From Flavobacteriaceae bacterium (GTDB lineage Bacteria; Bacteroidota; Bacteroidia; Flavobacteriales; Flavobacteriaceae): 64,000 nt of DNA. The DNA lies in NCBI GenBank assembly GCA_018401115.1, contig JAGYKX010000005.1:186001-250000 (forward strand), given 5' to 3'. The notes beneath the pieces were generated by a model, which was given only the letters and a program-made list of their open reading frames with translations, was not told the origin of the DNA and did not search any database. The position numbers and the translations under genes are program-made. This document shows positions 1-64,000 of the stretch, one piece after another (positions within the stretch are counted from its first letter, which is position 1; each line of letters starts with the position of its first letter).

Positions 1-1
1 T

Positions 2-232
2 GCCATTAGATTGGGTGTAGAAGACTTGCGTGTTATGGGTAGAGCTACCCAAGGCGTTAAATTGATTAATATTAGAGAAAACGATTCTATTGCTGCAGTA
101 GCTAAAGTAATGAAAGAAGAAGAAGACATTCTTTCTGAGGAATTACAGGATTCTGGCGCAAGCGCTCATGCTACTTCAGAAACACCAGAAGCCACTCAAG
201 AAAATAGCGAAGAAACAGGGTCAGAATCTTAA
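2..232 (+). CDS. gyrA: DNA gyrase subunit A, C-terminal end (partial)
   Basis: This is the 3' end of a gene that begins before the window; the first full codon starts at base 2. The residues read like the last blade of the GyrA C-terminal beta-pinwheel (GVEDLRVMGRATQGVKLINI), followed by an acidic, Ser/Thr/Glu-rich tail of about 45 residues, as is common on GyrA of Bacteroidota. GyrA is the DNA-breaking and rejoining subunit of gyrase, which adds negative supercoils. ParC is the alternative, but the 'GRATQGV' blade motif favours GyrA. A TPR protein gene follows 47 bases downstream on the same strand. Confidence 0.85.
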   Translation, partial: AIRLGVEDLRVMGRATQGVKLINIRENDSIAAVAKVMKEEEDILSEELQDSGASAHATSETPEATQENSEETGSES

Positions 233-279
233 ATTTGATTATTTTTACCCGCTCATAAAATTATTATAAAACATTAACA

Positions 280-1542
280 ATGAAAAAAACAATATTATTA
301 TTAGCAGCTATAGGAATGTCTACTGCTGGTTTTGCTCAGAAAGATGAAATTAAAGCGGCCAATAAGGCGCTTAAATCTGGAGATGCAGCAGCGATACTTT
401 CTGCTTTAGATGGTGCTGCAAGTACTATTGACAATGCTGAGGCTAAATATGTTAACCAGTTTTACTTTTTACAAGGAGAAGCTTATGCCATGCAAGCTAA
501 GGCGGGAGATTTCTCTGCTTATGACAAAGCAGTAGCTGCTTACACCAAAGCTATGGAAAGTGAAACAGCTTCTGGTAAAACCAAGTACACTGCAGACATT
601 AAGCAGAAGTTTGCTGTTATGACCTCTGAAATTGTCAATGCGGCTGTATCTGACAACAATGAAGAGAATTTTAAAGATGCTGCTGAAAAGTTGTTTTTAA
701 GCTATTCATTGAGTCCTCAAGATACTATTTATTTGTACTATGCTGCGAGTAGTGCGGTGAATGGAAATGAATACGATTTGTCTTTGAAGTATTACAATAT
801 GCTAAAAGACATTAACTACGACGGTAGTGAGGAGAAATTCTCTGCAAGAAATATTGAAACAGGGGAGCGTGAGGAAATGCCAAAATCTCAAAGAGATTTA
901 ATGGTTAAATCTGGTGCTTATGACGAGCCTAAAGATGAACGTACGCCATCTAAATTTAACGAAATCATTAAGAATATAGCTCTTATCTATACCCAATTGG
1001 GCGAAGACGACAAAGCTATGTCTGCCTATGTTGAAGCTAGAGAAGTAAACCCTAATGATGTTGGGCTTATTTTAAATCAAGCCAATTTGTATTTTAAGCA
1101 AGGAGAAAAAGAGAAATTCAAGAGCCTTATGAATGAAGCTACTGAATTAGATCCTACAAATCCTGATTTATTTTACAATATTGGGGTAATTAATATGGAG
1201 CAGGGAAATCCTGCTGAAGCTAGAACGGCGTATCAGAAAGCCATTGATTTGTCTCCTACTTACATTAACGCCTATTTAAACTTATCAACTTCTTTTGTGA
1301 ACGAAGGAAACGCATTGATTGATGAGATGAATAAATTGGGAAGTTCTAGAAAGGATATTGCCCGTTACGACGAACTCAAAGCGGAGAAGCAAGCATTTTT
1401 CATAAAAGCTGCAGAGGCATTAGAAGCTGGATTGGCTGCAAATGCTAATAATACAGATTTATTGGGTCAGTTAAAGAACATTTACGGTGCTTTAGGTGAC
1501 AATGTAAACTATATGAGGGTTAAGAAATTATTAGAAGAATAA
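280..1542 (+). CDS. Secreted/periplasmic tetratricopeptide-repeat protein
   Basis: A 420-residue protein with a clear signal peptide (MKKTILLLAAIGMSTAGFAQ, cleavage probably after AQ). It holds several TPR-like helical repeats, clearest around residues 225-345 (for example NIALIYTQLGEDDKAMSAY and YNIGVINMEQGNPAEARTAY). TPRs bind other proteins; no catalytic motif is visible. Such proteins often follow gyrA in Flavobacteriaceae, but the partner and role are unknown. A hairpin terminator follows the stop, so gyrA and this gene may form one transcript. Confidence 0.8.
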   Translation: MKKTILLLAAIGMSTAGFAQKDEIKAANKALKSGDAAAILSALDGAASTIDNAEAKYVNQFYFLQGEAYAMQAKAGDFSAYDKAVAAYTKAMESETASGKTKYTADIKQKFAVMTSEIVNAAVSDNNEENFKDAAEKLFLSYSLSPQDTIYLYYAASSAVNGNEYDLSLKYYNMLKDINYDGSEEKFSARNIETGEREEMPKSQRDLMVKSGAYDEPKDERTPSKFNEIIKNIALIYTQLGEDDKAMSAYVEAREVNPNDVGLILNQANLYFKQGEKEKFKSLMNEATELDPTNPDLFYNIGVINMEQGNPAEARTAYQKAIDLSPTYINAYLNLSTSFVNEGNALIDEMNKLGSSRKDIARYDELKAEKQAFFIKAAEALEAGLAANANNTDLLGQLKNIYGALGDNVNYMRVKKLLEE

Positions 1543-1570
1543 TGGCTGAGTACTTTCTAGTATAAAAAAA

Positions 1571-1597
1571 AGTCCTCTAACTGAGGGCTTTTTTTAT
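1571..1597. terminator. Bidirectional rho-independent terminator
   Basis: The stem agtcctc / gagggct (one G-U pair) with loop taact is followed by seven T on the plus strand and preceded by eight A, so it can act in both directions. It lies between the convergent TPR gene and the NlpC/P60-like gene. Confidence 0.8.
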
Positions 1598-1618
1598 GAT
1601 CTTATTTTTCAAATCATT

Positions 1619-2368
1619 TTATGTTATGATCTTTTTAATCACCCTTAGGGAATGGGAGTATTGATTGGTGTCGTTGTTGAATATTCCTGTGTGGTCTATT
1701 CGGTCTATACGAACCTTTCCGTGGCAGTGAATGATATGGTGGTCTGGGAGTATAATGCCTACGTGATCTATGATCCCTTCTGCATTGTCAAAGAATGCCA
1801 AATCTCCTGCTTCTGATTCTTCAATAAAGCTCAGGGGTTCTCCTTGTTTGGATTGTAATTCAGCTGTTCTAGCCAATGAATAGCCATTGAGTTTATAAGC
1901 CATTTGGCTCAATCCCGAAGCGTCTATGCCAAATGGGAGCGTACCTCCTTTAAGATGGGGTGCGTTTAAATACATTAAGGCGGTATTTACTATCCCATTT
2001 TTAGTCCCCTTAGCCTTTGTATTTCCTTCAAATTTATGGGACATTAATTTGGATTGACTGGTATTAGCTCCCAATAGAACGGGCATAAGGCCACCGTTTT
2101 CTTCTTGAATAAAACCAGTGAGTTCTTGGCAATAGTGTGGAGTTTGCGCTTCAAGGCTTTGGTATTGGTCCTGTGAAATTTCTAAGACCTGTAAATTTTC
2201 TACCCAACCCTCAGTTTGGTCGTAAGCCATTCTTACCTTAAACCACCATTTTCTGTGGTCTAGTATTTTAAAACCTTCTCCGTAATGGGCTATTGTAACA
2301 ATCTCACTTTCCATAACTGGAGCGCTCCTTAAGGCTATATTAGAAAGTTTTGCTATTCCAAAACGCAT
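1619..2368 (-). CDS. SH3 plus NlpC/P60-like protein with catalytic Cys replaced by Ala
   Basis: A 249-residue cytoplasmic or periplasmic protein without an obvious signal peptide. Residues 1-60 resemble a bacterial SH3 domain (GIAKLSNIALRSAPVMESEIV, then WWFKVRMAYDQTEGWV); residues about 120-245 form an NlpC/P60 (C40) fold. Active members carry a Cys in the motif DCSG at the start of the catalytic helix. Here the motif is GIDASGLSQM, with Ala150 encoded by GCT, which differs from a Cys codon by two bases. The second catalytic position is kept (His202 in DHVGII), and His214/His216 are near the third. C40 enzymes cut D-Glu-meso-Dpm peptide bonds in peptidoglycan; this copy is predicted to be inactive, perhaps binding cell wall only. 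Its start lies 3 bases beyond the thiolase stop, so the two are likely co-transcribed. Confidence 0.85.
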   Translation of the reverse strand: MRFGIAKLSNIALRSAPVMESEIVTIAHYGEGFKILDHRKWWFKVRMAYDQTEGWVENLQVLEISQDQYQSLEAQTPHYCQELTGFIQEENGGLMPVLLGANTSQSKLMSHKFEGNTKAKGTKNGIVNTALMYLNAPHLKGGTLPFGIDASGLSQMAYKLNGYSLARTAELQSKQGEPLSFIEESEAGDLAFFDNAEGIIDHVGIILPDHHIIHCHGKVRIDRIDHTGIFNNDTNQYSHSLRVIKKIIT

Positions 2369-2371
2369 GAT

Positions 2372-3556
2372 TTAGGCTTCTAGGTTGTTTTCAATCACCA
2401 GGGCAGAGGCGCCGCCGCCGCCATTGCAAATGGCTGCTGCGCCAAAGCGCGCTTTCTCTTGGACAAGCACATGGAGGAGTGTCACCACAATTCGAGCTCC
2501 TGAACATCCCAAAGGGTGGCCAAGAGAAACGGCGCCTCCGTGAATATTCACTTTGCTGTCTGGAATATTGAGTAATTTCATATTGGCCAATCCAACTACT
2601 GAAAAGGCTTCGTTAAATTCAAAGAAATCTATTTCAGATTGTTGTATTCCAGCTTTTGAAAGGGCTTTAGGAAGCGCTTTAGCAGGTGCGATAGTGAACC
2701 ATTCTGGATCCAAAGCAGCATCTGCGTAACCTTTAATGGTGGCCAGAGGTCTAAGTCCTAGGGACTTTGCTTTTTCTGCGCTCATTAGCACCAATGCAGC
2801 AGCCCCGTCATTTATTGTAGAAGCATTGGCAGCAGTTACAGTACCGTCTTTAGTAAAAGCCGGTCTTAAGGCTGGTATTTTATCTATAAATACATTGCTG
2901 TATTCCTCATCTGTATTAAAAATAATAGGATCTCCTTTGCGCTGCGGTATAGTGACGGGAACAATTTCACTAGAAAATTTTCCGGCATCCCAGGCGGCTT
3001 TAGCACGCTGGTAGGACTGAATGGCAAACTGGTCTTGGTCTTCTCTTGAGCATTTGTAAGTTATGGCACATTGGTCTGCAAAAACACCCATAGCTGTTTG
3101 CTGGTATGCGTCTACTAGGCCGTCTTTTTGCATGCTGTCTTCCAGGGCAGTAGGGCCAAATTTTTGTCCATTTCGCATAGACAGCAAATGGGGCGCCATG
3201 CTCATATTTTCCATACCACCTGCTATAACGATCTCTTGGTCTCCAATCGCAATAGATTGTACAGCTTGCATAATGGTTTTCATTCCAGAGGCACATACCT
3301 TGTTTACCGTAGTACAAGGAACGGTATTTGGAATTCCCGCTTTTAGGGCCGCTTGCCTAGCAGGTGCTTGTCCTGTTCCAGCTTGCAACACATGACCCAT
3401 AATGACTTCTCCCACCTGGGATGGGTCTAAATTAATACGTTCCAAAGCACCTTTTATTGCAATGGCACCCAGTTCTGGTGCTGCTATTTGTGATAAAGCG
3501 CCCATAAAACGTCCGATGGGGGTTCTTACTGCGGAAACAATGACAACTTCTTTCAT
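2372..3556 (-). CDS. Acetyl-CoA C-acyltransferase (thiolase)
   Basis: A full-length 394-residue thiolase, the usual size. The acyl-accepting Cys88 lies in NKVCASGMK; the C-terminal catalytic elements are present ([11 protein letters not shown] with its His, and CNGGGGASA with the second Cys). The start HTPIGRF-type motif ([12 protein letters not shown]) is also typical. It either condenses two acetyl-CoA to acetoacetyl-CoA or cleaves 3-ketoacyl-CoA in beta-oxidation; the sequence does not settle the direction. It is transcribed with the NlpC/P60-like gene downstream. Confidence 0.93.
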
Positions 3557-3581
3557 AGAATGATTTTAAAGTGTAGTACTT

Positions 3582-3589
3582 CAAAAATA
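3582..3589 (-). promoter_or_regulatory. Probable -7 element of the thiolase promoter
   Basis: On the minus strand this reads TATTTTTG, an exact match to the Bacteroidota -7 consensus TAnnTTTG, 26 bases upstream of the thiolase ATG. No well-spaced -33 TTG was found, so confidence is moderate. Confidence 0.45.
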
Positions 3590-3676
3590 CTAAAATTAGT
3601 GCCAAAGCTACCTGCAGAAAAACTAAAATAACGCCGGTATGGGTTTATTTTTCTATTTTTGATTCAAACTTATTTC

Positions 3677-5722
3677 ATGGCTAAAGGTCTAGATATTCTC
3701 TATAAAAACCAATCCCTACTTTATAAATTCCTGCTTTATATTCTGGGGGTGGGTTTGGTGGTTTATTTTTTTCCAAAAGGAGGTAAGTTTAAATACGAGT
3801 TTCAAAAGGGAAAACCCTGGCAGCACGAGACATTGTACGCCCCTTTTGATTTTAGCGTTAAAAAGACCTCAGAGGAATTGTCAGAAGAGAAAAAAACTAT
3901 TCGGCGCGAGCACATTCCTTATTTTTCCTTGAATGACTCCCTACTTTTAAAGTCAAAAGAAGATTTGTCTCTCGCATTAGCTGATTTAAAAAAAAGCCAA
4001 CCAACACTAAAAGATACCGCCCAAATTAAATGGGTCTTATTCAATATATTAGACAGCATATATTCCCGAGGTTTACTGGCTAGAAATGCCACAGAAATCT
4101 TAGGAAATAGTTTGTATTTGTTACAAGATAATACAGCCAGTTTAAGGATTGTAAGCTCTTTTGTAAGCATTCCTGAATTACTTCCTTTGATTCAATCCCA
4201 AATCCAATCCCCACTTTTTAAGCGTCAAGCTCCTTTTGCAGAAGAGTTGTTGTTAGACGTGGTAGTTCCCAATGTGATTTATAACAAAGACTTTACGGAA
4301 AAATCGCTTTCGGAAGCTATTAATAGTCTGTCGTTAACAAGGGGTTTTGTAGATAAGGGCAAACTTATTATTGCCAAAGGAGCCGTAGTAGAACAAGAAA
4401 ATTATAAGGTCCTACTTTCCCTTAAATCAGAGTATGAATCTGTTTTATGGTCAGACGCCAATTACTATATTATATTATTTGGTTATACCCTTTTGGTGGC
4501 ATTAGTGATGGTCATGTTGTTTTTATTTTTAGCTAAATACAGGCTGCACATATATAGGGATAATACCAAACTCACATTTATACTGGCCAATGTTGTTCTC
4601 ATGGTACTGCTAACCACACTAGTGGTACAATACAACGAAACTTATGTATACGTAGTACCATTGTGCATTTTACCCCTCATACTTAAAACGTTTTTTGACG
4701 CTCGTTTGGGGCTTTTCGTACATGTGCTCACGGTACTTATTTTAGGGTTTGTAGTGCCCAATAGTTTTGAGTTTGTTTTTTTACAAACCATTGCCGGTAT
4801 TGTAACCATTTTATCTGTTACAGAGTTGTACAAAAGGGCCAACTTATTTATTTCAGTGGGTCAAATCACCATAGTGTATATGTTGGGTTATTTTTCCTTT
4901 CATATCATACAAGAAGGTACTATAAACAATTTACAGTGGCTGGTTTTTGGTCTTTTTGCCTTAAACGGCATGATAACACTCTTTGCCCAACCCCTCATCT
5001 ATATTTTCGAGAAACTCTTTGGTCTGGTTTCTGAGGTGTCGCTATTAGAACTTTCAGACACCAATTCAAAGCTTTTAAAAGAACTCTCCAATAAGGCGCC
5101 AGGGACATTTCATCACTCTCTACAGGTAGCTAACCTTGCAGAGGCCGCTGCCAACGAAATAGAAGCCAACGCTATGCTTGTTAGAGTAGGGGCGCTATAT
5201 CATGACATTGGTAAAATGAACCATCCTACTTATTTTTCTGAAAATCAAATCACCTCTGTTAACCCACACCATGAATTGGATCCTTTGGACAGTGCTAAGA
5301 TTATTTTGGATCATGTTACAGATGGAATTGAAATAGCTAAAAAATACAATTTACCGGACCGCTTAATTGATTTTATTAGGGTTCATCACGGAACTACTCA
5401 GGTGTACTATTTCTATAAAAAAGCGCAAGAGACCCAACCCAATGTTGATATTTCTTTATTTACTTATCCAGGACCACTTCCTTTTTCAAAGGAAACGGCT
5501 ATTCTCATGATGGCAGACGCTGTAGAAGCTGCCTCAAAAAGTCTTAAAAACCCTACTTATTTAGAGATAGATGCCTTTGTAGAAAAGATTATTACGGGAC
5601 AAATGCAGGCCAATCAGTTTGTAAATGCCAATATTACCTTTAAAGACATTGAATTAATTAAGAAGGTGTTAAAAGGCAAACTAACTAATATCTACCACCT
5701 TAGGGTTACATATCCAGAATAA
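3677..5722 (+). CDS. 7TM-HD family membrane phosphohydrolase
   Basis: The ATG at 3677 (MAKGLDILYKN) is preferred over an in-frame TTG at 3659. The protein has an N-terminal membrane segment, a long extracytoplasmic domain (about residues 50-270, 7TMR-HDED type), seven hydrophobic helices (about 275-450) and a C-terminal HD domain with the motifs FHHSLQVANLA, ALYHDIGKM and VHHG. This architecture is that of PgpH-type HD phosphodiesterases, which in other bacteria hydrolyse cyclic di-AMP to pApA; that activity is inferred from the family. It is a single-gene unit upstream of the tRNA operon. Confidence 0.88.
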   Translation: MAKGLDILYKNQSLLYKFLLYILGVGLVVYFFPKGGKFKYEFQKGKPWQHETLYAPFDFSVKKTSEELSEEKKTIRREHIPYFSLNDSLLLKSKEDLSLALADLKKSQPTLKDTAQIKWVLFNILDSIYSRGLLARNATEILGNSLYLLQDNTASLRIVSSFVSIPELLPLIQSQIQSPLFKRQAPFAEELLLDVVVPNVIYNKDFTEKSLSEAINSLSLTRGFVDKGKLIIAKGAVVEQENYKVLLSLKSEYESVLWSDANYYIILFGYTLLVALVMVMLFLFLAKYRLHIYRDNTKLTFILANVVLMVLLTTLVVQYNETYVYVVPLCILPLILKTFFDARLGLFVHVLTVLILGFVVPNSFEFVFLQTIAGIVTILSVTELYKRANLFISVGQITIVYMLGYFSFHIIQEGTINNLQWLVFGLFALNGMITLFAQPLIYIFEKLFGLVSEVSLLELSDTNSKLLKELSNKAPGTFHHSLQVANLAEAAANEIEANAMLVRVGALYHDIGKMNHPTYFSENQITSVNPHHELDPLDSAKIILDHVTDGIEIAKKYNLPDRLIDFIRVHHGTTQVYYFYKKAQETQPNVDISLFTYPGPLPFSKETAILMMADAVEAASKSLKNPTYLEIDAFVEKIITGQMQANQFVNANITFKDIELIKKVLKGKLTNIYHLRVTYPE

Positions 5723-5766
5723 TTCAGGATCAATGAAAAATAAAGCTAAAAAAAGCTTTAAAAATG

Positions 5767-5797
5767 TTGTGATATTATATTCTAAAAAGTACATTTG
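5767..5797 (+). promoter_or_regulatory. tRNA operon promoter
   Basis: A TTG (5767-5769) lies 20 bases before TACATTTG (5790-5797), matching the Bacteroidota -33/-7 promoter layout. It is 38 bases upstream of tRNA-Ser. A 7-bp A/T-rich hairpin precedes it at about 5743-5762. Confidence 0.65.
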
Positions 5798-5835
5798 CAA
5801 CCGCGTTTTCAAGGCGTGAAATACTTTTAGTATTA

Positions 5836-5919
5836 GGAGAGGTGCCAGAGTGGTAATGGAGCAGATTGCTAATCTGTCGACGGGTAACTGTCGCCAGGGT
5901 TCGAATCCCTGTCTCTCCG
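5836..5919 (+). tRNA. tRNA-Ser (anticodon GCT)
   Basis: The acceptor stem GGAGAGG pairs with TCTCTCC (one G-U). The anticodon loop ttGCTaa is at 5866-5872, the long variable arm is typical of serine tRNA, and the T arm GGTTCGAATCC is intact. The discriminator is G; CCA is not encoded. Confidence 0.95.
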
Positions 5920-5956
5920 CTCTTTATTGAAAAATTGATACCTTATTACAAGGTCT

Positions 5957-6031
5957 CGGGGTGTAGCGTAGCCCGGTTATCGCGCCGCGTTTGGGACGCG
6001 GAGGTCGCAGGTTCGAATCCTGCCACCCCGA
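5957..6031 (+). tRNA. tRNA-Pro (anticodon TGG)
   Basis: The acceptor stem CGGGGTG pairs with CACCCCG. The anticodon loop ttTGGga gives anticodon TGG, and the T arm GGTTCGAATCC is intact. It is 37 bases after tRNA-Ser in the same transcript. Confidence 0.95.
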
Positions 6032-6084
6032 CATTAATAAACAGAGATATTCCCAAAATCTCAAAACTTTTTCCTTTGGGAAAT

Positions 6085-6158
6085 GGTCGCGTAGCTCAGC
6101 TGGATAGAGCATCTGCCTTCTAAGCAGACGGTCAAAGGTTCGAATCCTTTCGCGATCA
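6085..6158 (+). tRNA. tRNA-Arg (anticodon TCT)
   Basis: The acceptor stem GGTCGCG pairs with CGCGATC. The D arm TAGCTCAGCTGGATAGAGCA, anticodon loop ctTCTaa and T arm GGTTCGAATCC are all present. It is the last tRNA of the operon and borders the accessory region, so it is a candidate integration target. Confidence 0.95.
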
Positions 6159-6193
6159 CAAAATGAGAATCAATAAGAATCTCAATAAGAATA

Positions 6194-6221
6194 AACCTTC
6201 ACAAGTAGTGAGGGTTTTTTT
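6194..6221 (+). terminator. Terminator of the tRNA operon
   Basis: The stem aaccttcac / gtgagggtt (one G-U pair) with loop aagta is followed by a run of T. Confidence 0.75.
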
Positions 6222-6245
6222 ATGTATTAAAATCACACTACTAAA

Positions 6246-6341
6246 TTAATCACTTTCCTCAAACTCACTTACTTCTAACCCTCTTAGATAGGTTAAACTA
6301 ACAGCTAAAGATGAATGCACCATAGCTTCTTCAAGGGTGTT
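6246..6341 (-). pseudogene. Possible tyrosine-recombinase (integrase) C-terminal remnant
   Basis: On the minus strand an open frame of about 32 residues ends at 6246. It contains HSSLAVSLTYLRGLE, which resembles the HSSxxxTxxYL segment carrying the Tyr nucleophile at the end of Bacteroidota tyrosine recombinases, followed by an acidic tail. No start codon or upstream domains remain: the frame is closed by TAA at 6342-6344. Its position right behind tRNA-Arg fits an integration relic. It is short, so chance similarity cannot be excluded. Confidence 0.4.
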
Positions 6342-6414
6342 TTAATGACTCTTTTAGTTCTTTACCTCTTAGGCAAGCAGTAACACTTGTAACCTTCTTA
6401 AACTGTATGATTTT

Positions 6415-6795
6415 ATGAGAAAGATTTATTTCTTACCTATCTTTATTTTTATATCGCTCTCTTTCACTAATGATGAGCAGAGCATAATTTATACTGATAT
6501 AGAAAATTATATTGTAATCGGAAGTCAAATATGGTCTTTAAATAACCTTGATTTTAGCACTTATACCGATGGTACTATTATCCCTCAAATTGATGCAGGT
6601 AGTGAATCAACTGAATGGTGAGTATTAAAAACAGGTGCTTGGACTTATGCTAAAAATTGTAACTGTGGAGCTGATTATACTTTTAGCGATTCAGAACTAC
6701 ATTCATTTGGCAAGCTCTATAACTGGTATGCTGTAATGATTTGCTTTGAGAAAACCCAAAGTCAAAAAAAAATGCTAACAATCCAAAGATGCTAA
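6415..6795 (+). pseudogene. FISUMP-domain secreted protein, broken by an in-frame stop
   Basis: The frame starts with a signal-like segment (MRKIYFLPIFIFISLSFTN) and continues with features of the FISUMP domain (IGSQIWSLNNLDFSTYTDGT, then STEW). A TGA at 6619-6621 stops it after 68 residues. The same frame then continues for 57 codons with the rest of the domain (TGAWTYA, then FGKLYNWYAV) and loses resemblance before a TAA at 6793. This points to a nonsense mutation plus 3' loss. FISUMP domains are found in secreted Bacteroidota and Fibrobacter proteins of uncertain role. Confidence 0.7.
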
Positions 6796-6913
6796 CCCAT
6801 AAGGCAGTTTTATATAAATACTTCATATTATTCCATAAAAGTACTGTTTACAAAACAATAACCAAAAACATCTAACTAAATTTGAGTCACTACTTTTTTA
6901 TTAAAATTTTACC

Positions 6914-6930
6914 CTGTGATTTTTGTTACA
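6914..6930 (+). promoter_or_regulatory. Motif CTGTGATTTTTGTTAC upstream of the MFS gene
   Basis: The sequence GTGAT-TTTT-GTTAC is an imperfect 5-4-5 palindrome 76 bases before the MFS start codon. A near-identical motif (14 of 16 bases) lies upstream of the peroxiredoxin gene at 25086-25101. A weak -7 element TACTTTCG is at 6952-6959. It could be a regulator site or the -35 element of an ECF sigma promoter. Confidence 0.4.
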
Positions 6931-7005
6931 GAATAATTAAATAAGTAAAACTACTTTCGCAAAAAATATTTTTAAAAGCTTTATAAGCTAATTTCACTTA
7001 GTTAA

Positions 7006-8244
7006 ATGACAGACAACATAAAACTTGGATTAAAAGAAAATTGGAAGCAGTTTACTCTTTTAGTTGTCGTAAATGCTTTTGTAGGTGGAATGATAGGAAT
7101 GGAGCGCACTATTTTACCTCAATTTGCAGAATTACAATTTGGTGTGGCTTCGAAAACGGCTATACTATCTTTCATTATCGCATTTGGAACTTCAAAAGCA
7201 ATAGCTAATTTTTACACAGGAAGACTTTCCAACAAATTTGGACGAAGAAACTTACTTCTATTTGGTTGGATTCTCGCAATACCAATTCCTTTTATGCTTA
7301 TGTATGCCTCGAGTTGGACTTGGGTGATTATTGCTAATGTTTTATTAGGAATTAGTCAGGGTCTTACTTGGAGTAGTACTGTAGTAATGAAAATAGACCT
7401 TGTTGGAGAAAGAGACCGTGGTTTTGCAATGGGCTTAAATGAATTTGCAGGTTATTTTGCCGTGGGTGTAGTAGCATTTCTAACAGGTTCTATTGCCAAC
7501 AGTTATGGCATTACTCCTTATCCATTTTATATTGGAATTTTCATTTCTATCGTTGGTTTTTTATTGACATTTTTTTGGGTAAAAGATACTCGAGTTTTTG
7601 TTACTAAAGAGAGTACAACCGACAATACGACACAACTTAACAATGTGTTTATCGAAACAACATTTAAAAACAAAACCTTAAGTTCAGTAACGCAGGCAGG
7701 ACTTATTAATAATTTGAACGATGGAATGATATGGGGATTACTTCCAATAGTTCTTTTTTCGTTACATTTTGACAACAAAAATATTGGAATAATTACTGCT
7801 ATTTATCCAACGGTTTGGGGTATTGGACAACTTTTTACAGGGAAGATGTCTGACCATTATTCAAAAAAAGCAATGTTGTTTTGGGGTATGTTCTTACAAG
7901 GTTTTTCCATTTTACTGATACCATTTACTGATGACTTTTATCTTTTATCTTTCATTTCTGCAATTTTAGGTTTTGGAACAGCATTGGTGTATCCAACTTT
8001 CTTGTCTACTATAGCACAGACTACAAGTCCAAAGCAAAGAGCTGAAAGTATTGGGACTTTTAGACTTTGGAGAGATTTAGGGTATGCGTTTGGAGCAATT
8101 ATTTCAGGGGTGACAGCAGATGTATTCGGTATTCAATATGCTATCTTTCTAATTGGTGGACTAACTATAATATCATCACTTGTAATTAAATTCCGTATGC
8201 CTGAACAGATAAAAACAAATAAGGAAGTTAATAAGTGGGTATAA
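7006..8244 (+). CDS. MFS transporter
   Basis: A 412-residue protein with about 12 hydrophobic segments and the signature between helices 2 and 3 (GRLSNKFGRRNLLLFG), with a matching GKMSDHYSKKAMLFWG motif in the second half. This is a complete major facilitator permease, probably a drug, metabolite or sugar-type transporter; the substrate cannot be told. It stands alone in the accessory region, and a short repeat-like sequence follows its stop after 6 bases. Confidence 0.88.
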   Translation: MTDNIKLGLKENWKQFTLLVVVNAFVGGMIGMERTILPQFAELQFGVASKTAILSFIIAFGTSKAIANFYTGRLSNKFGRRNLLLFGWILAIPIPFMLMYASSWTWVIIANVLLGISQGLTWSSTVVMKIDLVGERDRGFAMGLNEFAGYFAVGVVAFLTGSIANSYGITPYPFYIGIFISIVGFLLTFFWVKDTRVFVTKESTTDNTTQLNNVFIETTFKNKTLSSVTQAGLINNLNDGMIWGLLPIVLFSLHFDNKNIGIITAIYPTVWGIGQLFTGKMSDHYSKKAMLFWGMFLQGFSILLIPFTDDFYLLSFISAILGFGTALVYPTFLSTIAQTTSPKQRAESIGTFRLWRDLGYAFGAIISGVTADVFGIQYAIFLIGGLTIISSLVIKFRMPEQIKTNKEVNKWV

Positions 8245-8250
8245 AATATT

Positions 8251-8276
8251 TTGTAGGTACCCCAATTTACGGGGCA
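8251..8276 (+). repeat. Short third occurrence of the 178-bp repeat end
   Basis: TTGTAGGTACCCCAA is identical to the first 15 bases of the repeat at 24744-24921, and the following bases (CGGGGCA versus GAGGCA) are similar. The match then ends. CCCC-aatttac-GGGG can form a small hairpin, so it might also act as a terminator for the MFS gene. Confidence 0.45.
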
Positions 8277-8404
8277 GCTTTTATTCATAGTTAAGATAAT
8301 TTTTAAGAGGTGCATATACCTTTGTATTTGGTGAAATCATATGGTGCTTAGTCCGGATTTTCTGCATGCATGGCCGTAAAGGTAGGCGAATTAGTGATTT
8401 AGCA

Positions 8405-9376
8405 TTAATTATTCACAGGAACTTCCTCAAAATAATGCGTCTTTAAATAGGCTGTTACAGTATGCACAAATGCTACAGCAAAAGCTTCTCTATTTGTTTT
8501 TGAATCCCTCAAACCAGTTTTATTACATTCCATTTGAATCCCATCTATAGTACCCCCTTTATAAGAGCTGTAGTTTGCGGTATTGTAGCCACCACTGAAA
8601 TAATTATCAGAAGCCAATGGGACTGGATCACTGTTAGAGGGAACTGTTGGAAACCCAGCATGGTTCAATAAACTTCCAAATGCATTTTCGCCCTTTAATA
8701 GCTCTGAGTGTAATTCACCTGAAGTGTTATTTTTAGCTAAGTGTTGTATGGAACTTACGGATAATAATGCGGGGCTATTTAAAGTCTCATCTGCTAGCGC
8801 AAGTTCATCTTCGTATAATAAGTAGCCTAGTTCAACCCGTTGTTTTGGATTGCCGTGGCCGTGAAGATCAATAAACAAACCTTTTTCGAACACAGTTTTA
8901 ACAGACGCCATACTATTTTGTATTTGACTATGAAAAAGGGTCCAAACGGCAAGGGCATTTTTATCTCCACAGCTCGCGTCGTCTCTGTTTCTGTTGGCAT
9001 CCATTTTAGAGCGATGTATTTTATTAATTATTAAATAAGGCTTGTACCCTAATTTTGCGAATTCATCCATAATAGCCCTGGCTTGTTCTACAGTGAATTC
9101 ATCCATGACAGATACGGCATTATTGCAACTGCGGTCTGCTATTTCAATTGGTTTTAAGTCGCCACCGTGAGGAACACTTAATATTATTGGAATATTTCCC
9201 ATTTCAAATGTTACATAGTCTTCTGCAACAAACGGAGTCGAAATTTCAGTTAAAGCCTCCTCTTTATCTGTACATCCGATCATTAATGTTAGGGTAATAA
9301 TAAAAAATAAGCTTAAGGGCCAAGAGAATATTTTTTGATTAAATAAGGTTTTATAATAGTTATTTAGATATTCCAT
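8405..9376 (-). CDS. N-formylglutamate amidohydrolase family lipoprotein
   Basis: A 323-residue protein with a hydrophobic N-terminus ending in a lipobox-like LMIGC around residue 35, so probably a lipoprotein. The core resembles the N-formylglutamate amidohydrolase (FGase) superfamily of zinc hydrolases: LSVPHGGDLKP, NKIHRSKMDANRNRD and FIDLHGHG carry the likely metal ligands and catalytic residues. The true substrate is unknown; secreted members may cut formyl or amide groups from peptides. No partner gene is adjacent. Confidence 0.75.
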   Translation of the reverse strand: MEYLNNYYKTLFNQKIFSWPLSLFFIITLTLMIGCTDKEEALTEISTPFVAEDYVTFEMGNIPIILSVPHGGDLKPIEIADRSCNNAVSVMDEFTVEQARAIMDEFAKLGYKPYLIINKIHRSKMDANRNRDDASCGDKNALAVWTLFHSQIQNSMASVKTVFEKGLFIDLHGHGNPKQRVELGYLLYEDELALADETLNSPALLSVSSIQHLAKNNTSGELHSELLKGENAFGSLLNHAGFPTVPSNSDPVPLASDNYFSGGYNTANYSSYKGGTIDGIQMECNKTGLRDSKTNREAFAVAFVHTVTAYLKTHYFEEVPVNN

Positions 9377-9437
9377 TTTAAAGAATTTTGAAAACCTAAA
9401 TTTACTTCTTTAAAGCGGTATGCCAATTTATTATTTT

Positions 9438-9642
9438 TTATGACTCAAAAACCTTAAGCTGAGCCTTTAAAAATTGATAGTAAGCTTGAAGCTCTTTTTT
9501 GGATATTTCCTTTTGCTCATAGTCCAAAAAAAGTGGGGGTTTCGTTTAAATTATCGTAAATTGAAGGAAACTCCTTTTGAAAAGTGAGTGTTAAATCTAA
9601 AATAGCTGTCAATAGCTGATGGGCTGTTTTTTTATTTTGCAT
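9438..9642 (-). pseudogene. Small conserved-looking gene with a one-base frameshift
   Basis: From the minus-strand ATG at 9642 the frame reads MQNKKTAHQLLTAILDLTLT onward and hits TGA at about codon 43. Removing one base from the homopolymers at 9526-9532 (seven A) or 9535-9539 (five G) opens a frame to a TAA at 9438 giving LFLDYEQKEISKKELQAYYQ onward, about 67 residues in all. The continuous helical, charged protein in the shifted frame argues that this was one gene. Function unknown. It may be a real mutation or a homopolymer sequencing error. Confidence 0.6.
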
Positions 9643-9679
9643 AGTCTCATTGTTTTAGTATTGTAGATAAACCATCTCG

Positions 9680-9732
9680 TAATCACCTCCGGTGATTATA
9701 TGATTTTAAGAAACAATTTTATAAATCATATA
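9680..9732. repeat. Two adjacent inverted repeats
   Basis: TAATCACC-TCC-GGTGATTA (9680-9698, 8-bp arms) is followed by TATATGATTT / AAATCATATA (9697-9706 and 9723-9732, 10-bp arms, 16-base loop). They lie in the intergenic space 78 bases upstream of the 147-residue gene. No T-run follows either, so they are not ordinary terminators; they could be protein-binding sites or a structured leader. Confidence 0.5.
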
Positions 9733-9809
9733 ATATAGTCTCAATAGATTCGCTTACTAAATTCAAAATTTTTTCGATTTTGGAATCCATAATTATTAAA
9801 TTTTAAGCA

Positions 9810-10253
9810 ATGAATATGTCAAATTATAGAAAAAAATTGTCAAATAAAGAACATGAATTATTTCTCAAGTTTCCAGCTTACATCTCTTTATTAGCCGCCA
9901 ATTTGGACGGCTTATTTGACGAGGTTGAGCAGTTTTCAGCAAATGAATTTGCCCATATGAAGACCTATTCATGCGATCTTAAGCTTGAGGATTTTTATAG
10001 GGAATTATGTCGTAATTTTGAAACAAGCTTGGATGAACTCAATAAATCACTACCTAAAGAAAAAGAGCTTAGGGCTAAGGCTATAGAGAAGGAACTTATA
10101 AATATTGAAAATATTATGCTCAAATTGGGTGATGAATATTCGAGTGTTATGCATGAGAGTATGAGATCTTTTAAAGACCATATTTCAAGGGCACACCATA
10201 ATGTACTGGTCGATTTCTTATTCCCAATCCCGATAAAAGGGTTAAATTATTAA
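9810..10253 (+). CDS. Uncharacterised helical protein of the stress module
   Basis: A 147-residue protein, charged and predicted largely alpha-helical, with no signal peptide or membrane segment. I do not recognise the family. Its position beside the universal stress genes suggests a stress-related role, but this is context only. ATG at 9810 or 9816 could start it; the A-rich leader before 9810 fits Bacteroidota initiation. Confidence 0.65.
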   Translation: MNMSNYRKKLSNKEHELFLKFPAYISLLAANLDGLFDEVEQFSANEFAHMKTYSCDLKLEDFYRELCRNFETSLDELNKSLPKEKELRAKAIEKELINIENIMLKLGDEYSSVMHESMRSFKDHISRAHHNVLVDFLFPIPIKGLNY

Positions 10254-10337
10254 TGGAGATTTATGTCCATAAATCGAACAAGAAGATTGTATTTATCTTT
10301 TTTCTATTTTGGGTTCCTTAAAATAATAATTAAATGA

Positions 10338-11180
10338 TTAATCTTGAAAATCTGGTATAACCATAAATGGAATTTTTATGTGAAAGCCTATTTTTTTAAT
10401 TACAGGTTCAATAAAAAGGCGTTCAACAAATGTGTGCTCATTTTTTATCATGACTAATAAGTCTATTTTATGTACTAATTGAAACTTATTAATGGCATCT
10501 GTGAGGTCTTGGTTAGGCAAATCATGAAATACATGGGGGGTATTTTTCAATACTTTGTCCAACCTACCCTTGTTTTCCATTTGTGTTTCAGAAAGCTTAT
10601 AAGCATTAGAAACATTTATCACATCAATTTTAGAGTTATGCTGCTTTAAAATTTTAAATAACACCTTAAAAGGTTCTTTTTTAAAACCCACCTCATAATC
10701 CGTTGGAAAAAGAATGGCTTTAGGTGATTCATATTCAAAATCAGGTGGTATTGCAATGACTGGGCATTTTGCATTTTTAAAAATATGTACTGTATGCGTG
10801 CCAAATAAAATTTCTTTGGCTCCAGAAGCCCCTTTGGTTCCCATGATAATGACGTCTATTTTACTTTCATGTACCGTTTCGTCTATTTGATCCGTAAGTG
10901 TGTTTAAACAGGCAAATGTTTCAAAAGAATGGTTTACAGAAGTACGTTCGCTTTCTAAACGATTTTGTAACTTATCTAAGTTACTTACAACATTCTCCCT
11001 CATAGAAGCGCCTAGTCCAATTCCGGGACTGCCAGCCACATACTCTGATTGATAAATTGGAGGCATATAGGTGTGTAATATATGAAATTTGCATTTACTG
11101 TCTTTAAATGTCAACAATGCATATTTAATGGCATTGAATGAGTTTTCCGAAAAATCTGTTGGAAGTAGTATACGTAACAT
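10338..11180 (-). CDS. Universal stress protein, tandem UspA domains
   Basis: A 280-residue protein with two UspA-like domains. The first starts MLRILLPTDFSENSFNAIKY and ends with the nucleotide-binding motif GTKGASGAKEILFGTHT, close to the ATP-binding G-2x-G-9x-G(S/T) pattern. The second (from about residue 150, AILFPTDYEVG) lacks a clear loop and is probably regulatory. Usp proteins help survival in energy or oxygen limitation; the biochemical role is unclear. It is downstream of a second tandem Usp gene with an 88-base gap and may share its promoter. Confidence 0.9.
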   Translation of the reverse strand: MLRILLPTDFSENSFNAIKYALLTFKDSKCKFHILHTYMPPIYQSEYVAGSPGIGLGASMRENVVSNLDKLQNRLESERTSVNHSFETFACLNTLTDQIDETVHESKIDVIIMGTKGASGAKEILFGTHTVHIFKNAKCPVIAIPPDFEYESPKAILFPTDYEVGFKKEPFKVLFKILKQHNSKIDVINVSNAYKLSETQMENKGRLDKVLKNTPHVFHDLPNQDLTDAINKFQLVHKIDLLVMIKNEHTFVERLFIEPVIKKIGFHIKIPFMVIPDFQD

Positions 11181-11268
11181 AATGAGTTAATTTGTAGTTT
11201 ATTTTACTTAACAACCTCGATGATTGCCAAAGAATTTAACACTGATAATCAAGTAGTTGTAAATTCCG

Positions 11269-12111
11269 TTAAAAGTTGACTTGATTAAAACTTAGCATAG
11301 GAATTTTGATTTTTGATTCCATTCTTTTACCTAAGTCTCGATGAAAAAGTTGATTGAAAAAGCTATGGTCTTTCCGTTCTAATAAGGCTATTATATCTGT
11401 ATTATTTAAATTGATATAATTTCGTAAACCATCATAGATACTTCGATTAGAAATAAGTTGAAATTCAATGTCATCGAATATTACTTGTTCTTTTAGCGAC
11501 TCTTTAAACTGAGTCATTTTTTCTACATGGTCATGTTCATTGTGATTGACAATATGTACAATTTTAATTTTAGCATCCAGTAGTTCGGCCATTTCAGAAA
11601 GTTTTGAAATAGCAATAACATCAACTTTTTCAAAATCGGTTGCATAAGCTATTGTTTTTATTTCTTTAAATTCTTGCATATTGGGTATTGTCAATAGTGT
11701 GCAATTCACTTTGACCATCAATGCTTTCACAATGCTTCCTGAAAAAACTTCTCGCTCTGTATGCGAATCTTTAATACCTACTATTAGTAAATAAGGAGGT
11801 ATTTTTTGAATTGCCATTAGAATTCCAGAACTAACAGATAAGTTTTCTATTACCTCAAATTTAATTTCTGTTTTTAACTCGTTTTGGATGAGGTTATTTT
11901 GAGCATATTTCTTAAGGACACCTAGTTTTTCGTCTTGTAATTGAGTCCTATAGTATTTATGCGGTCTTAAGGTTGAATGTTCAATTGGAGGGACACTAAA
12001 CACATGCAATAAAACAAGGTTTGCATTAAATTTTTCACACAAATTATAAGCATATTGTAGTATAGCAATATCATATTTTGAGCAATCTGTTGCGTAGAGA
12101 ATTGTTTTCAT
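11269..12111 (-). CDS. Universal stress protein, tandem UspA domains
   Basis: A 280-residue paralogue of the next gene. It begins MKTILYATDCSKYDIAILQY with the usual first strand and helix; the ATP-loop region reads VGIKDSHTEREVFSGSIVKA, a divergent form of the G-2x-G motif, so nucleotide binding is uncertain. The second domain starts near residue 148 (TIAYATDFEKVD). An Fnr-like palindrome lies 51 bases upstream of the start codon with a weak -7 element, so this gene is probably part of the module's regulon. Confidence 0.9.
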   Translation of the reverse strand: MKTILYATDCSKYDIAILQYAYNLCEKFNANLVLLHVFSVPPIEHSTLRPHKYYRTQLQDEKLGVLKKYAQNNLIQNELKTEIKFEVIENLSVSSGILMAIQKIPPYLLIVGIKDSHTEREVFSGSIVKALMVKVNCTLLTIPNMQEFKEIKTIAYATDFEKVDVIAISKLSEMAELLDAKIKIVHIVNHNEHDHVEKMTQFKESLKEQVIFDDIEFQLISNRSIYDGLRNYINLNNTDIIALLERKDHSFFNQLFHRDLGKRMESKIKIPMLSFNQVNF

Positions 12112-12161
12112 AAGGATGGATTTACTTATTGTGAAACTAAAGTTTATACTTCACCAATAGT

Positions 12162-12175
12162 ATGACTTGAGTCAT
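12162..12175 (-). promoter_or_regulatory. Fnr-like operator upstream of the Usp genes
   Basis: ATGAC-TTGA-GTCAT is a perfect 5-4-5 palindrome. On the minus strand the octamer TAGTTTCA (12132-12139) sits at the same distance as the -7 elements at the two other promoters of this motif; it keeps TA and two of the T but is imperfect. Read as a site for the Crp/Fnr-type regulator encoded at 17847-18905. Confidence 0.6.
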
Positions 12176-12241
12176 GAAATAAAATTATTATATTTCAATT
12201 AGCTTTAGGGCGCTAGTTGATCAGTACTTGATTTTGTAACA

Positions 12242-12420
12242 TTAAGACCTTTTTCGAAAAAGATGTTGGAATTTTTGAGAGATATTTAAAAGGTTGAAAA
12301 AAATTACTCTTTAAACTTTTTTAAGCACTATGACTTTCTAAACTTAGAGATTAATTATTTTTCGTTTTATATTTAGTAAATTAATTAAACTTGCTGCCTC
12401 AAATTTTGGGTTACCTACAA
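12242..12420 (-). repeat. 178-bp inverted repeat, copy 1
   Basis: The reverse complement matches 24744-24921 at roughly nine bases in ten, including an uninterrupted stretch of about 39 identical bases in the middle. It runs from TTGTAGGTAACCC (12420 backward) to AGGTCTTAA (12242). It has no coding potential. It occupies most of the 400-base gap between the Usp gene and the cardiolipin synthase-like gene. Confidence 0.8.
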
Positions 12421-12487
12421 TAATTACTGCCTTTAATGTGTTTTTTGGCAAGTTTTTCGTGATTTTTTAATTTTAAATTACTGACAG

Positions 12488-12501
12488 ATGATCTATGTCA
12501 T
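12488..12501. promoter_or_regulatory. Fnr-like palindrome without an evident promoter
   Basis: ATGAT-CTAT-GTCAT is another match to ATGAY-N4-RTCAT, ten bases beyond the stop of the cardiolipin synthase-like gene. No TAnnTTTG lies at the expected distance on either strand. The 178-bp repeat lies between it and the Usp genes, so it may be an orphaned or upstream accessory site. Confidence 0.5.
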
Positions 12502-12510
12502 AAAAGTTAA

Positions 12511-13947
12511 TTATAAAATAGGGCTAAAAACTTTGGCAAGTCCTTCTTTAAAACGTTGGGTCATTGGCCTTTTTAAATATGCTTGATAGTAAAGTTGTTT
12601 GCTTTTTTCACAGTCATTTAAAAAATCATTTTTTAGTTCTTTGGTAAGTGCACTTTCATAGACCAGAACGTTTACTTCATAGTTTTGCTCAAAGCTTCTA
12701 AGGTCTAAATTGGCAGTACCAATAGTTGTCAATTTATCGTCTGATAGCATTAGTTTGCTATGTAAAAATCCATTGGGATATAAATAAATCTTAACTCCAG
12801 CCTCTAAAAAATTTTGAAAATAGGCTCTAACACTCCATTTGGCTAAAAACCCATCGGAGTTTTCTGAAAGCATGAGTCTAACATCTACACCACTTAATGC
12901 CGCAACTTGTAATGCTTCCATTAGAGCCTCTCCTGGAATAATATAAGGATTGGCAATATACACGTATTTTTTAGCCTTATTAATCACAGAAAAATAAAGT
13001 TGACGTATTGCTGCAAAATCAGAGTCCGGACCGCTAGAGACAACTTGAGCAATAGAATTACCAGGTTTTGGGTAATTAAAGAAATACTTTTTTGTTAAAA
13101 TATCTTCACTACCGCTTGCAAAACTCCAATCCATCGCGAAAATTGCCTGTAGGCTATTCACTACTGGACCACTTAATTGAAGGTGTAAGTCATGCCATGT
13201 TCCTAGTACTATATCTCCTTTAAGATACTTATCAGATACATTGATTCCTCCTGTAAAAGCAGTTAAACCGTCTACAACAACAATTTTTCGATGGTTGCGA
13301 TAGTTAATCGATGAGAGGAACCTACCAAATCGTATGGGTAAAAAACCATAAACTTCTACCCCTGCATCTTTGAGAAGGTTAAGGTATTTATTACTCAACG
13401 TTTTACTTCCTAAATCATCATATAAAAAACGAACCTCTACACCTGCTTTAGTTTTTCGTTGTAATAAGGACAAAAACCGGTCTGCTAATTCTCCATCCTC
13501 AAAAATATAATATTGAATATGGATAAATTTTTCAGCATTTTCAATTGCCTTAAATATGGATTCAAAAGTTATTTGACCGTTTTTTAGTAGCGTTAGTTTA
13601 TTGCCTAAACTGGGCATGAACTTCGAGGTTTTTGCTATTAATTTAACTAGTTTAATATGATCCCTTATTGGCACAGGAATATTTTCAACACCATTATTTC
13701 CAAGTCTGTTATAGTATTTTTTAACTGTTTCTAAATACGCTGAAATCTCCTTGGATTCTTTTAAAACATAAAATTTATTTTTTCGTCTGTTGCGTCCAAG
13801 AATAAAATAAAATAGCATACCAGCTAAAGGAATTGTAAAAATGACTAAAAGCCATCCTAAGGTCTTAGTGGGTCTTACTCCAAAAAGGAGCAGTTTACGC
13901 ACTAATACTATAGCTAAAAGAAAATAAGCAATTATTGCTATTGTCAT
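12511..13947 (-). CDS. Cardiolipin synthase-like phospholipase D family protein
   Basis: A 478-residue membrane protein, the usual length of bacterial ClsA-type enzymes. Two N-terminal membrane helices (residues about 1-45) are followed by two HKD motifs: HRKIVVVDGLTAFTGG near residue 217 and HSKLMLSDDKLTTIGTANLD near residue 395. These enzymes join two phosphatidylglycerol molecules to cardiolipin at the inner membrane. It is divergent from the alcohol dehydrogenase operon, and the operator at 14120-14133 lies between them with a near-consensus -7 element facing this gene. Confidence 0.92.
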   Translation of the reverse strand: MTIAIIAYFLLAIVLVRKLLLFGVRPTKTLGWLLVIFTIPLAGMLFYFILGRNRRKNKFYVLKESKEISAYLETVKKYYNRLGNNGVENIPVPIRDHIKLVKLIAKTSKFMPSLGNKLTLLKNGQITFESIFKAIENAEKFIHIQYYIFEDGELADRFLSLLQRKTKAGVEVRFLYDDLGSKTLSNKYLNLLKDAGVEVYGFLPIRFGRFLSSINYRNHRKIVVVDGLTAFTGGINVSDKYLKGDIVLGTWHDLHLQLSGPVVNSLQAIFAMDWSFASGSEDILTKKYFFNYPKPGNSIAQVVSSGPDSDFAAIRQLYFSVINKAKKYVYIANPYIIPGEALMEALQVAALSGVDVRLMLSENSDGFLAKWSVRAYFQNFLEAGVKIYLYPNGFLHSKLMLSDDKLTTIGTANLDLRSFEQNYEVNVLVYESALTKELKNDFLNDCEKSKQLYYQAYLKRPMTQRFKEGLAKVFSPIL

Positions 13948-14089
13948 AATAAACAGATATTTATGGGTTTAGCTGGATTATTTATGCGAAAAAAAATTGT
14001 TATATCCATTCCTCTAAATAGCAAAAAATATATGCTTTCTAAAATTCAATTTTATATCCCATTGGCAATTCAAATATTTAAGTAAAATT

Positions 14090-14163
14090 CAAATATCTGT
14101 ATATGAAATATTTAGGGTCCTGACCTAGATCATGAACAAAGCTAATTACTAGCTATACCTTTG
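14090..14163. promoter_or_regulatory. Divergent promoters around one Fnr-like operator
   Basis: The operator CTGAC-CTAG-ATCAT (14120-14133) differs from ATGAY-N4-RTCAT at one base. Rightward, a perfect -7 element TACCTTTG (14156-14163) ends 36.5 bases from the operator centre. Leftward, GATATTTG on the minus strand (14090-14097), one mismatch from TAnnTTTG, ends at exactly the same distance. The operator would lie near -41.5 for both promoters, the class II activator position. It would drive the ADH operon to the right and the cardiolipin synthase-like gene to the left. The rest of the 320-base gap shows nothing else. Confidence 0.65.
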
Positions 14164-14268
14164 TTAAAAGCAAGAAGAGTAAATTATTCAGTATAGGTTT
14201 TTATGAATTGATTAGCATTTGGTAACTAATCTACTACCTACTAAATAGGAATCTTAAAAATTATAATT

Positions 14269-14412
14269 ATGGGAATAATTCAAGACAAAAGAAAATTTAA
14301 AATATCAAAGAAACAAACTAACCCAACTAATCCATCTGGTGGTGTAAATATTAAGAACAAGAAATTTAATATTGACAAAAAAACAATTGATGAAAATCAA
14401 AGCAATAAATAA
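14269..14412 (+). CDS. 47-residue basic small protein
   Basis: An ATG-initiated frame (MGIIQDKRKFKISKKQTNPT onward) ending in TAA seven bases before the ADH start. It is rich in Lys and Asn and contains two similar segments, KRKFKISKK and KNKKFNIDKK. It is the first gene after the activated promoter and has an A-rich leader typical of translated flavobacterial genes. No known family is recognised; it might be a small nucleic-acid-binding protein or just a leader peptide. Confidence 0.5.
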   Translation: MGIIQDKRKFKISKKQTNPTNPSGGVNIKNKKFNIDKKTIDENQSNK

Positions 14413-14419
14413 TAAAAAT

Positions 14420-15493
14420 ATGTCAAATTCAATTATTTCTACTAAAAATAAATCAACTATGAAAGGTCTTGTATATGGTGGTCCAGGTAAAATTAAATAC
14501 ATAGAAGTAAACATGCCTAAAATTACAAAATCAACAGATGCAATTGTTAAAATGGTTAAGACAACTATTTGCGGAACAGATTTGGGCATTTTGCATGGTA
14601 AAACACCTTCTGTAAAACCAGGAACTACACTTGGACATGAAGGTGTTGGTGTAATTGAAGAAGTTGGATCTGCTGTTACCAAGTTCAAAAAAGGCGATCG
14701 GGTAATTATTTCGTGTATCACTGCAGATGGAACTTGTGAATATTGCAAAAAACAGATGTATGGACATTGTAAGGATGGAGGTTGGATTTTAGGTAACTTA
14801 ATTAATGGAACGCAAGCAGAATATGTTCGTATTCCTCATGCAAATAATAGTCTTTATCATACACCAGAAGGTATTGAAGATGAGACTTTAGTTATGTTAA
14901 GCGACATCTTACCTACGGGTCATGAAATTGGTGTAATTAATGGTTGTGTTAAACCAGGGGATACTATCGCTATTGTTGGAGCGGGACCAATAGGTATGTC
15001 TGCCTTATTAACAGCACAATTTTATTCTCCAGCAAAAATTTACATGATTGATTTGGATGAAAATCGTTTGGATTTTGCAAAAAAATGGGGTGCCACTCAT
15101 ACTATTAATTCAGGTGAGAATGATGTTGTAAAAAAAATACTTTCTGAAACAATGGATGGTGTAGATGTGGCCATAGAAGCTGTCGGTATTCCTGAAACTT
15201 TTAATGTATGTCAACAAATTGTTCGTCCTGGTGGTCATGTGGCTAACATTGGTGTGCATGGTAAAAGTGTTGATCTTAAAATTCAAGATTTATGGATTAA
15301 AAACATCACCATAACTATGGGATTGGTAAATACAAATACAATACCAATGCTCTTGAAAACTGTGGTGTCTAAAAAAATTCAACCAGAAAAATTAATCACT
15401 CATCACTTTAAATTGAATGAAATTATGAAAGCTTATGAGGTTTTTGGAAATGCCGCAAAAGAAAAGGCTATGAAAGTAATATTGACAAATTAA
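14420..15493 (+). CDS. Zinc-dependent alcohol dehydrogenase family protein
   Basis: The start is at 14420 (MSNSIISTK) or 14459 (MKGLVYGGPG); the frame is open upstream to 14372 but overlaps the small gene there. Medium-chain dehydrogenase signatures: catalytic-zinc ligands in TTICGTDLGILHG and GHEGVGVIEEVG, and the NAD(P)-binding motif VGAGPIGMSALLTAQ. The structural-zinc loop reads TADGTCEYCKKQMYGHC: three of the four usual Cys remain and the first is Asp. It probably interconverts an alcohol and its aldehyde or ketone, perhaps for redox balance when oxygen is scarce. First enzyme of the operon reaching to 17830. Confidence 0.88.
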   Translation: MSNSIISTKNKSTMKGLVYGGPGKIKYIEVNMPKITKSTDAIVKMVKTTICGTDLGILHGKTPSVKPGTTLGHEGVGVIEEVGSAVTKFKKGDRVIISCITADGTCEYCKKQMYGHCKDGGWILGNLINGTQAEYVRIPHANNSLYHTPEGIEDETLVMLSDILPTGHEIGVINGCVKPGDTIAIVGAGPIGMSALLTAQFYSPAKIYMIDLDENRLDFAKKWGATHTINSGENDVVKKILSETMDGVDVAIEAVGIPETFNVCQQIVRPGGHVANIGVHGKSVDLKIQDLWIKNITITMGLVNTNTIPMLLKTVVSKKIQPEKLITHHFKLNEIMKAYEVFGNAAKEKAMKVILTN

Positions 15494-15577
15494 GTGAATC
15501 ATTAAATGTATGCAAAAACTAGACTTGCAGCAATACACCGTTTTTAAATAAAAGTATTTATTCTGAAAATAAAAAAT

Positions 15578-15892
15578 ATGATTATTCAATTTAATACAGA
15601 CAAAAATATTAGTGGAAACGAACAAAAAGTCGCTGCCTATTCAGCCCTAATAGAAGACGAACTAAGAAGGTATAGCTCTTACATAACTCGCCTTGAGATT
15701 CATCTTAGCGATGAGAACAGTAACAACAACGGACCCAACACTATGCGATGTATGATTGAAGCTAGAGTAGAGGGTCGACAACCCATAGCAGTTACAGATT
15801 TAGGAGACACTCATTATAAAGCTGTAACAGGCGCTCTTGACAAGTTAAGCGCTTCATTAGACACTATAATGGGGAAGTTGACTGATCATTAG
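15578..15892 (+). CDS. Short ribosome hibernation-promoting factor (HPF/RaiA-like)
   Basis: A 104-residue protein resembling the HPF/RaiA fold: IQFNTDKNISGN, LRRYSSYITRLEIHLSDEN, and a C-terminal helix (DLGDTHYKAVTGALDKLSASLDT). The family binds between the ribosomal subunits and inactivates ribosomes in stationary phase or energy limitation. It has the short form without the long-HPF dimerisation domain. It sits in the operon with ADH, a flavin reductase and ferritin, which fits a dormancy programme. Confidence 0.75.
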   Translation: MIIQFNTDKNISGNEQKVAAYSALIEDELRRYSSYITRLEIHLSDENSNNNGPNTMRCMIEARVEGRQPIAVTDLGDTHYKAVTGALDKLSASLDTIMGKLTDH

Positions 15893-15957
15893 CAAGAAAT
15901 AAAGATTCTATAAAAGCTTTAAAAATTATTTATAAAGGACTTAAAACCAATCAAATA

Positions 15958-16065
15958 ATGCATGAAATTAATTGGAATTCATCATTGAGATGGGGAATAT
16001 CTATTATTTCTATCCTTTTCATTGTAATTATGATCTATTCCATAAAAACTAAAGGTAGAAAATGA
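15958..16065 (+). CDS. 35-residue single-pass membrane protein
   Basis: The frame MHEINWNSSLRWGISIISIL onward has one hydrophobic helix (about residues 12-26) and a basic C-terminus (KTKGRK), giving an outside-in topology. Its TGA overlaps the ATG of the flavin reductase as ATGA, a classic translational-coupling arrangement, which strongly supports that it is translated. It could anchor or assist the reductase next to it; no family was recognised. Confidence 0.6.
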   Translation: MHEINWNSSLRWGISIISILFIVIMIYSIKTKGRK

Positions 16066-16733
16066 AACAGCATGTTGTAAAAATAGTATCCATAAAGAAG
16101 ATTACTCACGACGTATTAAAAATTATCACAAAGAAGCCTCAAAATTATATCTTCATACCCGGTCAAGCCACAGACATATCTATATATAAAAATGGATTGA
16201 AGGATAAAAAAAGACCTTATACTTTCTCTTGTCTGCCAATGGAAAATCATTTGGAGTTTATAATAAAAATATACCCTTTACACAAGGGGGTGACAAATGA
16301 ATTAAGACACTTAAAAGCAAACGACGAATTAATTTTGCACGAGGTGTTTGGTGCCATTAAATATAAGGGGGAAGGGACATTTATCGCAGGAGGAGCAGGG
16401 GTTACTCCTTTTATATCTATTTATAGACAGCTTGAATTTGACAACAAAATAGGAAATAATAAACTCATATTTGCGAATAAAACAATAAACGATATTATTC
16501 TTAAAGCGGAGTTTGAAAAAATATTAGGGAATAATTTCATCAATATTTTATCAGATGAAAATGAGGATGGTTACGCGAATGGTTATATCACAAAAGAATT
16601 TATTAAAGAAAATGGCAGTGGCATAAATAAATTTTTTTATCTCTGTGGGCCTCCGCCTATGATGGAAGCAGTCGAGAGTCAATTGGCTGATTTATGTGTA
16701 GATAAAAAATCTATTATCAAAGAAGCATTTTAA
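16062..16733 (+). CDS. FAD/NAD(P)H ferredoxin-reductase-like protein
   Basis: A 223-residue flavin reductase of the ferredoxin-NADP reductase superfamily. FAD site: KRPYTFSC (the RxYS/T motif). NAD(P)H site: GGAGVTPFIS and, at the end, CGPPPMMEAVE. There is no 2Fe-2S domain, so electrons must pass to a separate carrier. It starts with an ATGA overlap to the 35-residue membrane protein. Its partner is unknown; the operon with ferritin suggests that one task could be reductive iron release. Confidence 0.85.
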   Translation: MKQHVVKIVSIKKITHDVLKIITKKPQNYIFIPGQATDISIYKNGLKDKKRPYTFSCLPMENHLEFIIKIYPLHKGVTNELRHLKANDELILHEVFGAIKYKGEGTFIAGGAGVTPFISIYRQLEFDNKIGNNKLIFANKTINDIILKAEFEKILGNNFINILSDENEDGYANGYITKEFIKENGSGINKFFYLCGPPPMMEAVESQLADLCVDKKSIIKEAF

Positions 16734-16759
16734 ATTAATCCAATCTAAAAACAAATGAC

Positions 16760-17269
16760 ATGAATTCTAATAGACTTTCTAAAACCATTGAAACTGCTTT
16801 AAATACTCAAATGACAAAAGAAGCATATGCTTCACAAATATATTTGTCTTATGCTGCGTGGGCTTCAATGAATGGATATGCTGGTACAGCTAAATTTCTT
16901 TTTAAACATGCAAGAGAAGAACAAAATCACATGATGAAAATGCTAAAATATATTTTACAAAGGGGTGCTAAGGTAGTAGTAACGGTCATTCCTGCTCCAC
17001 CAGAACATCCTATTAGTATTAATAACTGCTTTGAAAAAGTATTTGAGCATGAAGTAGACAATACAAAATCAATATACCAAATATCCAAATTAAGTCACGA
17101 GCAGGAAGACTGGGCTACATGGAATTTTATGCAATGGTTTATACAAGAACAAGTGGAAGAAGAAACTTTTGCAATGGATTTATTGGATAAAATGAAAATA
17201 GCGGGTGGTGAACAAATGAGTAGAAATGCTTTGTATACATTTGACAGGGATATGGGTAAAATTGATTGA
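16760..17269 (+). CDS. Bacterial non-haem ferritin
   Basis: A 169-residue four-helix protein of FtnA type with the ferroxidase ligands in place: KEAYASQIYLSYA (Glu and Tyr of helix A), HAREEQNHMMKM (Glu and His of helix B) and EQVEEETFAMDLL in helix D. It stores iron as ferric mineral and limits Fenton chemistry. Gap of 26 bases to the flavin reductase, so surely co-transcribed. Confidence 0.93.
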   Translation: MNSNRLSKTIETALNTQMTKEAYASQIYLSYAAWASMNGYAGTAKFLFKHAREEQNHMMKMLKYILQRGAKVVVTVIPAPPEHPISINNCFEKVFEHEVDNTKSIYQISKLSHEQEDWATWNFMQWFIQEQVEEETFAMDLLDKMKIAGGEQMSRNALYTFDRDMGKID

Positions 17270-17395
17270 AAAACCTAATGTTATGTTTGGAAAAAGGTTA
17301 GACTCTATTATGTTCAATAATTTAAATTTAGGTAGTAGGCCTAATAACAACAATTTCAAATCGAATTGAGATTTTAATAAATAAAACTAAATATT

Positions 17396-17830
17396 ATGAA
17401 AACACGATTAACTTATTTTTCAGTAATTTTTCTTTTTTTATTTACAGCATGTGAAAAGAACACAGATTTACAAACTATGATGCAAAATTCAGAATCCAGA
17501 GGTCAAATGATGCAAAATATATTAGATGATAATGTAATGATGTCAGAATTTTTGAGTAAAATGAGGCTGAATCAAAGTGCATTATTAATGATTCAAAGTG
17601 ACCATGAAATTATGCAAATGATAATTAAGGGCAACGAGATGCATATGGCTAACAATAACCTATTGAATGACAGAGATATTATGAATGGAATGATGCAAAG
17701 CATTATTAAAGATGGAGAAATCATGAACCAAATGGTTCAAATGATGTATAAAGAAGGTTTTATAAGTGATGATTGTATGAATTATAATATTCAGATGATG
17801 AAAAATAAAGGTAATCTAGACATTAATTAA
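17396..17830 (+). CDS. Methionine-rich lipoprotein
   Basis: A 144-residue lipoprotein with signal peptide and lipobox LFTAC (Cys19). The mature part has about 23 Met in total for the protein (16 per cent), mostly as paired MM within helical repeats such as EIMQMI and MNGMMQSII. Met clusters bind Cu(I) in several periplasmic proteins; that role here is inference. It ends the stress operon and converges with the regulator gene, leaving 16 bases between stops. Confidence 0.7.
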   Translation: MKTRLTYFSVIFLFLFTACEKNTDLQTMMQNSESRGQMMQNILDDNVMMSEFLSKMRLNQSALLMIQSDHEIMQMIIKGNEMHMANNNLLNDRDIMNGMMQSIIKDGEIMNQMVQMMYKEGFISDDCMNYNIQMMKNKGNLDIN

Positions 17831-17846
17831 TACAAAAAATTAAGAC

Positions 17847-18905
17847 TTAACCAAATTGAGCTACTTTTCTAATTTTATTTGGATCTAGTAAAATCAGATT
17901 TCTATTACAATTTATTTGAATGAGATTTTCATGCTTAAATTCGGAGAGTATTCGAATAGCAGTTTCTGGAGCAGATCCTATCATTCCTGCAAAATCATCT
18001 CTTGAGATATGAATCTCTGCTTTTGATTTAGTACCTATTAAACCTTTGACACTAATATCTAATAATGCTTTAGCTGCTCTTTGTCTTACTGTATTGTAAG
18101 CCATATTTGTCAATAAATCCTTAGTTTCAATGAGGTTATAAGCCATAAATTCAATAAATTTAAGTGCCACAATTTTATTGCTATACAAGAGTTTTTTGAA
18201 ATCTGTTTTTGGAATACCGCAGGCCAATGTATTTAAATCGACAGAGGCAGTTTCTATATACATCCCTTTATTATTAAACAGTGATATTTGTCCAATAAAA
18301 TCTCCAGGACCATAAATACCCGTAACAAAAAGTTTTCCACTGGAACTGGTCTTATAAGTTTTTACTCTCCCGCTTTTGATAAAAAATAAGTTATTAGCCT
18401 TGTTCCCCTCCATATATAACTCATCATTTTTTTGATATAATTTTAACAAATACTTGTCGGTAAAACCTTCTATATCTAAAAATTCAGATGCATTTTTTAC
18501 AAAATTATTAATACTCTCTAATTTTTTTTTAAAAGAGTTAATTTTAATTAAACGAGCATTTATAGAATTTATCAAATCTTTTTTTAAGTAAGGGATAGAT
18601 AAATAATCATCAGCTCCCATGTTCATGCCATTTCTAATGTCTGAATGACTATTTTTTTCAGATAAAAAGATGAAGGGAATTTCATTTACTCTCTTATCAG
18701 AATTTAAAGCCTTCAAAACTTCAAAGTCATTTTCATTAGCTATTACGGAGTTTGACAAAATTATATCTGGTAATAACTCAATAGCTTTTGTTATTCCTGA
18801 TTTAAGATTATTAGCTATGAGAATATTGAAGTTTTCAAATTTCAAAAATTTCAAAGTAATGTCTATATTTTTTTTATTATCGTCAATTAATAGTATTGTC
18901 AACAT
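17847..18905 (-). CDS. Crp/Fnr-type regulator with degenerate receiver domain
   Basis: A 352-residue protein. Residues 1-120 fold like a CheY receiver: acidic pair Asp8/Asp9 and Ser82 are kept, but the phospho-acceptor position is Asn52 (PDIILSNSV) and the conserved Lys is Ile104 (ADDYLSIPY). Residues about 135-265 form a cyclic-nucleotide-like sensor domain (FFIKSGRVKTY, YGPGDFIGQISLF) without the cAMP Arg motif. The C-terminal winged helix (about 270-350) has recognition helix APETAIRILSEF; Glu314 and Arg318 match Glu209 and Arg213 of E. coli Fnr, which read the TGA core. No N-terminal Cys cluster is present, so no Fnr-type iron-sulfur sensor. It likely activates the module and itself through the ATGAY-N4-RTCAT sites. 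Confidence 0.88.
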   Translation of the reverse strand: MLTILLIDDNKKNIDITLKFLKFENFNILIANNLKSGITKAIELLPDIILSNSVIANENDFEVLKALNSDKRVNEIPFIFLSEKNSHSDIRNGMNMGADDYLSIPYLKKDLINSINARLIKINSFKKKLESINNFVKNASEFLDIEGFTDKYLLKLYQKNDELYMEGNKANNLFFIKSGRVKTYKTSSSGKLFVTGIYGPGDFIGQISLFNNKGMYIETASVDLNTLACGIPKTDFKKLLYSNKIVALKFIEFMAYNLIETKDLLTNMAYNTVRQRAAKALLDISVKGLIGTKSKAEIHISRDDFAGMIGSAPETAIRILSEFKHENLIQINCNRNLILLDPNKIRKVAQFG

Positions 18906-19007
18906 ATGTTTTAATATTTTAAATATTTAATTGATCGTTTTATTCTTGAATTTTATAATACAACAAATTATATCAGTATCATGTAACAAATTGGATTATT
19001 AATTAAA

Positions 19008-19081
19008 CAAAAGAACAACTCAAAAATTTCTTTTCGTATGATACAAGTCATACCAATAGTAATTTCATAATTATACTTTTG
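19008..19081. promoter_or_regulatory. Divergent promoters around an Fnr-like operator
   Basis: The operator ATGAT-ACAA-GTCAT is at 19038-19051. Rightward, a perfect -7 element TACTTTTG (19074-19081) ends 36.5 bases from its centre. Leftward, TTCTTTTG on the minus strand (19008-19015), one mismatch from consensus, ends at exactly the same distance and faces the regulator gene. This is the same geometry as at 14090-14163 and predicts positive autoregulation of the regulator. Confidence 0.65.
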
Positions 19082-19118
19082 ATTTTATTAAAAAACTTTT
19101 TTGTAACCAAGATTGTTT

Positions 19119-19897
19119 ATGAAATCAAATAAATTTTTTATTGCCTTTTTTTTATTTTTTCAATATTTTTTTCAAAAGCACAAACAACCATTACTCTTTC
19201 TAAACAATGTAATTGTAATATCCTAAGCGGAGATGAATTTTATTCTGCTGGATCTTTATACCCTACAGGAGAGTTCATTGGTCAAATATATATTCAAACT
19301 GTTCAAAGCAGGTTGTACTTTTGGGGTGGTACTAGTTGGGAATCTATTTTAAGTTTATCAGATAACAATTCTAAATTCATCGATGATACCTTTGAAAATT
19401 CTGATTATAGTGTAACTTTTAATTATTCAGACGGAACTAGTTTTACAACAAGTGTCTTATTAGGTCCTCAGGGGCCTTCAGGTGATCAAGGGATTCAGGG
19501 AGTCCCAGGATTAGATGGAACCAATGGGCTTGCTGGCGCTGACGGTACTAATGGTATTGATGGAGCAACGGGTTTAACTAAAGATATTAGCGATAAAATA
19601 AAAATAAGATATAGTTTAATGATTAAAGCATTATCTGGCACACCTATTCAAACTAACATTGGCACTTCTTTTTTAATCGCAGATAAAGTAACTTTAGGAT
19701 TTTCCTATAGGCTAAAATCATACTTAGGCGGATTATTAGGCTATCAATTCTCAAATCCGTTTTTTGTAGGATTATCATATGACAAAACCACTACGAATTT
19801 AGGAGAAAATATTTTAGGCATTGGAAGCTTAGGCGTTGCTTTAAAATATACGTTTAATAAAAAAAATATGAAGAAAGTTCCTGCTTTTCTATTTTAA
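19119..19897 (+). pseudogene. Collagen-like/PorP-SprF chimera with a frameshifted signal peptide
   Basis: The ATG at 19119 begins a signal peptide (MKSNKFFIAFFLF) that continues naturally only after a one-base shift (SIFFSKAQ, then TTITLSKQCNC); the shift lies in the T-runs 19146-19172. The body carries collagen-like triplets (GPQGPSGDQGIQGVPGLDG) around 19466-19580. From about 19600 the frame resembles the C-terminal part of a PorP/SprF barrel (MIKALSGTPIQTNIGTSFLI, then SYDKTTTNLGE). The join suggests an internal deletion between a collagen-like protein and a type IX secretion-linked barrel. The first part is probably non-functional unless the run slips. Confidence 0.6.
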
Positions 19898-19996
19898 ATT
19901 TTTAGTTAAATAAAAACATTAAACGTTAAGAAAATGATTACATATCTTGCTTTAAATTAAAATTTAAAAAAACACTATAATTCTATATTAACAAAC

Positions 19997-20017
19997 GTCT
20001 CATCCACTGATGAAACT
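19997..20017. terminator. Weak hairpin between convergent genes
   Basis: TCATC-cact-GATGA with partial extension (gtc / aac) lies between the chimera and the amine oxidase, which converge here. The following T-run is poor. The other bases of the 170-base gap show nothing. Confidence 0.3.
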
Positions 20018-20067
20018 TTAAAAAACAAATAATTAAAACTGTAAATACAAATTTTTGTGGTTGTAAC

Positions 20068-21129
20068 TTAAGGATAAATTATTTTTAAGATCTTTTCCGA
20101 AATATAATTTGAAGCTCTAATAGCTCCTTCCAAATAGCCACCAAATATATTGGCAGTTTCTGTTCCAGTAAAGAAAAGTTTACCATTCAAATAGCTATCT
20201 TTAAAAATAGCATGCCCATTATTAAAATGAGGAGGTAAAAATGATATTTCTTTAGACTGAATAAATTTATCATCCCAAATTTTGTCTTTATAACTTTCAA
20301 ATAGTTCAGCTTCTTCACCAAAATAATGTTTTAATTGAGAAACAACTTTTTCCTTTCGCTCCTCTAATGAATAGTGACAAGCAGAGCTATTTAAAAATCC
20401 TTTTAAAGCAAATTTTGAGTTTTCGTAATTACAGTGGTCATATATTTCAGTTGCTAATCCTGATTGACTATAAATACCTCCAGAAAAACCTTTTTCTTTC
20501 CAAAATGCACGTTTATATTCAATCGAAAATTTTATAGAACCACTCATCCAAGTTTGTGTTTTTTGCATAATTTGTTTTGTATTATGCGGTAGTTCTGGAG
20601 TAAATTCAATTGAATTTATAACTAATTTTGGCGGTGCCGAGATGATAAGAAATCTACAATAAAAAATATTTCCTTGATTATTAATAATTTGTAATTTATT
20701 TCCTTCTTCTACAATTCTAACAACTTCAGTGTTTAATACGATATTTTCATTTCCAATATTATGAGAAAGTTTATCTATAATTGACAAAGTGCCTCCTCTA
20801 ATTCGATAAGCAGAATGACTATTTGCAGGAATAAAGTATTTTTGGGGAGGCTCAAATGACATTGTTTCAAATAAGGAAAAACCTTCCGTATGTTGTTCAA
20901 AGTGTTCAATATTTAGTTCAGAGATAAGTTCAATAAGATTTTCATGCTCATTGCTAAACCAAGTGGCACCCATTTCCATGGGTGTATTCAATTTTCCCAT
21001 AATGGTTTCTATACGACCACCAATACGGTTTTGTCCTTCTAAAACCTTGAATCTAACACCTCTTTTATTAAGTTGGTAAGCTGTTGATAATCCACTTATA
21101 CCAGCCCCAACTATGATTACTTCCTCCAT
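20068..21129 (-). CDS. Flavin-containing amine oxidase family protein
   Basis: A 353-residue FAD protein of the amine oxidase/phytoene desaturase superfamily. The dinucleotide-binding motif VGAGISGLSTAY is at the N-terminus, followed by EGQNRIGGRIET; the C-terminal FAD motif reads FTGTETANIFGGYLEGAIRAS. It oxidises an amine or a related substrate; the natural one is unknown. It stands alone between decayed genes; its own frame is intact. Confidence 0.85.
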   Translation of the reverse strand: MEEVIIVGAGISGLSTAYQLNKRGVRFKVLEGQNRIGGRIETIMGKLNTPMEMGATWFSNEHENLIELISELNIEHFEQHTEGFSLFETMSFEPPQKYFIPANSHSAYRIRGGTLSIIDKLSHNIGNENIVLNTEVVRIVEEGNKLQIINNQGNIFYCRFLIISAPPKLVINSIEFTPELPHNTKQIMQKTQTWMSGSIKFSIEYKRAFWKEKGFSGGIYSQSGLATEIYDHCNYENSKFALKGFLNSSACHYSLEERKEKVVSQLKHYFGEEAELFESYKDKIWDDKFIQSKEISFLPPHFNNGHAIFKDSYLNGKLFFTGTETANIFGGYLEGAIRASNYISEKILKIIYP

Positions 21130-21582
21130 ATTTAGTATTGATGTCTGATTTTTTATTATTAGTACAATTATTATATCGGTAAATTCATTTCCTAATACTA
21201 AAAGTACAGCTAATTCTTATGAATATATATTTATGAAATTTAAAATTGAGTTGTTGCTAAATTTCAAATACGATTATAACACATGGGCTAAAAATTTAAT
21301 CTCTTGAGAATTTGATAATTTGTAAAATCAAAAAATGTTTTTGTTTGAAAACAGCGCTATAGCGAGTATTTCAATCCTTGTTAATCATCTGATTTTAATA
21401 GTTTTTTTGTTTTTATTATATATTTTTGTGCAATTATTTTATTGTAAGTCTTAAAATAGTTCACTTTCTAATATCTACACAAAAACCAAAAAGTTTTAGT
21501 GCATCGTTCAATTTAAATAGAGGGGTGGGTTTTGTAGAAAAGTTTTTCTTTTTTGAGTTTTGTTGTGATATCTATATATAAC
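21130..21582. other. Non-coding stretch, very A/T-rich
   Basis: I see no gene, RNA or operator motif of the Fnr-like type here. A small palindrome CGCTATAGCG occurs near 21355. It probably includes the amine oxidase promoter, but no convincing -33/-7 pair was found. Confidence 0.4.
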
Positions 21583-21738
21583 CTAAAACCTGTACCTAAG
21601 CATCAATTCACTCGTATTAGCCCTGAGCGCTGTACTACTTGTTCTTTGCCCTATCTCACAACCAAAACCTAGATTTATCTGGTTCATTTCGAATGCGCTT
21701 GAATATATATTTGGCTCTGCAAACCTGTCTAGATTCAT
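21583..21738 (-). pseudogene. C-terminal remnant of an outer-membrane beta-barrel protein
   Basis: A 51-residue minus-strand frame starts MNLDRFAEPNIYSSAFEMNQ and ends NTSELMLRYRF. It has alternating polar and hydrophobic strands and a terminal Phe, the usual end of outer-membrane barrels recognised by BamA. A TAA closes the frame upstream. It looks like the last three strands of a larger barrel, the rest of which is gone. Confidence 0.45.
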
Positions 21739-21811
21739 ACTTTATCAAAATCTTAACATTAACAATTGAAAGCTAAGGCAACAAAAAGTTGCCTTATACA
21801 ATAACAGATAT

Positions 21812-22203
21812 ATGATGAATATTGAAGAAACTGCCGTTAATCACGGCTCATTTAAAACTTTAGTAGCAGCCGTAAGAGCTGCGGATCTTGTTGGCAATTT
21901 AACTTCTCAAGGCCCTTTTACTGTGTTTGCCCCAATGGACGATGCATTTGGTAAATTACCTGAAGGGACCGAGGATACACTTGTAAAACCGGAGAATAAG
22001 GAAAAATTGACTTCCATTTTGACATACCATGTTATTATGGACAAAATTGTGTCTACTGATCTTTCCGATGGTATGAAAGCAATACGTTAAACGGTAAAGA
22101 AGTAACGATTCATTTAAAAGAAGGAAAGGTCTTTATCAATGATGCGGAAGTATTTCTTGCTGATGTAAAAACAAATAATGGAATTATACATGCCATCAAT
22201 AAG
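21812..22203 (+). pseudogene. Fasciclin (FAS1) domain with a one-base deletion
   Basis: The first frame (from ATG 21812) reads a typical FAS1 domain: FKTLVAAVRAADLVGNL, GPFTVFAPMDDAFGKLPEG and LTSILTYHV. It stops at 22088. One extra base near 22081-22083 would restore ANTLNGKEVTIHLKEG, then NGIIHAINKVIMPA, the normal end of the domain. The signal peptide expected for this secreted domain is absent. In the restored frame the domain runs straight into the downstream permease. Confidence 0.75.
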
Positions 22204-23292
22204 GTGATAATGCCAGCATACGGTAAAACTACTTTAACCGCGGCAGCTTCTGTGCTTATGGCACTTTCTATGATTATTAACGAGAGCTTAGTAGCAAGAA
22301 CATTCGGGTCTTATACCTTGCAACTTTTTGAAGGGGAGAGACATGCCTGGTGGGTACCTACTTTAGGTGTTGGTTTATTAATATTTGCTTATATTATTAA
22401 TGTATCAGGGAATAAGGTTATTGGAAAGACTTCACAATTCATGGCTATTTTAAAAATAGCAGGTATTATAGTTTTTGCTATTAGTGGTCTCTGGGCTGCT
22501 CAGTTTACGTTTATGGATCTTGTACCTGAATCTAACGATGTAGAAAATCATTCGGCTGTAAGTTTTATTGGAGCTATTGCACTTTCTATATTAGCCTATA
22601 AAGGATTTACAACAATTACTAATAGTGGAGGAGAAATCACAAAACCACACAAAAATGTAGGCAAGTCAATCATTATTTCATTGCTAATTTGTACAGTCGT
22701 CTATTTTTTAGTTACCCTTGCCGTAAACGCGAGTCTATCAATCTCTGAAATAGTCAGAGCAAAAAATTACTCTTTAGCCGAAGCCGCTAAGCCGGTATTT
22801 GGAAATTACGGCCTTTATTTTACTGTAGGAATAGCTATTATAGCTACAATTTCAGGGGTAATTGCAAGTGTTTTTGCTGTTTCTCGCATGACTGCAATGC
22901 TAACTGATATGAAACTAATACCGCATAGCCATTTCAGAATGACTGGGAGTGTCCAAAAGCATATGTTACTTTATATTGTTGTCATTGCTATTGCCCTAAC
23001 TATTTTATTTGATTTATCTCGAATTGCTTCAATTGGAGCAATATTCTACCTGGTGATGGACATAATTATCCATTGGGGAGTTTATAAACATTTAAGGAAA
23101 GAAGTAAATGCTAATGGTATAATACTGATAACCGCATTATTACTTGACATAATTGTATTAGTTGCTTTTTTATGGATCAAAGCTAGTTCTGACATTTTTG
23201 TAGTTATGGTTTCAATAACTGGTATTATTTTAGTGTTTGCAGGGGAAAAATGGTTTTTATATTGGAAAGAAAATAAAGAGAAAACTAAATAA
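22204..23292 (+). pseudogene. Amino-acid permease (APC superfamily) lacking its first helices
   Basis: The frame encodes about ten hydrophobic segments of an amino-acid/polyamine/organocation permease (for example GFTTITNSGGEITKPHKNVG, the conserved loop after a middle helix). Intact members begin with about 80-100 further residues carrying the substrate-binding first helices. The apparent GTG start at 22204 lies inside the final FAS1 strand (VIMPA), and permease sequence begins at YGKTTLTAAA. This looks like a deletion joining the 3' parts of two genes. It could be translated but is unlikely to transport. Confidence 0.65.
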
Positions 23293-23298
23293 TAAATG

Positions 23299-23322
23299 TA
23301 TCTTTGTAAGTGATTACTTACT
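23299..23322 (+). promoter_or_regulatory. TetR promoter with overlapping operator
   Basis: A perfect -7 element TATCTTTG (23299-23306) is followed by the palindrome GTAAGT-GATT-ACTTAC (23306-23321), which would cover the transcription start. The related 14-mer AGTGATTACTTACT (23309-23322) recurs in similar form before the SDR gene. This is a natural autorepression site for the TetR protein that follows 5 bases later. Confidence 0.65.
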
Positions 23323-23326
23323 ATTA

Positions 23327-23848
23327 ATGACCAATAAAAAGGAAAACATCTTAAAAAGTGCCTTAGAATTATTTGCAAATGAAGGGTTCAATGCTACATC
23401 AACAAATAAAATAGCGCAGCATGCAGCAGTTTCTGAAGGTTTAATTTTTAGGCATTTTAAAAATAAAAATGGCCTTTTAACTGCCATTCTTGAAAGTGGT
23501 GAAGAAAAAGCAAGTAGATTGTTTGCAACTATATTAAATCAGACAGATTCAAAAGAAGTCATTAGAAAAACAATAGAACTACCCTTTTGCATACATAAAT
23601 CTGAATACGATTATTGGAGACTTCAATTTAAATTAAAGTGGGAAAAGGAATACAACAACTCAAAAAAAATAATGCCTTTAGTTGAAAAATTAACTTGGGC
23701 ATTTTCAATGCTCAAATATGAAAAACCCAATTTGGAAGCACAACACTTAATTTACATTTTCGAGTCTATATCTATAGAATTACTAAAAGGTAATTTAGAC
23801 AACCAAAACATATACAAGGAATTTTTGAAATACAAATACACTGTTTAA
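23327..23848 (+). CDS. TetR/AcrR family transcriptional regulator
   Basis: The ATG at 23327 (MTNKKENILKSALELFANEG) is chosen: it starts the canonical TetR helix-turn-helix (INATSTNKIAQHAAVSEGLIFRHF-like region) and follows the promoter and operator directly. The longer frame from 23237 overlaps the permease. The protein has 173 residues, slightly short for the family; the C-terminal ligand domain is divergent. It probably represses itself and the SDR gene downstream through a shared operator. Confidence 0.88.
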   Translation: MTNKKENILKSALELFANEGFNATSTNKIAQHAAVSEGLIFRHFKNKNGLLTAILESGEEKASRLFATILNQTDSKEVIRKTIELPFCIHKSEYDYWRLQFKLKWEKEYNNSKKIMPLVEKLTWAFSMLKYEKPNLEAQHLIYIFESISIELLKGNLDNQNIYKEFLKYKYTV

Positions 23849-23869
23849 AAAAATTTATTAATTATTAAT

Positions 23870-23883
23870 AGTAAGTACTCACA
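23870..23883 (+). promoter_or_regulatory. Second TetR-type operator, before the SDR gene
   Basis: AGTAAGTACTCACA fits the pattern AGTRAKTAMTYACT derived from the site at 23309-23322, with only the last base off. It lies 13 bases upstream of the SDR start codon. Confidence 0.5.
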
Positions 23884-23896
23884 TACAATAAGAATT

Positions 23897-24679
23897 ATGA
23901 AAAAAACAGCATTAATTACAGGTGCAAGTAGCGGCATAGGAAAAGAATTTTCTAAATTACATGCAGAAAGAGGAGGCGATTTAATTATAATTGCAAGAAA
24001 TGAAAATAAATTAAATGAATTAAAAACTGAGCTAGAAAAAAAATTCAAAGTCAATGTGTTTGTAATTCCAAAAGATTTAACATTGCCAAATGCAGCCAAA
24101 GAGATTTATGAGCAAGTCCATGATGCTAATTTAAAAGTAGATTATTTAATTAACAACGCAGGCTTTGGAGGAGTAGGAAAATTTCACGAACGAGATTTAG
24201 AAAATGATTTAAATATGATTAACCTAAACATCAGTGCATTAACAGATTTAACTCATTATTTTTTAAAAGACTTTGTAAAAAACAACGAAGGGAGAATTCT
24301 GAATGTTTCTTCTACCGCAAGTTTAATGCCAGGCCCTTTACAGGCAGTTTATTTTGCTACCAAAGCATATGTTACTTCTTTTAGTAATGCTATAGCGGAA
24401 GAGTTATACGACACAAACATTACTCTCACCAATTTAATGCCTGGAGCAACTGAAACGCAATTTGGTAGAATATCGGGAATGGACAAAACAGCTATGTTTA
24501 AAAAACCAGCATCTGCAAGAAATGTAGCTGAGGATGGATATAATGGAATGTTGAAAGGAAAATTAGATATTATTTCAGGGCTTACTTTCTCTCAAAAATT
24601 AATGACAGCAATGGTTCCATTAATACCAAAAAGAATGATTTTAAAACAAGTAAGACAAATGCAAGAAATAAATCATTAA
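23897..24679 (+). CDS. Short-chain dehydrogenase/reductase
   Basis: A 260-residue classical SDR. The cofactor motif TGASSGIGKEF is at the N-terminus, followed by NNAGFGG, and the catalytic Ser and YxxxK are present (VSSTASLMP, YFATKAYV). It oxidises or reduces a small hydroxyl/keto substrate with NAD(P). An upstream operator matches that of the TetR gene, so the pair forms a small regulated unit; the inducer is unknown. Confidence 0.88.
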   Translation: MKKTALITGASSGIGKEFSKLHAERGGDLIIIARNENKLNELKTELEKKFKVNVFVIPKDLTLPNAAKEIYEQVHDANLKVDYLINNAGFGGVGKFHERDLENDLNMINLNISALTDLTHYFLKDFVKNNEGRILNVSSTASLMPGPLQAVYFATKAYVTSFSNAIAEELYDTNITLTNLMPGATETQFGRISGMDKTAMFKKPASARNVAEDGYNGMLKGKLDIISGLTFSQKLMTAMVPLIPKRMILKQVRQMQEINH

Positions 24680-24743
24680 TAAAAGAATCAATATAGCCTA
24701 AAGCTTTAGTTCAACTACTACAAAAAAAAGGTTATCTTGAAGT

Positions 24744-24921
24744 TTGTAGGTACCCCAAATTTTGAGGCACAAGTTTAATTAATTTACTAAATATGAAAAG
24801 AAAAAAATTAATCTCTAAGTTTAGAAAGTCATAGTGCTTAAAAAAAGTTTAAAGAGTAATTTTTTCAACTTATTAAATATCTCTCAAAAAATTTATCATC
24901 TGTTTTGAAAACAGGTCTTTA
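24744..24921 (+). repeat. 178-bp inverted repeat, copy 2
   Basis: It matches 12242-12420 in the opposite orientation (see that entry). Its left end TTGTAGGTACCCC also occurs at 8251. The end contains a near-palindrome CCCCAAATTTTGAGG. No transposase or clear terminal inverted repeats are seen, so it resembles a non-autonomous element or a duplicated intergenic segment. Confidence 0.8.
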
Positions 24922-24940
24922 GGGTTCACATTTAAATAGA

Positions 24941-24993
24941 AAAACCCGCTTTAGAAATTTCAAGCAAGCTTGAATTTCATAGTGGGTTTTTTT
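24941..24993. terminator. Large hairpin terminator
   Basis: AAAACCCGCT pairs with AGTGGGTTTT (one G-U) around an inner stem formed by GAAATTTCAAGC and GCTTGAATTTC, followed by a T-run. It ends the accessory side. The next 165 bases to the peroxiredoxin start hold a further small hairpin (25016-25034, GGATCAGC / GCTAATCC) and the motif at 25086. Confidence 0.7.
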
Positions 24994-25085
24994 ATTTTCA
25001 AGATGGAACGTAAAAGGATCAGCGAAGCTAATCCTTCGTGTCAGATTGGTTTCTTCCCAGACGAAACACACACCACTTACCACCT

Positions 25086-25101
25086 CTGTAACTTTTGTTA
25101 C
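25086..25101 (+). promoter_or_regulatory. Motif CTGTAACTTTTGTTAC upstream of peroxiredoxin
   Basis: GTAAC-TTTT-GTTAC is a perfect 5-4-5 palindrome 61 bases before the peroxiredoxin start. It matches the motif before the MFS gene in 14 of 16 bases. TGTAAC also resembles the -35 element of ECF sigma promoters, so the reading as an operator is not secure. Confidence 0.45.
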
Positions 25102-25161
25102 GTTTTATATCTACGACATAGATTAAATTTATTGAAAATTTTAAACCTATAATTAATTATT

Positions 25162-25830
25162 ATGATGAATCAAGACAATTATGTACAACAAGAAATGTAT
25201 TCAATGCCAAGAATAGGTGATACAGCACCAGACTTTGAGGCAGTAACGACCAAAGGTCCTATTAAAATGTCTGAATTTGCTAAAGACAAATGGACTGTTA
25301 TGTTTTCACACCCTGCAGATTTTACGCCTGTTTGTACTACTGAAATGAGTGGTTTTGCACTTCGCAAAGAGGAATTTGACGCTTTAAACACGGAACTTTT
25401 AGGACTTAGTATAGACAGTATTCATGCCCATTTAGGTTGGGTGCAAAATGTGAGGGAGACCACTGGCGTATATTTTGATTTCCCTATTATAGCAGATATA
25501 GATATGAAAGTGTCTAAGCGATATGGAATGCTCCAGCCTAACGAAAGTGAAACAGCAGCTGTTAGGGCGGTGTTTTTTATAGACCCTTCCAAGAAAATTA
25601 GATTGATCATGTATTACCCTTTAAATGTGGGTAGGAATATGGATGAGATATTAAGAGCTTTAGAAGCCCTTCAGGTTTCTGATAAGCATAAAGTTGCCCT
25701 ACCATTAGATTGGAAGAAAGGGGATAAGGTCATTTGTCCCGCACCCAAATCATTAAATGATTTGAATGCTAGATTGGCAGACAATACTGTGGAGAAAGTG
25801 ACCTGGTATTTGGCAAAGAAGAATATTTAG
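25162..25830 (+). CDS. Peroxiredoxin (Prx6/1-Cys type)
   Basis: A 222-residue peroxiredoxin with the peroxidatic Cys in HPADFTPVCTTEMSGF and the Prx6-type C-terminal domain (VALPLDWKKGDKVICPAP). It reduces hydrogen peroxide, alkyl hydroperoxides or peroxynitrite with thiols. The second Cys in VICPAP may act in resolution or be structural. The gene is monocistronic and followed by a strong terminator. Confidence 0.93.
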   Translation: MMNQDNYVQQEMYSMPRIGDTAPDFEAVTTKGPIKMSEFAKDKWTVMFSHPADFTPVCTTEMSGFALRKEEFDALNTELLGLSIDSIHAHLGWVQNVRETTGVYFDFPIIADIDMKVSKRYGMLQPNESETAAVRAVFFIDPSKKIRLIMYYPLNVGRNMDEILRALEALQVSDKHKVALPLDWKKGDKVICPAPKSLNDLNARLADNTVEKVTWYLAKKNI

Positions 25831-25855
25831 TATTTAAAGGACACAAATAAAAAAA

Positions 25856-25883
25856 GCCGCTTGATGAAATCAAGCGGCTTTTT
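25856..25883 (+). terminator. Peroxiredoxin terminator
   Basis: A perfect 10-bp stem GCCGCTTGAT / ATCAAGCGGC with loop GAA, followed by T-run and preceded by A-run. Confidence 0.9.
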
Positions 25884-25930
25884 CTGTAATTTAGCCAATG
25901 ATTAAAAGTCCCTGATTTTATTAAGCATAT

Positions 25931-26149
25931 ATGGAACAACAACCCAACAACCCTTTACACGGTGTTAAATTATTAGATATATTGGAATATCTGGTGGAGA
26001 AGCACGGATGGGAAGAAATGGCGAATCAGGTCAATATTAATTGCTTTAAGAGCAATCAGACAGTGAAATCTAGTTTGACCTTCTTGAGGAGAACACCATG
26101 GGCTAGAGAAAAAGTGGAGCGGTTTTATCTGTATTCCATTAAAAAATAA
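25931..26149 (+). CDS. VF530 family DNA-binding-like protein
   Basis: A 72-residue protein with the family pattern NNPLHGVKLLDILEYLVEKHGW, then INCFKSNQTVKSSLTFLRRT and PWAREKVE. VF530 members are small winged-helix-like proteins thought to bind DNA; the role is not established. Confidence 0.85.
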   Translation: MEQQPNNPLHGVKLLDILEYLVEKHGWEEMANQVNINCFKSNQTVKSSLTFLRRTPWAREKVERFYLYSIKK

Positions 26150-26222
26150 ATAGGTTTCGCAATTGGAGCTAAATTTTAAAAAAAAGTCCGGTTGTTAAGT
26201 GAATAACGTCTAGCTTCGCATC

Positions 26223-26561
26223 ATGACATTATCTATCATTAGAATTTTTTGTGGTGCATCTCATTTAATCTATGGAATACTTACTTTATTACACCCCTTT
26301 TATATAGCGGAATTCTCAAGATACGGCTTCTCAGGAATGAGAATACTCATTGGGCTAGTACAGCTAATTTGTGGTATGGGACTTTTGTACGGTATGGGTA
26401 AGTATAAAATTTCACTTATAAGCGCTGCTATTTTAGCAGTAATGATGGTGGGGGCTTTAGGAACCCGAATCAATATCCAGGATAGTTTAATACAGTCTTT
26501 ACCCGCTTTGTTCTACTTATTGCTAAATTCTTATATCTTTATAAAAAGCTTAAAACTTTAA
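26223..26561 (+). CDS. DoxX-like membrane protein
   Basis: A 112-residue protein with four hydrophobic helices and the general DoxX-like layout (SHLIYGILTLLHPF, LIGLVQLICGMGLLYGMGK). Function is not clear. It is followed after two bases by a second gene of the same type, so the two may form a heteromeric membrane complex. Confidence 0.7.
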   Translation: MTLSIIRIFCGASHLIYGILTLLHPFYIAEFSRYGFSGMRILIGLVQLICGMGLLYGMGKYKISLISAAILAVMMVGALGTRINIQDSLIQSLPALFYLLLNSYIFIKSLKL

Positions 26562-26563
26562 TT

Positions 26564-26947
26564 ATGAAATACTTAAAATACATTTTAATGGCTGTGGTTT
26601 CATTCGTGGTTATTAATGTTTGGTTTTTTAGATTTAATAATCCAACTATTTACAGAGGCGGAAAGGCAATGAATATGATGGAGGAATTTGCCGTTTACGG
26701 ACTCAATGAAACCATGGTTTACCTGATTGGAGGCTTGAAAATCTTGGCTGCTTTGGGCTTATTAATTGGTTTTGTGAAAAGAAAAGCCATACTTCCTTCT
26801 GCTGCATTAATGGGCGCGCTTATGTTAGGTGCTGTCTTTATGCATTATAAAGTGAGCGATGAAGCTATTAAATTTTTACCTGCGGGTCTAATGTTTGTTT
26901 TTAGTTTAAGTATTATTCTGCTTAACAGGGCAAGACAACTTTCTTAG
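26564..26947 (+). CDS. DoxX-like membrane protein
   Basis: A 127-residue protein with four hydrophobic helices: one at the N-terminus, then GGLKILAALGLLIGFV, ALMGALMLGAVFMHYKV and LMFVFSLSIILL. This is the usual DoxX-like pattern. Co-transcribed with the gene before it (2-base gap). Confidence 0.75.
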   Translation: MKYLKYILMAVVSFVVINVWFFRFNNPTIYRGGKAMNMMEEFAVYGLNETMVYLIGGLKILAALGLLIGFVKRKAILPSAALMGALMLGAVFMHYKVSDEAIKFLPAGLMFVFSLSIILLNRARQLS

Positions 26948-27091
26948 TTGATCCTATTGATTCTAAGGGGCGTTGGTGGGAGCGTATCTATAAAATGAAA
27001 GTTCCTCATTGTTTTTTGAAAAGTAAATTCATTCCACCCTTCTAACACCGAACAAGAATTCGTTTTTGGCCCTTTGAAGTTCAATCGTTAA

Positions 27092-28957
27092 TTATTTATC
27101 TCTTTTAAACAAAAAACTTGGCGTTTTATAATCCTTAGGCAACTGATCTGCAGGAATGGTGCTTTGGTTTCCATCTCTAGCCGCCCTGTAATGTGGAGAC
27201 ATAATTTCTATACCCGCCTCGTTACAAAAGTCTTGAATGTTGGCGTGTAAGTTAGAATAGATGGTGGCTTGTTTGTTGGGCTCCCTAGTGTAAGCGTTTA
27301 TTTGGTAAGATACATAAAAGTCATCTAAGCTTGTTTGGAGCACAAATGGGGCTGGATCTTCTAATAATAAAGGCGTTTTTAGTGCTGCTTTAATCAGTAC
27401 TTCTTCCATTTTTCTCCATGGAACGTCATACCCAATGGTAATAGTGGAATGCATGACAAGTCCCTTTTCTGGTGCGTCACTGCTGTAATTAATGGTGTGA
27501 CTATTCATTACCGTAGCATTGGGAATGGAGATAATTTCGTTTTTTGTGGTCCTTACTCTGGTAACCAACATGTTTTTTTCTATCACGTCTCCAGATATAC
27601 TGCCAATTTTTACCCGGTCGCCCATTTTAAAAAGGCGCATATAAGTCAGTATTAGCCCTGCGATAATATTGGACAGTGAACCGGCAGATCCAAAGGTGAA
27701 TAAGAATCCAAGAAATACAGATACTCCTTGAAAAACAGGAGAGTCAGAACCAGGTAAGTACGGGAAAATCACCACTATCATAAAGGCAAATACCAATACC
27801 TTTACTATCTGATAGGTTGGCGCTGCCCAGTCCGAATAGAAGCCAGGAAGCTTTAGATTTTCTTGTTGTATTTCTAACTTTAAAAAGTACAAACCTTTGA
27901 GCACATACCTAAACACTACAATAATAACGATCACAGTAATGAGATTAGGCAGGTAATTCCAAAGCCCTAAACCAATGTCTTTTAAGGGATCTAACACGTA
28001 GCCAAATAGGGTCTGGGCCATATCTTTAGTCCATGGGAAAATACCAAATAAAATGGGGAGCGCTATATAAACAGTACTCAGTACCACAAGCCACTTTAGA
28101 ATGGTGTTTAAATTAATGAGGACTGCTACCTGTCTGGAGGCGTCAAAGAGTGTGTAGTCTTTAATTTTAATCCCAGTAATGCGTTTGTTTTCTTGGGCGT
28201 GAATTTTAATGGCAGTCCATCTAAAGGCTATAAAGATATATTTAATGACCAGATAGGTAATAATGAGTACCAGTAGCGCCAAACCAAATTCTTTTAATAA
28301 AGTGATGATATTGGTTTCATTCTGATAATTCAAAATAGCCTCTGAAATAATCTTTTGATACTTAATACTCAAGTCTGTAGCGTTCATTATAGACCAAAGT
28401 GCGTCTTCTTCAGAAATACTGGTGACAATCTGATCAGAATACACTAGATTTAAAATATTGTATTCGCTCTCTACAACTAGGCTGTCTGTAGAAAAATCTC
28501 TTAATCTAGCAAGGCTTTGAATTCTTTCACTAACAGCTTTGGCGCGCTCTTTAGGAGAGAAGCTCCCCAAGCGGCTGTAAACAGTAAATAAGGTGTCTTT
28601 AAAAAAGCCCATAACTGGTACCCCTTTATTAGTAGCCCTTAAAGCTTCTACTTCTCTTTTTTTGGAGGCCAATCGCTCTGTTTCTTGGGAGCTAAAAGCG
28701 TCTAATTGGGCTTGGAGGGTTTCTTTTTTAAGGTTGTCTGTAGTTTTAAGACTCTGAATTTCTGCCAATAACTCCGCTTTTTTTACAGAGTCTGCTACCC
28801 TTTGGTTTTCAATGAGCTGTATTTTTGTATTGTATTGCTCCAGACGAATACTGTCTTGATTTACTGGGGCTACAGATGGTACAGAATCTTGTGCTTTAAC
28901 ATTGCTGAAGAAAAAAAATAAAGGCAGTACTAGTGTGAACTTAGTCAGGGTTTTCAT
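27092..28957 (-). CDS. Mechanosensitive ion channel of the MscS family
   Basis: The ATG at 28957 is chosen because it starts a signal peptide (MKTLTKFTLVLPLFFFFSNVKAQ); the open frame extends to 29011. A periplasmic coiled-coil-like region (about residues 25-110) is followed by several membrane helices and the MscS core: pore helix FGSAGSLSNIIAGLILTY, then the beta domain (FKMGDRVKIGSISGDV). It opens under membrane tension to release solutes. The N-terminal extension makes it a large MscS type. Confidence 0.9.
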   Translation of the reverse strand: MKTLTKFTLVLPLFFFFSNVKAQDSVPSVAPVNQDSIRLEQYNTKIQLIENQRVADSVKKAELLAEIQSLKTTDNLKKETLQAQLDAFSSQETERLASKKREVEALRATNKGVPVMGFFKDTLFTVYSRLGSFSPKERAKAVSERIQSLARLRDFSTDSLVVESEYNILNLVYSDQIVTSISEEDALWSIMNATDLSIKYQKIISEAILNYQNETNIITLLKEFGLALLVLIITYLVIKYIFIAFRWTAIKIHAQENKRITGIKIKDYTLFDASRQVAVLINLNTILKWLVVLSTVYIALPILFGIFPWTKDMAQTLFGYVLDPLKDIGLGLWNYLPNLITVIVIIVVFRYVLKGLYFLKLEIQQENLKLPGFYSDWAAPTYQIVKVLVFAFMIVVIFPYLPGSDSPVFQGVSVFLGFLFTFGSAGSLSNIIAGLILTYMRLFKMGDRVKIGSISGDVIEKNMLVTRVRTTKNEIISIPNATVMNSHTINYSSDAPEKGLVMHSTITIGYDVPWRKMEEVLIKAALKTPLLLEDPAPFVLQTSLDDFYVSYQINAYTREPNKQATIYSNLHANIQDFCNEAGIEIMSPHYRAARDGNQSTIPADQLPKDYKTPSFLFKRDK

Positions 28958-29046
28958 AAGCCAAAAATATGTATAAATGTAAGTATTTTTTAGGCAGTTC
29001 ATACAGGTCATTGTATTTTCAAAATAAATTGTAATTTGGATCTGTT

Positions 29047-31128
29047 ATGATTGAAATCACAAAAATATACAAGGATTTGTTAGTGCTATTGACTGTGTTA
29101 TTACTACCTGTATCTATGCGCTCTCAAGACTTGTTCACTCAAACGAACGATTTATCTAGCCAAAATAGCCCTTATTTATTGCAGCATGCCAAAAACCCAG
29201 TGGCTTGGAAAGTTTGGGAGAATAACACACTAGAAAAAGCAAAAGACTTAAATCGTTTAATGGTGATAAGCGTGGGCTACGCTTCTTGTCATTGGTGTCA
29301 TGTCATGGAAGAAGAGAGTTTTGAAGACTTAGAGGTTGCCAAATTAATGAATGATTTTTTCGTAAATATTAAAGTGGACCGAGAAGAAAGGCCTGATATT
29401 GATCAAACATATATGACTGCCTTAAGTCTTATGGGTAAACAGACGGGTTGGCCTTTAAACGTGATCGCCTTACCAGATGGCACTCCTATATATGGAGGTA
29501 CATATCATTCTAAGACTAAATGGATGGCAATTTTAAAGAAGTTAAAGGACCTCTATTCCAGTCAACCAGAGCAACTCAAGTCTTTTGCGGCTGATTTTAA
29601 AAACGGCATTGCAGAGGCTATGGCTGTTCAGATTCCCTCAGAAGAAACCCACCTGAGTCAGTTAGATCTGACAAATGGAATAATAGATTGGCAAAATAAA
29701 TGGGACTTTGAATGGGGAGGGCTCAAAGGAGATCAGAAATTCATGCGTCCAAATAGTTTGGAGTTTCTCCTTTCATACGGACAACTTGCAAAAGATAGCC
29801 TGGTGCTTTCATATGTAGAAAACACCCTCGATAAAATGGCTTCTGGGGGTATATTTGATCAAATAGGAGGTGGTTTTTACCGCTATAGTACAGATACAAA
29901 TTGGAAAGTGCCTCACTTTGAAAAAATGTTGTACGACAACGCACAAATGATCCAACTGTATTCTAAAGCCTTTAAATTTTTTAAGAAAGACACCTATAGA
30001 GATGTGGTGGCTAAAACCTATGATTTTCTAGAGAGAGAAATGCAACTCGCCTCTGGCGGATACGCTGCAGCATTAGACGCAGATTTCCAGGGAAAAGAAG
30101 GACTTTTTTATGTGTGGACCCCACAAGAACTCAAAGGGTTAATTCCAGAACAATGGGACTTGTTTGCTGCTTATTTTCAATTGTCTGAAAACGACTTATG
30201 GGAAGATCGCTACTGGATACTTCAGGCACCCCGGGACAACTCATTATTTATAACTACTTACGGACTAACTCAAGAACGATTAGATGCTTTGAGAACTGAT
30301 TGGGAACGATTGCTTTTAAAAGCCCGAAGCAAAAGAGGGGCTCCCCTGAGAGATCATAAACTCATTACTTCTTGGAATGCTTTATTGGTAAGCGCTTATG
30401 CAGAAGCATACAATGCTTTTGGGACGGCGCATTATTTGAAAAAAGCTACAGATCTTTACGAATTAATTAGTGCACAAGCACCAGAGAATTTGCGCCATAT
30501 TTACAAGGCATCAAAGACAGCACCAGTATTCTCGCAAGATATTGTTTTCTTATCCCAAGCAGCATTGGCATTGTATCTCACCACAAACAACCCCATTTAT
30601 TTAGCCGCTGCAGAAAACAAAATGAATTATTTAAACCGTCGTTTTTACAGTGAAGAAAAATCTGCATATGCCTTTGGTGACGCAGCTGAATTAATGGCGC
30701 CTATTTATGTGTTTTCTGATGGTGTAATGCCTTCTGATAATGGGGTAGCAGCACAAGTAAATTTTCTGATAGGGCATATTAAATTTGACCCTAAAGCCAG
30801 CGAGAAATCTACGAAAGCTATGGCGAACGTTCAGACCTATATGTCTAGTGATTTATCAAACTACACCCAATGGGGCCAAGTTTATTTGTACAAATTATTT
30901 CCCTTTTATGAATTGGCTATTTTAGGACCTCAAGCATTCGATTTTGCTAAAAAAGTGAACAAAATTGGACTTCCAAATGTATTGGTGGTTGGTTCACAAG
31001 AACCCAGTGAATTGCCTTTGTTTCAGGATAGGTACATAGCAGGAGAAACTTTATTTTATGTCTGTGTAGACTACAGTTGTAAGCTACCTGTAAGTAGCAT
31101 TTCAGAAGCGCTGCAGCAATTGCAATAA
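29047..31128 (+). CDS. DUF255 thioredoxin-domain protein (YyaL/SPATA20-like)
   Basis: A 693-residue protein with a possible signal peptide (LLVLLTVLLLPVSMRSQ). The N-terminal thioredoxin-like domain contains YASCHWCHVMEEESFED with a CxxC motif and KVDREERPDID; the rest is an alpha/alpha-barrel similar to sugar epimerases. The family is widespread but its reaction is unproven. Secretion, if right, would place it in the periplasm. Confidence 0.88.
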   Translation: MIEITKIYKDLLVLLTVLLLPVSMRSQDLFTQTNDLSSQNSPYLLQHAKNPVAWKVWENNTLEKAKDLNRLMVISVGYASCHWCHVMEEESFEDLEVAKLMNDFFVNIKVDREERPDIDQTYMTALSLMGKQTGWPLNVIALPDGTPIYGGTYHSKTKWMAILKKLKDLYSSQPEQLKSFAADFKNGIAEAMAVQIPSEETHLSQLDLTNGIIDWQNKWDFEWGGLKGDQKFMRPNSLEFLLSYGQLAKDSLVLSYVENTLDKMASGGIFDQIGGGFYRYSTDTNWKVPHFEKMLYDNAQMIQLYSKAFKFFKKDTYRDVVAKTYDFLEREMQLASGGYAAALDADFQGKEGLFYVWTPQELKGLIPEQWDLFAAYFQLSENDLWEDRYWILQAPRDNSLFITTYGLTQERLDALRTDWERLLLKARSKRGAPLRDHKLITSWNALLVSAYAEAYNAFGTAHYLKKATDLYELISAQAPENLRHIYKASKTAPVFSQDIVFLSQAALALYLTTNNPIYLAAAENKMNYLNRRFYSEEKSAYAFGDAAELMAPIYVFSDGVMPSDNGVAAQVNFLIGHIKFDPKASEKSTKAMANVQTYMSSDLSNYTQWGQVYLYKLFPFYELAILGPQAFDFAKKVNKIGLPNVLVVGSQEPSELPLFQDRYIAGETLFYVCVDYSCKLPVSSISEALQQLQ

Positions 31129-31239
31129 AAAGTTATTAAACCTTGCAAAAAGGTTGTTTTCAGCTTCTAACAAGTTGTTGGTATAATCGTTTTATTCAAA
31201 AGAGATTTTTGCCTTATCTTGTTTTCAAAATAACCAACT

Positions 31240-32958
31240 ATGCAAATAAAAGAATCCTCTAAAATATACGACGCAGTAATTGTCGGTTCTGGGGCTGGTG
31301 GTGGTATGGCCACAAAAATACTCTCAGAGGCAGGTTTAAATATCGCAGTGGTAGAAGCAGGGCCCCACTTTGATCCAGCCAATCCAGACCAACAAACCCA
31401 GATGAAATGGCCTTGGGAGTCTCCCAGAAGGGGGGCAAATACCCAAAGAACTTTTGGAGATTTTGACGCCTTGTACGGCGGATGGGATATACCCGGAGAA
31501 CCCTACACTAGAAAAGACGGCACCAAGTTTGACTGGTTTAGGGCGCGAATGCTCGGTGGTAGAACCAACCACTGGGGCCGTATATCACTCCGTTTTTCAG
31601 CGCGTGATTTTAAGCACAAAGATGTAGATGGTTTAGGGGATAATTGGCCTATAGGCTATGAAGATGTAAAGCCATATTACGACAAAGTAGACAAACTTAT
31701 TGGTCTTTTTGGCTCCAGAGAAAACCTGCCTAATGAACCTGATGGGTTTTTCTTGCCGCCACCAAAACCAAGGTTACACGAACTTTTTTATATCAAAGGC
31801 GCAAGAAAATCTAATATTCCAGTGATTCCTTCTAGGATGTCTATGCTCACTAAGAAAATTAATCCTGAACGCGGGGTTTGTTTTTACTGTGGACAGTGCA
31901 ACAGGTCTTGTTCTGCTTATGCAGATTTCTCAGCGGGAAGTTGTCTTATTTTTCCAGCGCAAAAGAATGGGGGTCAGATAGACTTGTACAACAATGCCAT
32001 GGTGAGAGAAGTACTGACTAATTCAGAGGGAAAGGCTACAGGAGTATCTTATATTAACAAATCAGATAGAAAAGAATACACCTTAAGGGCTAAGGTGGTT
32101 GTATTGGCAGCTTCTGCATGCAGCTCAGCTAGAATACTATTAAACTCTAAATCTCCCCAGCATCCTAATGGTTTGGGAAATAGTGGAAACACTGTAGGGA
32201 AGTACCTTCATGATTCCACTGGAAGTAGTAGGGCTGCTTTTATACCAGATTTAGTCAACAGGAAAATGTATAATGAAGACGGCGTAGGAGGAATGCATGT
32301 GTATACGCCATGGTGGTTAGACAATAAGAAACTAGATTTCCCCAGAGGTTACCATATAGAAGTTTGGGGAGGTATGGGAATGCCAAACTACGGTTTTGGT
32401 TTTAACGCCAACGAATACAATAAGTTTTTTGGACTCAAAGTAGGAGGCTATGGAAATAGCCTTCGTTCAGATGTTAAGAAATACTACGGGTCTGTAGTTG
32501 GTTTTGGTGGAAGGGGAGAGTCTATTGCCATGAAAGATAACTATTGTGAAATAGATCCTTCTGTGGTAGATGAGTTTGGAATTCCAGTACTTCGTTTCCA
32601 TTATAATTGGACAGATTTTGAACGCAAACAGGCCAAGCATATGCACGAGACCTTTGACGAGCTCATTCACAATATGGGTGGTGAGGCGCTTTCTGCTGCA
32701 CCTGGTGCAGACAGGGAGTATGGCTTAGAGGCTCCAGGTAGAATTATTCATGAGGTGGGTACCACTAGAATGGGAAATGACCCAAAAACATCTGTGGTGA
32801 ATCAATTCCAGCAATTACACGACGCAAATAACGTATTTATTGTAGACGCAGGGCCTTTTGTCTCTCAGGCCGACAAAAACCCAACATGGACTATCCTGGC
32901 ACTATCTTGGAGAACTTGTGATTATATTGTAGAACAGCTTAAAATGCAAAATATTTAA
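31240..32958 (+). CDS. GMC oxidoreductase
   Basis: A 572-residue flavoprotein with N-terminal VGSGAGGGMATKILSEAG (FAD), GGRTNHWGRISLRF (the GMC flavin motif) and a C-terminal region with HEVGTTRMGNDPKTS and DAGPFVSQADKNPT, which hold the catalytic His and Asn. A Cys-rich part, CFYCGQCNRSC, is seen mid-protein. It oxidises a sugar or alcohol. It is followed after three bases by a gluconate 2-dehydrogenase subunit 3-like protein, its probable partner in the periplasm. Confidence 0.9.
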   Translation: MQIKESSKIYDAVIVGSGAGGGMATKILSEAGLNIAVVEAGPHFDPANPDQQTQMKWPWESPRRGANTQRTFGDFDALYGGWDIPGEPYTRKDGTKFDWFRARMLGGRTNHWGRISLRFSARDFKHKDVDGLGDNWPIGYEDVKPYYDKVDKLIGLFGSRENLPNEPDGFFLPPPKPRLHELFYIKGARKSNIPVIPSRMSMLTKKINPERGVCFYCGQCNRSCSAYADFSAGSCLIFPAQKNGGQIDLYNNAMVREVLTNSEGKATGVSYINKSDRKEYTLRAKVVVLAASACSSARILLNSKSPQHPNGLGNSGNTVGKYLHDSTGSSRAAFIPDLVNRKMYNEDGVGGMHVYTPWWLDNKKLDFPRGYHIEVWGGMGMPNYGFGFNANEYNKFFGLKVGGYGNSLRSDVKKYYGSVVGFGGRGESIAMKDNYCEIDPSVVDEFGIPVLRFHYNWTDFERKQAKHMHETFDELIHNMGGEALSAAPGADREYGLEAPGRIIHEVGTTRMGNDPKTSVVNQFQQLHDANNVFIVDAGPFVSQADKNPTWTILALSWRTCDYIVEQLKMQNI

Positions 32959-32961
32959 GAA

Positions 32962-33675
32962 ATGGATAGAAGAGAAAGTATAAAGTCCCTTTTTATTGGT
33001 GCAGCAGCTGGAGGTTTGGCCTTAGCTTCATGCCAGCCAGAAATCAGTTCAGAAGCTCAAGAAGCCATGGCTACTGGGGCAACCAATTATGGAAGAACTC
33101 CAGAAGAAGACGCTCAAATAGCTTCCTTACATGCCCAACAATTTTTTAGTGTTCATGAATTGGAAACTTTGGCGACGCTAACGGCACTTATTTTACCTGA
33201 AAATCAGGATTTTCCTAGCGCAGCCTCTGTGGGCGTTCCAGACTTTATAGAGTTCATGGCCAAAGATTACCCAGCCTTTCAAACCCCCATTAGGGGAGGC
33301 CTTATGTGGCTTGATCATACGAGCAATAGGCGTTTTGAACTGGAGTTTAAAAAACTTGAACAGGGACAACAGCATGAGATATTAGAAGAAATTGCGTATC
33401 CAGATCTAACCGTTTCTGAAGGGGAACGTCCGTTAGAAGTACGTTTCTTCTCACTGATGCGAAACCTTACCCTAACAGGTTATTACACTACAGAAACTGG
33501 AATTAAAGATTTAGGTTACCAGGGAAATATACCTAATGTCTGGGATGGTGTACCTCAGGAAGTATTGGACCAACACGGTGTAGCTTATGAAGTGGAATGG
33601 TTGGCAAAATGTATTGATCAGAAAACCAGGGGAAATATAGCCTCATGGGACGAACAAGGCAACCTCTTGACTTAA
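32962..33675 (+). CDS. Gluconate 2-dehydrogenase subunit 3 family protein
   Basis: A 237-residue protein with a twin-arginine-like N-terminus (MDRRESIKSLFIGAAAGG) and a lipobox-like ALASC, so probably exported folded with its GMC partner and lipid-anchored. The body resembles subunit 3 of gluconate dehydrogenase (LTALILPENQDFPSAASVGV). It helps assembly or export of the catalytic flavoprotein. Its stop overlaps that of the convergent methyltransferase. Confidence 0.85.
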   Translation: MDRRESIKSLFIGAAAGGLALASCQPEISSEAQEAMATGATNYGRTPEEDAQIASLHAQQFFSVHELETLATLTALILPENQDFPSAASVGVPDFIEFMAKDYPAFQTPIRGGLMWLDHTSNRRFELEFKKLEQGQQHEILEEIAYPDLTVSEGERPLEVRFFSLMRNLTLTGYYTTETGIKDLGYQGNIPNVWDGVPQEVLDQHGVAYEVEWLAKCIDQKTRGNIASWDEQGNLLT

Positions 33676-34853
33676 ATTTTTTCACAAACTATCACAATGG
33701 GTCTTTCTTCAAGATCTGTTGTAAAAAACAAATACACACTGCCTCCGTCCCGGAGGTGGTGTTTTTTTCTTAAAGCCGCCACGGTCATTTTAAAATTTCG
33801 TGTACTTACATTGGCCTTAGTTTTGTTAAAAGGCCTCATCCCTTTATTGTGGTAAGCAAAATAGTCCACTATCTTAAAGCTACGACCGGGAAAGGGAAGG
33901 GTTTTGTGCCAGGTGTATAAGTGACTGTTTGGGTGGAGTTTAAGCACCCCCAATTGGCTGGAAACACTTTTAAAAGCGCCTAATTTTAATACAGCTGCAT
34001 GTGGTTCAAATAAATACTCCAGCGGCAGGCTAAAGCTTGCTTTGCTTTGCGTTTCTTCAGGAATACTACTATTAAATGAATCAGATACTCCACTTTTATT
34101 TAGAATTACTGCTTTAAGCGCTACAGGCCCTTCATAATTCTTTTCAAGCAGCCATAGCAATTCTTTAACTTCTTTGTTTACGGCAACAGCATGAATCTCT
34201 TTAACACAGCTCAATTCCTTTAGACCAGCACTAATATCTAGAAGCGGGGCTGTTTTGACCAATATATTATGGGTTTTTTTCCAAAGTATTGGCAAAACAG
34301 CTGGCATAGAAGGACTACAATCTTCAAGCATAAAAACTTTCTCCTTTTGATCACTTCTTCTAGAGGGGTCTACATAAATCCAATCGAGGCTTTCGTTTAA
34401 ATTACGGATAAAATCAATACCATCTATTGACATTGAACGAATGTTCTGGACCCCTAAAACATTAAAATTAAAGGCCGCTATTTCTGCTAATTCAGTATTG
34501 ATTTCTAGGTGATAAACTTGTGCTATATTTTTTGCAAAATAAAAGCTATCTACGCCAGTACCCCCACTGACATCTGCCAGTGATTCTCCACTGACTAAGC
34601 CCGCTTTATATCCTGCTGTAACTTCAGAAGAAGTCTGTTCTATTTGAAGGGGTAGGGGATAAAAAATACCCTGAGTATTGAACCAAGTGGGTAACTTATG
34701 AATACATTTTTTAGCCGCCTCTATCTGTTGAATAATCTCTGAGTTGTCTACCCCATTAAAAAGGGGTTTTGAGAGGGCTACTGACAAGGTGTCAGTAGTT
34801 AAATTATTTTTTATAAAATATTGAATACCAGTATTTAATATGTTTTTATTCAA
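33672..34853 (-). CDS. Class I SAM-dependent methyltransferase with THUMP-like domain
   Basis: A 393-residue protein. The SAM-binding region reads LADVSGGTGVDSFYFAK and the acidic loop HLEINTELAEIA, with IYVDPSRRSDQKEKVF as the catalytic-site motif. The C-terminal part resembles the THUMP-like domain of the Bacteroidota PG_1098 family. It is likely an RNA methyltransferase, but the target is unknown. Confidence 0.8.
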   Translation of the reverse strand: MNKNILNTGIQYFIKNNLTTDTLSVALSKPLFNGVDNSEIIQQIEAAKKCIHKLPTWFNTQGIFYPLPLQIEQTSSEVTAGYKAGLVSGESLADVSGGTGVDSFYFAKNIAQVYHLEINTELAEIAAFNFNVLGVQNIRSMSIDGIDFIRNLNESLDWIYVDPSRRSDQKEKVFMLEDCSPSMPAVLPILWKKTHNILVKTAPLLDISAGLKELSCVKEIHAVAVNKEVKELLWLLEKNYEGPVALKAVILNKSGVSDSFNSSIPEETQSKASFSLPLEYLFEPHAAVLKLGAFKSVSSQLGVLKLHPNSHLYTWHKTLPFPGRSFKIVDYFAYHNKGMRPFNKTKANVSTRNFKMTVAALRKKHHLRDGGSVYLFFTTDLEERPIVIVCEKI

Positions 34854-34860
34854 AGTAAAA

Positions 34861-35949
34861 CTATAAGTTTTTAGTCCAAGATTTTATTTGACTATTTTCT
34901 GCAAAAAACACTTTTAGGACCACCTTTATTGCCGTGTATAAAGGGATAGCTACGACCATTCCTGTAACTCCCCAAAGCAATCCACCGCATAAAATAATCA
35001 AGAATATTTCCAATGGGTGAGACTTTACACTTTTAGAAAAAATAAGGGGTTGAGATAGTAAATTATCTACCAGTTGACCCACAATAAATCCAATCATTAC
35101 ATAGATAGTTTTTGGCAATATTACCTCATTAAACGAAGCACCTAATTGACTACTCATGGTTAAAAAAAGCATGAGTATTCCTCCAACCACTGGACCCACA
35201 TAAGGGATGAGATTTAGAAGGGCACAAAGAAAGGCAATAACCATGGCATTGGGAACAGAAAGAATACCCAAAATGACGCTGTAGATCACAAATAAAATGA
35301 GAATTTGAAACAATAGTCCTAAAAAGTATCTAGACAATAAGTCTTTGATTTTAGCAAATGCCTCTTTAGTTTTAAAGTTTTCTTTTGCGGGTACCCACAT
35401 GAGAATACCCCTTTCGAATAATTCACTGTCTTTGAGAAAAAAGAAGGAAATAAAAGCAACTGAAAATAAGCCTGCACCAAAATTACCCACAAGACCGAAA
35501 ACAGCATTAAAAAATGCTGGAAGTTGTTCCAAAGATAGGGTAGTGAGTAAGCTGCTGTCTTGAAATTGTGATAATATTGAATTGTTTTCAAGGCCAAAAT
35601 AGGCCGAGATTTCTGCATACAAGTCAGTGATGCTACTTTTGAGGCCTTTAATATTTAATAGACTCAAATTTTCCCCTTGTTGCACGAGCAGAGGAACTAC
35701 TAAGGCTATAAGCATAGATAGAATACCCAATAAAACAATCATGGTGCTTATAGCAGCTACAGTTCTGCTGAATCTGAGTTTGTTTTTTAGAAAAAGGGCC
35801 ATAGGCCTTCCTACAAGCGATACAATGGCTGCTATGAGAATATATACTAAAACTGTCGTAATTGCATTGAGAAAATACAAAGAAGCCACAATAGCTACAA
35901 CAATAGTCAGGGCTCTTAAAATCCCAGAAGAAATGATTTTTGCATTCAT
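34861..35949 (-). CDS. AI-2E family transporter
   Basis: A 362-residue membrane protein with about eight helices and the family motifs LNLIPYVGPVVGGILML and a C-terminal HPLEIFLIILCGGLLWGVTG. The family includes putative exporters, among them an autoinducer-2 exporter and Na+/H+ antiporters; the substrate here is not known. Its start overlaps the rsmE stop by four bases. Confidence 0.88.
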   Translation of the reverse strand: MNAKIISSGILRALTIVVAIVASLYFLNAITTVLVYILIAAIVSLVGRPMALFLKNKLRFSRTVAAISTMIVLLGILSMLIALVVPLLVQQGENLSLLNIKGLKSSITDLYAEISAYFGLENNSILSQFQDSSLLTTLSLEQLPAFFNAVFGLVGNFGAGLFSVAFISFFFLKDSELFERGILMWVPAKENFKTKEAFAKIKDLLSRYFLGLLFQILILFVIYSVILGILSVPNAMVIAFLCALLNLIPYVGPVVGGILMLFLTMSSQLGASFNEVILPKTIYVMIGFIVGQLVDNLLSQPLIFSKSVKSHPLEIFLIILCGGLLWGVTGMVVAIPLYTAIKVVLKVFFAENSQIKSWTKNL

Positions 35950-36659
35950 TCACTTTCATTTTGTGCTGCCACTGAGGCACATGCATAAATAGCAGCTGTT
36001 TCTGTTCTGAGTCTGGTATTTCCAAAACTCACTGGTTTACACCCTTTTTCTATGGCTTTTTTAATTTCTGCTGTAGAGAAATCTCCCTCAGGACCAATAA
36101 AAATAGAGAGTTTTTTGCAGGTTAAATCTAAGGAATTTAAAGCTGTTTTTGGGCTGTCTGCTTCACAATGCGCAAAAAGTTTTTCTCCAGAAATATCCTG
36201 GTCTAAACATTTTTTTAGAGAAATAGCTGGGTGTAGTACTGGCAAATAGGCCTGAAGAGACTGCTTCATGGCACTTAAAAGCACTTTTTCATATCGCTCC
36301 GCTTTAATTACTTTCCGCTCTGATTGGTCACATAGAATTGGAGTAACACTGGAAAGCCCTATTTCAGTAGCCTTTTCTAAAAACCATTCGTAGCGATCAT
36401 TCATTTTAGTGGGCGCAACGTATAGATCTAAGGTGTAAGACTTTGGCTTATGCTGTTGAATCTCTATTAACGACACCTGCAGGGTTTTACCTAATGTGTC
36501 TTGAATTTTACCCTGAGCCATAAGCCCCTTACCATTAGTGAGGTGAATAAGGTCTCCAATTTTTTTTCTAAGTACTTTGGTCGCGTGTTTGCTCTCCTCT
36601 TGAGAAAGCGCTACGCTTTTGTCTTCTGCCGAAAAGAAGGGGGCGTAAAATAAATTCAT
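35946..36659 (-). CDS. rsmE: 16S rRNA (uracil(1498)-N(3))-methyltransferase
   Basis: A 237-residue SPOUT enzyme: N-terminal PUA-like domain (SQEESKHATKVLRKKIGDLI) and the C-terminal knot with IFIGPEGDFSTAEI and SFGNTRLRTETAAIYA. It methylates U1498 of 16S rRNA. It sits in an operon with tsaD upstream and the AI-2E gene downstream. Confidence 0.93.
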   Translation of the reverse strand: MNLFYAPFFSAEDKSVALSQEESKHATKVLRKKIGDLIHLTNGKGLMAQGKIQDTLGKTLQVSLIEIQQHKPKSYTLDLYVAPTKMNDRYEWFLEKATEIGLSSVTPILCDQSERKVIKAERYEKVLLSAMKQSLQAYLPVLHPAISLKKCLDQDISGEKLFAHCEADSPKTALNSLDLTCKKLSIFIGPEGDFSTAEIKKAIEKGCKPVSFGNTRLRTETAAIYACASVAAQNESE

Positions 36660-36665
36660 AGTATT

Positions 36666-37700
36666 TTATTCAATGATATATCGCGCCTTAGCGGCCACTT
36701 TTTGATGGGTAAAATCTTGATTGAGGTATTTTAGATACCCAACAATACCAATCATGGCAGCATTGTCTGTACAGTATTCAAATTTTGGAATATGAGTGGT
36801 CCAGCCGTGTTTTTTAGCTGTAGTTGTAAGAGCTGCTCTAATCCCGCTGTTCGCAGAAACACCTCCACCAATGGCTATTTCTCTAACCCCAGTTTGGGTC
36901 ACGGCTTTTTTTACTTTCCTCATCAGTATCTCCACAATGGTGTGCTGTATGGAAGCGCAAATGTCGGCTTTGTGCGTCGCAATGAAATCTGGGTCTTTAG
37001 CCGTTTCTTTCTGTATGAAATAGAGTATGCTGGTTTTGAGACCACTAAAGCTAAAGTTTAAATCTGCCACCTTTGGAATAGGGAATTCAAACGCAAAAGG
37101 ATTTCCCTCAGCAGCAAATTTGTCAATTAAAGGTCCTCCGGGGTAAGAGAAGCCCAATATTTTGGCAGATTTGTCAAAGGCCTCACCAACGGCATCGTCC
37201 AGAGTTTCCCCTAAAACTTCCATGTCAAAATAATCTTTGACTAATATAATTTGTGTGTGACCACCGCTAATGGTCAAAGCCAAAAAGGGAAACTTCGGGA
37301 CCGCTTTTTCAGCTTCTTCAGGACTTTTAATAAAATGTGCTAAAACGTGTCCTTGCATATGATTCACCTCTATAAGTGGAATATCCAGCCCCATAGAAAG
37401 CGATTTTGCAAATGAAGTTCCTACCAATAAAGATCCCATTAAGCCTGGTCCCCTAGTAAATGCAATGGCATCTAAGTCAGATTTGGCAATACCTGCTTGT
37501 TTGAGTGCCTGATCTACTACAGGTACAATGTTTTGCTGGTGTGCTCTTGAGGCCAATTCAGGCACCACACCACCGTATGCTTGGTGTATTTTTTGGGTAG
37601 CTACCACATTGCTCAGTCGTTTATCTCCATGGAGTACTGCTGCCGAGGTGTCGTCGCAGGAAGATTCTATCGCTAAAATGTGAATTGAGGTATTTTCCAT
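36666..37700 (-). CDS. tsaD: tRNA N6-adenosine threonylcarbamoyltransferase
   Basis: A 344-residue enzyme. The metal-binding motif NHMQGHVLAH and the ATPase-like loops (IESSCDDTSAAVL, SGGHTQIILV, IGGGVSANSGIR) are all present. With TsaB and TsaE it makes t6A37 on ANN-decoding tRNAs. The promoter -7 element TACCTTTG lies 30 bases upstream on the minus strand, inside the start of tamB. Confidence 0.95.
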   Translation of the reverse strand: MENTSIHILAIESSCDDTSAAVLHGDKRLSNVVATQKIHQAYGGVVPELASRAHQQNIVPVVDQALKQAGIAKSDLDAIAFTRGPGLMGSLLVGTSFAKSLSMGLDIPLIEVNHMQGHVLAHFIKSPEEAEKAVPKFPFLALTISGGHTQIILVKDYFDMEVLGETLDDAVGEAFDKSAKILGFSYPGGPLIDKFAAEGNPFAFEFPIPKVADLNFSFSGLKTSILYFIQKETAKDPDFIATHKADICASIQHTIVEILMRKVKKAVTQTGVREIAIGGGVSANSGIRAALTTTAKKHGWTTHIPKFEYCTDNAAMIGIVGYLKYLNQDFTHQKVAAKARYIIE

Positions 37701-37701
37701 T

Positions 37702-37737
37702 TATCTTTGGAATCATAATTGATATCTCACAAAGGTA
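37702..37737. promoter_or_regulatory. Overlapping divergent tamB and tsaD promoters
   Basis: Plus strand: TATCTTTG (37702-37709) would start tamB transcription near 37715. Minus strand: TACCTTTG (plus 37730-37737) would start tsaD near 37725. Both match TAnnTTTG exactly, so the two transcripts overlap at their 5' ends. Confidence 0.55.
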
Positions 37738-40700
37738 AAACATATAGCGCTATCAAAAAATACAGAAAAATAGGAATTCAAATAGCCTTAGGGGCACTCT
37801 TGTTTTTAAGCTTGTGCACCCTGTTGCTTTCTAGCGCAAGCTTTCAAACCTATTTGGCCCGTAAACTGACCGACTCACTTGCGGAAAAATACGGGATAAA
37901 TCTTTCCGTAAAAGGCGTGGAGGGTTCCTTGTTAACCTTTAAATTTGGCTTGAATGATGTGTTTGCTGAGGATTATCGTAAGGACACTTTGTTTTATGCA
38001 AAACAAATAAAAGCCCCTATTTTAGATTTAAATGCGCTTGTTAATGGCCGCTTTAGTTTGGGTAAGGTTCAGATAGACCAACTCACCTATAAAATAACCA
38101 TCTACCCCGATTCTAAACAAAGTAATTGGGCTATTTTTTTAGAAAAATTAAATGCTGAAAATACTGATAGTAAGCCTGCTCCACCTTTTGAATTAGAGGC
38201 CAAACAAGTCCAGGTTTCCAATGCGCGTTTTGTGCTTACAGATTTTAATAAAGTACAGCCCTCACTTTTCACAGCCAACAACATACAGATTAACAGTACG
38301 GAATTTAACATTCATGGCCCTAATGTAAATGCAGCTATAAAACAGTTATCCTTTGACAGTTCTAACGGAATAGTCGTTTCAGATTTAAGGACTCAATTTA
38401 GTTATGGGCTCCGTCAAATGCGTTTTGAATCACTCTCTCTAAAAACCCCTAATTCCATTATTTTAGGACAACTAAATTTAGATTACGAAAGAGAGGATTT
38501 TGGGGATTTTTATGACAAAGTATTATTTCATGGACAGTTTAAAAACAGCCAGATTGGTACCGCAGACCTAAATTTACTTTACCCAGAGTTCGACCAAACC
38601 ACCGTATTTAATTTTTCTGCTGCTGTAGACGGCACCTTAAATAAGCTCACAGCATCGAATTTATTTTTGACCAACGAGAATACGGCTTTAAGAGGAGATT
38701 TTGAATTTAACAGTCTTTTTGATCCGTTTACCCCTTTCTTTTTAGACGCCAAAATTAAAGGGTTTGAAAGCCAATACGGTTCCTTAAAGCGATTAATGCC
38801 AAGGGTTTTGGGTAATAAGCTGCCTATTTCTATGAGTCGCTTAGGCACCTTTACCTTGAGGGGAACAGCAGGGATTGGCGTAGACCAGATTACCACTCAA
38901 ATTAACGCTAGTACCCGTTTAGGTAATTTTTATGCGGCATTGGACCTCTCCAATATCACCAATATAAATCAAGGGGTATATGAAGGTTTTTTATCTCTCA
39001 TAGATTTTGATCTGGGCGCATACACCCAAATAGACGCACTTGGCATAGTGAGTATGGATGCCAATTTAAAAGGGTCTGGTTTTTTGCTCAATAATTTAAA
39101 TACCAATTTAGAGGGTCTGGTGTACCACATGAACCTTCAAGGCTACAATTATATTGACGCTAGCGTGTCTGGATTATTTAAAGATGAACGCTTTGAAGGC
39201 TCACTTGCGGTAGAAGACCCCAATTGTAAGTTTTCATTTAGTGGCTTGGCAGATTTTTCAAAAGCCAATAGGGCATTTAATTTTAATGCCTCAGTGGGTT
39301 ATGCAGATTTGCACAAGATGAATTTGGTCAAGGACTCAACAGCACTCTTTAAAGGAGATTTGAACATTGACCTAAAAGGAACCGACATTGACAATGTATT
39401 GGGGGTGTTGTCCTTTAAAAACACCCAGTATAAGAATGATAAAAACACTTACTTTTTTGAGGATTTTAATATTGCTGCAGATAGCTTGGTAGACGGGTTT
39501 AGGACCATTTCCATCAATTCAAAAGACATTATATCTGGGGCCATTCGTGGGCGATATAAATTAGTAGAGTTTGGAAAGCTCCTCCAAAACGCTATGGGGA
39601 GTATTTACACCAATTACAAGCCCTTTGAGGTGACCAAAGGCCAAGAAATGACCTTTGAATTTGATATTTACAATACTTTGGTAGAGATCTTCTTTCCAGA
39701 GGTACAATTTGGATCTAATACATTTATTCGTGGGGCCCTTCAGGCCGATGCCGGTATTTTTAAACTCGATTTTAAATCTCCTAAATTTTCATTGTACAAT
39801 AATCTTTTGGATAGTGTGGTATTAAAAGTAGACACTAAAAACCCTTTGTTCAATACCTTTTTAGCCCTTAAAAGTGCCAAGACCCCTTATTACGAGATTG
39901 AAGATCTAAGACTCATTAACAATACCCTACAAGATACCTTGTTTTTCAGGACGGAATTTAAGGGTGGAAAGGATCATTCAGATCGTTTTGGGTTGAATTT
40001 TTACCACACATTTAACGACACAAAACAATCTGTTTTAGGATTGAAAAAATCTAGTTTGACTTTTAAGGGTGCAGACTGGTATATTAATGAGTCTGGAAAC
40101 AAGGATAATAAAGTAGTCTTCAATAAAAATTTGGACAGTGTTTTTGTCTCTTCTTTGGTCATGAGTTCTCCCGAACAAGAAAAAGTTGTTTTGAATGGCC
40201 AATTGTCAGACAGTACCTATAAAGACATTAGGTTGTCCTTTTCTAAAGTAGCCCTAAGGAAAATATTCCCTAGGGTAGACAGCCTTGATCTAGATGGTAG
40301 GGTAAATGGAGAGCTCAACATTTTGCAAAAAGACAATATTTACTTTCCAAATTCAAACTTAGACATTGCAGACTTCGAAATTAATCAAACCGTTTTAGGA
40401 AATCTAGACTTAGACTTACTAGGGAATGGAGATCTTACAGATTTTATCATTAACGCTAAATTATTAAAGGAAAAAGAGGAAAAATTACGCCTTTTGGGGA
40501 ATGTTTTTAAATCAGATAGTAGTGACTATCAAACTAAATTATTAGCCAGTTTTAATGCTTTTCCTTTAGACCCTTTTAGTCCATTGGGAAAAGGTGTGAT
40601 CGGTGACATTAGGGGAGGACTTTGGGGTAATGCAGAAATAACTGGGCCTTTAATTAATCCTGATTTTACAGGAACTCTAACTCTAAACAAGGCGGGAATA

Positions 40701-42131
40701 AGTGTCCCTTATCTGGGTGTGAATTATGATTTTTCTCCCAACGCTAAGATTGGTCTATACCATCAAGTGTTTGATTTTAAAGACATCACACTGATAGATA
40801 AGGAGCACAACACTCAGGCTAATTTATCAGGTACTATAGACCACCGATCTTTTGATGATTGGAAATTAGACCTCAATATAGACGCCTCTTCTGAGCGATT
40901 CTTAATTTTGGATACAGATTACGACCCAGAAGCCCTGTATTACGGCAGTGGGTTTTTAAAAGGTAATGGACGTATTTATGGCCCCACTAAAGCATTAAAT
41001 ATAGATGTTTCAGGTGCTACAGCATTGGGAACATCACTAAAAATACCCTTGCAAGATATTGTTAATATTGGGGACTACACTTTTATAGATTTTATAGAAA
41101 AGACGGCTTTAGATATTGAAGTTGCTGAGGAAGAACTGACAGATTATAGGGGTTTAGAACTTAGTTTTGATTTATCGGTAACCCCAGAAGCAGAGGTGGA
41201 GATAGTGGTAGATCAAAAATCAGGATCTTCTCTGAAAGGTACTGGAGGAGGTATTTTACTCATGGAAATTAATACCAAGGGGAAATTTAAAATGTTTGGA
41301 GATTTTGTAGTGGCTACCGGATCTTACAATTATAAATTTGGTGGTTTTATAGATAAAACTTTTAAAGTAAATCCAGGTGGAAGTATTATTTGGGATGGAG
41401 ATCCTATGGGTGCCCAACTCAATATGGAGGCATCTTATGGTTTGTTCGCCAATCCGGCACCACTTTTGGAGAGTAGTGGTTATACCAATAGAATTCCAAC
41501 TGAGGTATTGGTTCGTTTAAACGGTGCATTAGAAAACCCCAACATAGATTTTGACATTGCTTTCCCAGGAACCAATTCTGTGGTAAAATCTGAATTGCAA
41601 TACGCCTTACAAGATCCTACCGTTCAGGATAGAAATGCTTTTTTTCTATTGGCACAAGGAACTTTTGTCAATGATGCTACAGGCATTAACCAGCAAGCTG
41701 TTACTGGAAACCTGTTGCAATCTGCTTCAGGTTTATTGAGTAGTATCTTAGAAGGCAGCAATGATAAACTCAACTTTGGATTGTCTTATGAGCAAGGTAT
41801 GTTGGACAGGGTCTCGAACTTACAGACGGATTCGAGGATAGGGGTTAGTGTAAGTACTCAGATTAGTGATCGGGTGTTATTCAATGGAAGATTAGGTGTT
41901 CCAGTGGGCGGGGTAACGGAGAATGTGGTCGCTGGAGACGCTGAAATTCAAATTATACTGAATGATCAAGGTAGCCTAAGTGCAAAAATATTCAATAGAG
42001 AGAATGAAATTCAGCAATTCTTGGCAGACAGACAGGGCTATACTCAAGGGGTTGGTTTGTCTTATCAGGTAGATTTTAATTCATTTCAAGAGTTGTTGAG
42101 AAAGATTTTGAATAAAGAAGAAGGAGAATAA
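37719..42131 (+). CDS. tamB: Translocation and assembly module protein TamB
   Basis: A 1470-residue protein with one N-terminal membrane helix (ALGALLFLSLCTLLL), long beta-rich repeats and the DUF490/TamB domain at the C-terminus (about residues 1000-1460, for example GGGILLMEINTKGKFKMFGD). TamB-type proteins bridge inner and outer membranes, with TamA or other partners, for barrel assembly or lipid transport. The start must be the TTG at 37719 or later because TAA precedes it (37716-37718) and no ATG or GTG is near. Predicted leader of only about four bases. Confidence 0.9.
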   Translation: MISHKGKTYSAIKKYRKIGIQIALGALLFLSLCTLLLSSASFQTYLARKLTDSLAEKYGINLSVKGVEGSLLTFKFGLNDVFAEDYRKDTLFYAKQIKAPILDLNALVNGRFSLGKVQIDQLTYKITIYPDSKQSNWAIFLEKLNAENTDSKPAPPFELEAKQVQVSNARFVLTDFNKVQPSLFTANNIQINSTEFNIHGPNVNAAIKQLSFDSSNGIVVSDLRTQFSYGLRQMRFESLSLKTPNSIILGQLNLDYEREDFGDFYDKVLFHGQFKNSQIGTADLNLLYPEFDQTTVFNFSAAVDGTLNKLTASNLFLTNENTALRGDFEFNSLFDPFTPFFLDAKIKGFESQYGSLKRLMPRVLGNKLPISMSRLGTFTLRGTAGIGVDQITTQINASTRLGNFYAALDLSNITNINQGVYEGFLSLIDFDLGAYTQIDALGIVSMDANLKGSGFLLNNLNTNLEGLVYHMNLQGYNYIDASVSGLFKDERFEGSLAVEDPNCKFSFSGLADFSKANRAFNFNASVGYADLHKMNLVKDSTALFKGDLNIDLKGTDIDNVLGVLSFKNTQYKNDKNTYFFEDFNIAADSLVDGFRTISINSKDIISGAIRGRYKLVEFGKLLQNAMGSIYTNYKPFEVTKGQEMTFEFDIYNTLVEIFFPEVQFGSNTFIRGALQADAGIFKLDFKSPKFSLYNNLLDSVVLKVDTKNPLFNTFLALKSAKTPYYEIEDLRLINNTLQDTLFFRTEFKGGKDHSDRFGLNFYHTFNDTKQSVLGLKKSSLTFKGADWYINESGNKDNKVVFNKNLDSVFVSSLVMSSPEQEKVVLNGQLSDSTYKDIRLSFSKVALRKIFPRVDSLDLDGRVNGELNILQKDNIYFPNSNLDIADFEINQTVLGNLDLDLLGNGDLTDFIINAKLLKEKEEKLRLLGNVFKSDSSDYQTKLLASFNAFPLDPFSPLGKGVIGDIRGGLWGNAEITGPLINPDFTGTLTLNKAGISVPYLGVNYDFSPNAKIGLYHQVFDFKDITLIDKEHNTQANLSGTIDHRSFDDWKLDLNIDASSERFLILDTDYDPEALYYGSGFLKGNGRIYGPTKALNIDVSGATALGTSLKIPLQDIVNIGDYTFIDFIEKTALDIEVAEEELTDYRGLELSFDLSVTPEAEVEIVVDQKSGSSLKGTGGGILLMEINTKGKFKMFGDFVVATGSYNYKFGGFIDKTFKVNPGGSIIWDGDPMGAQLNMEASYGLFANPAPLLESSGYTNRIPTEVLVRLNGALENPNIDFDIAFPGTNSVVKSELQYALQDPTVQDRNAFFLLAQGTFVNDATGINQQAVTGNLLQSASGLLSSILEGSNDKLNFGLSYEQGMLDRVSNLQTDSRIGVSVSTQISDRVLFNGRLGVPVGGVTENVVAGDAEIQIILNDQGSLSAKIFNRENEIQQFLADRQGYTQGVGLSYQVDFNSFQELLRKILNKEEGE

Positions 42132-42260
42132 AGTGTTTATATCACAATATAATAAGCTTTTTATTAACGAAAACGTTTGAATTTTAAATCAAATTAAATA
42201 TTCTTTAAAATAGCGGTTTACATCCGTTTAAGTTTGTTAATTTTACTCTTTTAAGAAAAT

Positions 42261-43247
42261 ATGAGTACAGAAATTAAAAAAATTGGGGTATTTACTTCCG
42301 GAGGAGATTCGCCTGGAATGAATGCTGCTATCCGATCTGTAGTAAGAACCTGCGCCTACATGAATATTGAATGTGTTGGAATTTACAGAGGTTACGAGGG
42401 AATGATAGAGGGCGATTTTAAACCCATGGACGCTAGGAGCGTCAATAATATTATTAATAAGGGAGGGACTATTTTAAAGTCTGCAAGGTCTCTTGAATTC
42501 AGAACTCCTGAGGGAAGGGCTAAGGCCTATGAAAATTTAAAAAAAGAGGGTATAGACGCCTTTGTTGTGATTGGGGGAGACGGAAGTTTTACAGGGGCCA
42601 TGATTTTTAACCAAGAATACAATTTTCCTGTGATAGGAATCCCTGGAACAATAGACAACGATATTTACGGGACAACCTACACGGTTGGTTTTGACACTGC
42701 TTTGAATACAGTAGTAGAAGTAATAGATAAGATCAGGGACACCGCCAGTTCTCACAACAGGCTTTTCTTTGTAGAAGTCATGGGAAGAGATGTGGGACAT
42801 ATTGCCTTGAATGCTGGAGTAGGCGCAGGAGCAGAAGAGATCTTAATTCCAGAGGAAAACCTTGGATTAGATCGTTTGCTTGAGTCCTTAAAAAGATCAA
42901 AACAATCTGGAAAATCTTCTAGTATTGTAGTGGTTGCTGAGGGAGATAAAACAGGTAAAAATGTTTTTGAACTTAAAGAATACGTAGAGGAGCACATTCC
43001 TATTTACGACGTACGTGTATCTGTACTTGGCCACATGCAGCGAGGAGGTTCGCCTTCCTGCTTTGACCGTGTACTTGCGAGTAGAATGGGTGTTAAGGCT
43101 GTAGAAGCACTTCTAGATGGTAAGAGCAGCCTTATGGTGGGAATCCAAGACAATAAATTAACATTAACCCCTTTAATAAAAGCTATTAAAGGGCATACAA
43201 AAATAGATAAGGAACTCATTAGGGTGTCCGATATCATGTCAACATAA
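42261..43247 (+). CDS. pfkA: ATP-dependent 6-phosphofructokinase
   Basis: A 328-residue enzyme with the full set of PfkA motifs: TSGGDSPGMNAAIR, GGDGSFTGA (Gly where pyrophosphate-using enzymes have Asp), GTIDNDIYGTTYTVGFDTA and EVMGRDVGHIA. It phosphorylates fructose 6-phosphate. The gap to the gapdh gene is 18 bases, forming a glycolytic operon. Confidence 0.95.
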   Translation: MSTEIKKIGVFTSGGDSPGMNAAIRSVVRTCAYMNIECVGIYRGYEGMIEGDFKPMDARSVNNIINKGGTILKSARSLEFRTPEGRAKAYENLKKEGIDAFVVIGGDGSFTGAMIFNQEYNFPVIGIPGTIDNDIYGTTYTVGFDTALNTVVEVIDKIRDTASSHNRLFFVEVMGRDVGHIALNAGVGAGAEEILIPEENLGLDRLLESLKRSKQSGKSSSIVVVAEGDKTGKNVFELKEYVEEHIPIYDVRVSVLGHMQRGGSPSCFDRVLASRMGVKAVEALLDGKSSLMVGIQDNKLTLTPLIKAIKGHTKIDKELIRVSDIMST

Positions 43248-44270
<1,023 letters not shown>

Positions 44271-44284
44271 TCAATACTTTTCAG

Positions 44285-44310
44285 GCCCTGAGTATTACTC
44301 AGGGCTTTTT
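44285..44310 (+). terminator. Terminator of pfkA-gap
   Basis: A perfect 9-bp stem GCCCTGAGT / ACTCAGGGC with loop ATT, followed by TTTTT. Confidence 0.9.
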
Positions 44311-44325
44311 ATATACTATTATATT

Positions 44326-45177
44326 ATGATTTTAATAGCAGATAGTGGGGCTACAAAATCTGATTGGATTGCCTTGGATGAAAAGGGAAACCAATTGTTT
44401 TTTACCCAAACACTCGGCCTGTCTCCAGAGGTACTTACTAGAGATGTCATTGAGGATAGATTGGCCAATAATTTTGAGCTTTCTAAAAACTCAGAGGCTG
44501 TTACTCATGTGTATTTTTATGGTGCTGGATGCGGAACAGACAGAATGAAAAATTTCTTGGCAGAAATTTTTAGTGCTTTTTTTCCAAATGCCCAAACAGA
44601 TGTGCGAGAAGACACTTATGCAGCTGTTTATGCGACTACTAAATTAGGAGATCCAGGTATAGTGTGTATTTTGGGAACAGGATCTAATTGCAGCTATTAC
44701 GACGGCCACCAGTTGTTCCAAAAAGTGCAATCTTTGGGATATATCCTCATGGACGACGGTAGTGGTAACTTCTTTGGTAGAAAACTCATTAGGGATTATT
44801 ATTTCCATAAAATGCCACAGGATTTAGGCATTCAATTTGCCAAAGAGTTCAATCTTGAGGCAGACGTGATCAAGGAGAATTTATACAAGCAGCCCAATCC
44901 AAATACCTACTTAGCCAAGTTTGCTAAGTTTGTTGTGGAGCACAAGAAACACCCATATTGCAATGGGGTCATAAAAAAAGGATTGCAGCAGTTTGTGAAT
45001 AACTATATCATGCAATTTGAATTGGCGACCAAAGTACCCATTCATTTTGTAGGAAGTATCGCTTTTTACCTTCAAGAAGAACTCAAAGAAGTCATGGATC
45101 GCAATGACTTAATTGTGGGTCAAATTAGACAACGACCCATAGATGGTTTGGTGGAATTCCACAAAGAAAACATCTAA
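44326..45177 (+). CDS. BadF/BadG/BcrA/BcrD ATPase family, N-acetylglucosamine kinase-like
   Basis: A 283-residue ASKHA-fold kinase: IADSGATKSDWIALD (phosphate 1), VCILGTGSNCSYYDG (phosphate 2) and VGSIAFYLQEEL (adenosine loop). The family includes N-acetylglucosamine kinases, so a role in recycling amino sugars is plausible. A bidirectional terminator follows. Confidence 0.85.
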   Translation: MILIADSGATKSDWIALDEKGNQLFFTQTLGLSPEVLTRDVIEDRLANNFELSKNSEAVTHVYFYGAGCGTDRMKNFLAEIFSAFFPNAQTDVREDTYAAVYATTKLGDPGIVCILGTGSNCSYYDGHQLFQKVQSLGYILMDDGSGNFFGRKLIRDYYFHKMPQDLGIQFAKEFNLEADVIKENLYKQPNPNTYLAKFAKFVVEHKKHPYCNGVIKKGLQQFVNNYIMQFELATKVPIHFVGSIAFYLQEELKEVMDRNDLIVGQIRQRPIDGLVEFHKENI

Positions 45178-45200
45178 TGACCTTCAATAATATTATAAAA

Positions 45201-45227
45201 AAGGCCTGCATCCGCAGGCCTTTTTTT
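45201..45227. terminator. Bidirectional terminator
   Basis: AAGGCCTGC / GCAGGCCTT with loop ATCC, flanked by A and T runs, between convergent genes. Confidence 0.9.
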
Positions 45228-45243
45228 ATAAGTGAAACCTTGT

Positions 45244-45627
45244 TTATTCAATGATGGCTATCATAGATATTTCTACGTTTACAAACATGGGTAAATTAGC
45301 GACCTCGATCGTTTCTCTTGCGGGGGCGGTTTCTGGAGAAAAGAACTGAGCATACACCCCGTTTATGGCTTTAAATTGGTGCATGTCTTTTACAAAGATA
45401 CTCGCCTTAACAACAGATTCAAAAGTGGCGCCAGCAGCTATTAGTATGGCTTCGAGGTTTTTCATCACCCGAAGGGTCTCTTCCTCAATACTGCCACTCA
45501 CTAAATTACCTGTGCTAGGATCAATAGGAGTTTGGCCAGAGATATACAGGGTATTGCCACTCAAGACTGCTTGGTTGTATGGGCCTATTGGAGCGGGTGC
45601 ATTGGGAGTAGTGATTATTTTTTTCAT
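45244..45627 (-). CDS. RidA family enamine/imine deaminase
   Basis: A 127-residue protein with the family motifs NAPAPIGPYNQAVLSG, LYISGQTPIDPSTG and the Arg-containing APARETIEVANLP near the C-terminus. RidA clears reactive 2-aminoacrylate and similar enamines. Confidence 0.93.
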   Translation of the reverse strand: MKKIITTPNAPAPIGPYNQAVLSGNTLYISGQTPIDPSTGNLVSGSIEEETLRVMKNLEAILIAAGATFESVVKASIFVKDMHQFKAINGVYAQFFSPETAPARETIEVANLPMFVNVEISMIAIIE

Positions 45628-45738
45628 GGAAATTTTTTAATAAAATGAAAGTAATTTTATGCTTAACGCTTTAAAAATAGACTAAATCTGGGCTGGGTTT
45701 ATAAATCCCTAGATTTTTAAAAAGTCACTTAAACTAAT

Positions 45739-48531
45739 TTAGCGCACAGGTTGGTTTCTCTTCTCCCATTTCAGGTCGCTGAGAAGGGAACTCTTTATTC
45801 CAATAAAGAAATACCAACGTTCGTAATCTCCAAATGGGGTCCAGTCAAAATTAAGCCTAAAGTCATTTAAATCTCTTTCTACCCTAAATTGGGTGAGGGT
45901 AAATCCTTTGTTTTTAAAGTCATAACCTGAAGAAACGCCTACCTTCCACATGGGGGTTAGGTCTACATTTCCGGAGAACATAAGCGAGTTATTGGTGAAA
46001 TCTTGTTGTCTGTTAGAATTGTTATAGGTTATGGCATAGGCCAAATTTAGACTCCAAGGAATCTTGGTCCCATAAATCGGATTTTCTACAGCGTTTCCCC
46101 TTGAGTCATTACCAAAGCTTCTGGCATCACTAAATTCACCAGCCCTTCCAAAAAGGCCGTCAGAGCGCCCACCAGAGGCAGCCATGTAAAAATCTTGCTG
46201 GTTTTCAATCTTTCTTTTGTCTTCTTCAGATTCCTCTTTTTCAGAACCCTTATTTTTCTTAAAACTATCGTTATTTAAAGAGTAGCTCAGGTTAGCGCTT
46301 CCCCTGGTGAGTCTAAATAAACCACCCCCATTTTTAACGTTTAAGGTATTTATTCTCCTGCCGTTGTTGTCTATGGCATAGGGATCTAAATTTCCTGAAA
46401 AGTTAACAGATAATTTAGAATTAAATAAGCTGGTTCCTCCCGAGAAGTTGACAGGTGCTAAACGAAGTGAGTCTGCCTCAAAATTATAGCTAGAAGAGAA
46501 GTTTAAGTTGTTTAAAAGACTCACCTTTCTAGGTTCTGTTTGGGTGGAGTCTTTTGGAGCCATTTTGGCTTCAAGGGTATTTTGAAGTGAAAAGCCTACG
46601 GATCTCGATGATTGTAAGCCAGGAGCACCAAACATAGAACCTTCGAACCTAGTGTACTGAACCATTTTTCCGTTGGCGTCTAGGTAGCTGTCATAAAATT
46701 GTTCAAATGAAGGCAGGTAACCAATGCTTATAGAGGGTCTTATTACATGTCTTAATGCTTGAATTTTAGATCCCTCTTTAAAAGCAAACGTCCCATAAAC
46801 TGTGGTTCCTATACTGGCGCTTAAGTTGTATTTGTTAAAACGATCAAAACCTTTTATGGTGTCTTTAATTAAAATACCATTTTCTACTCTTTTATTAAAC
46901 GTTTCAAACACCCACGAATCTTCGTAGCTACCCCCCACAGAAACACTGAAGTATTTAGCTACCTTAAAGTTGGTATTAAATGGTATGCTATGCGTCATTC
47001 CAAGCTTAGCGCCTTCAAACATCTCTTTTTTAAAGAAAAGCGAATCTGTAGTTTGAAACCTGTTTTCTCCCCTTGTGGAATAGGTGAAATTAATATTTTG
47101 AAGGATTCCTTTTTTTATACCGTCTCTTTTGGCAAATGGGTAAATACGTTCCATACTTGCTTGAAAAGTAGGTAGCGTAAGATTTATGGCTTGAGTGTTG
47201 TTGTTCTGATTATGAGATGCGGTAACAGACATGTTTACTGCAGGATAATCAGGAAAATTCTTCGAATAGGATATAGAAGAAGACATGTTATTGTTTTGCG
47301 TATTCGGAAGATTCATTTGGTTTAATGAACTTCTGAAATATTGGCTACTTCCTAGGTTCACAGAAGCCGAAAGTCTAGAAGTGGGATTGGCTTTGGCATC
47401 TTGAGAATGAGATATTTGGATGTTGTATATGGTATTTTTACCATAGTCACTGAAACCTTTTTGAGAGGTCACTAAATTTTCGTACCTAAAATTAATATTA
47501 CCCCTGTAGCGGTATTTTTTGGTGTAAACAGATTGAGTTCTAAATCCCCAACTACCATTAGAATACACATCTCCTGTGAGATTTAAATCTAAATGATCAG
47601 ATATGGGTAAGTAATAGCCTCCATTTTGAAGAAAATATCCCCGGTCTGGATCATTTCCAAAGGTGGGCATAATGAGTCCTTTTGACCTCCCGGAGGTCAT
47701 TGGAAAGTATCCAAAAGGCAATGCAATGGGTGTTGGAACGTCGGAAATATACAGATTGGCAAGCCCAGAAATGATTTTCTTTTTAGGAACAAATTTCGCT
47801 TTTCTTATTCGGATATAAAAGTCAGGATCTTCCGGGGTTTGAGAGGAAGTCATTCGAATATCTTTTAAAAAGTATACGGAATCATTTTCCTTTTTAGTTA
47901 AATTGGCCAAGACATTCATGCTTTCCCCTCCAAAAGAACCTAAACCTGCTTGTTGCTCAGATCTGGAATTCCAAATCAGTGCTTTTTGGGTATCAAAATT
48001 AAAGCGAATAGAATCGGGATTTACGGTGCTGTTGGCCTGAACAAAATTTGGCAATTGCGAAAATTTACCTGCTTTGTCTTTGAGTCTTCCGGCATAAACC
48101 TCATTTTTAAGGTAATCCATATCTATCTTACCTGAGGTAAGCTCTGTATCTTGATAGTATAATTCAGCTTCGTCATACAGGTAAATGGCATGACTTGAAG
48201 TGCTCATTTTAGCATATGCCTTGGCTTTATAGCGAATTATATCTACTAAAATACCAGGTTTTTCTTTAATGGAATCTTTTGGAATACTATCTAAAAGTCC
48301 GGCATTTGGTTTTTTACCATTTCTGCGCTCTGCCAGCCTATCTTCTAAAATTTTAAGACTATCTTGTTTTGTCTGCATCATCACAGATAGGGAGCTTCCC
48401 TCTTGAGCAGAGAGTGGCGAGACTGCTAAAAAGAGTCCAAAGAACAACAAAAAAAAAGACTTTTTTAAGAACAAAAATAGAAGCGAATTAGTTGCTTTTA
48501 AGGCGTGTTTTGAGGGTTCAAACTTACGCAT
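45739..48531 (-). CDS. LPS-assembly outer-membrane protein LptD-like
   Basis: The ATG at 48531 is chosen because it places the signal peptide (FFLLFFGLFLAVSPLSAQ) in a normal position; the open frame extends to 48561. About 930 residues: an N-terminal OstA/jellyroll-like part (ELYYQDTELTSGKIDMDYLKN) and a long C-terminal beta-barrel (PFGYFPMTSGRSKGLIMP is a family hallmark). It inserts lipopolysaccharide into the outer leaflet. Divergent from the amidase gene. Confidence 0.85.
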   Translation of the reverse strand: MRKFEPSKHALKATNSLLFLFLKKSFFLLFFGLFLAVSPLSAQEGSSLSVMMQTKQDSLKILEDRLAERRNGKKPNAGLLDSIPKDSIKEKPGILVDIIRYKAKAYAKMSTSSHAIYLYDEAELYYQDTELTSGKIDMDYLKNEVYAGRLKDKAGKFSQLPNFVQANSTVNPDSIRFNFDTQKALIWNSRSEQQAGLGSFGGESMNVLANLTKKENDSVYFLKDIRMTSSQTPEDPDFYIRIRKAKFVPKKKIISGLANLYISDVPTPIALPFGYFPMTSGRSKGLIMPTFGNDPDRGYFLQNGGYYLPISDHLDLNLTGDVYSNGSWGFRTQSVYTKKYRYRGNINFRYENLVTSQKGFSDYGKNTIYNIQISHSQDAKANPTSRLSASVNLGSSQYFRSSLNQMNLPNTQNNNMSSSISYSKNFPDYPAVNMSVTASHNQNNNTQAINLTLPTFQASMERIYPFAKRDGIKKGILQNINFTYSTRGENRFQTTDSLFFKKEMFEGAKLGMTHSIPFNTNFKVAKYFSVSVGGSYEDSWVFETFNKRVENGILIKDTIKGFDRFNKYNLSASIGTTVYGTFAFKEGSKIQALRHVIRPSISIGYLPSFEQFYDSYLDANGKMVQYTRFEGSMFGAPGLQSSRSVGFSLQNTLEAKMAPKDSTQTEPRKVSLLNNLNFSSSYNFEADSLRLAPVNFSGGTSLFNSKLSVNFSGNLDPYAIDNNGRRINTLNVKNGGGLFRLTRGSANLSYSLNNDSFKKNKGSEKEESEEDKRKIENQQDFYMAASGGRSDGLFGRAGEFSDARSFGNDSRGNAVENPIYGTKIPWSLNLAYAITYNNSNRQQDFTNNSLMFSGNVDLTPMWKVGVSSGYDFKNKGFTLTQFRVERDLNDFRLNFDWTPFGDYERWYFFIGIKSSLLSDLKWEKRNQPVR

Positions 48532-48633
48532 ATTTTTTATTTTGATCTCTGCTCTTAACAATATATTTAGGCTTCCGTGAGAGCTTATAATTTTGTATTT
48601 TTATGCCTAGAGTTTGAAAACCTATTGTTTTAT

Positions 48634-49944
48634 ATGAAGATCTTATCTACTTCTTTTTTGTGTTCGTTGTTTTTTATGGCGTTTTCGGTATCGGTTTTTG
48701 CAAAACCAGATCCCATAAAACCCTTTGTAGTTGTTCTAGATGCTGGACATGGTGGGAAAGACCCGGGTAATTTAGGGAATGGTTATATGGAAAAAATCAT
48801 TGCACTTAAAATAGCTTTAAAAGCTGGAGCTCTGCTGTCTGAAAATCAGGATATAAAAGTTATTTATACTAGAGATTCGGACAATTTTGTAGCACTAGAG
48901 CAGCGAGGTGTTATTGCCAACAAGGCAAAAGCAGACGTGTTTATTTCTATTCATTGTGATTCTCATACCTCTAATGCTCATGGCGCTGGAACTTTTGTAC
49001 TAGGATTACATGCCAATAAGCAAAACTTTGCCGTGGCTAAAAAGGAAAATTCAGCCATTTATTTGGAAGAGAATTTTGAAGAGCGGTATGCCCAATACGA
49101 CATTAATTCCCCAGAATCTGTGATTGGATTTACTATTATGCAGGAAGAGTTTTTAGACAAGAGCATTCAATTGGCTAAGTCTATGCAAGATAGATTTGCG
49201 AACAAGTTAAAGCGAAATGACAGAAAAGTAAAGCAGGCAGGTTTTATTGTGTTACACCAAACTTTTATGCCATCTGTACTGGTAGAAACTGGTTTTTTAA
49301 CCAATGCTAATGAGGGAGCCTATTTGAACTCTAAAAAAGGACAAGTAGAAGTAGCCGCCGCCATAGCAGAAGCGGTAATTGAATATAAAAGCAGTCTTCA
49401 GTCTTTGAGTTTAGGGGACTTTTCTAATGATGTAAAGGAAACACCAGCCGCTAATGAACCACAGACTAAAGAAAAACCAGTATCCGTTAAAACAGATTCA
49501 ACTGAAGAATCTTTAGAAGTCAATGCAACTTCAGAAGAGAAAAACACAGTGGCAAAAAAGCAAGATGATGTTGAAAATCAAATCAATGAGGCGCCAAGTG
49601 AAGCAGTTATTTCAGTGGTTAAAACCTTAGTTCAAGGAGCCTCAACGAATGAAAATAATGATGAAACCGGTAAGGGCAACAGCCCGATTGTTTTTAAAAT
49701 TCAACTTATGGCAGTCTCAAAAAAAATACCTCTAACAGCGTCAAATTTTAAAGGGCTTACTGACATTTCCTCGGAGCCTGTGGGAAGTTTAAACAGGTAT
49801 TTTTACGGAAGAACAACAGAGTATAAGCAAGCCAAAGATTTGCTGATTAAAGCCGTTAATGCCGGTTATTTAAACGCCTTTATTGCTGCCTATGAGAACG
49901 GAACAAAAATCTCTCTCACTAAAGCCTTACAAAGCTTGGAGTAA
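48634..49944 (+). CDS. N-acetylmuramoyl-L-alanine amidase
   Basis: The start at 48634 precedes a signal peptide (MKILSTSFLCSLFFMAFSVS). The Amidase_3 zinc site is complete: DAGHGGKDPG, Glu in YMEKIIALK, His in SIHCDSHT and Glu in VLVETGFLTN. After an acidic linker (about residues 250-345) the C-terminus resembles a SPOR-like domain (FKIQLMAVSKKIPL). It cleaves the peptide from MurNAc in peptidoglycan, likely during cell division. Confidence 0.92.
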   Translation: MKILSTSFLCSLFFMAFSVSVFAKPDPIKPFVVVLDAGHGGKDPGNLGNGYMEKIIALKIALKAGALLSENQDIKVIYTRDSDNFVALEQRGVIANKAKADVFISIHCDSHTSNAHGAGTFVLGLHANKQNFAVAKKENSAIYLEENFEERYAQYDINSPESVIGFTIMQEEFLDKSIQLAKSMQDRFANKLKRNDRKVKQAGFIVLHQTFMPSVLVETGFLTNANEGAYLNSKKGQVEVAAAIAEAVIEYKSSLQSLSLGDFSNDVKETPAANEPQTKEKPVSVKTDSTEESLEVNATSEEKNTVAKKQDDVENQINEAPSEAVISVVKTLVQGASTNENNDETGKGNSPIVFKIQLMAVSKKIPLTASNFKGLTDISSEPVGSLNRYFYGRTTEYKQAKDLLIKAVNAGYLNAFIAAYENGTKISLTKALQSLE

Positions 49945-49971
49945 ACAGGAGCTCAAAGGGATTATTATTAG

Positions 49972-49979
49972 TAAATTTG
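49972..49979 (+). promoter_or_regulatory. -7 element before the MlaD-like gene
   Basis: TAAATTTG matches TAnnTTTG and lies 22 bases before the GTG start at 50002, leaving a leader of about 15 bases. Confidence 0.5.
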
Positions 49980-50001
49980 TGTACAAATAAGACCATATAT
50001 T

Positions 50002-50982
50002 GTGAATATAAGTAGAGAAATTAAAACGGGAATAATTGGTATAGGAGGTATTTTGCTTTTTTTATTAGGGTATAGCTATTTAAAGTCATCGCCCTTATTT
50101 GAAAACAACAAGACCCTTTATGTGGTTTACCACCATGTAGGAGGCCTACAACCAGGGACAGCAGTTTCTATCAATGGTTTTAATGTGGGTAAGGTAAATG
50201 ATGTAGGATTTTTAGACGCCTCTGGAGACTTATTGGTCACCTTTTCGGTGGACGATAGTTTTAGTTTTTCCAAAAATTCCACCGCTGAATTATACGATAC
50301 TGGAATTATTGGGGGTAAAGGAATTCAGATACTTCCCGCCTTTGATAATGGCCCTGTGGCACAGCCAGGAGATACTTTAGTGGCTTCTGTGAAACCGGGA
50401 GTTACAGAATTGGTTCAGCAACAGCTGAGTCCCTTACAAAACAAAGTAGAAGATGTGATTAAAAATGCAGACTCTCTGTTGGTCAATATTAATACTGTTT
50501 TAGATGGGAGGACCAAAAAAGACCTCAAGCAAAGTATAGAAAGCCTCAATATTCTTATTGCCAATACCAAAAAGGCAACAGCAGTGCTGTCAGATATAGT
50601 GGTGCTCAACAGAGGTGCTATTGAGGGAAGCATACAAAACTTGGACAGTTTTACAGAGAACCTTGCCTTGGTAACAGATTCAATTTCTAAAATGGGACTT
50701 ACAAATACCTTTGCAAATTTGAGCCAAACGGCAGAAAAATTAAATGCTATTTTAGCAAGTGTAGAAAATGGCGAAGGAAGCCTTGGGAAACTTACCAAAA
50801 ACACCGAAATGTATGATTATCTCACCCAGACTTCTAAAGAGTTGTCTCTTTTACTTCAGGACGTGCGGTTAAACCCAAAGCGATACATTAATGTGTCTGT
50901 TTTTGGTAAAAAGCAAAAAGAGTACCAACTACCCATAAGTGATCCAGCGAACCAAAACGATTCTATTACACCTAAAAATTAA
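50002..50982 (+). CDS. MlaD/MCE family protein
   Basis: A 326-residue protein starting with GTG. One N-terminal membrane helix (IIGIGGILLFLLGYSYL) anchors an MCE domain (LYVVYHHVGGLQPGTAVSIN, VGKVNDVGFLD) followed by a helical tail with coiled-coil character. MCE proteins bind and pass lipids between the membranes; the ABC partners are not in this window. Confidence 0.88.
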   Translation: MNISREIKTGIIGIGGILLFLLGYSYLKSSPLFENNKTLYVVYHHVGGLQPGTAVSINGFNVGKVNDVGFLDASGDLLVTFSVDDSFSFSKNSTAELYDTGIIGGKGIQILPAFDNGPVAQPGDTLVASVKPGVTELVQQQLSPLQNKVEDVIKNADSLLVNINTVLDGRTKKDLKQSIESLNILIANTKKATAVLSDIVVLNRGAIEGSIQNLDSFTENLALVTDSISKMGLTNTFANLSQTAEKLNAILASVENGEGSLGKLTKNTEMYDYLTQTSKELSLLLQDVRLNPKRYINVSVFGKKQKEYQLPISDPANQNDSITPKN

Positions 50983-50985
50983 TAT

Positions 50986-52311
50986 ATGCAGTACATTCCC
51001 AATGTAATTTTCGCCTTGATTTTAGTGTTTGGAATTGGATATTTTGTGCAAAACGTTAGGCAACTCGTCGCTAATATTAAATTGGGGAAAAAGCCAGTAG
51101 TACAAGGAGACAAAAAAGAGCGTTTAAAAAACGTAGCCTATATAGCCTTTGGCCAAAGCAAAATGTTTAAGCGTCCCATATCTGGATTGTTACACCTAGT
51201 GGTGTACCTAGGCTTTGTCATTATTAATATAGAAGTGCTAGAGATTGTTTTGGATGGTCTGCTAGGTACTCACAGACTTTTTTCTTATCTGGGGCCTACA
51301 TACAATGTACTCATAGCTACTTTCGAAATCTTTGCTGCTGCGGTTGTTCTTGCGGTAGGTGTATTTTGGTTGAGGAGAAATGCGCTAAAATTAAAACGTT
51401 TTTGGAAACCAGAAATGACAGCTTGGCCTAAAAACGACGCCAACTATATTCTATATATTGAATGGGTGCTCATGGGCCTTTTTTTAACCATGAATGCAGC
51501 AGATTATCAATTACAACTCATGGATGCCGTTCATTATACCAAGGCAGCTGCATTTCCTGTAAGTAGTTTATTGGCCCCTTTGTTTGAGAACCTGTCAGAA
51601 ACCAGTCTGATCCTGATGGAGCGGGGCGCTTGGTGGCTACACATTTGCGGCATATTGTTCTTCTTAAATTATTTATATTACTCCAAACACCTTCATATTT
51701 TATTGGCTTTTCCAAACACTTATTTTGGAAAACTCACGCCCCAAGGGCAATTTGCCCATAATGAAACGGTGGCTAGAGAAGTAGCCATGATGATGGATCC
51801 CACTGCAGATCCTTTTGCTGCGCCTGCGGCCGATGCCCCACCACCAGAACGTTTTGGTGCCGCAGATGTGCAAGACCTCAATCAGATTCAATTGCTCAAC
51901 GCCTACACCTGTACCGAGTGTGGCAGGTGTACCGATATGTGTCCAGCCAATCAGACAGGAAAAAAATTATCTCCAAGAAAGGTCATGATGGACACAAGAG
52001 ACCGTTTGGAGGAAATAGGTAAAAACAGTAAGAAAAATAAAGGGATATTTGTTCCAGATGGAAAGCAACTCTTAGGAGATTACATTACCCCAGAAGAATT
52101 GTGGGCTTGTACCTCGTGCAATGCATGCGTGGAAGCTTGTCCTGTGAGTATAGACCCTTTATCCATCATCATGGAAATGCGTCAATACCTAGTCATGGAG
52201 CAATCTGCTGCCCCACAAGCATTAAATAATATGATGGCCAATATTGAAAACAACGGGGCTCCATGGCCTTACAACCAACAAGATAGGCTCTTATGGGCCC
52301 AAGAAAAATAG
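50986..52311 (+). CDS. Membrane iron-sulfur electron-transfer protein
   Basis: A 441-residue protein: N-terminal part with five to six membrane helices (about residues 1-240) resembling haem b-binding subunits, then two 4Fe-4S motifs, CTECGRCTDMCPANQTGK and CTSCNACVEACPVSIDP. This is the HdrD/GlpC-type layout common in Flavobacteriaceae. It passes electrons between quinones and a dehydrogenase. It forms a unit with the next gene (4-base gap). Confidence 0.88.
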   Translation: MQYIPNVIFALILVFGIGYFVQNVRQLVANIKLGKKPVVQGDKKERLKNVAYIAFGQSKMFKRPISGLLHLVVYLGFVIINIEVLEIVLDGLLGTHRLFSYLGPTYNVLIATFEIFAAAVVLAVGVFWLRRNALKLKRFWKPEMTAWPKNDANYILYIEWVLMGLFLTMNAADYQLQLMDAVHYTKAAAFPVSSLLAPLFENLSETSLILMERGAWWLHICGILFFLNYLYYSKHLHILLAFPNTYFGKLTPQGQFAHNETVAREVAMMMDPTADPFAAPAADAPPPERFGAADVQDLNQIQLLNAYTCTECGRCTDMCPANQTGKKLSPRKVMMDTRDRLEEIGKNSKKNKGIFVPDGKQLLGDYITPEELWACTSCNACVEACPVSIDPLSIIMEMRQYLVMEQSAAPQALNNMMANIENNGAPWPYNQQDRLLWAQEK

Positions 52312-52315
52312 AGCT

Positions 52316-53110
52316 ATGTCTGAAAATAGAATAGAAGTTCCCACTTTGGCTGCTATGGCTGCTGCTGGGAAGGAAGCAGAAATATTATTTTGGGTAGGTT
52401 GCGCCGGAAGTTTTGACGAACGTGCAAAAAAAATAACCAAAGCATTTGTAAAGATTCTTCACAACGCAGGGGTTTCTTTCGCAGTTTTGGGTGCAGAAGA
52501 AACCTGTTCGGGAGATCCTGCTAAAAGAGCAGGGAATGAATTTTTGTTTCAGATGCAGGCAGCCACTAATATTGCCACCCTGAATGCTTATGGGGTTAAA
52601 AAGGTAGTCACGGCTTGCCCACATTGCTTTAATACCTTAAAAAATGAATATCCAGCCTTGGGCGGTTCCTATGACGTTGTGCACCACACCCAACTATTAA
52701 AAGATCTTATGGATCAAAATAGATTGAGTCTAGAGGGAGGCGTTTATAAAGGAAAGAAAATTACCTTTCATGACCCTTGCTATTTAGGAAGGGCCAACGG
52801 GGTGTACGAAGCGCCTAGGGAACTGATTAAAAAACTAGATGCCCAGCTCGTAGAAATGAAAAACTGCAAAGAAAAAGGCTTGTGTTGTGGTGCAGGGGGT
52901 GCTCAGATGTTCAAAGATGCAGAACCTGGAGACAAGGAAATTAATATTGCCAGAACCGAAGAGGCCTTGGAAACCGAGCCAGATATAGTGGCAGCCGCCT
53001 GTCCTTTTTGTAACACCATGATGACAGACGGTATAAAAAACAAGGAAAAAGAAGGCAGTGTGGCTGTTATGGATCTTGCGGAGCTCATAGCCCAGGCCGG
53101 TGATTTGTAA
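52316..53110 (+). CDS. CCG-domain iron-sulfur protein
   Basis: The ATG at 52316 (MSENRIEVPTLAAMAAAG) is chosen; an upstream start at 52244 would overlap the previous gene. It has 264 residues with two Cys-rich CCG-like repeats: ACPHCFNTLKNEYP with HDPCYLGRANGVYE, and LCCGAGGAQMF with CPFCNTMM. Such domains bind an unusual 4Fe-4S cluster in heterodisulfide reductases. It is the partner of the preceding membrane protein. Confidence 0.88.
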   Translation: MSENRIEVPTLAAMAAAGKEAEILFWVGCAGSFDERAKKITKAFVKILHNAGVSFAVLGAEETCSGDPAKRAGNEFLFQMQAATNIATLNAYGVKKVVTACPHCFNTLKNEYPALGGSYDVVHHTQLLKDLMDQNRLSLEGGVYKGKKITFHDPCYLGRANGVYEAPRELIKKLDAQLVEMKNCKEKGLCCGAGGAQMFKDAEPGDKEINIARTEEALETEPDIVAAACPFCNTMMTDGIKNKEKEGSVAVMDLAELIAQAGDL

Positions 53111-53140
53111 TAAGTACATTCTCCATTTGAATGGATTTTC

Positions 53141-53218
53141 TTATAAAGCTTGGGAGATATGCCCCATTAAAAGTAAACCAATCCAGAATGCCTTTACAAC
53201 TAAAACCAAAGGAATCAT
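53141..53218 (-). CDS. Candidate 25-residue hydrophobic peptide
   Basis: In the 136-base gap a minus-strand frame starts MIPLVLVVKAFWIGLLLMGH and ends five residues later. It has one hydrophobic helix and an A/T-rich leader of the type used in this genome. It opposes the flanking genes. No homology is recognised; it could be chance. Confidence 0.3.
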   Translation of the reverse strand: MIPLVLVVKAFWIGLLLMGHISQAL

Positions 53219-53246
53219 TTTTAAATTATTAAATTTTTAATCTTTT

Positions 53247-53732
53247 ATGTTAGTCCCTTTTTCAGAATTACCAGAAGATGCTCGAATCTGGATATATCAA
53301 AGTAATAGACCTTTCACTAATGAGGAAGCGGCAGCCGTTAAAGCGGCTTGTGAGACTTTCTTATCAAGTTGGACGGCCCATGGTAATGATTTGCACGCGG
53401 GGGTAGACATGCCTTATAACCGCTTTATAATCTTTGGATTAGATGCGCAGCAAGGCGGCGCATCTGGCTGCTCCATTGACAGTTCAGTGCGTTTTATTCA
53501 AAGTCTAGAAGCGCAGTACAATGTAGATCTTTTAGACAAGATGAATGTAACCTATAAGCAGGGACTTCATGTGGCACATAAAACCCTGATAGATTTTAAA
53601 AAAATGGCCAAGGACCGCTCGGTGAGTACTAATACGATTGTTTTTAACAATTTGGTCACCACCAAAGCAGAGTATGAAAATTATTGGGAAGTGCCAGCCA
53701 GTGAAAGTTGGCATGGACAATTCATGAAATAA
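53247..53732 (+). CDS. Conserved Bacteroidota protein of unknown function
   Basis: A 161-residue soluble protein (MLVPFSELPEDARIWIYQSN onward, with FIIFGLDAQQGGASGCSIDS). Relatives in databases often carry the name 'ABC transporter ATPase', but no Walker A, Walker B or LSGGQ motif is visible, so that name is not supported here. It lies upstream of the GH3 gene with a 9-base gap. Confidence 0.75.
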   Translation: MLVPFSELPEDARIWIYQSNRPFTNEEAAAVKAACETFLSSWTAHGNDLHAGVDMPYNRFIIFGLDAQQGGASGCSIDSSVRFIQSLEAQYNVDLLDKMNVTYKQGLHVAHKTLIDFKKMAKDRSVSTNTIVFNNLVTTKAEYENYWEVPASESWHGQFMK

Positions 53733-53741
53733 CACCCTCAT

Positions 53742-55415
53742 ATGTTTAACACATTAAAAACCCACTTTAACCCATTGCTTTTGACGCTCATTTTTTTGAG
53801 TAGTCTCACTGCTTTTGCACAACAGTCTAATGAAGAAGCAAGAGTACAATGGGTAGACAGCACCTATCAATCTCTCACAGATGCCCAGAAAATTGGTCAA
53901 TTGTTTGTGGTGATGATTCAGAGCAAAGCGCCAGAGAAAGAGCTGAAGGTATTTGAGGAGCGTCTAAAAAGGCATCAGCCGGGAGGCGTGATATTTTCAT
54001 TGGGAACCCCTTATAAACAAGCCCAGTTAACCAATTATTACCAGTCATTAAGTAAGGTACCACTCATGATCTCTATGGACGCAGAATGGGGGGTAGCCAT
54101 GCGATTAGATTCTGTGCCGCAGTATCCCTGGAATATGACTTTAGGGGCTATTCAGGACCTGAGTCTCCTTAGAACGATTGGTAGCCATATGGGTATGCAG
54201 GCCAAAAGATTGGGGGTTCACATGAATTTTGCTCCAGTGGCAGACGTGAATATTAATCCCAATAATCCGATTATTGGCAATAGATCCTTTGGATCAGACG
54301 TGAGAAAGGTCTCCGCAAGGGCTTTGGCCCTTAGTCAAGGAATGAATGAGGCCGGTGTTTTTTCTTGTGCCAAGCATTTTCCAGGCCATGGAGACACCTC
54401 TGTAGATTCTCATAAAGCGTTGCCAGTACTGCCATTTACTAGAGAAAGACTGGATAGTATAGAATTGCATCCCTATAAAACTCCCTTATTACAAGGCGTT
54501 CAAGGGGTCATGGTAGCGCATTTAGATGTGCCCATACTCACTGGTGATCCTGGTTTACCGGTCTCCTTATCTAATAAAGTTACTACGGATTTACTACAAA
54601 AAGAATTAAAATTCAAAGGGCTTGTGTTTACAGATGCCCTAAATATGAAGGGGGCCTCTGATTTTTCTCCTGATGGAGATGTGTCTTTAAAAGCCTTATT
54701 GGCTGGAAATGATGTACTGGTCATTCCTAACGATTTGGAACTGTCCATTGCGCATTTGTTAGACGCTTTGAAAAAAGGAGTACTTACTGAGGCTAGGCTG
54801 GCACATTCTGTAAAAAAAATATTAGGGGCCAAGTACGATTTGGGGCTTGATCAATATGTTCCGGTCCAGCTCAATGGACTCACCAAAGAATTAAATCAAC
54901 CCATTTATAAGCAGACTATTAAAAAAGCATATGCCCAAGCGGCTACTTATGTGAGCCAAGCAGATGCGGCTCCTATAGTTTTAAAATCCTCAGATAAAGT
55001 AGCTTTTGTAGCCTTTGGAGAAGACTCTCCTGCGGTTTTTAGGGAAGCCCTTCAGTCTTTTGGAGCTCAGGCGGTGGCTGTGTCTGATTTAAAAAATGGG
55101 GTTCAAGCTTTAAAAGCATTTGATTATGTGGTGGTTGGCCACCATAGGTCTATGGAGACTGCTTATAAAGCCCATGGATTATCTCCAGAGGAAGTCTCTC
55201 TTTTAAAAGACATTAACGCATTGTCAAATACCACTATTTTGGCTGTTTTTACAAAGCCTTATGCGGTATTGGACATTCCATTTATAGAAGAAATTCCCCT
55301 GCTGTTTTTTGGTTATCAAAATGCACCTCAAATACAACAATATGCCGCTCAAGTTCTTTATGGACAAAAGATGGCCAAAGGGGTATTGCCGGTTTCTTTG
55401 AAAGGAATTAAATAA
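53742..55415 (+). CDS. Glycoside hydrolase family 3, beta-N-acetylhexosaminidase-like
   Basis: A 557-residue secreted enzyme (signal peptide ending LTAFAQ). The GH3 N-terminal barrel has the NagZ-type His/Asp loop KHFPGHGDTSVDSHKALP and the nucleophile Asp in VFTDALNMKGA. A C-terminal GH3-like domain follows. It probably removes GlcNAc from peptidoglycan or chitin fragments. Possibly co-transcribed with bshA (6-base gap). Confidence 0.9.
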   Translation: MFNTLKTHFNPLLLTLIFLSSLTAFAQQSNEEARVQWVDSTYQSLTDAQKIGQLFVVMIQSKAPEKELKVFEERLKRHQPGGVIFSLGTPYKQAQLTNYYQSLSKVPLMISMDAEWGVAMRLDSVPQYPWNMTLGAIQDLSLLRTIGSHMGMQAKRLGVHMNFAPVADVNINPNNPIIGNRSFGSDVRKVSARALALSQGMNEAGVFSCAKHFPGHGDTSVDSHKALPVLPFTRERLDSIELHPYKTPLLQGVQGVMVAHLDVPILTGDPGLPVSLSNKVTTDLLQKELKFKGLVFTDALNMKGASDFSPDGDVSLKALLAGNDVLVIPNDLELSIAHLLDALKKGVLTEARLAHSVKKILGAKYDLGLDQYVPVQLNGLTKELNQPIYKQTIKKAYAQAATYVSQADAAPIVLKSSDKVAFVAFGEDSPAVFREALQSFGAQAVAVSDLKNGVQALKAFDYVVVGHHRSMETAYKAHGLSPEEVSLLKDINALSNTTILAVFTKPYAVLDIPFIEEIPLLFFGYQNAPQIQQYAAQVLYGQKMAKGVLPVSLKGIK

Positions 55416-55421
55416 TAGACT

Positions 55422-56564
55422 ATGAAAATTGCCATTGTATGTTACCCCACTTTTGGTGGGAGCGGTGTTGTTGCTACGGAATTGGGTATTGCCCTTGCTA
55501 ATAGAGGTCACGAAATTCATTTTGTGACCTATAAACAACCGGTTCGGTTGGAATTATTAAATGCAAATATTCATTTTCATGAAGTGCATGTGCCTGAATA
55601 CGCCTTGTTTCATTACCAACCCTATGAATTGGCGCTGTCTAGCAAATTAGTAGACACTGTGAAAATGTACGGTATAGAAGTGCTGCATGTGCATTATGCC
55701 ATTCCTCATGCCTATGCAGGCTATATGGCCAAGCAAATGCTAGCCAAAGAAGGAATCTATATTCCTATGATCACCACTTTACATGGGACGGACATTACGC
55801 TAGTTGGAAAGCATCCTTTTTACAAGCCTGCGGTTACTTTTAGTATTAATGAGTCGGATGTGGTTACAGCTGTATCGGAGAGTTTGAAAAAGGATACCTT
55901 AGAACTTTTTGATATTAAAAATGAGATTGAGGTCATTCCCAATTTTATCGACACCAAAAAGTATGCCCATCATTACACTGACTGTCAGCGATCCCTAATG
56001 GCTCAAGACCACGAGCGAATTGTGACGCATATCTCCAATTTTAGAAAAGTAAAACGCATTACAGATGTGGTGGCTATATTTCATAAAATCCAAGAACGTA
56101 TTCCAGCCAAACTTGTTATGGTAGGTGAGGGGCCAGAAAGAGAAAAAGCAGAAATTCAATGTGAGACCCTTGGTATAACAAACAAAGTATTGTTTTTGGG
56201 AAACAGCAATGAAATTGACCGTATTTTATGTTTTTCTGACCTCTTTTTACTGCCCTCCGAGTCGGAGAGTTTTGGTTTGGCAGCTTTGGAGGCTATGATC
56301 AATGAGGTTCCTGTGATTTCTAGTAATACAGGGGGTATTCCAGAAGTGAATATTCATGGAGAGACCGGTTTCTTGAGTCCTGTAGGTGCAGTAGATGAAA
56401 TGGCAGATAATGCGCTGTCCATTCTTCAAGATTCAGAGGTCATGGCGCAGTTTAAAAAACGTGCTGTACAAGCAGCTCAGAAGTTCGACATCACCTATAT
56501 TTTACCTTTATATGAATCGGTCTATGAAAAGGCCTTTACTTCTAGAAAGACTTTATCTAGCTAA
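55422..56564 (+). CDS. bshA: N-acetyl-alpha-D-glucosaminyl L-malate synthase
   Basis: A 380-residue GT4 glycosyltransferase with the BshA N-terminus (CYPTFGGSGVVATELG), the malate-binding stretch near HVHYAIPHAYAGYMA and the donor site SESFGLAALEAM. It joins UDP-GlcNAc to L-malate, the first step of bacillithiol synthesis, a low-molecular-weight thiol of Flavobacteriaceae. Confidence 0.92.
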   Translation: MKIAIVCYPTFGGSGVVATELGIALANRGHEIHFVTYKQPVRLELLNANIHFHEVHVPEYALFHYQPYELALSSKLVDTVKMYGIEVLHVHYAIPHAYAGYMAKQMLAKEGIYIPMITTLHGTDITLVGKHPFYKPAVTFSINESDVVTAVSESLKKDTLELFDIKNEIEVIPNFIDTKKYAHHYTDCQRSLMAQDHERIVTHISNFRKVKRITDVVAIFHKIQERIPAKLVMVGEGPEREKAEIQCETLGITNKVLFLGNSNEIDRILCFSDLFLLPSESESFGLAALEAMINEVPVISSNTGGIPEVNIHGETGFLSPVGAVDEMADNALSILQDSEVMAQFKKRAVQAAQKFDITYILPLYESVYEKAFTSRKTLSS

Positions 56565-56588
56565 TTACAACATAAATGTACTTGTGTC

Positions 56589-57875
56589 TTATAATTGACC
56601 GTCTGATGTTGTGCTAAAAGCTTCTTTTACTTTGTAAATAACGCCCATATTTGTGTTGTAAATACGCCAATCAATATCTATGAGGGTTTTGTGTGGCACA
56701 CATAAGACAATGGCTTGGTAGGCTAACTTTTTTGGTTCATGAATCAATGAAACACCATAACTTTTTAAAGCAGCTTCTTTGTCTGCTACAGGGTCGTAAA
56801 CACTTATTTGCGCCCCAAAGGAATCTAACGCATGATAAACACTCATCACGCCTGTATTTCTGACATCTGGACAATTCTCTTTAAAGGAAAAACCCACTAA
56901 TAGTACTTCGGTACCGGGCATTCCTATTTTTTTCAGGGCCAGCATTTGAAGGACCTGATGGGCAACAAAGCTCCCCATGTCATTATTGAGCTTTCTCCCT
57001 GCTAAGATTACTTTGGGATCATGGCCCACAAGCTTAGCCTTAGCGGCTAAGTAATATGGATCTACCCCTATACAATGCCCACCCACTAAACCTGGGCTAA
57101 ACGGTATAAAATTCCATTTAGTGGCTGCAGCTTTGAGGACCTCATGGGTGTTTAAGCCCATTTTACTAAAAACTATGGCCAATTCGTTAACAAAGGCAAT
57201 ATTGAGGTCTCTTTGGGCATTCTCAATGACTTTAGCCGCCTCAGCTACCATAATGCTGGGCGCTTGGTAGGTGCCTGCCTCAATCACTGTGGCATATACT
57301 TTATTAATTACAGCTGCTGACGCTAGACTACATCCTGAAGTAATTTTAAGAATGTCTTTTAGTTTTCTGGACTTATCTCCAGGATTAATACGCTCCGGAG
57401 AATAGCCCAGGTAAAAATCTTCTTTGCCTTTTAAACCGCTGTGTTTTTCTAATATAGGTAAACAGATCTCTTCTGTGGCTCCAGGATAAACAGTAGATTC
57501 ATACACCACATAATCTCCTTTTTTAAGGTAGGATCCTAGGCCTGCTGAAGCTTTTTCTAATAAGCTAAAATCTGGTTCATTGTCTTGGGTTACTGGGGTT
57601 GGAACACAAACAATATAAAAGTTCACTTTGGCTAAGCAACTTGGATCAGACGAGCAGTACAATCCCTTGTGCTCATTGTCGTTTTTTTTTATGACTCCTT
57701 TTAAGCGCTCAATAGATACCTCAAAGGTAGGGTCAGAAAATGAATTTATTTGTAATACCCTTCGGGCGTTTAGGTCAAAACCTACCACAGCAAATTTTTC
57801 TGCCAGAAGTGTCGCTAGGGGGAGGCCAACATAGCCAAGCCCTATAACACCAATTTTAAATTTAGGTTCAGACAT
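56589..57875 (-). CDS. Nucleotide-sugar dehydrogenase, WbpO/TviB-like
   Basis: A 428-residue UDP-sugar dehydrogenase: NAD site VIGLGYVGLPLATLLAEKF, catalytic Cys in GGHCIGVDPYYL, and the final domain VLLVGFSFKENCPDVRNT. The HCIGVDPYYL form is typical of UDP-N-acetylhexosamine dehydrogenases making UDP-GlcNAcA, UDP-GalNAcA or UDP-ManNAcA. It forms an operon with the UDP-glucose dehydrogenase gene. Confidence 0.9.
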   Translation of the reverse strand: MSEPKFKIGVIGLGYVGLPLATLLAEKFAVVGFDLNARRVLQINSFSDPTFEVSIERLKGVIKKNDNEHKGLYCSSDPSCLAKVNFYIVCVPTPVTQDNEPDFSLLEKASAGLGSYLKKGDYVVYESTVYPGATEEICLPILEKHSGLKGKEDFYLGYSPERINPGDKSRKLKDILKITSGCSLASAAVINKVYATVIEAGTYQAPSIMVAEAAKVIENAQRDLNIAFVNELAIVFSKMGLNTHEVLKAAATKWNFIPFSPGLVGGHCIGVDPYYLAAKAKLVGHDPKVILAGRKLNNDMGSFVAHQVLQMLALKKIGMPGTEVLLVGFSFKENCPDVRNTGVMSVYHALDSFGAQISVYDPVADKEAALKSYGVSLIHEPKKLAYQAIVLCVPHKTLIDIDWRIYNTNMGVIYKVKEAFSTTSDGQL

Positions 57876-57887
57876 AGAAATTAGACG

Positions 57888-59216
57888 TTATTTTTTTCCG
57901 ATCTGATAGTATTCAAAGCCTCTCTTTTGCATTTCAATATCTGAATATTGGTTTCTGCCATCAAAGACAATAGGGTCTTGTAAGGCTTTTTTTATAGCGT
58001 CAAAATCAGGTGCTCTAAAGGTTTTCCATTCAGTGAGTAAGATCATGGCATGGGCATTTTCTAGTGCTTCATACTTATTTGAGGTGTACTTAACGTTAGG
58101 AGTATCTTTTAAATAAAAGTGCTGGGCTTCTTCCATGGCTTTTGGATCAAAAGCTTGAATTTTTGCCCCTCTTTTAACGAGATCTTTAATAATATAAATG
58201 GCTGGTGCCTCTCGCATGTCGTCTGTTTCTGGTTTAAACGCTAAGCCCCAAACGGCAAAGGTTTTACCACTGAGATCTTCGCCAAAACGAGTAACAACTT
58301 TTTTAGCGATCACCATTTTTTGACTTTCATTAACAGCCTCTACTGCACCAATTAACCTTGCGTCATAGCCGTTTTCTAAAGCTGTTTTTCTCAATGCCTT
58401 AACATCTTTAGGAAAACAAGAGCCGCCATAACCACTTCCTGGATAAATAAAACTGTACCCAATTCTGATGTCTGAGCCAATACCAATCCTCACTTTGTTT
58501 ACGTCTGCTCCTACCAATTCACAAATATTAGCGACCTCATTCATAAAAGATATTTTAGTAGCTAACATGGCATTGGCCACATATTTTGTCATTTCTGCAG
58601 AGCGAACGTCCATAGTAATGAGTCTGTCCATACTGCTTCTGAAAAAAGGTATATATAACTTACGCATTACTTCGCAAGCTTCTGGATCTTCTGCGCCAAT
58701 TACAACACGATCAGGTTTCATAAAATCTGCAATAGCGTCACCTTCTTTTAAAAACTCTGGATTAGAGACTACTGAAAATGAAATATTTTCTCCCCTTAAA
58801 TCCAAAGCCTCTTGAATGGCACTCCTCACTTTGTCTGCTGTTCCAACAGGTACGGTAGATTTGTCTACTATAATAAGCGGTTTTGTCATGTGCGTACCAA
58901 TGCTCTTGGCTACTTGTAGAACATATTGTAAATCTGCTGCACCGTCTTCTCCCATGGGAGTTCCTACGGCTATAAATGCCACATCTGTAGTGGGTAATTG
59001 TGCGGCTAAATCGGTAGAAAAATGTAAACTATTGTTCTCTACATTTCGCTTTACCATGACTTCTAAACCTGGTTCATAAATAGGAATAATCCCATTCTTT
59101 AAGTGATCAATTTTTTGTTGGTCTATATCTATACAATTTACTTTGTTTCCCATTTCTGCAAAACAAGTTCCACTAACTAATCCAACGTATCCGGTTCCTA
59201 TAACTGTTAAGTTCAT
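57888..59216 (-). CDS. UDP-glucose 6-dehydrogenase
   Basis: A 442-residue enzyme with VIGTGYVGLVSGTCFAEMGN, the catalytic Cys in YGGSCFPKDVKAL and AVWGLAFKPETDDMREAP. It makes UDP-glucuronate from UDP-glucose for surface polysaccharides. It lies between the two other uronic-acid genes. Confidence 0.93.
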   Translation of the reverse strand: MNLTVIGTGYVGLVSGTCFAEMGNKVNCIDIDQQKIDHLKNGIIPIYEPGLEVMVKRNVENNSLHFSTDLAAQLPTTDVAFIAVGTPMGEDGAADLQYVLQVAKSIGTHMTKPLIIVDKSTVPVGTADKVRSAIQEALDLRGENISFSVVSNPEFLKEGDAIADFMKPDRVVIGAEDPEACEVMRKLYIPFFRSSMDRLITMDVRSAEMTKYVANAMLATKISFMNEVANICELVGADVNKVRIGIGSDIRIGYSFIYPGSGYGGSCFPKDVKALRKTALENGYDARLIGAVEAVNESQKMVIAKKVVTRFGEDLSGKTFAVWGLAFKPETDDMREAPAIYIIKDLVKRGAKIQAFDPKAMEEAQHFYLKDTPNVKYTSNKYEALENAHAMILLTEWKTFRAPDFDAIKKALQDPIVFDGRNQYSDIEMQKRGFEYYQIGKK

Positions 59217-59268
59217 TTTTATTTGGGTGTTATTGGGGCAAATGTAACACTTTGAAAAAGTACTGCCC

Positions 59269-60297
59269 TTATGCTATTTTATAATATGCTTTATACCAAT
59301 CTATAAACTGTTTAATACCCTCTTTTACAGGGGTATTTGGATGGTAATGATAATCTTTTTCTAATCCACTGACGTCTGCCCATGTTTTGGCTACATCTCC
59401 AGCTTGCATGGGCTGGAGGTTTTTTTTGGCTTTTTTCCCCAATACTTCTTCTATGGCTTCAATAAATTCCATGAGTGCCACCGGGCTGCTGTTGCCAATA
59501 TTATACAGTTTGTAATAAGAATTTGTATTTTCTCTATCCCTAGTATCTTCGTTTATGATGTTAGTAACCCCCTTGCAAATATCATCTATATAAGTAAAGT
59601 CCCTTGACATATTTCCATGATTAAACACCTCTATACCTCGGTCTTCTAGGATAGCTTTGGTAAACAAAAACAAGGCCATATCTGGTCTTCCCCATGGGCC
59701 GTATACTGTAAAAAAGCGAAGGCCTGTAGTGCAAAAGCCATACAAATGGCTGTAGGTATGGGCCATGAGTTCGTTACTTTTTTTAGAAGCAGCATATAGG
59801 CTAATAGGTTTGTCTACTTGCTGATCGGTACTAAAAGGGATGTCTTCATTTAAGCCATATACGGAGGAAGAACTGGCATAAACCAAATGTTTAACGCTGT
59901 GGTGTCTGCACGCTTCTAGGATATTTAAGTAGCCAACAATATTGCTGTCTACATAGGCTTCAGGGTTTTCAATGCTGTATCTCACACCCGCTTGAGCAGC
60001 TAAATTGCAAACCACATCAAAAGAGTGGTTGGCAAACAAGCTAGGTAGATTTTCTCGGTCCTCAATATTAAGTTTTATAAAACTAAATTTTTGATTTTGA
60101 GGAGTCTGTATCGTTTCGTTGTATGGTAATTCTGATGCATTTTGAATGCCCAATGCTTCTAGCCTTGCGTATTTTAAACCCAGCTCATAGTAGTCATTAA
60201 TATTGTCCAATCCAACTACAGTGTGGCCTTCTGATAATAATTGTTGACACACATGAAAACCAATAAACCCAGCGGCTCCTGTTACTAATATATTCAT
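59269..60297 (-). CDS. UDP-glucuronate 4-epimerase-like NAD-dependent epimerase
   Basis: A 342-residue SDR-family epimerase: VTGAAGFIGFHVCQQLL, active-site YAASKKSNELMAH (YxxxK) and VYGPWGRPDMALFLFTKAI, the last typical of CapI-like UDP-GlcA 4-epimerases. It would convert UDP-glucuronate, made by the adjacent dehydrogenase, to UDP-galacturonate. Confidence 0.88.
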   Translation of the reverse strand: MNILVTGAAGFIGFHVCQQLLSEGHTVVGLDNINDYYELGLKYARLEALGIQNASELPYNETIQTPQNQKFSFIKLNIEDRENLPSLFANHSFDVVCNLAAQAGVRYSIENPEAYVDSNIVGYLNILEACRHHSVKHLVYASSSSVYGLNEDIPFSTDQQVDKPISLYAASKKSNELMAHTYSHLYGFCTTGLRFFTVYGPWGRPDMALFLFTKAILEDRGIEVFNHGNMSRDFTYIDDICKGVTNIINEDTRDRENTNSYYKLYNIGNSSPVALMEFIEAIEEVLGKKAKKNLQPMQAGDVAKTWADVSGLEKDYHYHPNTPVKEGIKQFIDWYKAYYKIA

Positions 60298-60424
60298 TTA
60301 TTGTATTTGAAAGACTTAAAAGTCATTTCTTGCAGCTGTAAAACTACAAAAAATAGGGGGTTGTTGCTACTAAGTTATTGCGTTATTACCCATTAATATT
60401 TTCAATTTGAATCTTGTTTATATG

Positions 60425-60432
60425 TAATTTTG
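60425..60432 (+). promoter_or_regulatory. -7 element before the ATP-grasp gene
   Basis: TAATTTTG matches TAnnTTTG and lies 36 bases before the ATG at 60469. It is the forward promoter of this divergent intergenic space. Confidence 0.5.
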
Positions 60433-60468
60433 CCCCTATATTATTAGTTGGCTTTAGGCCTATTTTTT

Positions 60469-61785
60469 ATGAAGAAAAAACGTGAGGCGTCTACTAAGCC
60501 TCTTTTAGACAAGAAAAAAATCTTGTTAGTCTCTCGATGGGGCGAAAGTCTGGACCTGGCCTATGCCATGTATTTAGAAGGGCATAGCATAAAGTTTTAT
60601 ATTGAAGACAAAGGATCCAAAGAAATTGGTCTAGGTTTTGTTCCAAAAGTTTCTGATTGGAAGCAGCATATTGAATGGGCAGACCTCCTTATTTTTGATT
60701 ATACTGGATATGGCGCTATTTGCGAAAAACTTAGGGTAGAAGGTAAAACGGTATTGGGAGGGACCTCTTATACAGACAAACTTGAATTAGATCGGGATTT
60801 TGGTCAGGCCGAACTTAAAAGACATGGCGTTAAAACACTTCCATATAAAGATTTTAGTAGTTTTCAAGAAGCCATTGCTTATGTAAAACAGCATCCGCAA
60901 GCCTATGTCATAAAGCCCTCTGGCGAAACTCAAGAATACAAGCAATTGCTTTTTGTAGGTACAGATGACGAAGGTTTGGACGTGATTAGGGTTTTAAAAG
61001 CGTATGAGACCTCCTGGGGCAATGATTTTGGCAATTTTCAGTTACAACGAAAAGTTAAAGGAGTAGAGGTCTCTGTGTCTGCCTATTTTAATGGTTCAGC
61101 ATTTATTTACCCCATTAATGTTACTTTCGAACACAAGAAATTATTCCCTAAAGAGTTGGGTGTTTCTACCGGTGAGATGGGTTCCTCTATGTTTTGGACG
61201 CCAGATTCTCCCATCTTTGAAGCTACCCTTAAAAAATTCGAACCAACCCTAGCTAAAGAGGGCTTTGTGGGTCAATTAGACATAAATTGTATTGTAAATG
61301 GAAATGGGATATTCCCTTTAGAATTTACTTCTCGTTTTGGCTATCCACAAGTTTTTATTCAAAGGGCAGGCATTACTGAACCACTAGGTCATTTGTTTTA
61401 TAAATTGGCTACAGGACAAGATTTTAAAATACTGGTTAAAAAAGGGTTTCAGGTAGGTGCCTTTATGGTCGTACCACCTTTTCCTTTTGAAGACAAGAAG
61501 ACCTTTAGATTGTTTTCAAAGGATTCAGTCCTTGTTTTTAAAAGAGAGCAAAGAGAGGGCATTCACCCTATGCACCTCAAAAAAATCAATGACGAATGGC
61601 TTATTACAGGCAATACAGGAATTGCTTTGCTGGTTTCAGGAACCGGCTTAAGCATGAAAGATGCTCAAAAAGTGATGTATTCAAGGATTTCGAATGTAAT
61701 CATTAACAATACTTATTACAGGACAGATATTGGAGACCGTTGGGCAGAAGATTTTGACAAACTATGGGCCTGGGGCTTGTTATAA
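60469..61785 (+). CDS. ATP-grasp enzyme related to PurD
   Basis: The ATG at 60469 (MKKKREASTKPLLDKKKILL) is chosen over an in-frame TTG at 60448. About 438 residues, resembling phosphoribosylamine-glycine ligase (PurD): LELDRDFGQAELKRHGVKTL, AYVIKPSGETQEYK and LPLEFTSRFGYPQVFIQR-like C-terminal region. Position outside a purine operon and divergence suggest an amide-bond ligase with another substrate. Confidence 0.75.
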   Translation: MKKKREASTKPLLDKKKILLVSRWGESLDLAYAMYLEGHSIKFYIEDKGSKEIGLGFVPKVSDWKQHIEWADLLIFDYTGYGAICEKLRVEGKTVLGGTSYTDKLELDRDFGQAELKRHGVKTLPYKDFSSFQEAIAYVKQHPQAYVIKPSGETQEYKQLLFVGTDDEGLDVIRVLKAYETSWGNDFGNFQLQRKVKGVEVSVSAYFNGSAFIYPINVTFEHKKLFPKELGVSTGEMGSSMFWTPDSPIFEATLKKFEPTLAKEGFVGQLDINCIVNGNGIFPLEFTSRFGYPQVFIQRAGITEPLGHLFYKLATGQDFKILVKKGFQVGAFMVVPPFPFEDKKTFRLFSKDSVLVFKREQREGIHPMHLKKINDEWLITGNTGIALLVSGTGLSMKDAQKVMYSRISNVIINNTYYRTDIGDRWAEDFDKLWAWGLL

Positions 61786-61804
61786 AATCAAATAATTTTA
61801 AGTC

Positions 61805-62260
61805 ATGCATACGATTACTTTTGAACCATTGCCTTTTGAAAATTGGTCCTTATTTATTTCTTTATTGCCGCTAGACTGGCGTGATGAATTGACGTTGCAA
61901 TGGCCAAAAAACCAGGGTATTCAATCTGTATTTACTTTAAATAAAAACGGAGCAATAGTTGCAGGTGGCATTGTCTTTAATCAAATGGCTTTAAACCCAA
62001 CTCCACTAGAATTTCTTCATGGACCTGATTTATTCACAGCGGGACACCTTTATTTGGGTTTTGTGTGGGTTGTTCCAAGCCACAGATCGCTGGGCCTAGG
62101 TGCTCAACTTTTAAACCACATTGCTAAAGCAGCCCCCAAATTGTGGCTCACTATAGAAGACCTATCACTTAAGAGTTTCTACATACCTTTGGGTTATGTG
62201 GAATATGCAAATACTGCTCCAGAAGCAAGGCCTCAAGAAAAACTATTCACTATTGGATAG
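61805..62260 (+). CDS. GNAT family N-acetyltransferase
   Basis: A 151-residue protein with an acetyl-CoA site pattern (LGFVWVVPSHRSLGLGAQLL, the R/Q-x-x-G-x-G/A motif) and a C-terminal strand-helix (SLKSFYIPLGYVEY). Substrate unknown. Its 3' end overlaps that of the convergent penicillin acylase gene by 11 bases. Confidence 0.8.
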   Translation: MHTITFEPLPFENWSLFISLLPLDWRDELTLQWPKNQGIQSVFTLNKNGAIVAGGIVFNQMALNPTPLEFLHGPDLFTAGHLYLGFVWVVPSHRSLGLGAQLLNHIAKAAPKLWLTIEDLSLKSFYIPLGYVEYANTAPEARPQEKLFTIG

Positions 62261-64000
62261 GGTGGTAAATTCTTGCGGCTTCTTTTTCCCAATGCGCCCT
62301 ATCCAAAGGCATGGCTTTGGTCTGGAAATTCATATACAAGGGTAACTGATCTGCATAATGGGGGGAATTGGGTCTATTGGAACTTCCATAAGGCACCACA
62401 GACCTTATGCTAGCTCCTTCGCTGGTAAAGCGAACCAATTGAATGTAAGACTCTCCAGCGGTTACTTTTAGCTTACCATCTTTATAGGGTGCTCCGTGCA
62501 TGGCGGTCAGTACATCTGGCAACCCAAAACTGGGCATTTCTTGGTCTCCTCTCACCACCTTAATAAAATCTCCTAAGGCAACTTCTGTACTGCCAAAATG
62601 AGTATTCATATAGGCAAACGTTTCTTTAAGCACTGGCACCAAAGATGCTTCACTAAAAGTGGCATTGGGTTGTTGGTTTACATACTTTCTCACCAAATAA
62701 TAAAATATGGCATAGGCCCCAGCACCTTTGCTACTAGGATCTGATTTTCTATCCCAATTTTGAATGCGCTTTACTAGTGATGCTACTTCCGGATAGGCAG
62801 TCGGATCCATTTCAAACAAAGCATTTATATTCATGAAGGTGTACTGCAGTTTGCTAGGTAATTGGTTGTCGTATTTAAGGCTTAAAAAATCTTCATAGCT
62901 CACTTTGTCAAAGCCACTAATCATTTCTTGAAAGCGTGCACTTCTATTGTTATTAAAACGCTCAAATCCCATGTCTGCATTAAATGTATCAGGATCTAAG
63001 TGGTTTTCTGGACCCGCAGAAATGAAAGGGGAGTGGTTGGTGTTATACACATAGCCTGAACTTGGTTGCAATTGCTGCGGCATGTCTTTTAGGGTATAAA
63101 ATTCTTTCCAAAGTGTTTTTTTGGTGTTTCCAGGCACTATTTTTTGCCAGTCATATCCCTTTGCTCTAATAGGCAACTTAGCATTAGATACATAGTAAAT
63201 GGTGTCATACCTGTCTGCGTAACTGATATTAAAGCCAGGAATATGTTGTGGTTCCAGGGCCTTGTGGAATTCTGTAAAATTCTGTGCTTTATTCATATGC
63301 CACCATTGTTCTATAGCACCCATACCGAAGAGAGAACCTGTTCTGACTGCATATACCCCAGTTTTATTTTTAAGCGTAGGCCCGAACATACTGCGGTAAA
63401 ATTTCTTTTTTACGCGAATACGGAGGCCTAAAAATTTTATAAATACTTTGGCTTTAAATTTTTCAAGTTGGTAGGATACGGCATCGACCATGTAATGGTC
63501 TTTATGGTCGGGATCCATTTCTAATTCAAAAATATCTGCTTTGTCTGGTTTGTTCACCGTATGGGACCAACCTAAATAATTATTTGAGCCTATTAAAATA
63601 ACCGGCGCACCAGGAAATAAGGCCCCTACAATATTAGTACCCTCCTCAGAGTTTAAATGGGCCTCGTACCAACCAGTTGGCCCCTCAAGGGGCTGATGCG
63701 GATTAATAACTAAGTACACGCTTCCGTCTTGGGTCTTATTAGAATTAAAGGCAAAGGTATTGGAGCCAGTAACGGATTCTTTTGGTCTTAAGTCTATTGT
63801 TTTGTTGCTCGCTATAGCAGCGACCAGTTTATCTGCGTCAGACATGACAAAAAGCTGCAAATAGGTATAGGTCATTAATTTTTTAGGGGTAAAAGGCAGT
63901 AAAGATTTTACCAATACTTCCTTAGGATACGCTTTCGCATAGGCATTGAGTCCGTCACAAAAGCCTTCCAAAACCTTTTTAAAATCATCAGATACCTGGG
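62250..64000 (-). CDS. Penicillin acylase family protein (partial)
   Basis: The gene runs off the window; the reading frame is open to the last base, and Q-V-S-D-D-F-K-K-V precede the first M-like codon seen inside it. The mature-beta-chain nucleophile appears in TGSNTFAFNSN (Ser after the autocleavage Gly). NNYLGWSHTVNKPD and the final region VPYGSSNRPNSPHYADQLP support the family. Such Ntn-hydrolases cut amides, including acyl-homoserine lactones and penicillins; substrate unknown. Confidence 0.9.
   Translation of the reverse strand, partial: QVSDDFKKVLEGFCDGLNAYAKAYPKEVLVKSLLPFTPKKLMTYTYLQLFVMSDADKLVAAIASNKTIDLRPKESVTGSNTFAFNSNKTQDGSVYLVINPHQPLEGPTGWYEAHLNSEEGTNIVGALFPGAPVILIGSNNYLGWSHTVNKPDKADIFELEMDPDHKDHYMVDAVSYQLEKFKAKVFIKFLGLRIRVKKKFYRSMFGPTLKNKTGVYAVRTGSLFGMGAIEQWWHMNKAQNFTEFHKALEPQHIPGFNISYADRYDTIYYVSNAKLPIRAKGYDWQKIVPGNTKKTLWKEFYTLKDMPQQLQPSSGYVYNTNHSPFISAGPENHLDPDTFNADMGFERFNNNRSARFQEMISGFDKVSYEDFLSLKYDNQLPSKLQYTFMNINALFEMDPTAYPEVASLVKRIQNWDRKSDPSSKGAGAYAIFYYLVRKYVNQQPNATFSEASLVPVLKETFAYMNTHFGSTEVALGDFIKVVRGDQEMPSFGLPDVLTAMHGAPYKDGKLKVTAGESYIQLVRFTSEGASIRSVVPYGSSNRPNSPHYADQLPLYMNFQTKAMPLDRAHWEKEAARIYHPIQ

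Follow-up and report, generated by a model that had tools for sequence, protein, structure and literature searches.

A palindrome at stress-gene promoters of a flavobacterium is very probably a shared on-switch, most likely read by a regulator with a degenerate receiver

In a Flavobacteriaceae genome, four similar palindromes lie among genes for universal stress proteins (Usp), a phospholipase D-type protein (PLD), an alcohol dehydrogenase (ADH), a ribosome hibernation protein (HPF), ferritin and a regulator. Do they act as a common switch, and which protein reads them? We analysed the stretch of 64,000 nucleotides that holds them (the window), together with related loci and genomes of the family. 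The palindrome is very probably the shared on-switch of this small stress-gene cluster, and the regulator encoded at 17847-18905 is most likely the protein that reads it. This regulator appears to keep its DNA-reading part and its targets but to have been left with neither a partner kinase nor a phosphate-accepting site.

Results

An earlier note on this DNA had placed four palindromes of the form ATGAY-N4-RTCAT between these genes, and a pattern scan of the window confirmed all four: those at 12162, 12488 and 19038 match exactly, and the one at 14120 (CTGACCTAGATCAT) has a single mismatch. The window holds four exact matches against 0.29 expected, a number reached by none of 100 shuffles. The fourth exact match, at 45251, lies inside a coding region, so that no further intergenic site exists in the window, as the note had said. 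By region, three exact matches fall in 7,004 intergenic bases versus one in 56,996 coding bases, a split based on longest-ORF heuristic gene calls and not on a trained gene finder. When one mismatch was tolerated, the window gave 13 sites against 7.9 expected, a count that seven shuffles also reached; by itself the relaxed pattern therefore lacks significance.

Conservation was assessed in 13 orthologous loci: three named loci and 10 drawn from the 27 further close orthologues listed (E <= 1.3e-74). Locus L048 was left out of these counts because it shares a contig with L131 (genome G108), but still figures in the sets of 14 and 15 clade rows used below. The core TGAY-N4-RTCA occurred 101 times in intergenic DNA of these loci (3.56/kb) versus 24 times in coding DNA (0.10/kb), and its reversed control only once in intergenic DNA (nine times in coding DNA), a clear success for the comparison of orthologous loci that had been proposed as a check. 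The 5-4-5 layout with a TGA core was likewise borne out. The outer base of the operator in relatives is A in 70%, C in 27% and T in 2% of cases, and the E. coli-type TTGAY-N4-RTCAA was absent from the intergenic DNA of the 13 loci. The outer bases thus differ from the Fnr operator TTGAT-N4-ATCAA, as had been claimed. With A or C as the usual outer base and T hardly ever found, the mismatch at 14120 falls within normal variation.

The operators of relatives are accompanied by a phased promoter element. The flavobacterial -7 box TAnnTTTG lies exactly at offset +29 in 32 of 123 oriented sites of the orthologous loci, and in 33 of 243 sites of other receiver-Crp loci, with at most two occurrences at any other offset in either set; the 76 wider-family loci include some near-identical records. 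As this box stands at one fixed offset, and is numbered T-12...G-5 in Flavobacterium johnsoniae (available text of PMC6847099), the palindrome is centred at -41.5, the position of a class II activator. In the window, three of the four palindromes have the box at the relatives' offset with 4 to 6 of 6 matches, 12488 being the exception, and four of the eight site-directions show at least 5/6 matches at this single preset offset (binomial P 6e-6). A matrix trained on relatives only, with the window left out, picked out five predicted promoters at 12162, 14120 and 19038 (scores 17.9-26.3), which serve the Usp operon, PLD, the ADH operon, a surface-protein gene and the regulator; the next best score in the window was 8.3 and the best of 12 random 64-kb sequences 13.0. 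The layout of class II promoters is therefore present, with transcription starts that are predicted. Besides the window, the matrix was run over 153 kb of host-genome loci chosen for motif, kinase or Crp matches.

The first operator (12162-12175; ATGACTCAAGTCAT on the minus strand; composite score 20.5) has its centre at position -41.5 of the predicted promoter for the Usp operon, whose -7 box TAGTTTCA (12132-12139, minus strand, 4/6) places the start at ~12127. The second (14120-14133) is common to two divergent predicted promoters: its score is 26.3 towards ADH, with box TACCTTTG (14156-14163, plus strand, 6/6; start ~14168), and 17.9 towards PLD, with box GATATTTG (14090-14097, minus strand, 5/6; start ~14085). 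The third (19038-19051, ATGATACAAGTCAT) is also divergent, scoring 24.2 rightwards, with box TACTTTTG (19074-19081, plus strand, 6/6; start ~19086, 33 nt before the ATG at 19119), and 19.0 towards the regulator, with box TTCTTTTG (19008-19015, minus strand, 5/6; start ~19003). The palindrome at 12488-12501 has no phased -7 box in either direction (0/6 and 2/6 at +29; composite score 1.9) and was rejected as a promoter operator; it may be auxiliary or a relict. As one set, then, the four sites share a regulatory palindrome, but only three look like promoter operators.

The genes downstream support the proposed set of stress-gene targets. The Usp operon begins with a 280-aa protein (11269-12111, minus strand; Pfam Usp 9e-15), followed by a second one, also of 280 aa (10338-11180, minus strand; Usp 7e-22); their homologues in related loci carry an operon-upstream site in 48 of 58 and 103 of 124 cases, where the two homologue sets overlap and the Usp base rate is 844 of 1,779, with L048 and L131 both counted. 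The PLD (cardiolipin synthase-like) protein of 478 aa (12511-13947, minus strand; PLDc_2 3e-45, PLDc, PLDc_N) has three homologues in related loci, one with an upstream site. On the plus strand follow the zinc ADH-type gene (14390-15493; ADH_N, ADH_zinc_N; start ATG 14390 or TTG 14372), the HPF/S30AE-type hibernation protein (15578-15892, 104 aa; Ribosomal_S30AE 1.6e-5), an FAD/NAD-binding oxidoreductase (16062-16733, 223 aa; NAD_binding_1 9e-17) and ferritin (16760-17269, 169 aa; Ferritin 5e-35). For none of these four was a homologue found in related loci (thresholds E 1e-8 and 55% length), which leaves a single promoter and the gene order as the grounds for counting them in. The rightward surface-protein gene (19119-19897, plus strand) combines a signal-peptide-like start at 19119 with a collagen-like (GXY) ORF at 19313-19897, domain names given by eye; the two are in different frames, the reading frame being broken in a T-rich stretch. 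The whole region is low in GC and lies near a tRNA cluster. Beyond it, a promoter site of equal quality (score 23.5) precedes a 43-aa membrane-peptide ORF on another contig of the host genome, and calling the regulon self-contained, as the earlier note did, was too strong.

The candidate reader is a 352-aa protein (17847-18905, minus strand) with a pseudo-receiver (residues 1-118), a connector helix, a cNMP-binding fold and an HTH_Crp_2 domain with helix SAPETAIRILSEF. Pfam matches above the cut-offs (Response_reg 8e-12, cNMP_binding 9e-17, HTH_Crp_2 2e-12) place it in the Crp/Fnr superfamily by its cNMP-binding fold followed by HTH_Crp. Structure prediction (mean pLDDT 78.1, pTM 0.53) confirmed the domain folds and nothing beyond them, as did a fold search, in which all 50 PDB matches listed belong to the CAP/CRP family (TM-score by target length 0.69-0.89). 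All 15 clade rows (14 distinct) have E-T-A-I-R in the recognition helix, so the regulator keeps the Glu and Arg that read TGA, as had been noted. A reading of it as an Fnr orthologue did not hold up. Fnr proper holds its [4Fe-4S] cluster with four cysteines; the regulator has two cysteines only and thus lacks this iron-sulphur set. Together with the outer base of the operator and the domain order, this rules out an Fnr orthologue in favour of a receiver/cNMP-binding/HTH_Crp_2 protein.

Alternatively, the operators could be real but read by another Crp/Fnr protein, with the decayed regulator a bystander on its way out, which we consider unlikely. Across 149 family genomes, the composite site of operator, spacing and -7 box occurred 1,147 times versus 21 for the reversed control, with means per genome of 17.1 where a close orthologue is present (10 genomes), 10.6 with another receiver-Crp protein (55 genomes) and 4.7 with none (83 genomes), presence being judged from best E-values. 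As the promoter is used in those 83 genomes as well (392 vs 11 control; for MTGAYNTANRTCAK, 430 vs 212), other Crp/Fnr proteins can read it. The host genome encodes two further HTH_Crp_2 proteins, and the spacers at 12162 and 19038 are not of the clade type nTAn, found in the window at 14120 and 12488 only. However, both other proteins read TSRVVISRLL, with Val at the position of the TGA-reading Glu, which among the three is present in the window regulator only. All three operators lie within 7 kb of its gene, one directly upstream of it. Against decay, its ORF is free of stops and frameshifts, and near-invariant positions are changed at 14 of 35 sites in the receiver versus 1 of 18 in the rest of the protein. 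A full-length match to the regulator was absent from 11 other species of the genus (61-99% complete), which fits a joint arrival of regulator and sites.

The degenerate receiver and the missing partner kinase are the most unusual feature of the locus. All 116 distinct other members have Asp and Lys where the window regulator has Asn52 and Ile104, and the active-site loop CDIMMP of relatives has become SNSVIA. The domain is still recognised as a receiver and predicted to adopt the alternating strand-helix fold, with low confidence at the active-site loops; having lost the phospho-acceptor Asp and the conserved Lys, it is a pseudo-receiver and not part of a canonical response regulator. Among the distinct close relatives examined, all 30 have a histidine kinase gene at the regulator's upstream side. 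It lies directly upstream in each of the 14 other clade rows (13 distinct), a kinase gene is found in the flank of all 19 further loci (17 from close orthologues and two from the wider family), and one stands nearby in 78 of 85 rows of the wider receiver-Crp family. Beside the window regulator there is none within two genes, and a search of the host genome gave nine weak matches and no full-length one; the assembly may have missed a distant copy, as its completeness is estimated at 90.9%. The neighbourhood itself is intact within a 1.27-Mb contig, and the receiver Asp is gone in any case. In a tree of 98 distinct regulators (from 100 rows; L048 and L131 share a contig, L078 and L113 are identical), the window regulator groups within the clade (support 100/99). 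Immediately upstream of the regulator gene, a site is present in 1 of 14 cases, the window's own, so clade-wide autoregulation of this gene alone is unsupported; in relatives the kinase gene heading the pair carries the site in 6 of 13.

An ordinary two-component circuit, in which a remote kinase or another residue still places the receiver under signal control, appears quite improbable to us. Asn is the second commonest substitution in Asp-less receivers and can revert by deamidation (available text of PMC4395418), which could turn Asn52 into Asp, and other kinases are present in the host genome. However, Lys104 and the whole active-site loop have changed too, and no cognate kinase was found there. 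The regulator most probably acts without Asp phosphorylation, judging from the absent kinase, the lost phospho-Asp and Lys and a receiver fold that is still predicted.

Bare-motif counts over the host genome were uninformative: the exact motif, at 16 vs 12 for the reversed control, was hardly above it (31 vs 20 for the version with outer A/C), and the proposed check of a genome-wide count, taken alone, would have failed. Over whole family genomes, enrichment was modest, also where no receiver-Crp protein was found (2,267 vs 1,694), compared with 387 vs 174 in genomes with a close orthologue and 1,832 vs 963 with another receiver-Crp protein. An exact composite match occurs at 19038 and at 14120, the latter one of three in the host genome; with two mismatches, the composite motif gave noise (51+55 vs 39+49 control). 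The closeness of the exact count to its control is what chance palindromes in AT-rich intergenic DNA would give, a reading made hardly credible by conservation in relatives, the fixed -7 box spacing and matrix scores far above null; chance origin is unlikely for 12162, 14120 and 19038, and possible for 12488.

Discussion

Sites, spacing, conservation in relatives, the loss of Asp and Lys and the lack of an adjoining kinase can be read directly from the DNA. From these we infer a likely model in which, under a presumed stress signal, a pseudo-receiver activator, independent of phosphorylation, reads 12162, 14120 and 19038 at five promoters, including its own. A regulator dimer would bind MTGAY-N4-RTCAK centred at -41.5 and activate, rather than repress, class II promoters with the -7 box TAnnTTTG. 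With the operators at 14120 and 19038 each serving two divergent promoters, three operators would drive five promoters and control Usp-Usp, PLD, ADH-HPF-oxidoreductase-ferritin, the surface-protein gene and the regulator, by positive autoregulation. In relatives, a PAS/GAF histidine kinase gene lies immediately upstream, and the regulator is the response regulator of that kinase. The ground state of the window protein would most likely be its active one, with an output that depends on how much of the protein is present and possibly on a ligand of the cNMP fold. Bistability of the circuit is possible, as is sensing by the cNMP-fold domain alone. We give about an even chance to a history in which loss of the kinase and degeneration of the receiver into a pseudo-receiver made a self-activating one-component switch out of a complete two-component system, while the recognition helix and the compact set of shared divergent operators were retained and partly new targets (ADH-HPF-ferritin) joined; this system was not found in the 11 other species of the genus.

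Operator, spacing and -7 box provide a sequence-level definition of a promoter class widespread in the family, and stress regulons of this large, poorly mapped group therefore become predictable. What switches a receiver that cannot be phosphorylated is named as an open question in a review of pseudo-receivers (available text of PMC12632262), and the window offers a clean natural case.

A described regulon for receiver-Crp proteins or for this palindrome in flavobacteria was not found in the literature, as far as its available text goes, which is no proof of absence. HcpR of Porphyromonas, presumably without a receiver domain, is likewise a Crp/Fnr protein of Bacteroidota and differs, in the available text, in being heme/NO-responsive and in its regulon. 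Fnr/Anr/FixK-type class II regulons of Proteobacteria are alike in the 5-4-5 dyad, the TGAY core, the Glu and Arg of the recognition helix and targets of the oxygen-limitation/survival type, and their operators stand at -41.5, as do three of the window palindromes. In contrast, the window system has outer A/C and not T, a receiver in front, two cysteines and a flavobacterial -7 box, and the regulator presumably has Ile at the position of Fnr Ser212. In Burkholderia cenocepacia, a uspA gene adjoins anr2 (available text of PMC9104464).

Aspartate-less or pseudo-receiver orphan regulators such as RitR and Hp1021 also lack the phospho-Asp and an obvious partner kinase and keep a DNA-binding output (available text of PMC12632262 and PMC4395418), and ChxR is a further example, whereas the window regulator has a Crp-type output and an additional cNMP-fold domain; Crp is not mentioned in the main text of either source, as available. 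Closest is the parent family of Bacteroidota receiver-Crp response regulators with a nearby PAS/GAF kinase, which share domain order, recognition helix, operators and Usp targets, whereas all 116 other distinct members keep Asp52 and Lys104. Because such Asp-bearing, kinase-paired relatives are known, the receiver loss can be polarised, and ancestor-like and derived forms with the same operators can be compared directly.

Palindromes at loci orthologous to the module

An earlier note had placed palindromes of the form ATGAY-N4-RTCAT at four positions, and all four are present: 12162, 12488 and 19038 match exactly and 14120 has one mismatch. The window holds 4 exact matches against 0.29 expected, and the fourth (45251) lies in coding DNA, in agreement with the claim that intergenic DNA outside the module lacks such sites. 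A genome-wide motif count, proposed as a check, lent no support, as the bare motif occurred 16 times and its reversed pattern 12 times, without a clear excess. Support must therefore come from relatives and from the layout of the promoters.

The window regulator (352 aa; 17847-18905, minus strand) has receiver, cNMP-binding and HTH_Crp_2 domains. Close relatives (27 among 397 family genomes, with E of 1.3e-74 or lower, plus four named loci) share 39-48% identity with it, and a tree of the cNMP-fold and HTH part of 98 distinct sequences groups it with 13 other close sequences (support 100/99). A wider family, at 32-39% identity, is spread over Bacteroidota. At 13 orthologous loci (28.4 kb intergenic and 234.8 kb coding DNA, divided by heuristic gene calls), the core TGAY-N4-RTCA occurred 101 times in intergenic and 24 times in coding DNA, compared with 1 and 9 for the reversed control, bearing out the proposed conservation of the sites. 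Their outer base was A in 70%, C in 27%, G in 1% and T in 2%, and the E. coli Fnr form TTGAY-N4-RTCAA was absent from intergenic DNA of the 13 loci, so the outer bases do differ from those of E. coli, as had been noted. CTAG was the most frequent spacer (14/101 sites); combined with the A/C outer base, it gives a fuller site, MTGAYnTAnRTCAK, of which 14120 (CTGACCTAGATCAT) is a good member.

Around other receiver-Crp proteins (76 loci), the core was found 223 times in intergenic DNA against 12 for the control. Across whole genomes, MTGAYNTANRTCAK gave 156 sites (control 22) in ten clade genomes, 36 of them within the ten 20-kb loci surrounding the regulator, 413 (control 100) in 55 genomes that carry a different receiver-Crp protein and 430 (control 212) in 83 genomes without one. 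Four genomes (G011, G037, G056 and G222) carry two different receiver-Crp regulators ∼21-25 kb apart on one contig, which are paralogous circuits; paralogous loci differ slightly in spacer preference (CTAG versus AT-rich).

The palindrome is predicted to occupy a class II activator position

With each site read towards the gene that follows it, the -7 box of flavobacteria, TAnnTTTG, began exactly 29 bases past the centre of the palindrome in 32/123 cases, and no other offset occurred more than twice. The same held in the wider family (33/243 at 29 bases, other offsets at most two). For Crp/Fnr proteins, -41.5 is the established class II activator position. As the F. johnsoniae box spans T-12 to G-5 (PMC6847099), a box at +29 would set the palindrome centre at -41.5, the predicted class II position. 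Composite sites, with palindrome and box at this fixed offset, numbered 1,147 against 21 for the control in 149 family genomes: 171 versus 3 in ten genomes with a close orthologue, 581 versus 7 in 55 with a different receiver-Crp protein, 392 versus 11 in 83 without one and 3 versus 0 in the window's own genome. These counts, including those from genomes without a receiver-Crp protein, indicate a promoter architecture wider than the window regulator's family.

Predicted promoters and their targets

At +29, rightward -7 boxes matched at 6/6 positions for 14120 (TACCTTTG) and 19038 (TACTTTTG), and leftward boxes at 5/6 for 14120 (GATATTTG) and 19038 (TTCTTTTG) and 4/6 for 12162 (TAGTTTCA); 12162 rightwards matched at 1/6, and 12488 at 0 and 2 of 6 in its two directions. 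At least 5/6 matches in 4 of 8 site-directions has a binomial P of 6e-6. A matrix trained on oriented sites from relatives (n = 113) gave the five window promoters scores of 26.3, 24.2, 20.5, 19.0 and 17.9. The highest score elsewhere in the window was 8.3, and that among 12 Markov sequences was 13.0. Hence three of the four shared sites (12162, 14120 and 19038) stand as candidate promoter operators, but 12488 does not (score 1.9).

The five would serve the Usp-Usp genes, the phospholipase D-type (PLD, cardiolipin synthase-like) gene, the ADH-HPF-oxidoreductase-ferritin row, a surface-protein gene and the regulator itself; here as elsewhere, we infer binding, activation and a stress role from sequence. 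For the first gene (9810-10253) of the proposed range of 9810-19081, neither a Pfam match nor a homologue in related loci was found, and it lacks a site. By eye, a short Lys/Asn-rich ORF (14269-14412) lies in the long ADH leader, overlapping the ADH gene start. A signal-peptide-like start (ATG 19119) and a collagen-like GXY surface-protein ORF (19313-19897) are in different frames, the change falling in a T-rich stretch; this break may reflect assembly error, decay or phase variation.

For the two Usp proteins of the window, 103/124 and 48/58 homologues in related loci have a site upstream of their operon, compared with 844/1,779 genes overall, and Usp genes are the best-conserved target link. 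Other site-bearing families in the close clade were Hsp20 (10/11), patatin (8/11), YtxH-type (8/9), and BON-domain, peroxiredoxin and phosphate acetyltransferase (2/3 each). Beyond the window (153 kb of the same genome scored), one further site is strong (23.5), lying ahead of an ORF for a 43-aa membrane peptide on contig 8, and the next scored 13.6. This ORF (1355-1486 of locus L171, near 88621 of the contig) adjoins a second Crp-type gene and a gene that, judged by eye, is metallo-beta-lactamase/rhodanese-like.

The regulator has lost its phosphorylation site and probably its kinase

A histidine kinase gene lies directly upstream of the regulator in all 14 other clade rows (13 distinct), within the 1.5-kb flank at 19/19 further loci (17 close orthologues, two wider-family) and at most two genes away in 78/85 wider-family rows; the one clade kinase examined has 957 aa with PAS, GAF, HisKA and HATPase_c domains. 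The same check found no kinase gene beside the window regulator, and none of 9 matches to the clade kinase in its own genome (∼91% complete) was full-length (25-32% identity; eight lay within the kinase core or extended into it, one in the PAS part). The window receiver has Asn at the phospho-Asp (52) and Ile at the Lys (104), residues kept in 99/99 rows and 19/19 further ones (116 distinct in all). Among near-invariant positions (at least 95% conserved across the other 99 rows), it has changed 14/35 in the receiver, 0/5 in the cNMP fold and 1/13 in the HTH; after it, the most altered member has 4 receiver changes and 3 elsewhere. Receiver changes fall mostly in active-site loops, where structure prediction was less confident; the receiver fold is still predicted. 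The domain is thus a pseudo-receiver as PMC12632262 uses the term; as possible ways of controlling such proteins, that paper considers constitutive activity, regulation through protein amount and direct mechanisms, for example redox-controlled dimerisation.

Possible origin of the module and comparison with Fnr

The module sits in DNA of 27-33% GC (∼9-25 kb of the window) with soft edges, flanking 2-kb windows being mostly 34-42%, and tRNA-Ser, tRNA-Pro and tRNA-Arg genes cluster near one edge (5836-6159). A search of 11 other species in the genus (genomes 61-99% complete) gave no full-length copy of the regulator. Low GC, the tRNA genes and this absence fit acquisition of the module as a block; the absence may instead reflect loss of the regulator in those species. 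Separately, 6917-7974 shares two 43-base matches, one identical and one with a one-base difference, with contig C6 near 111401-112458; their equal 1,015-base spacing on C5 and C6 suggests that the MFS-like transporter gene (7006-8244) may have a duplicate on another contig.

Of three HTH_Crp_2 proteins above the cut-off in this genome, the window regulator alone carries a Glu in its recognition helix (S-A-P-E-T-A-I-R; T-S-R-V-V-I-S-R in the other two). It retains the Glu and Arg that read TGA, as the note had held. E-T-A-I-R is found in 15/15 clade rows (14 distinct); among 17 further close orthologues it varies by one Ile-to-Val change and two Ala changes. The Ile of the window helix occupies the position of Ser212 in Fnr, a difference that could plausibly account for the altered outer base.
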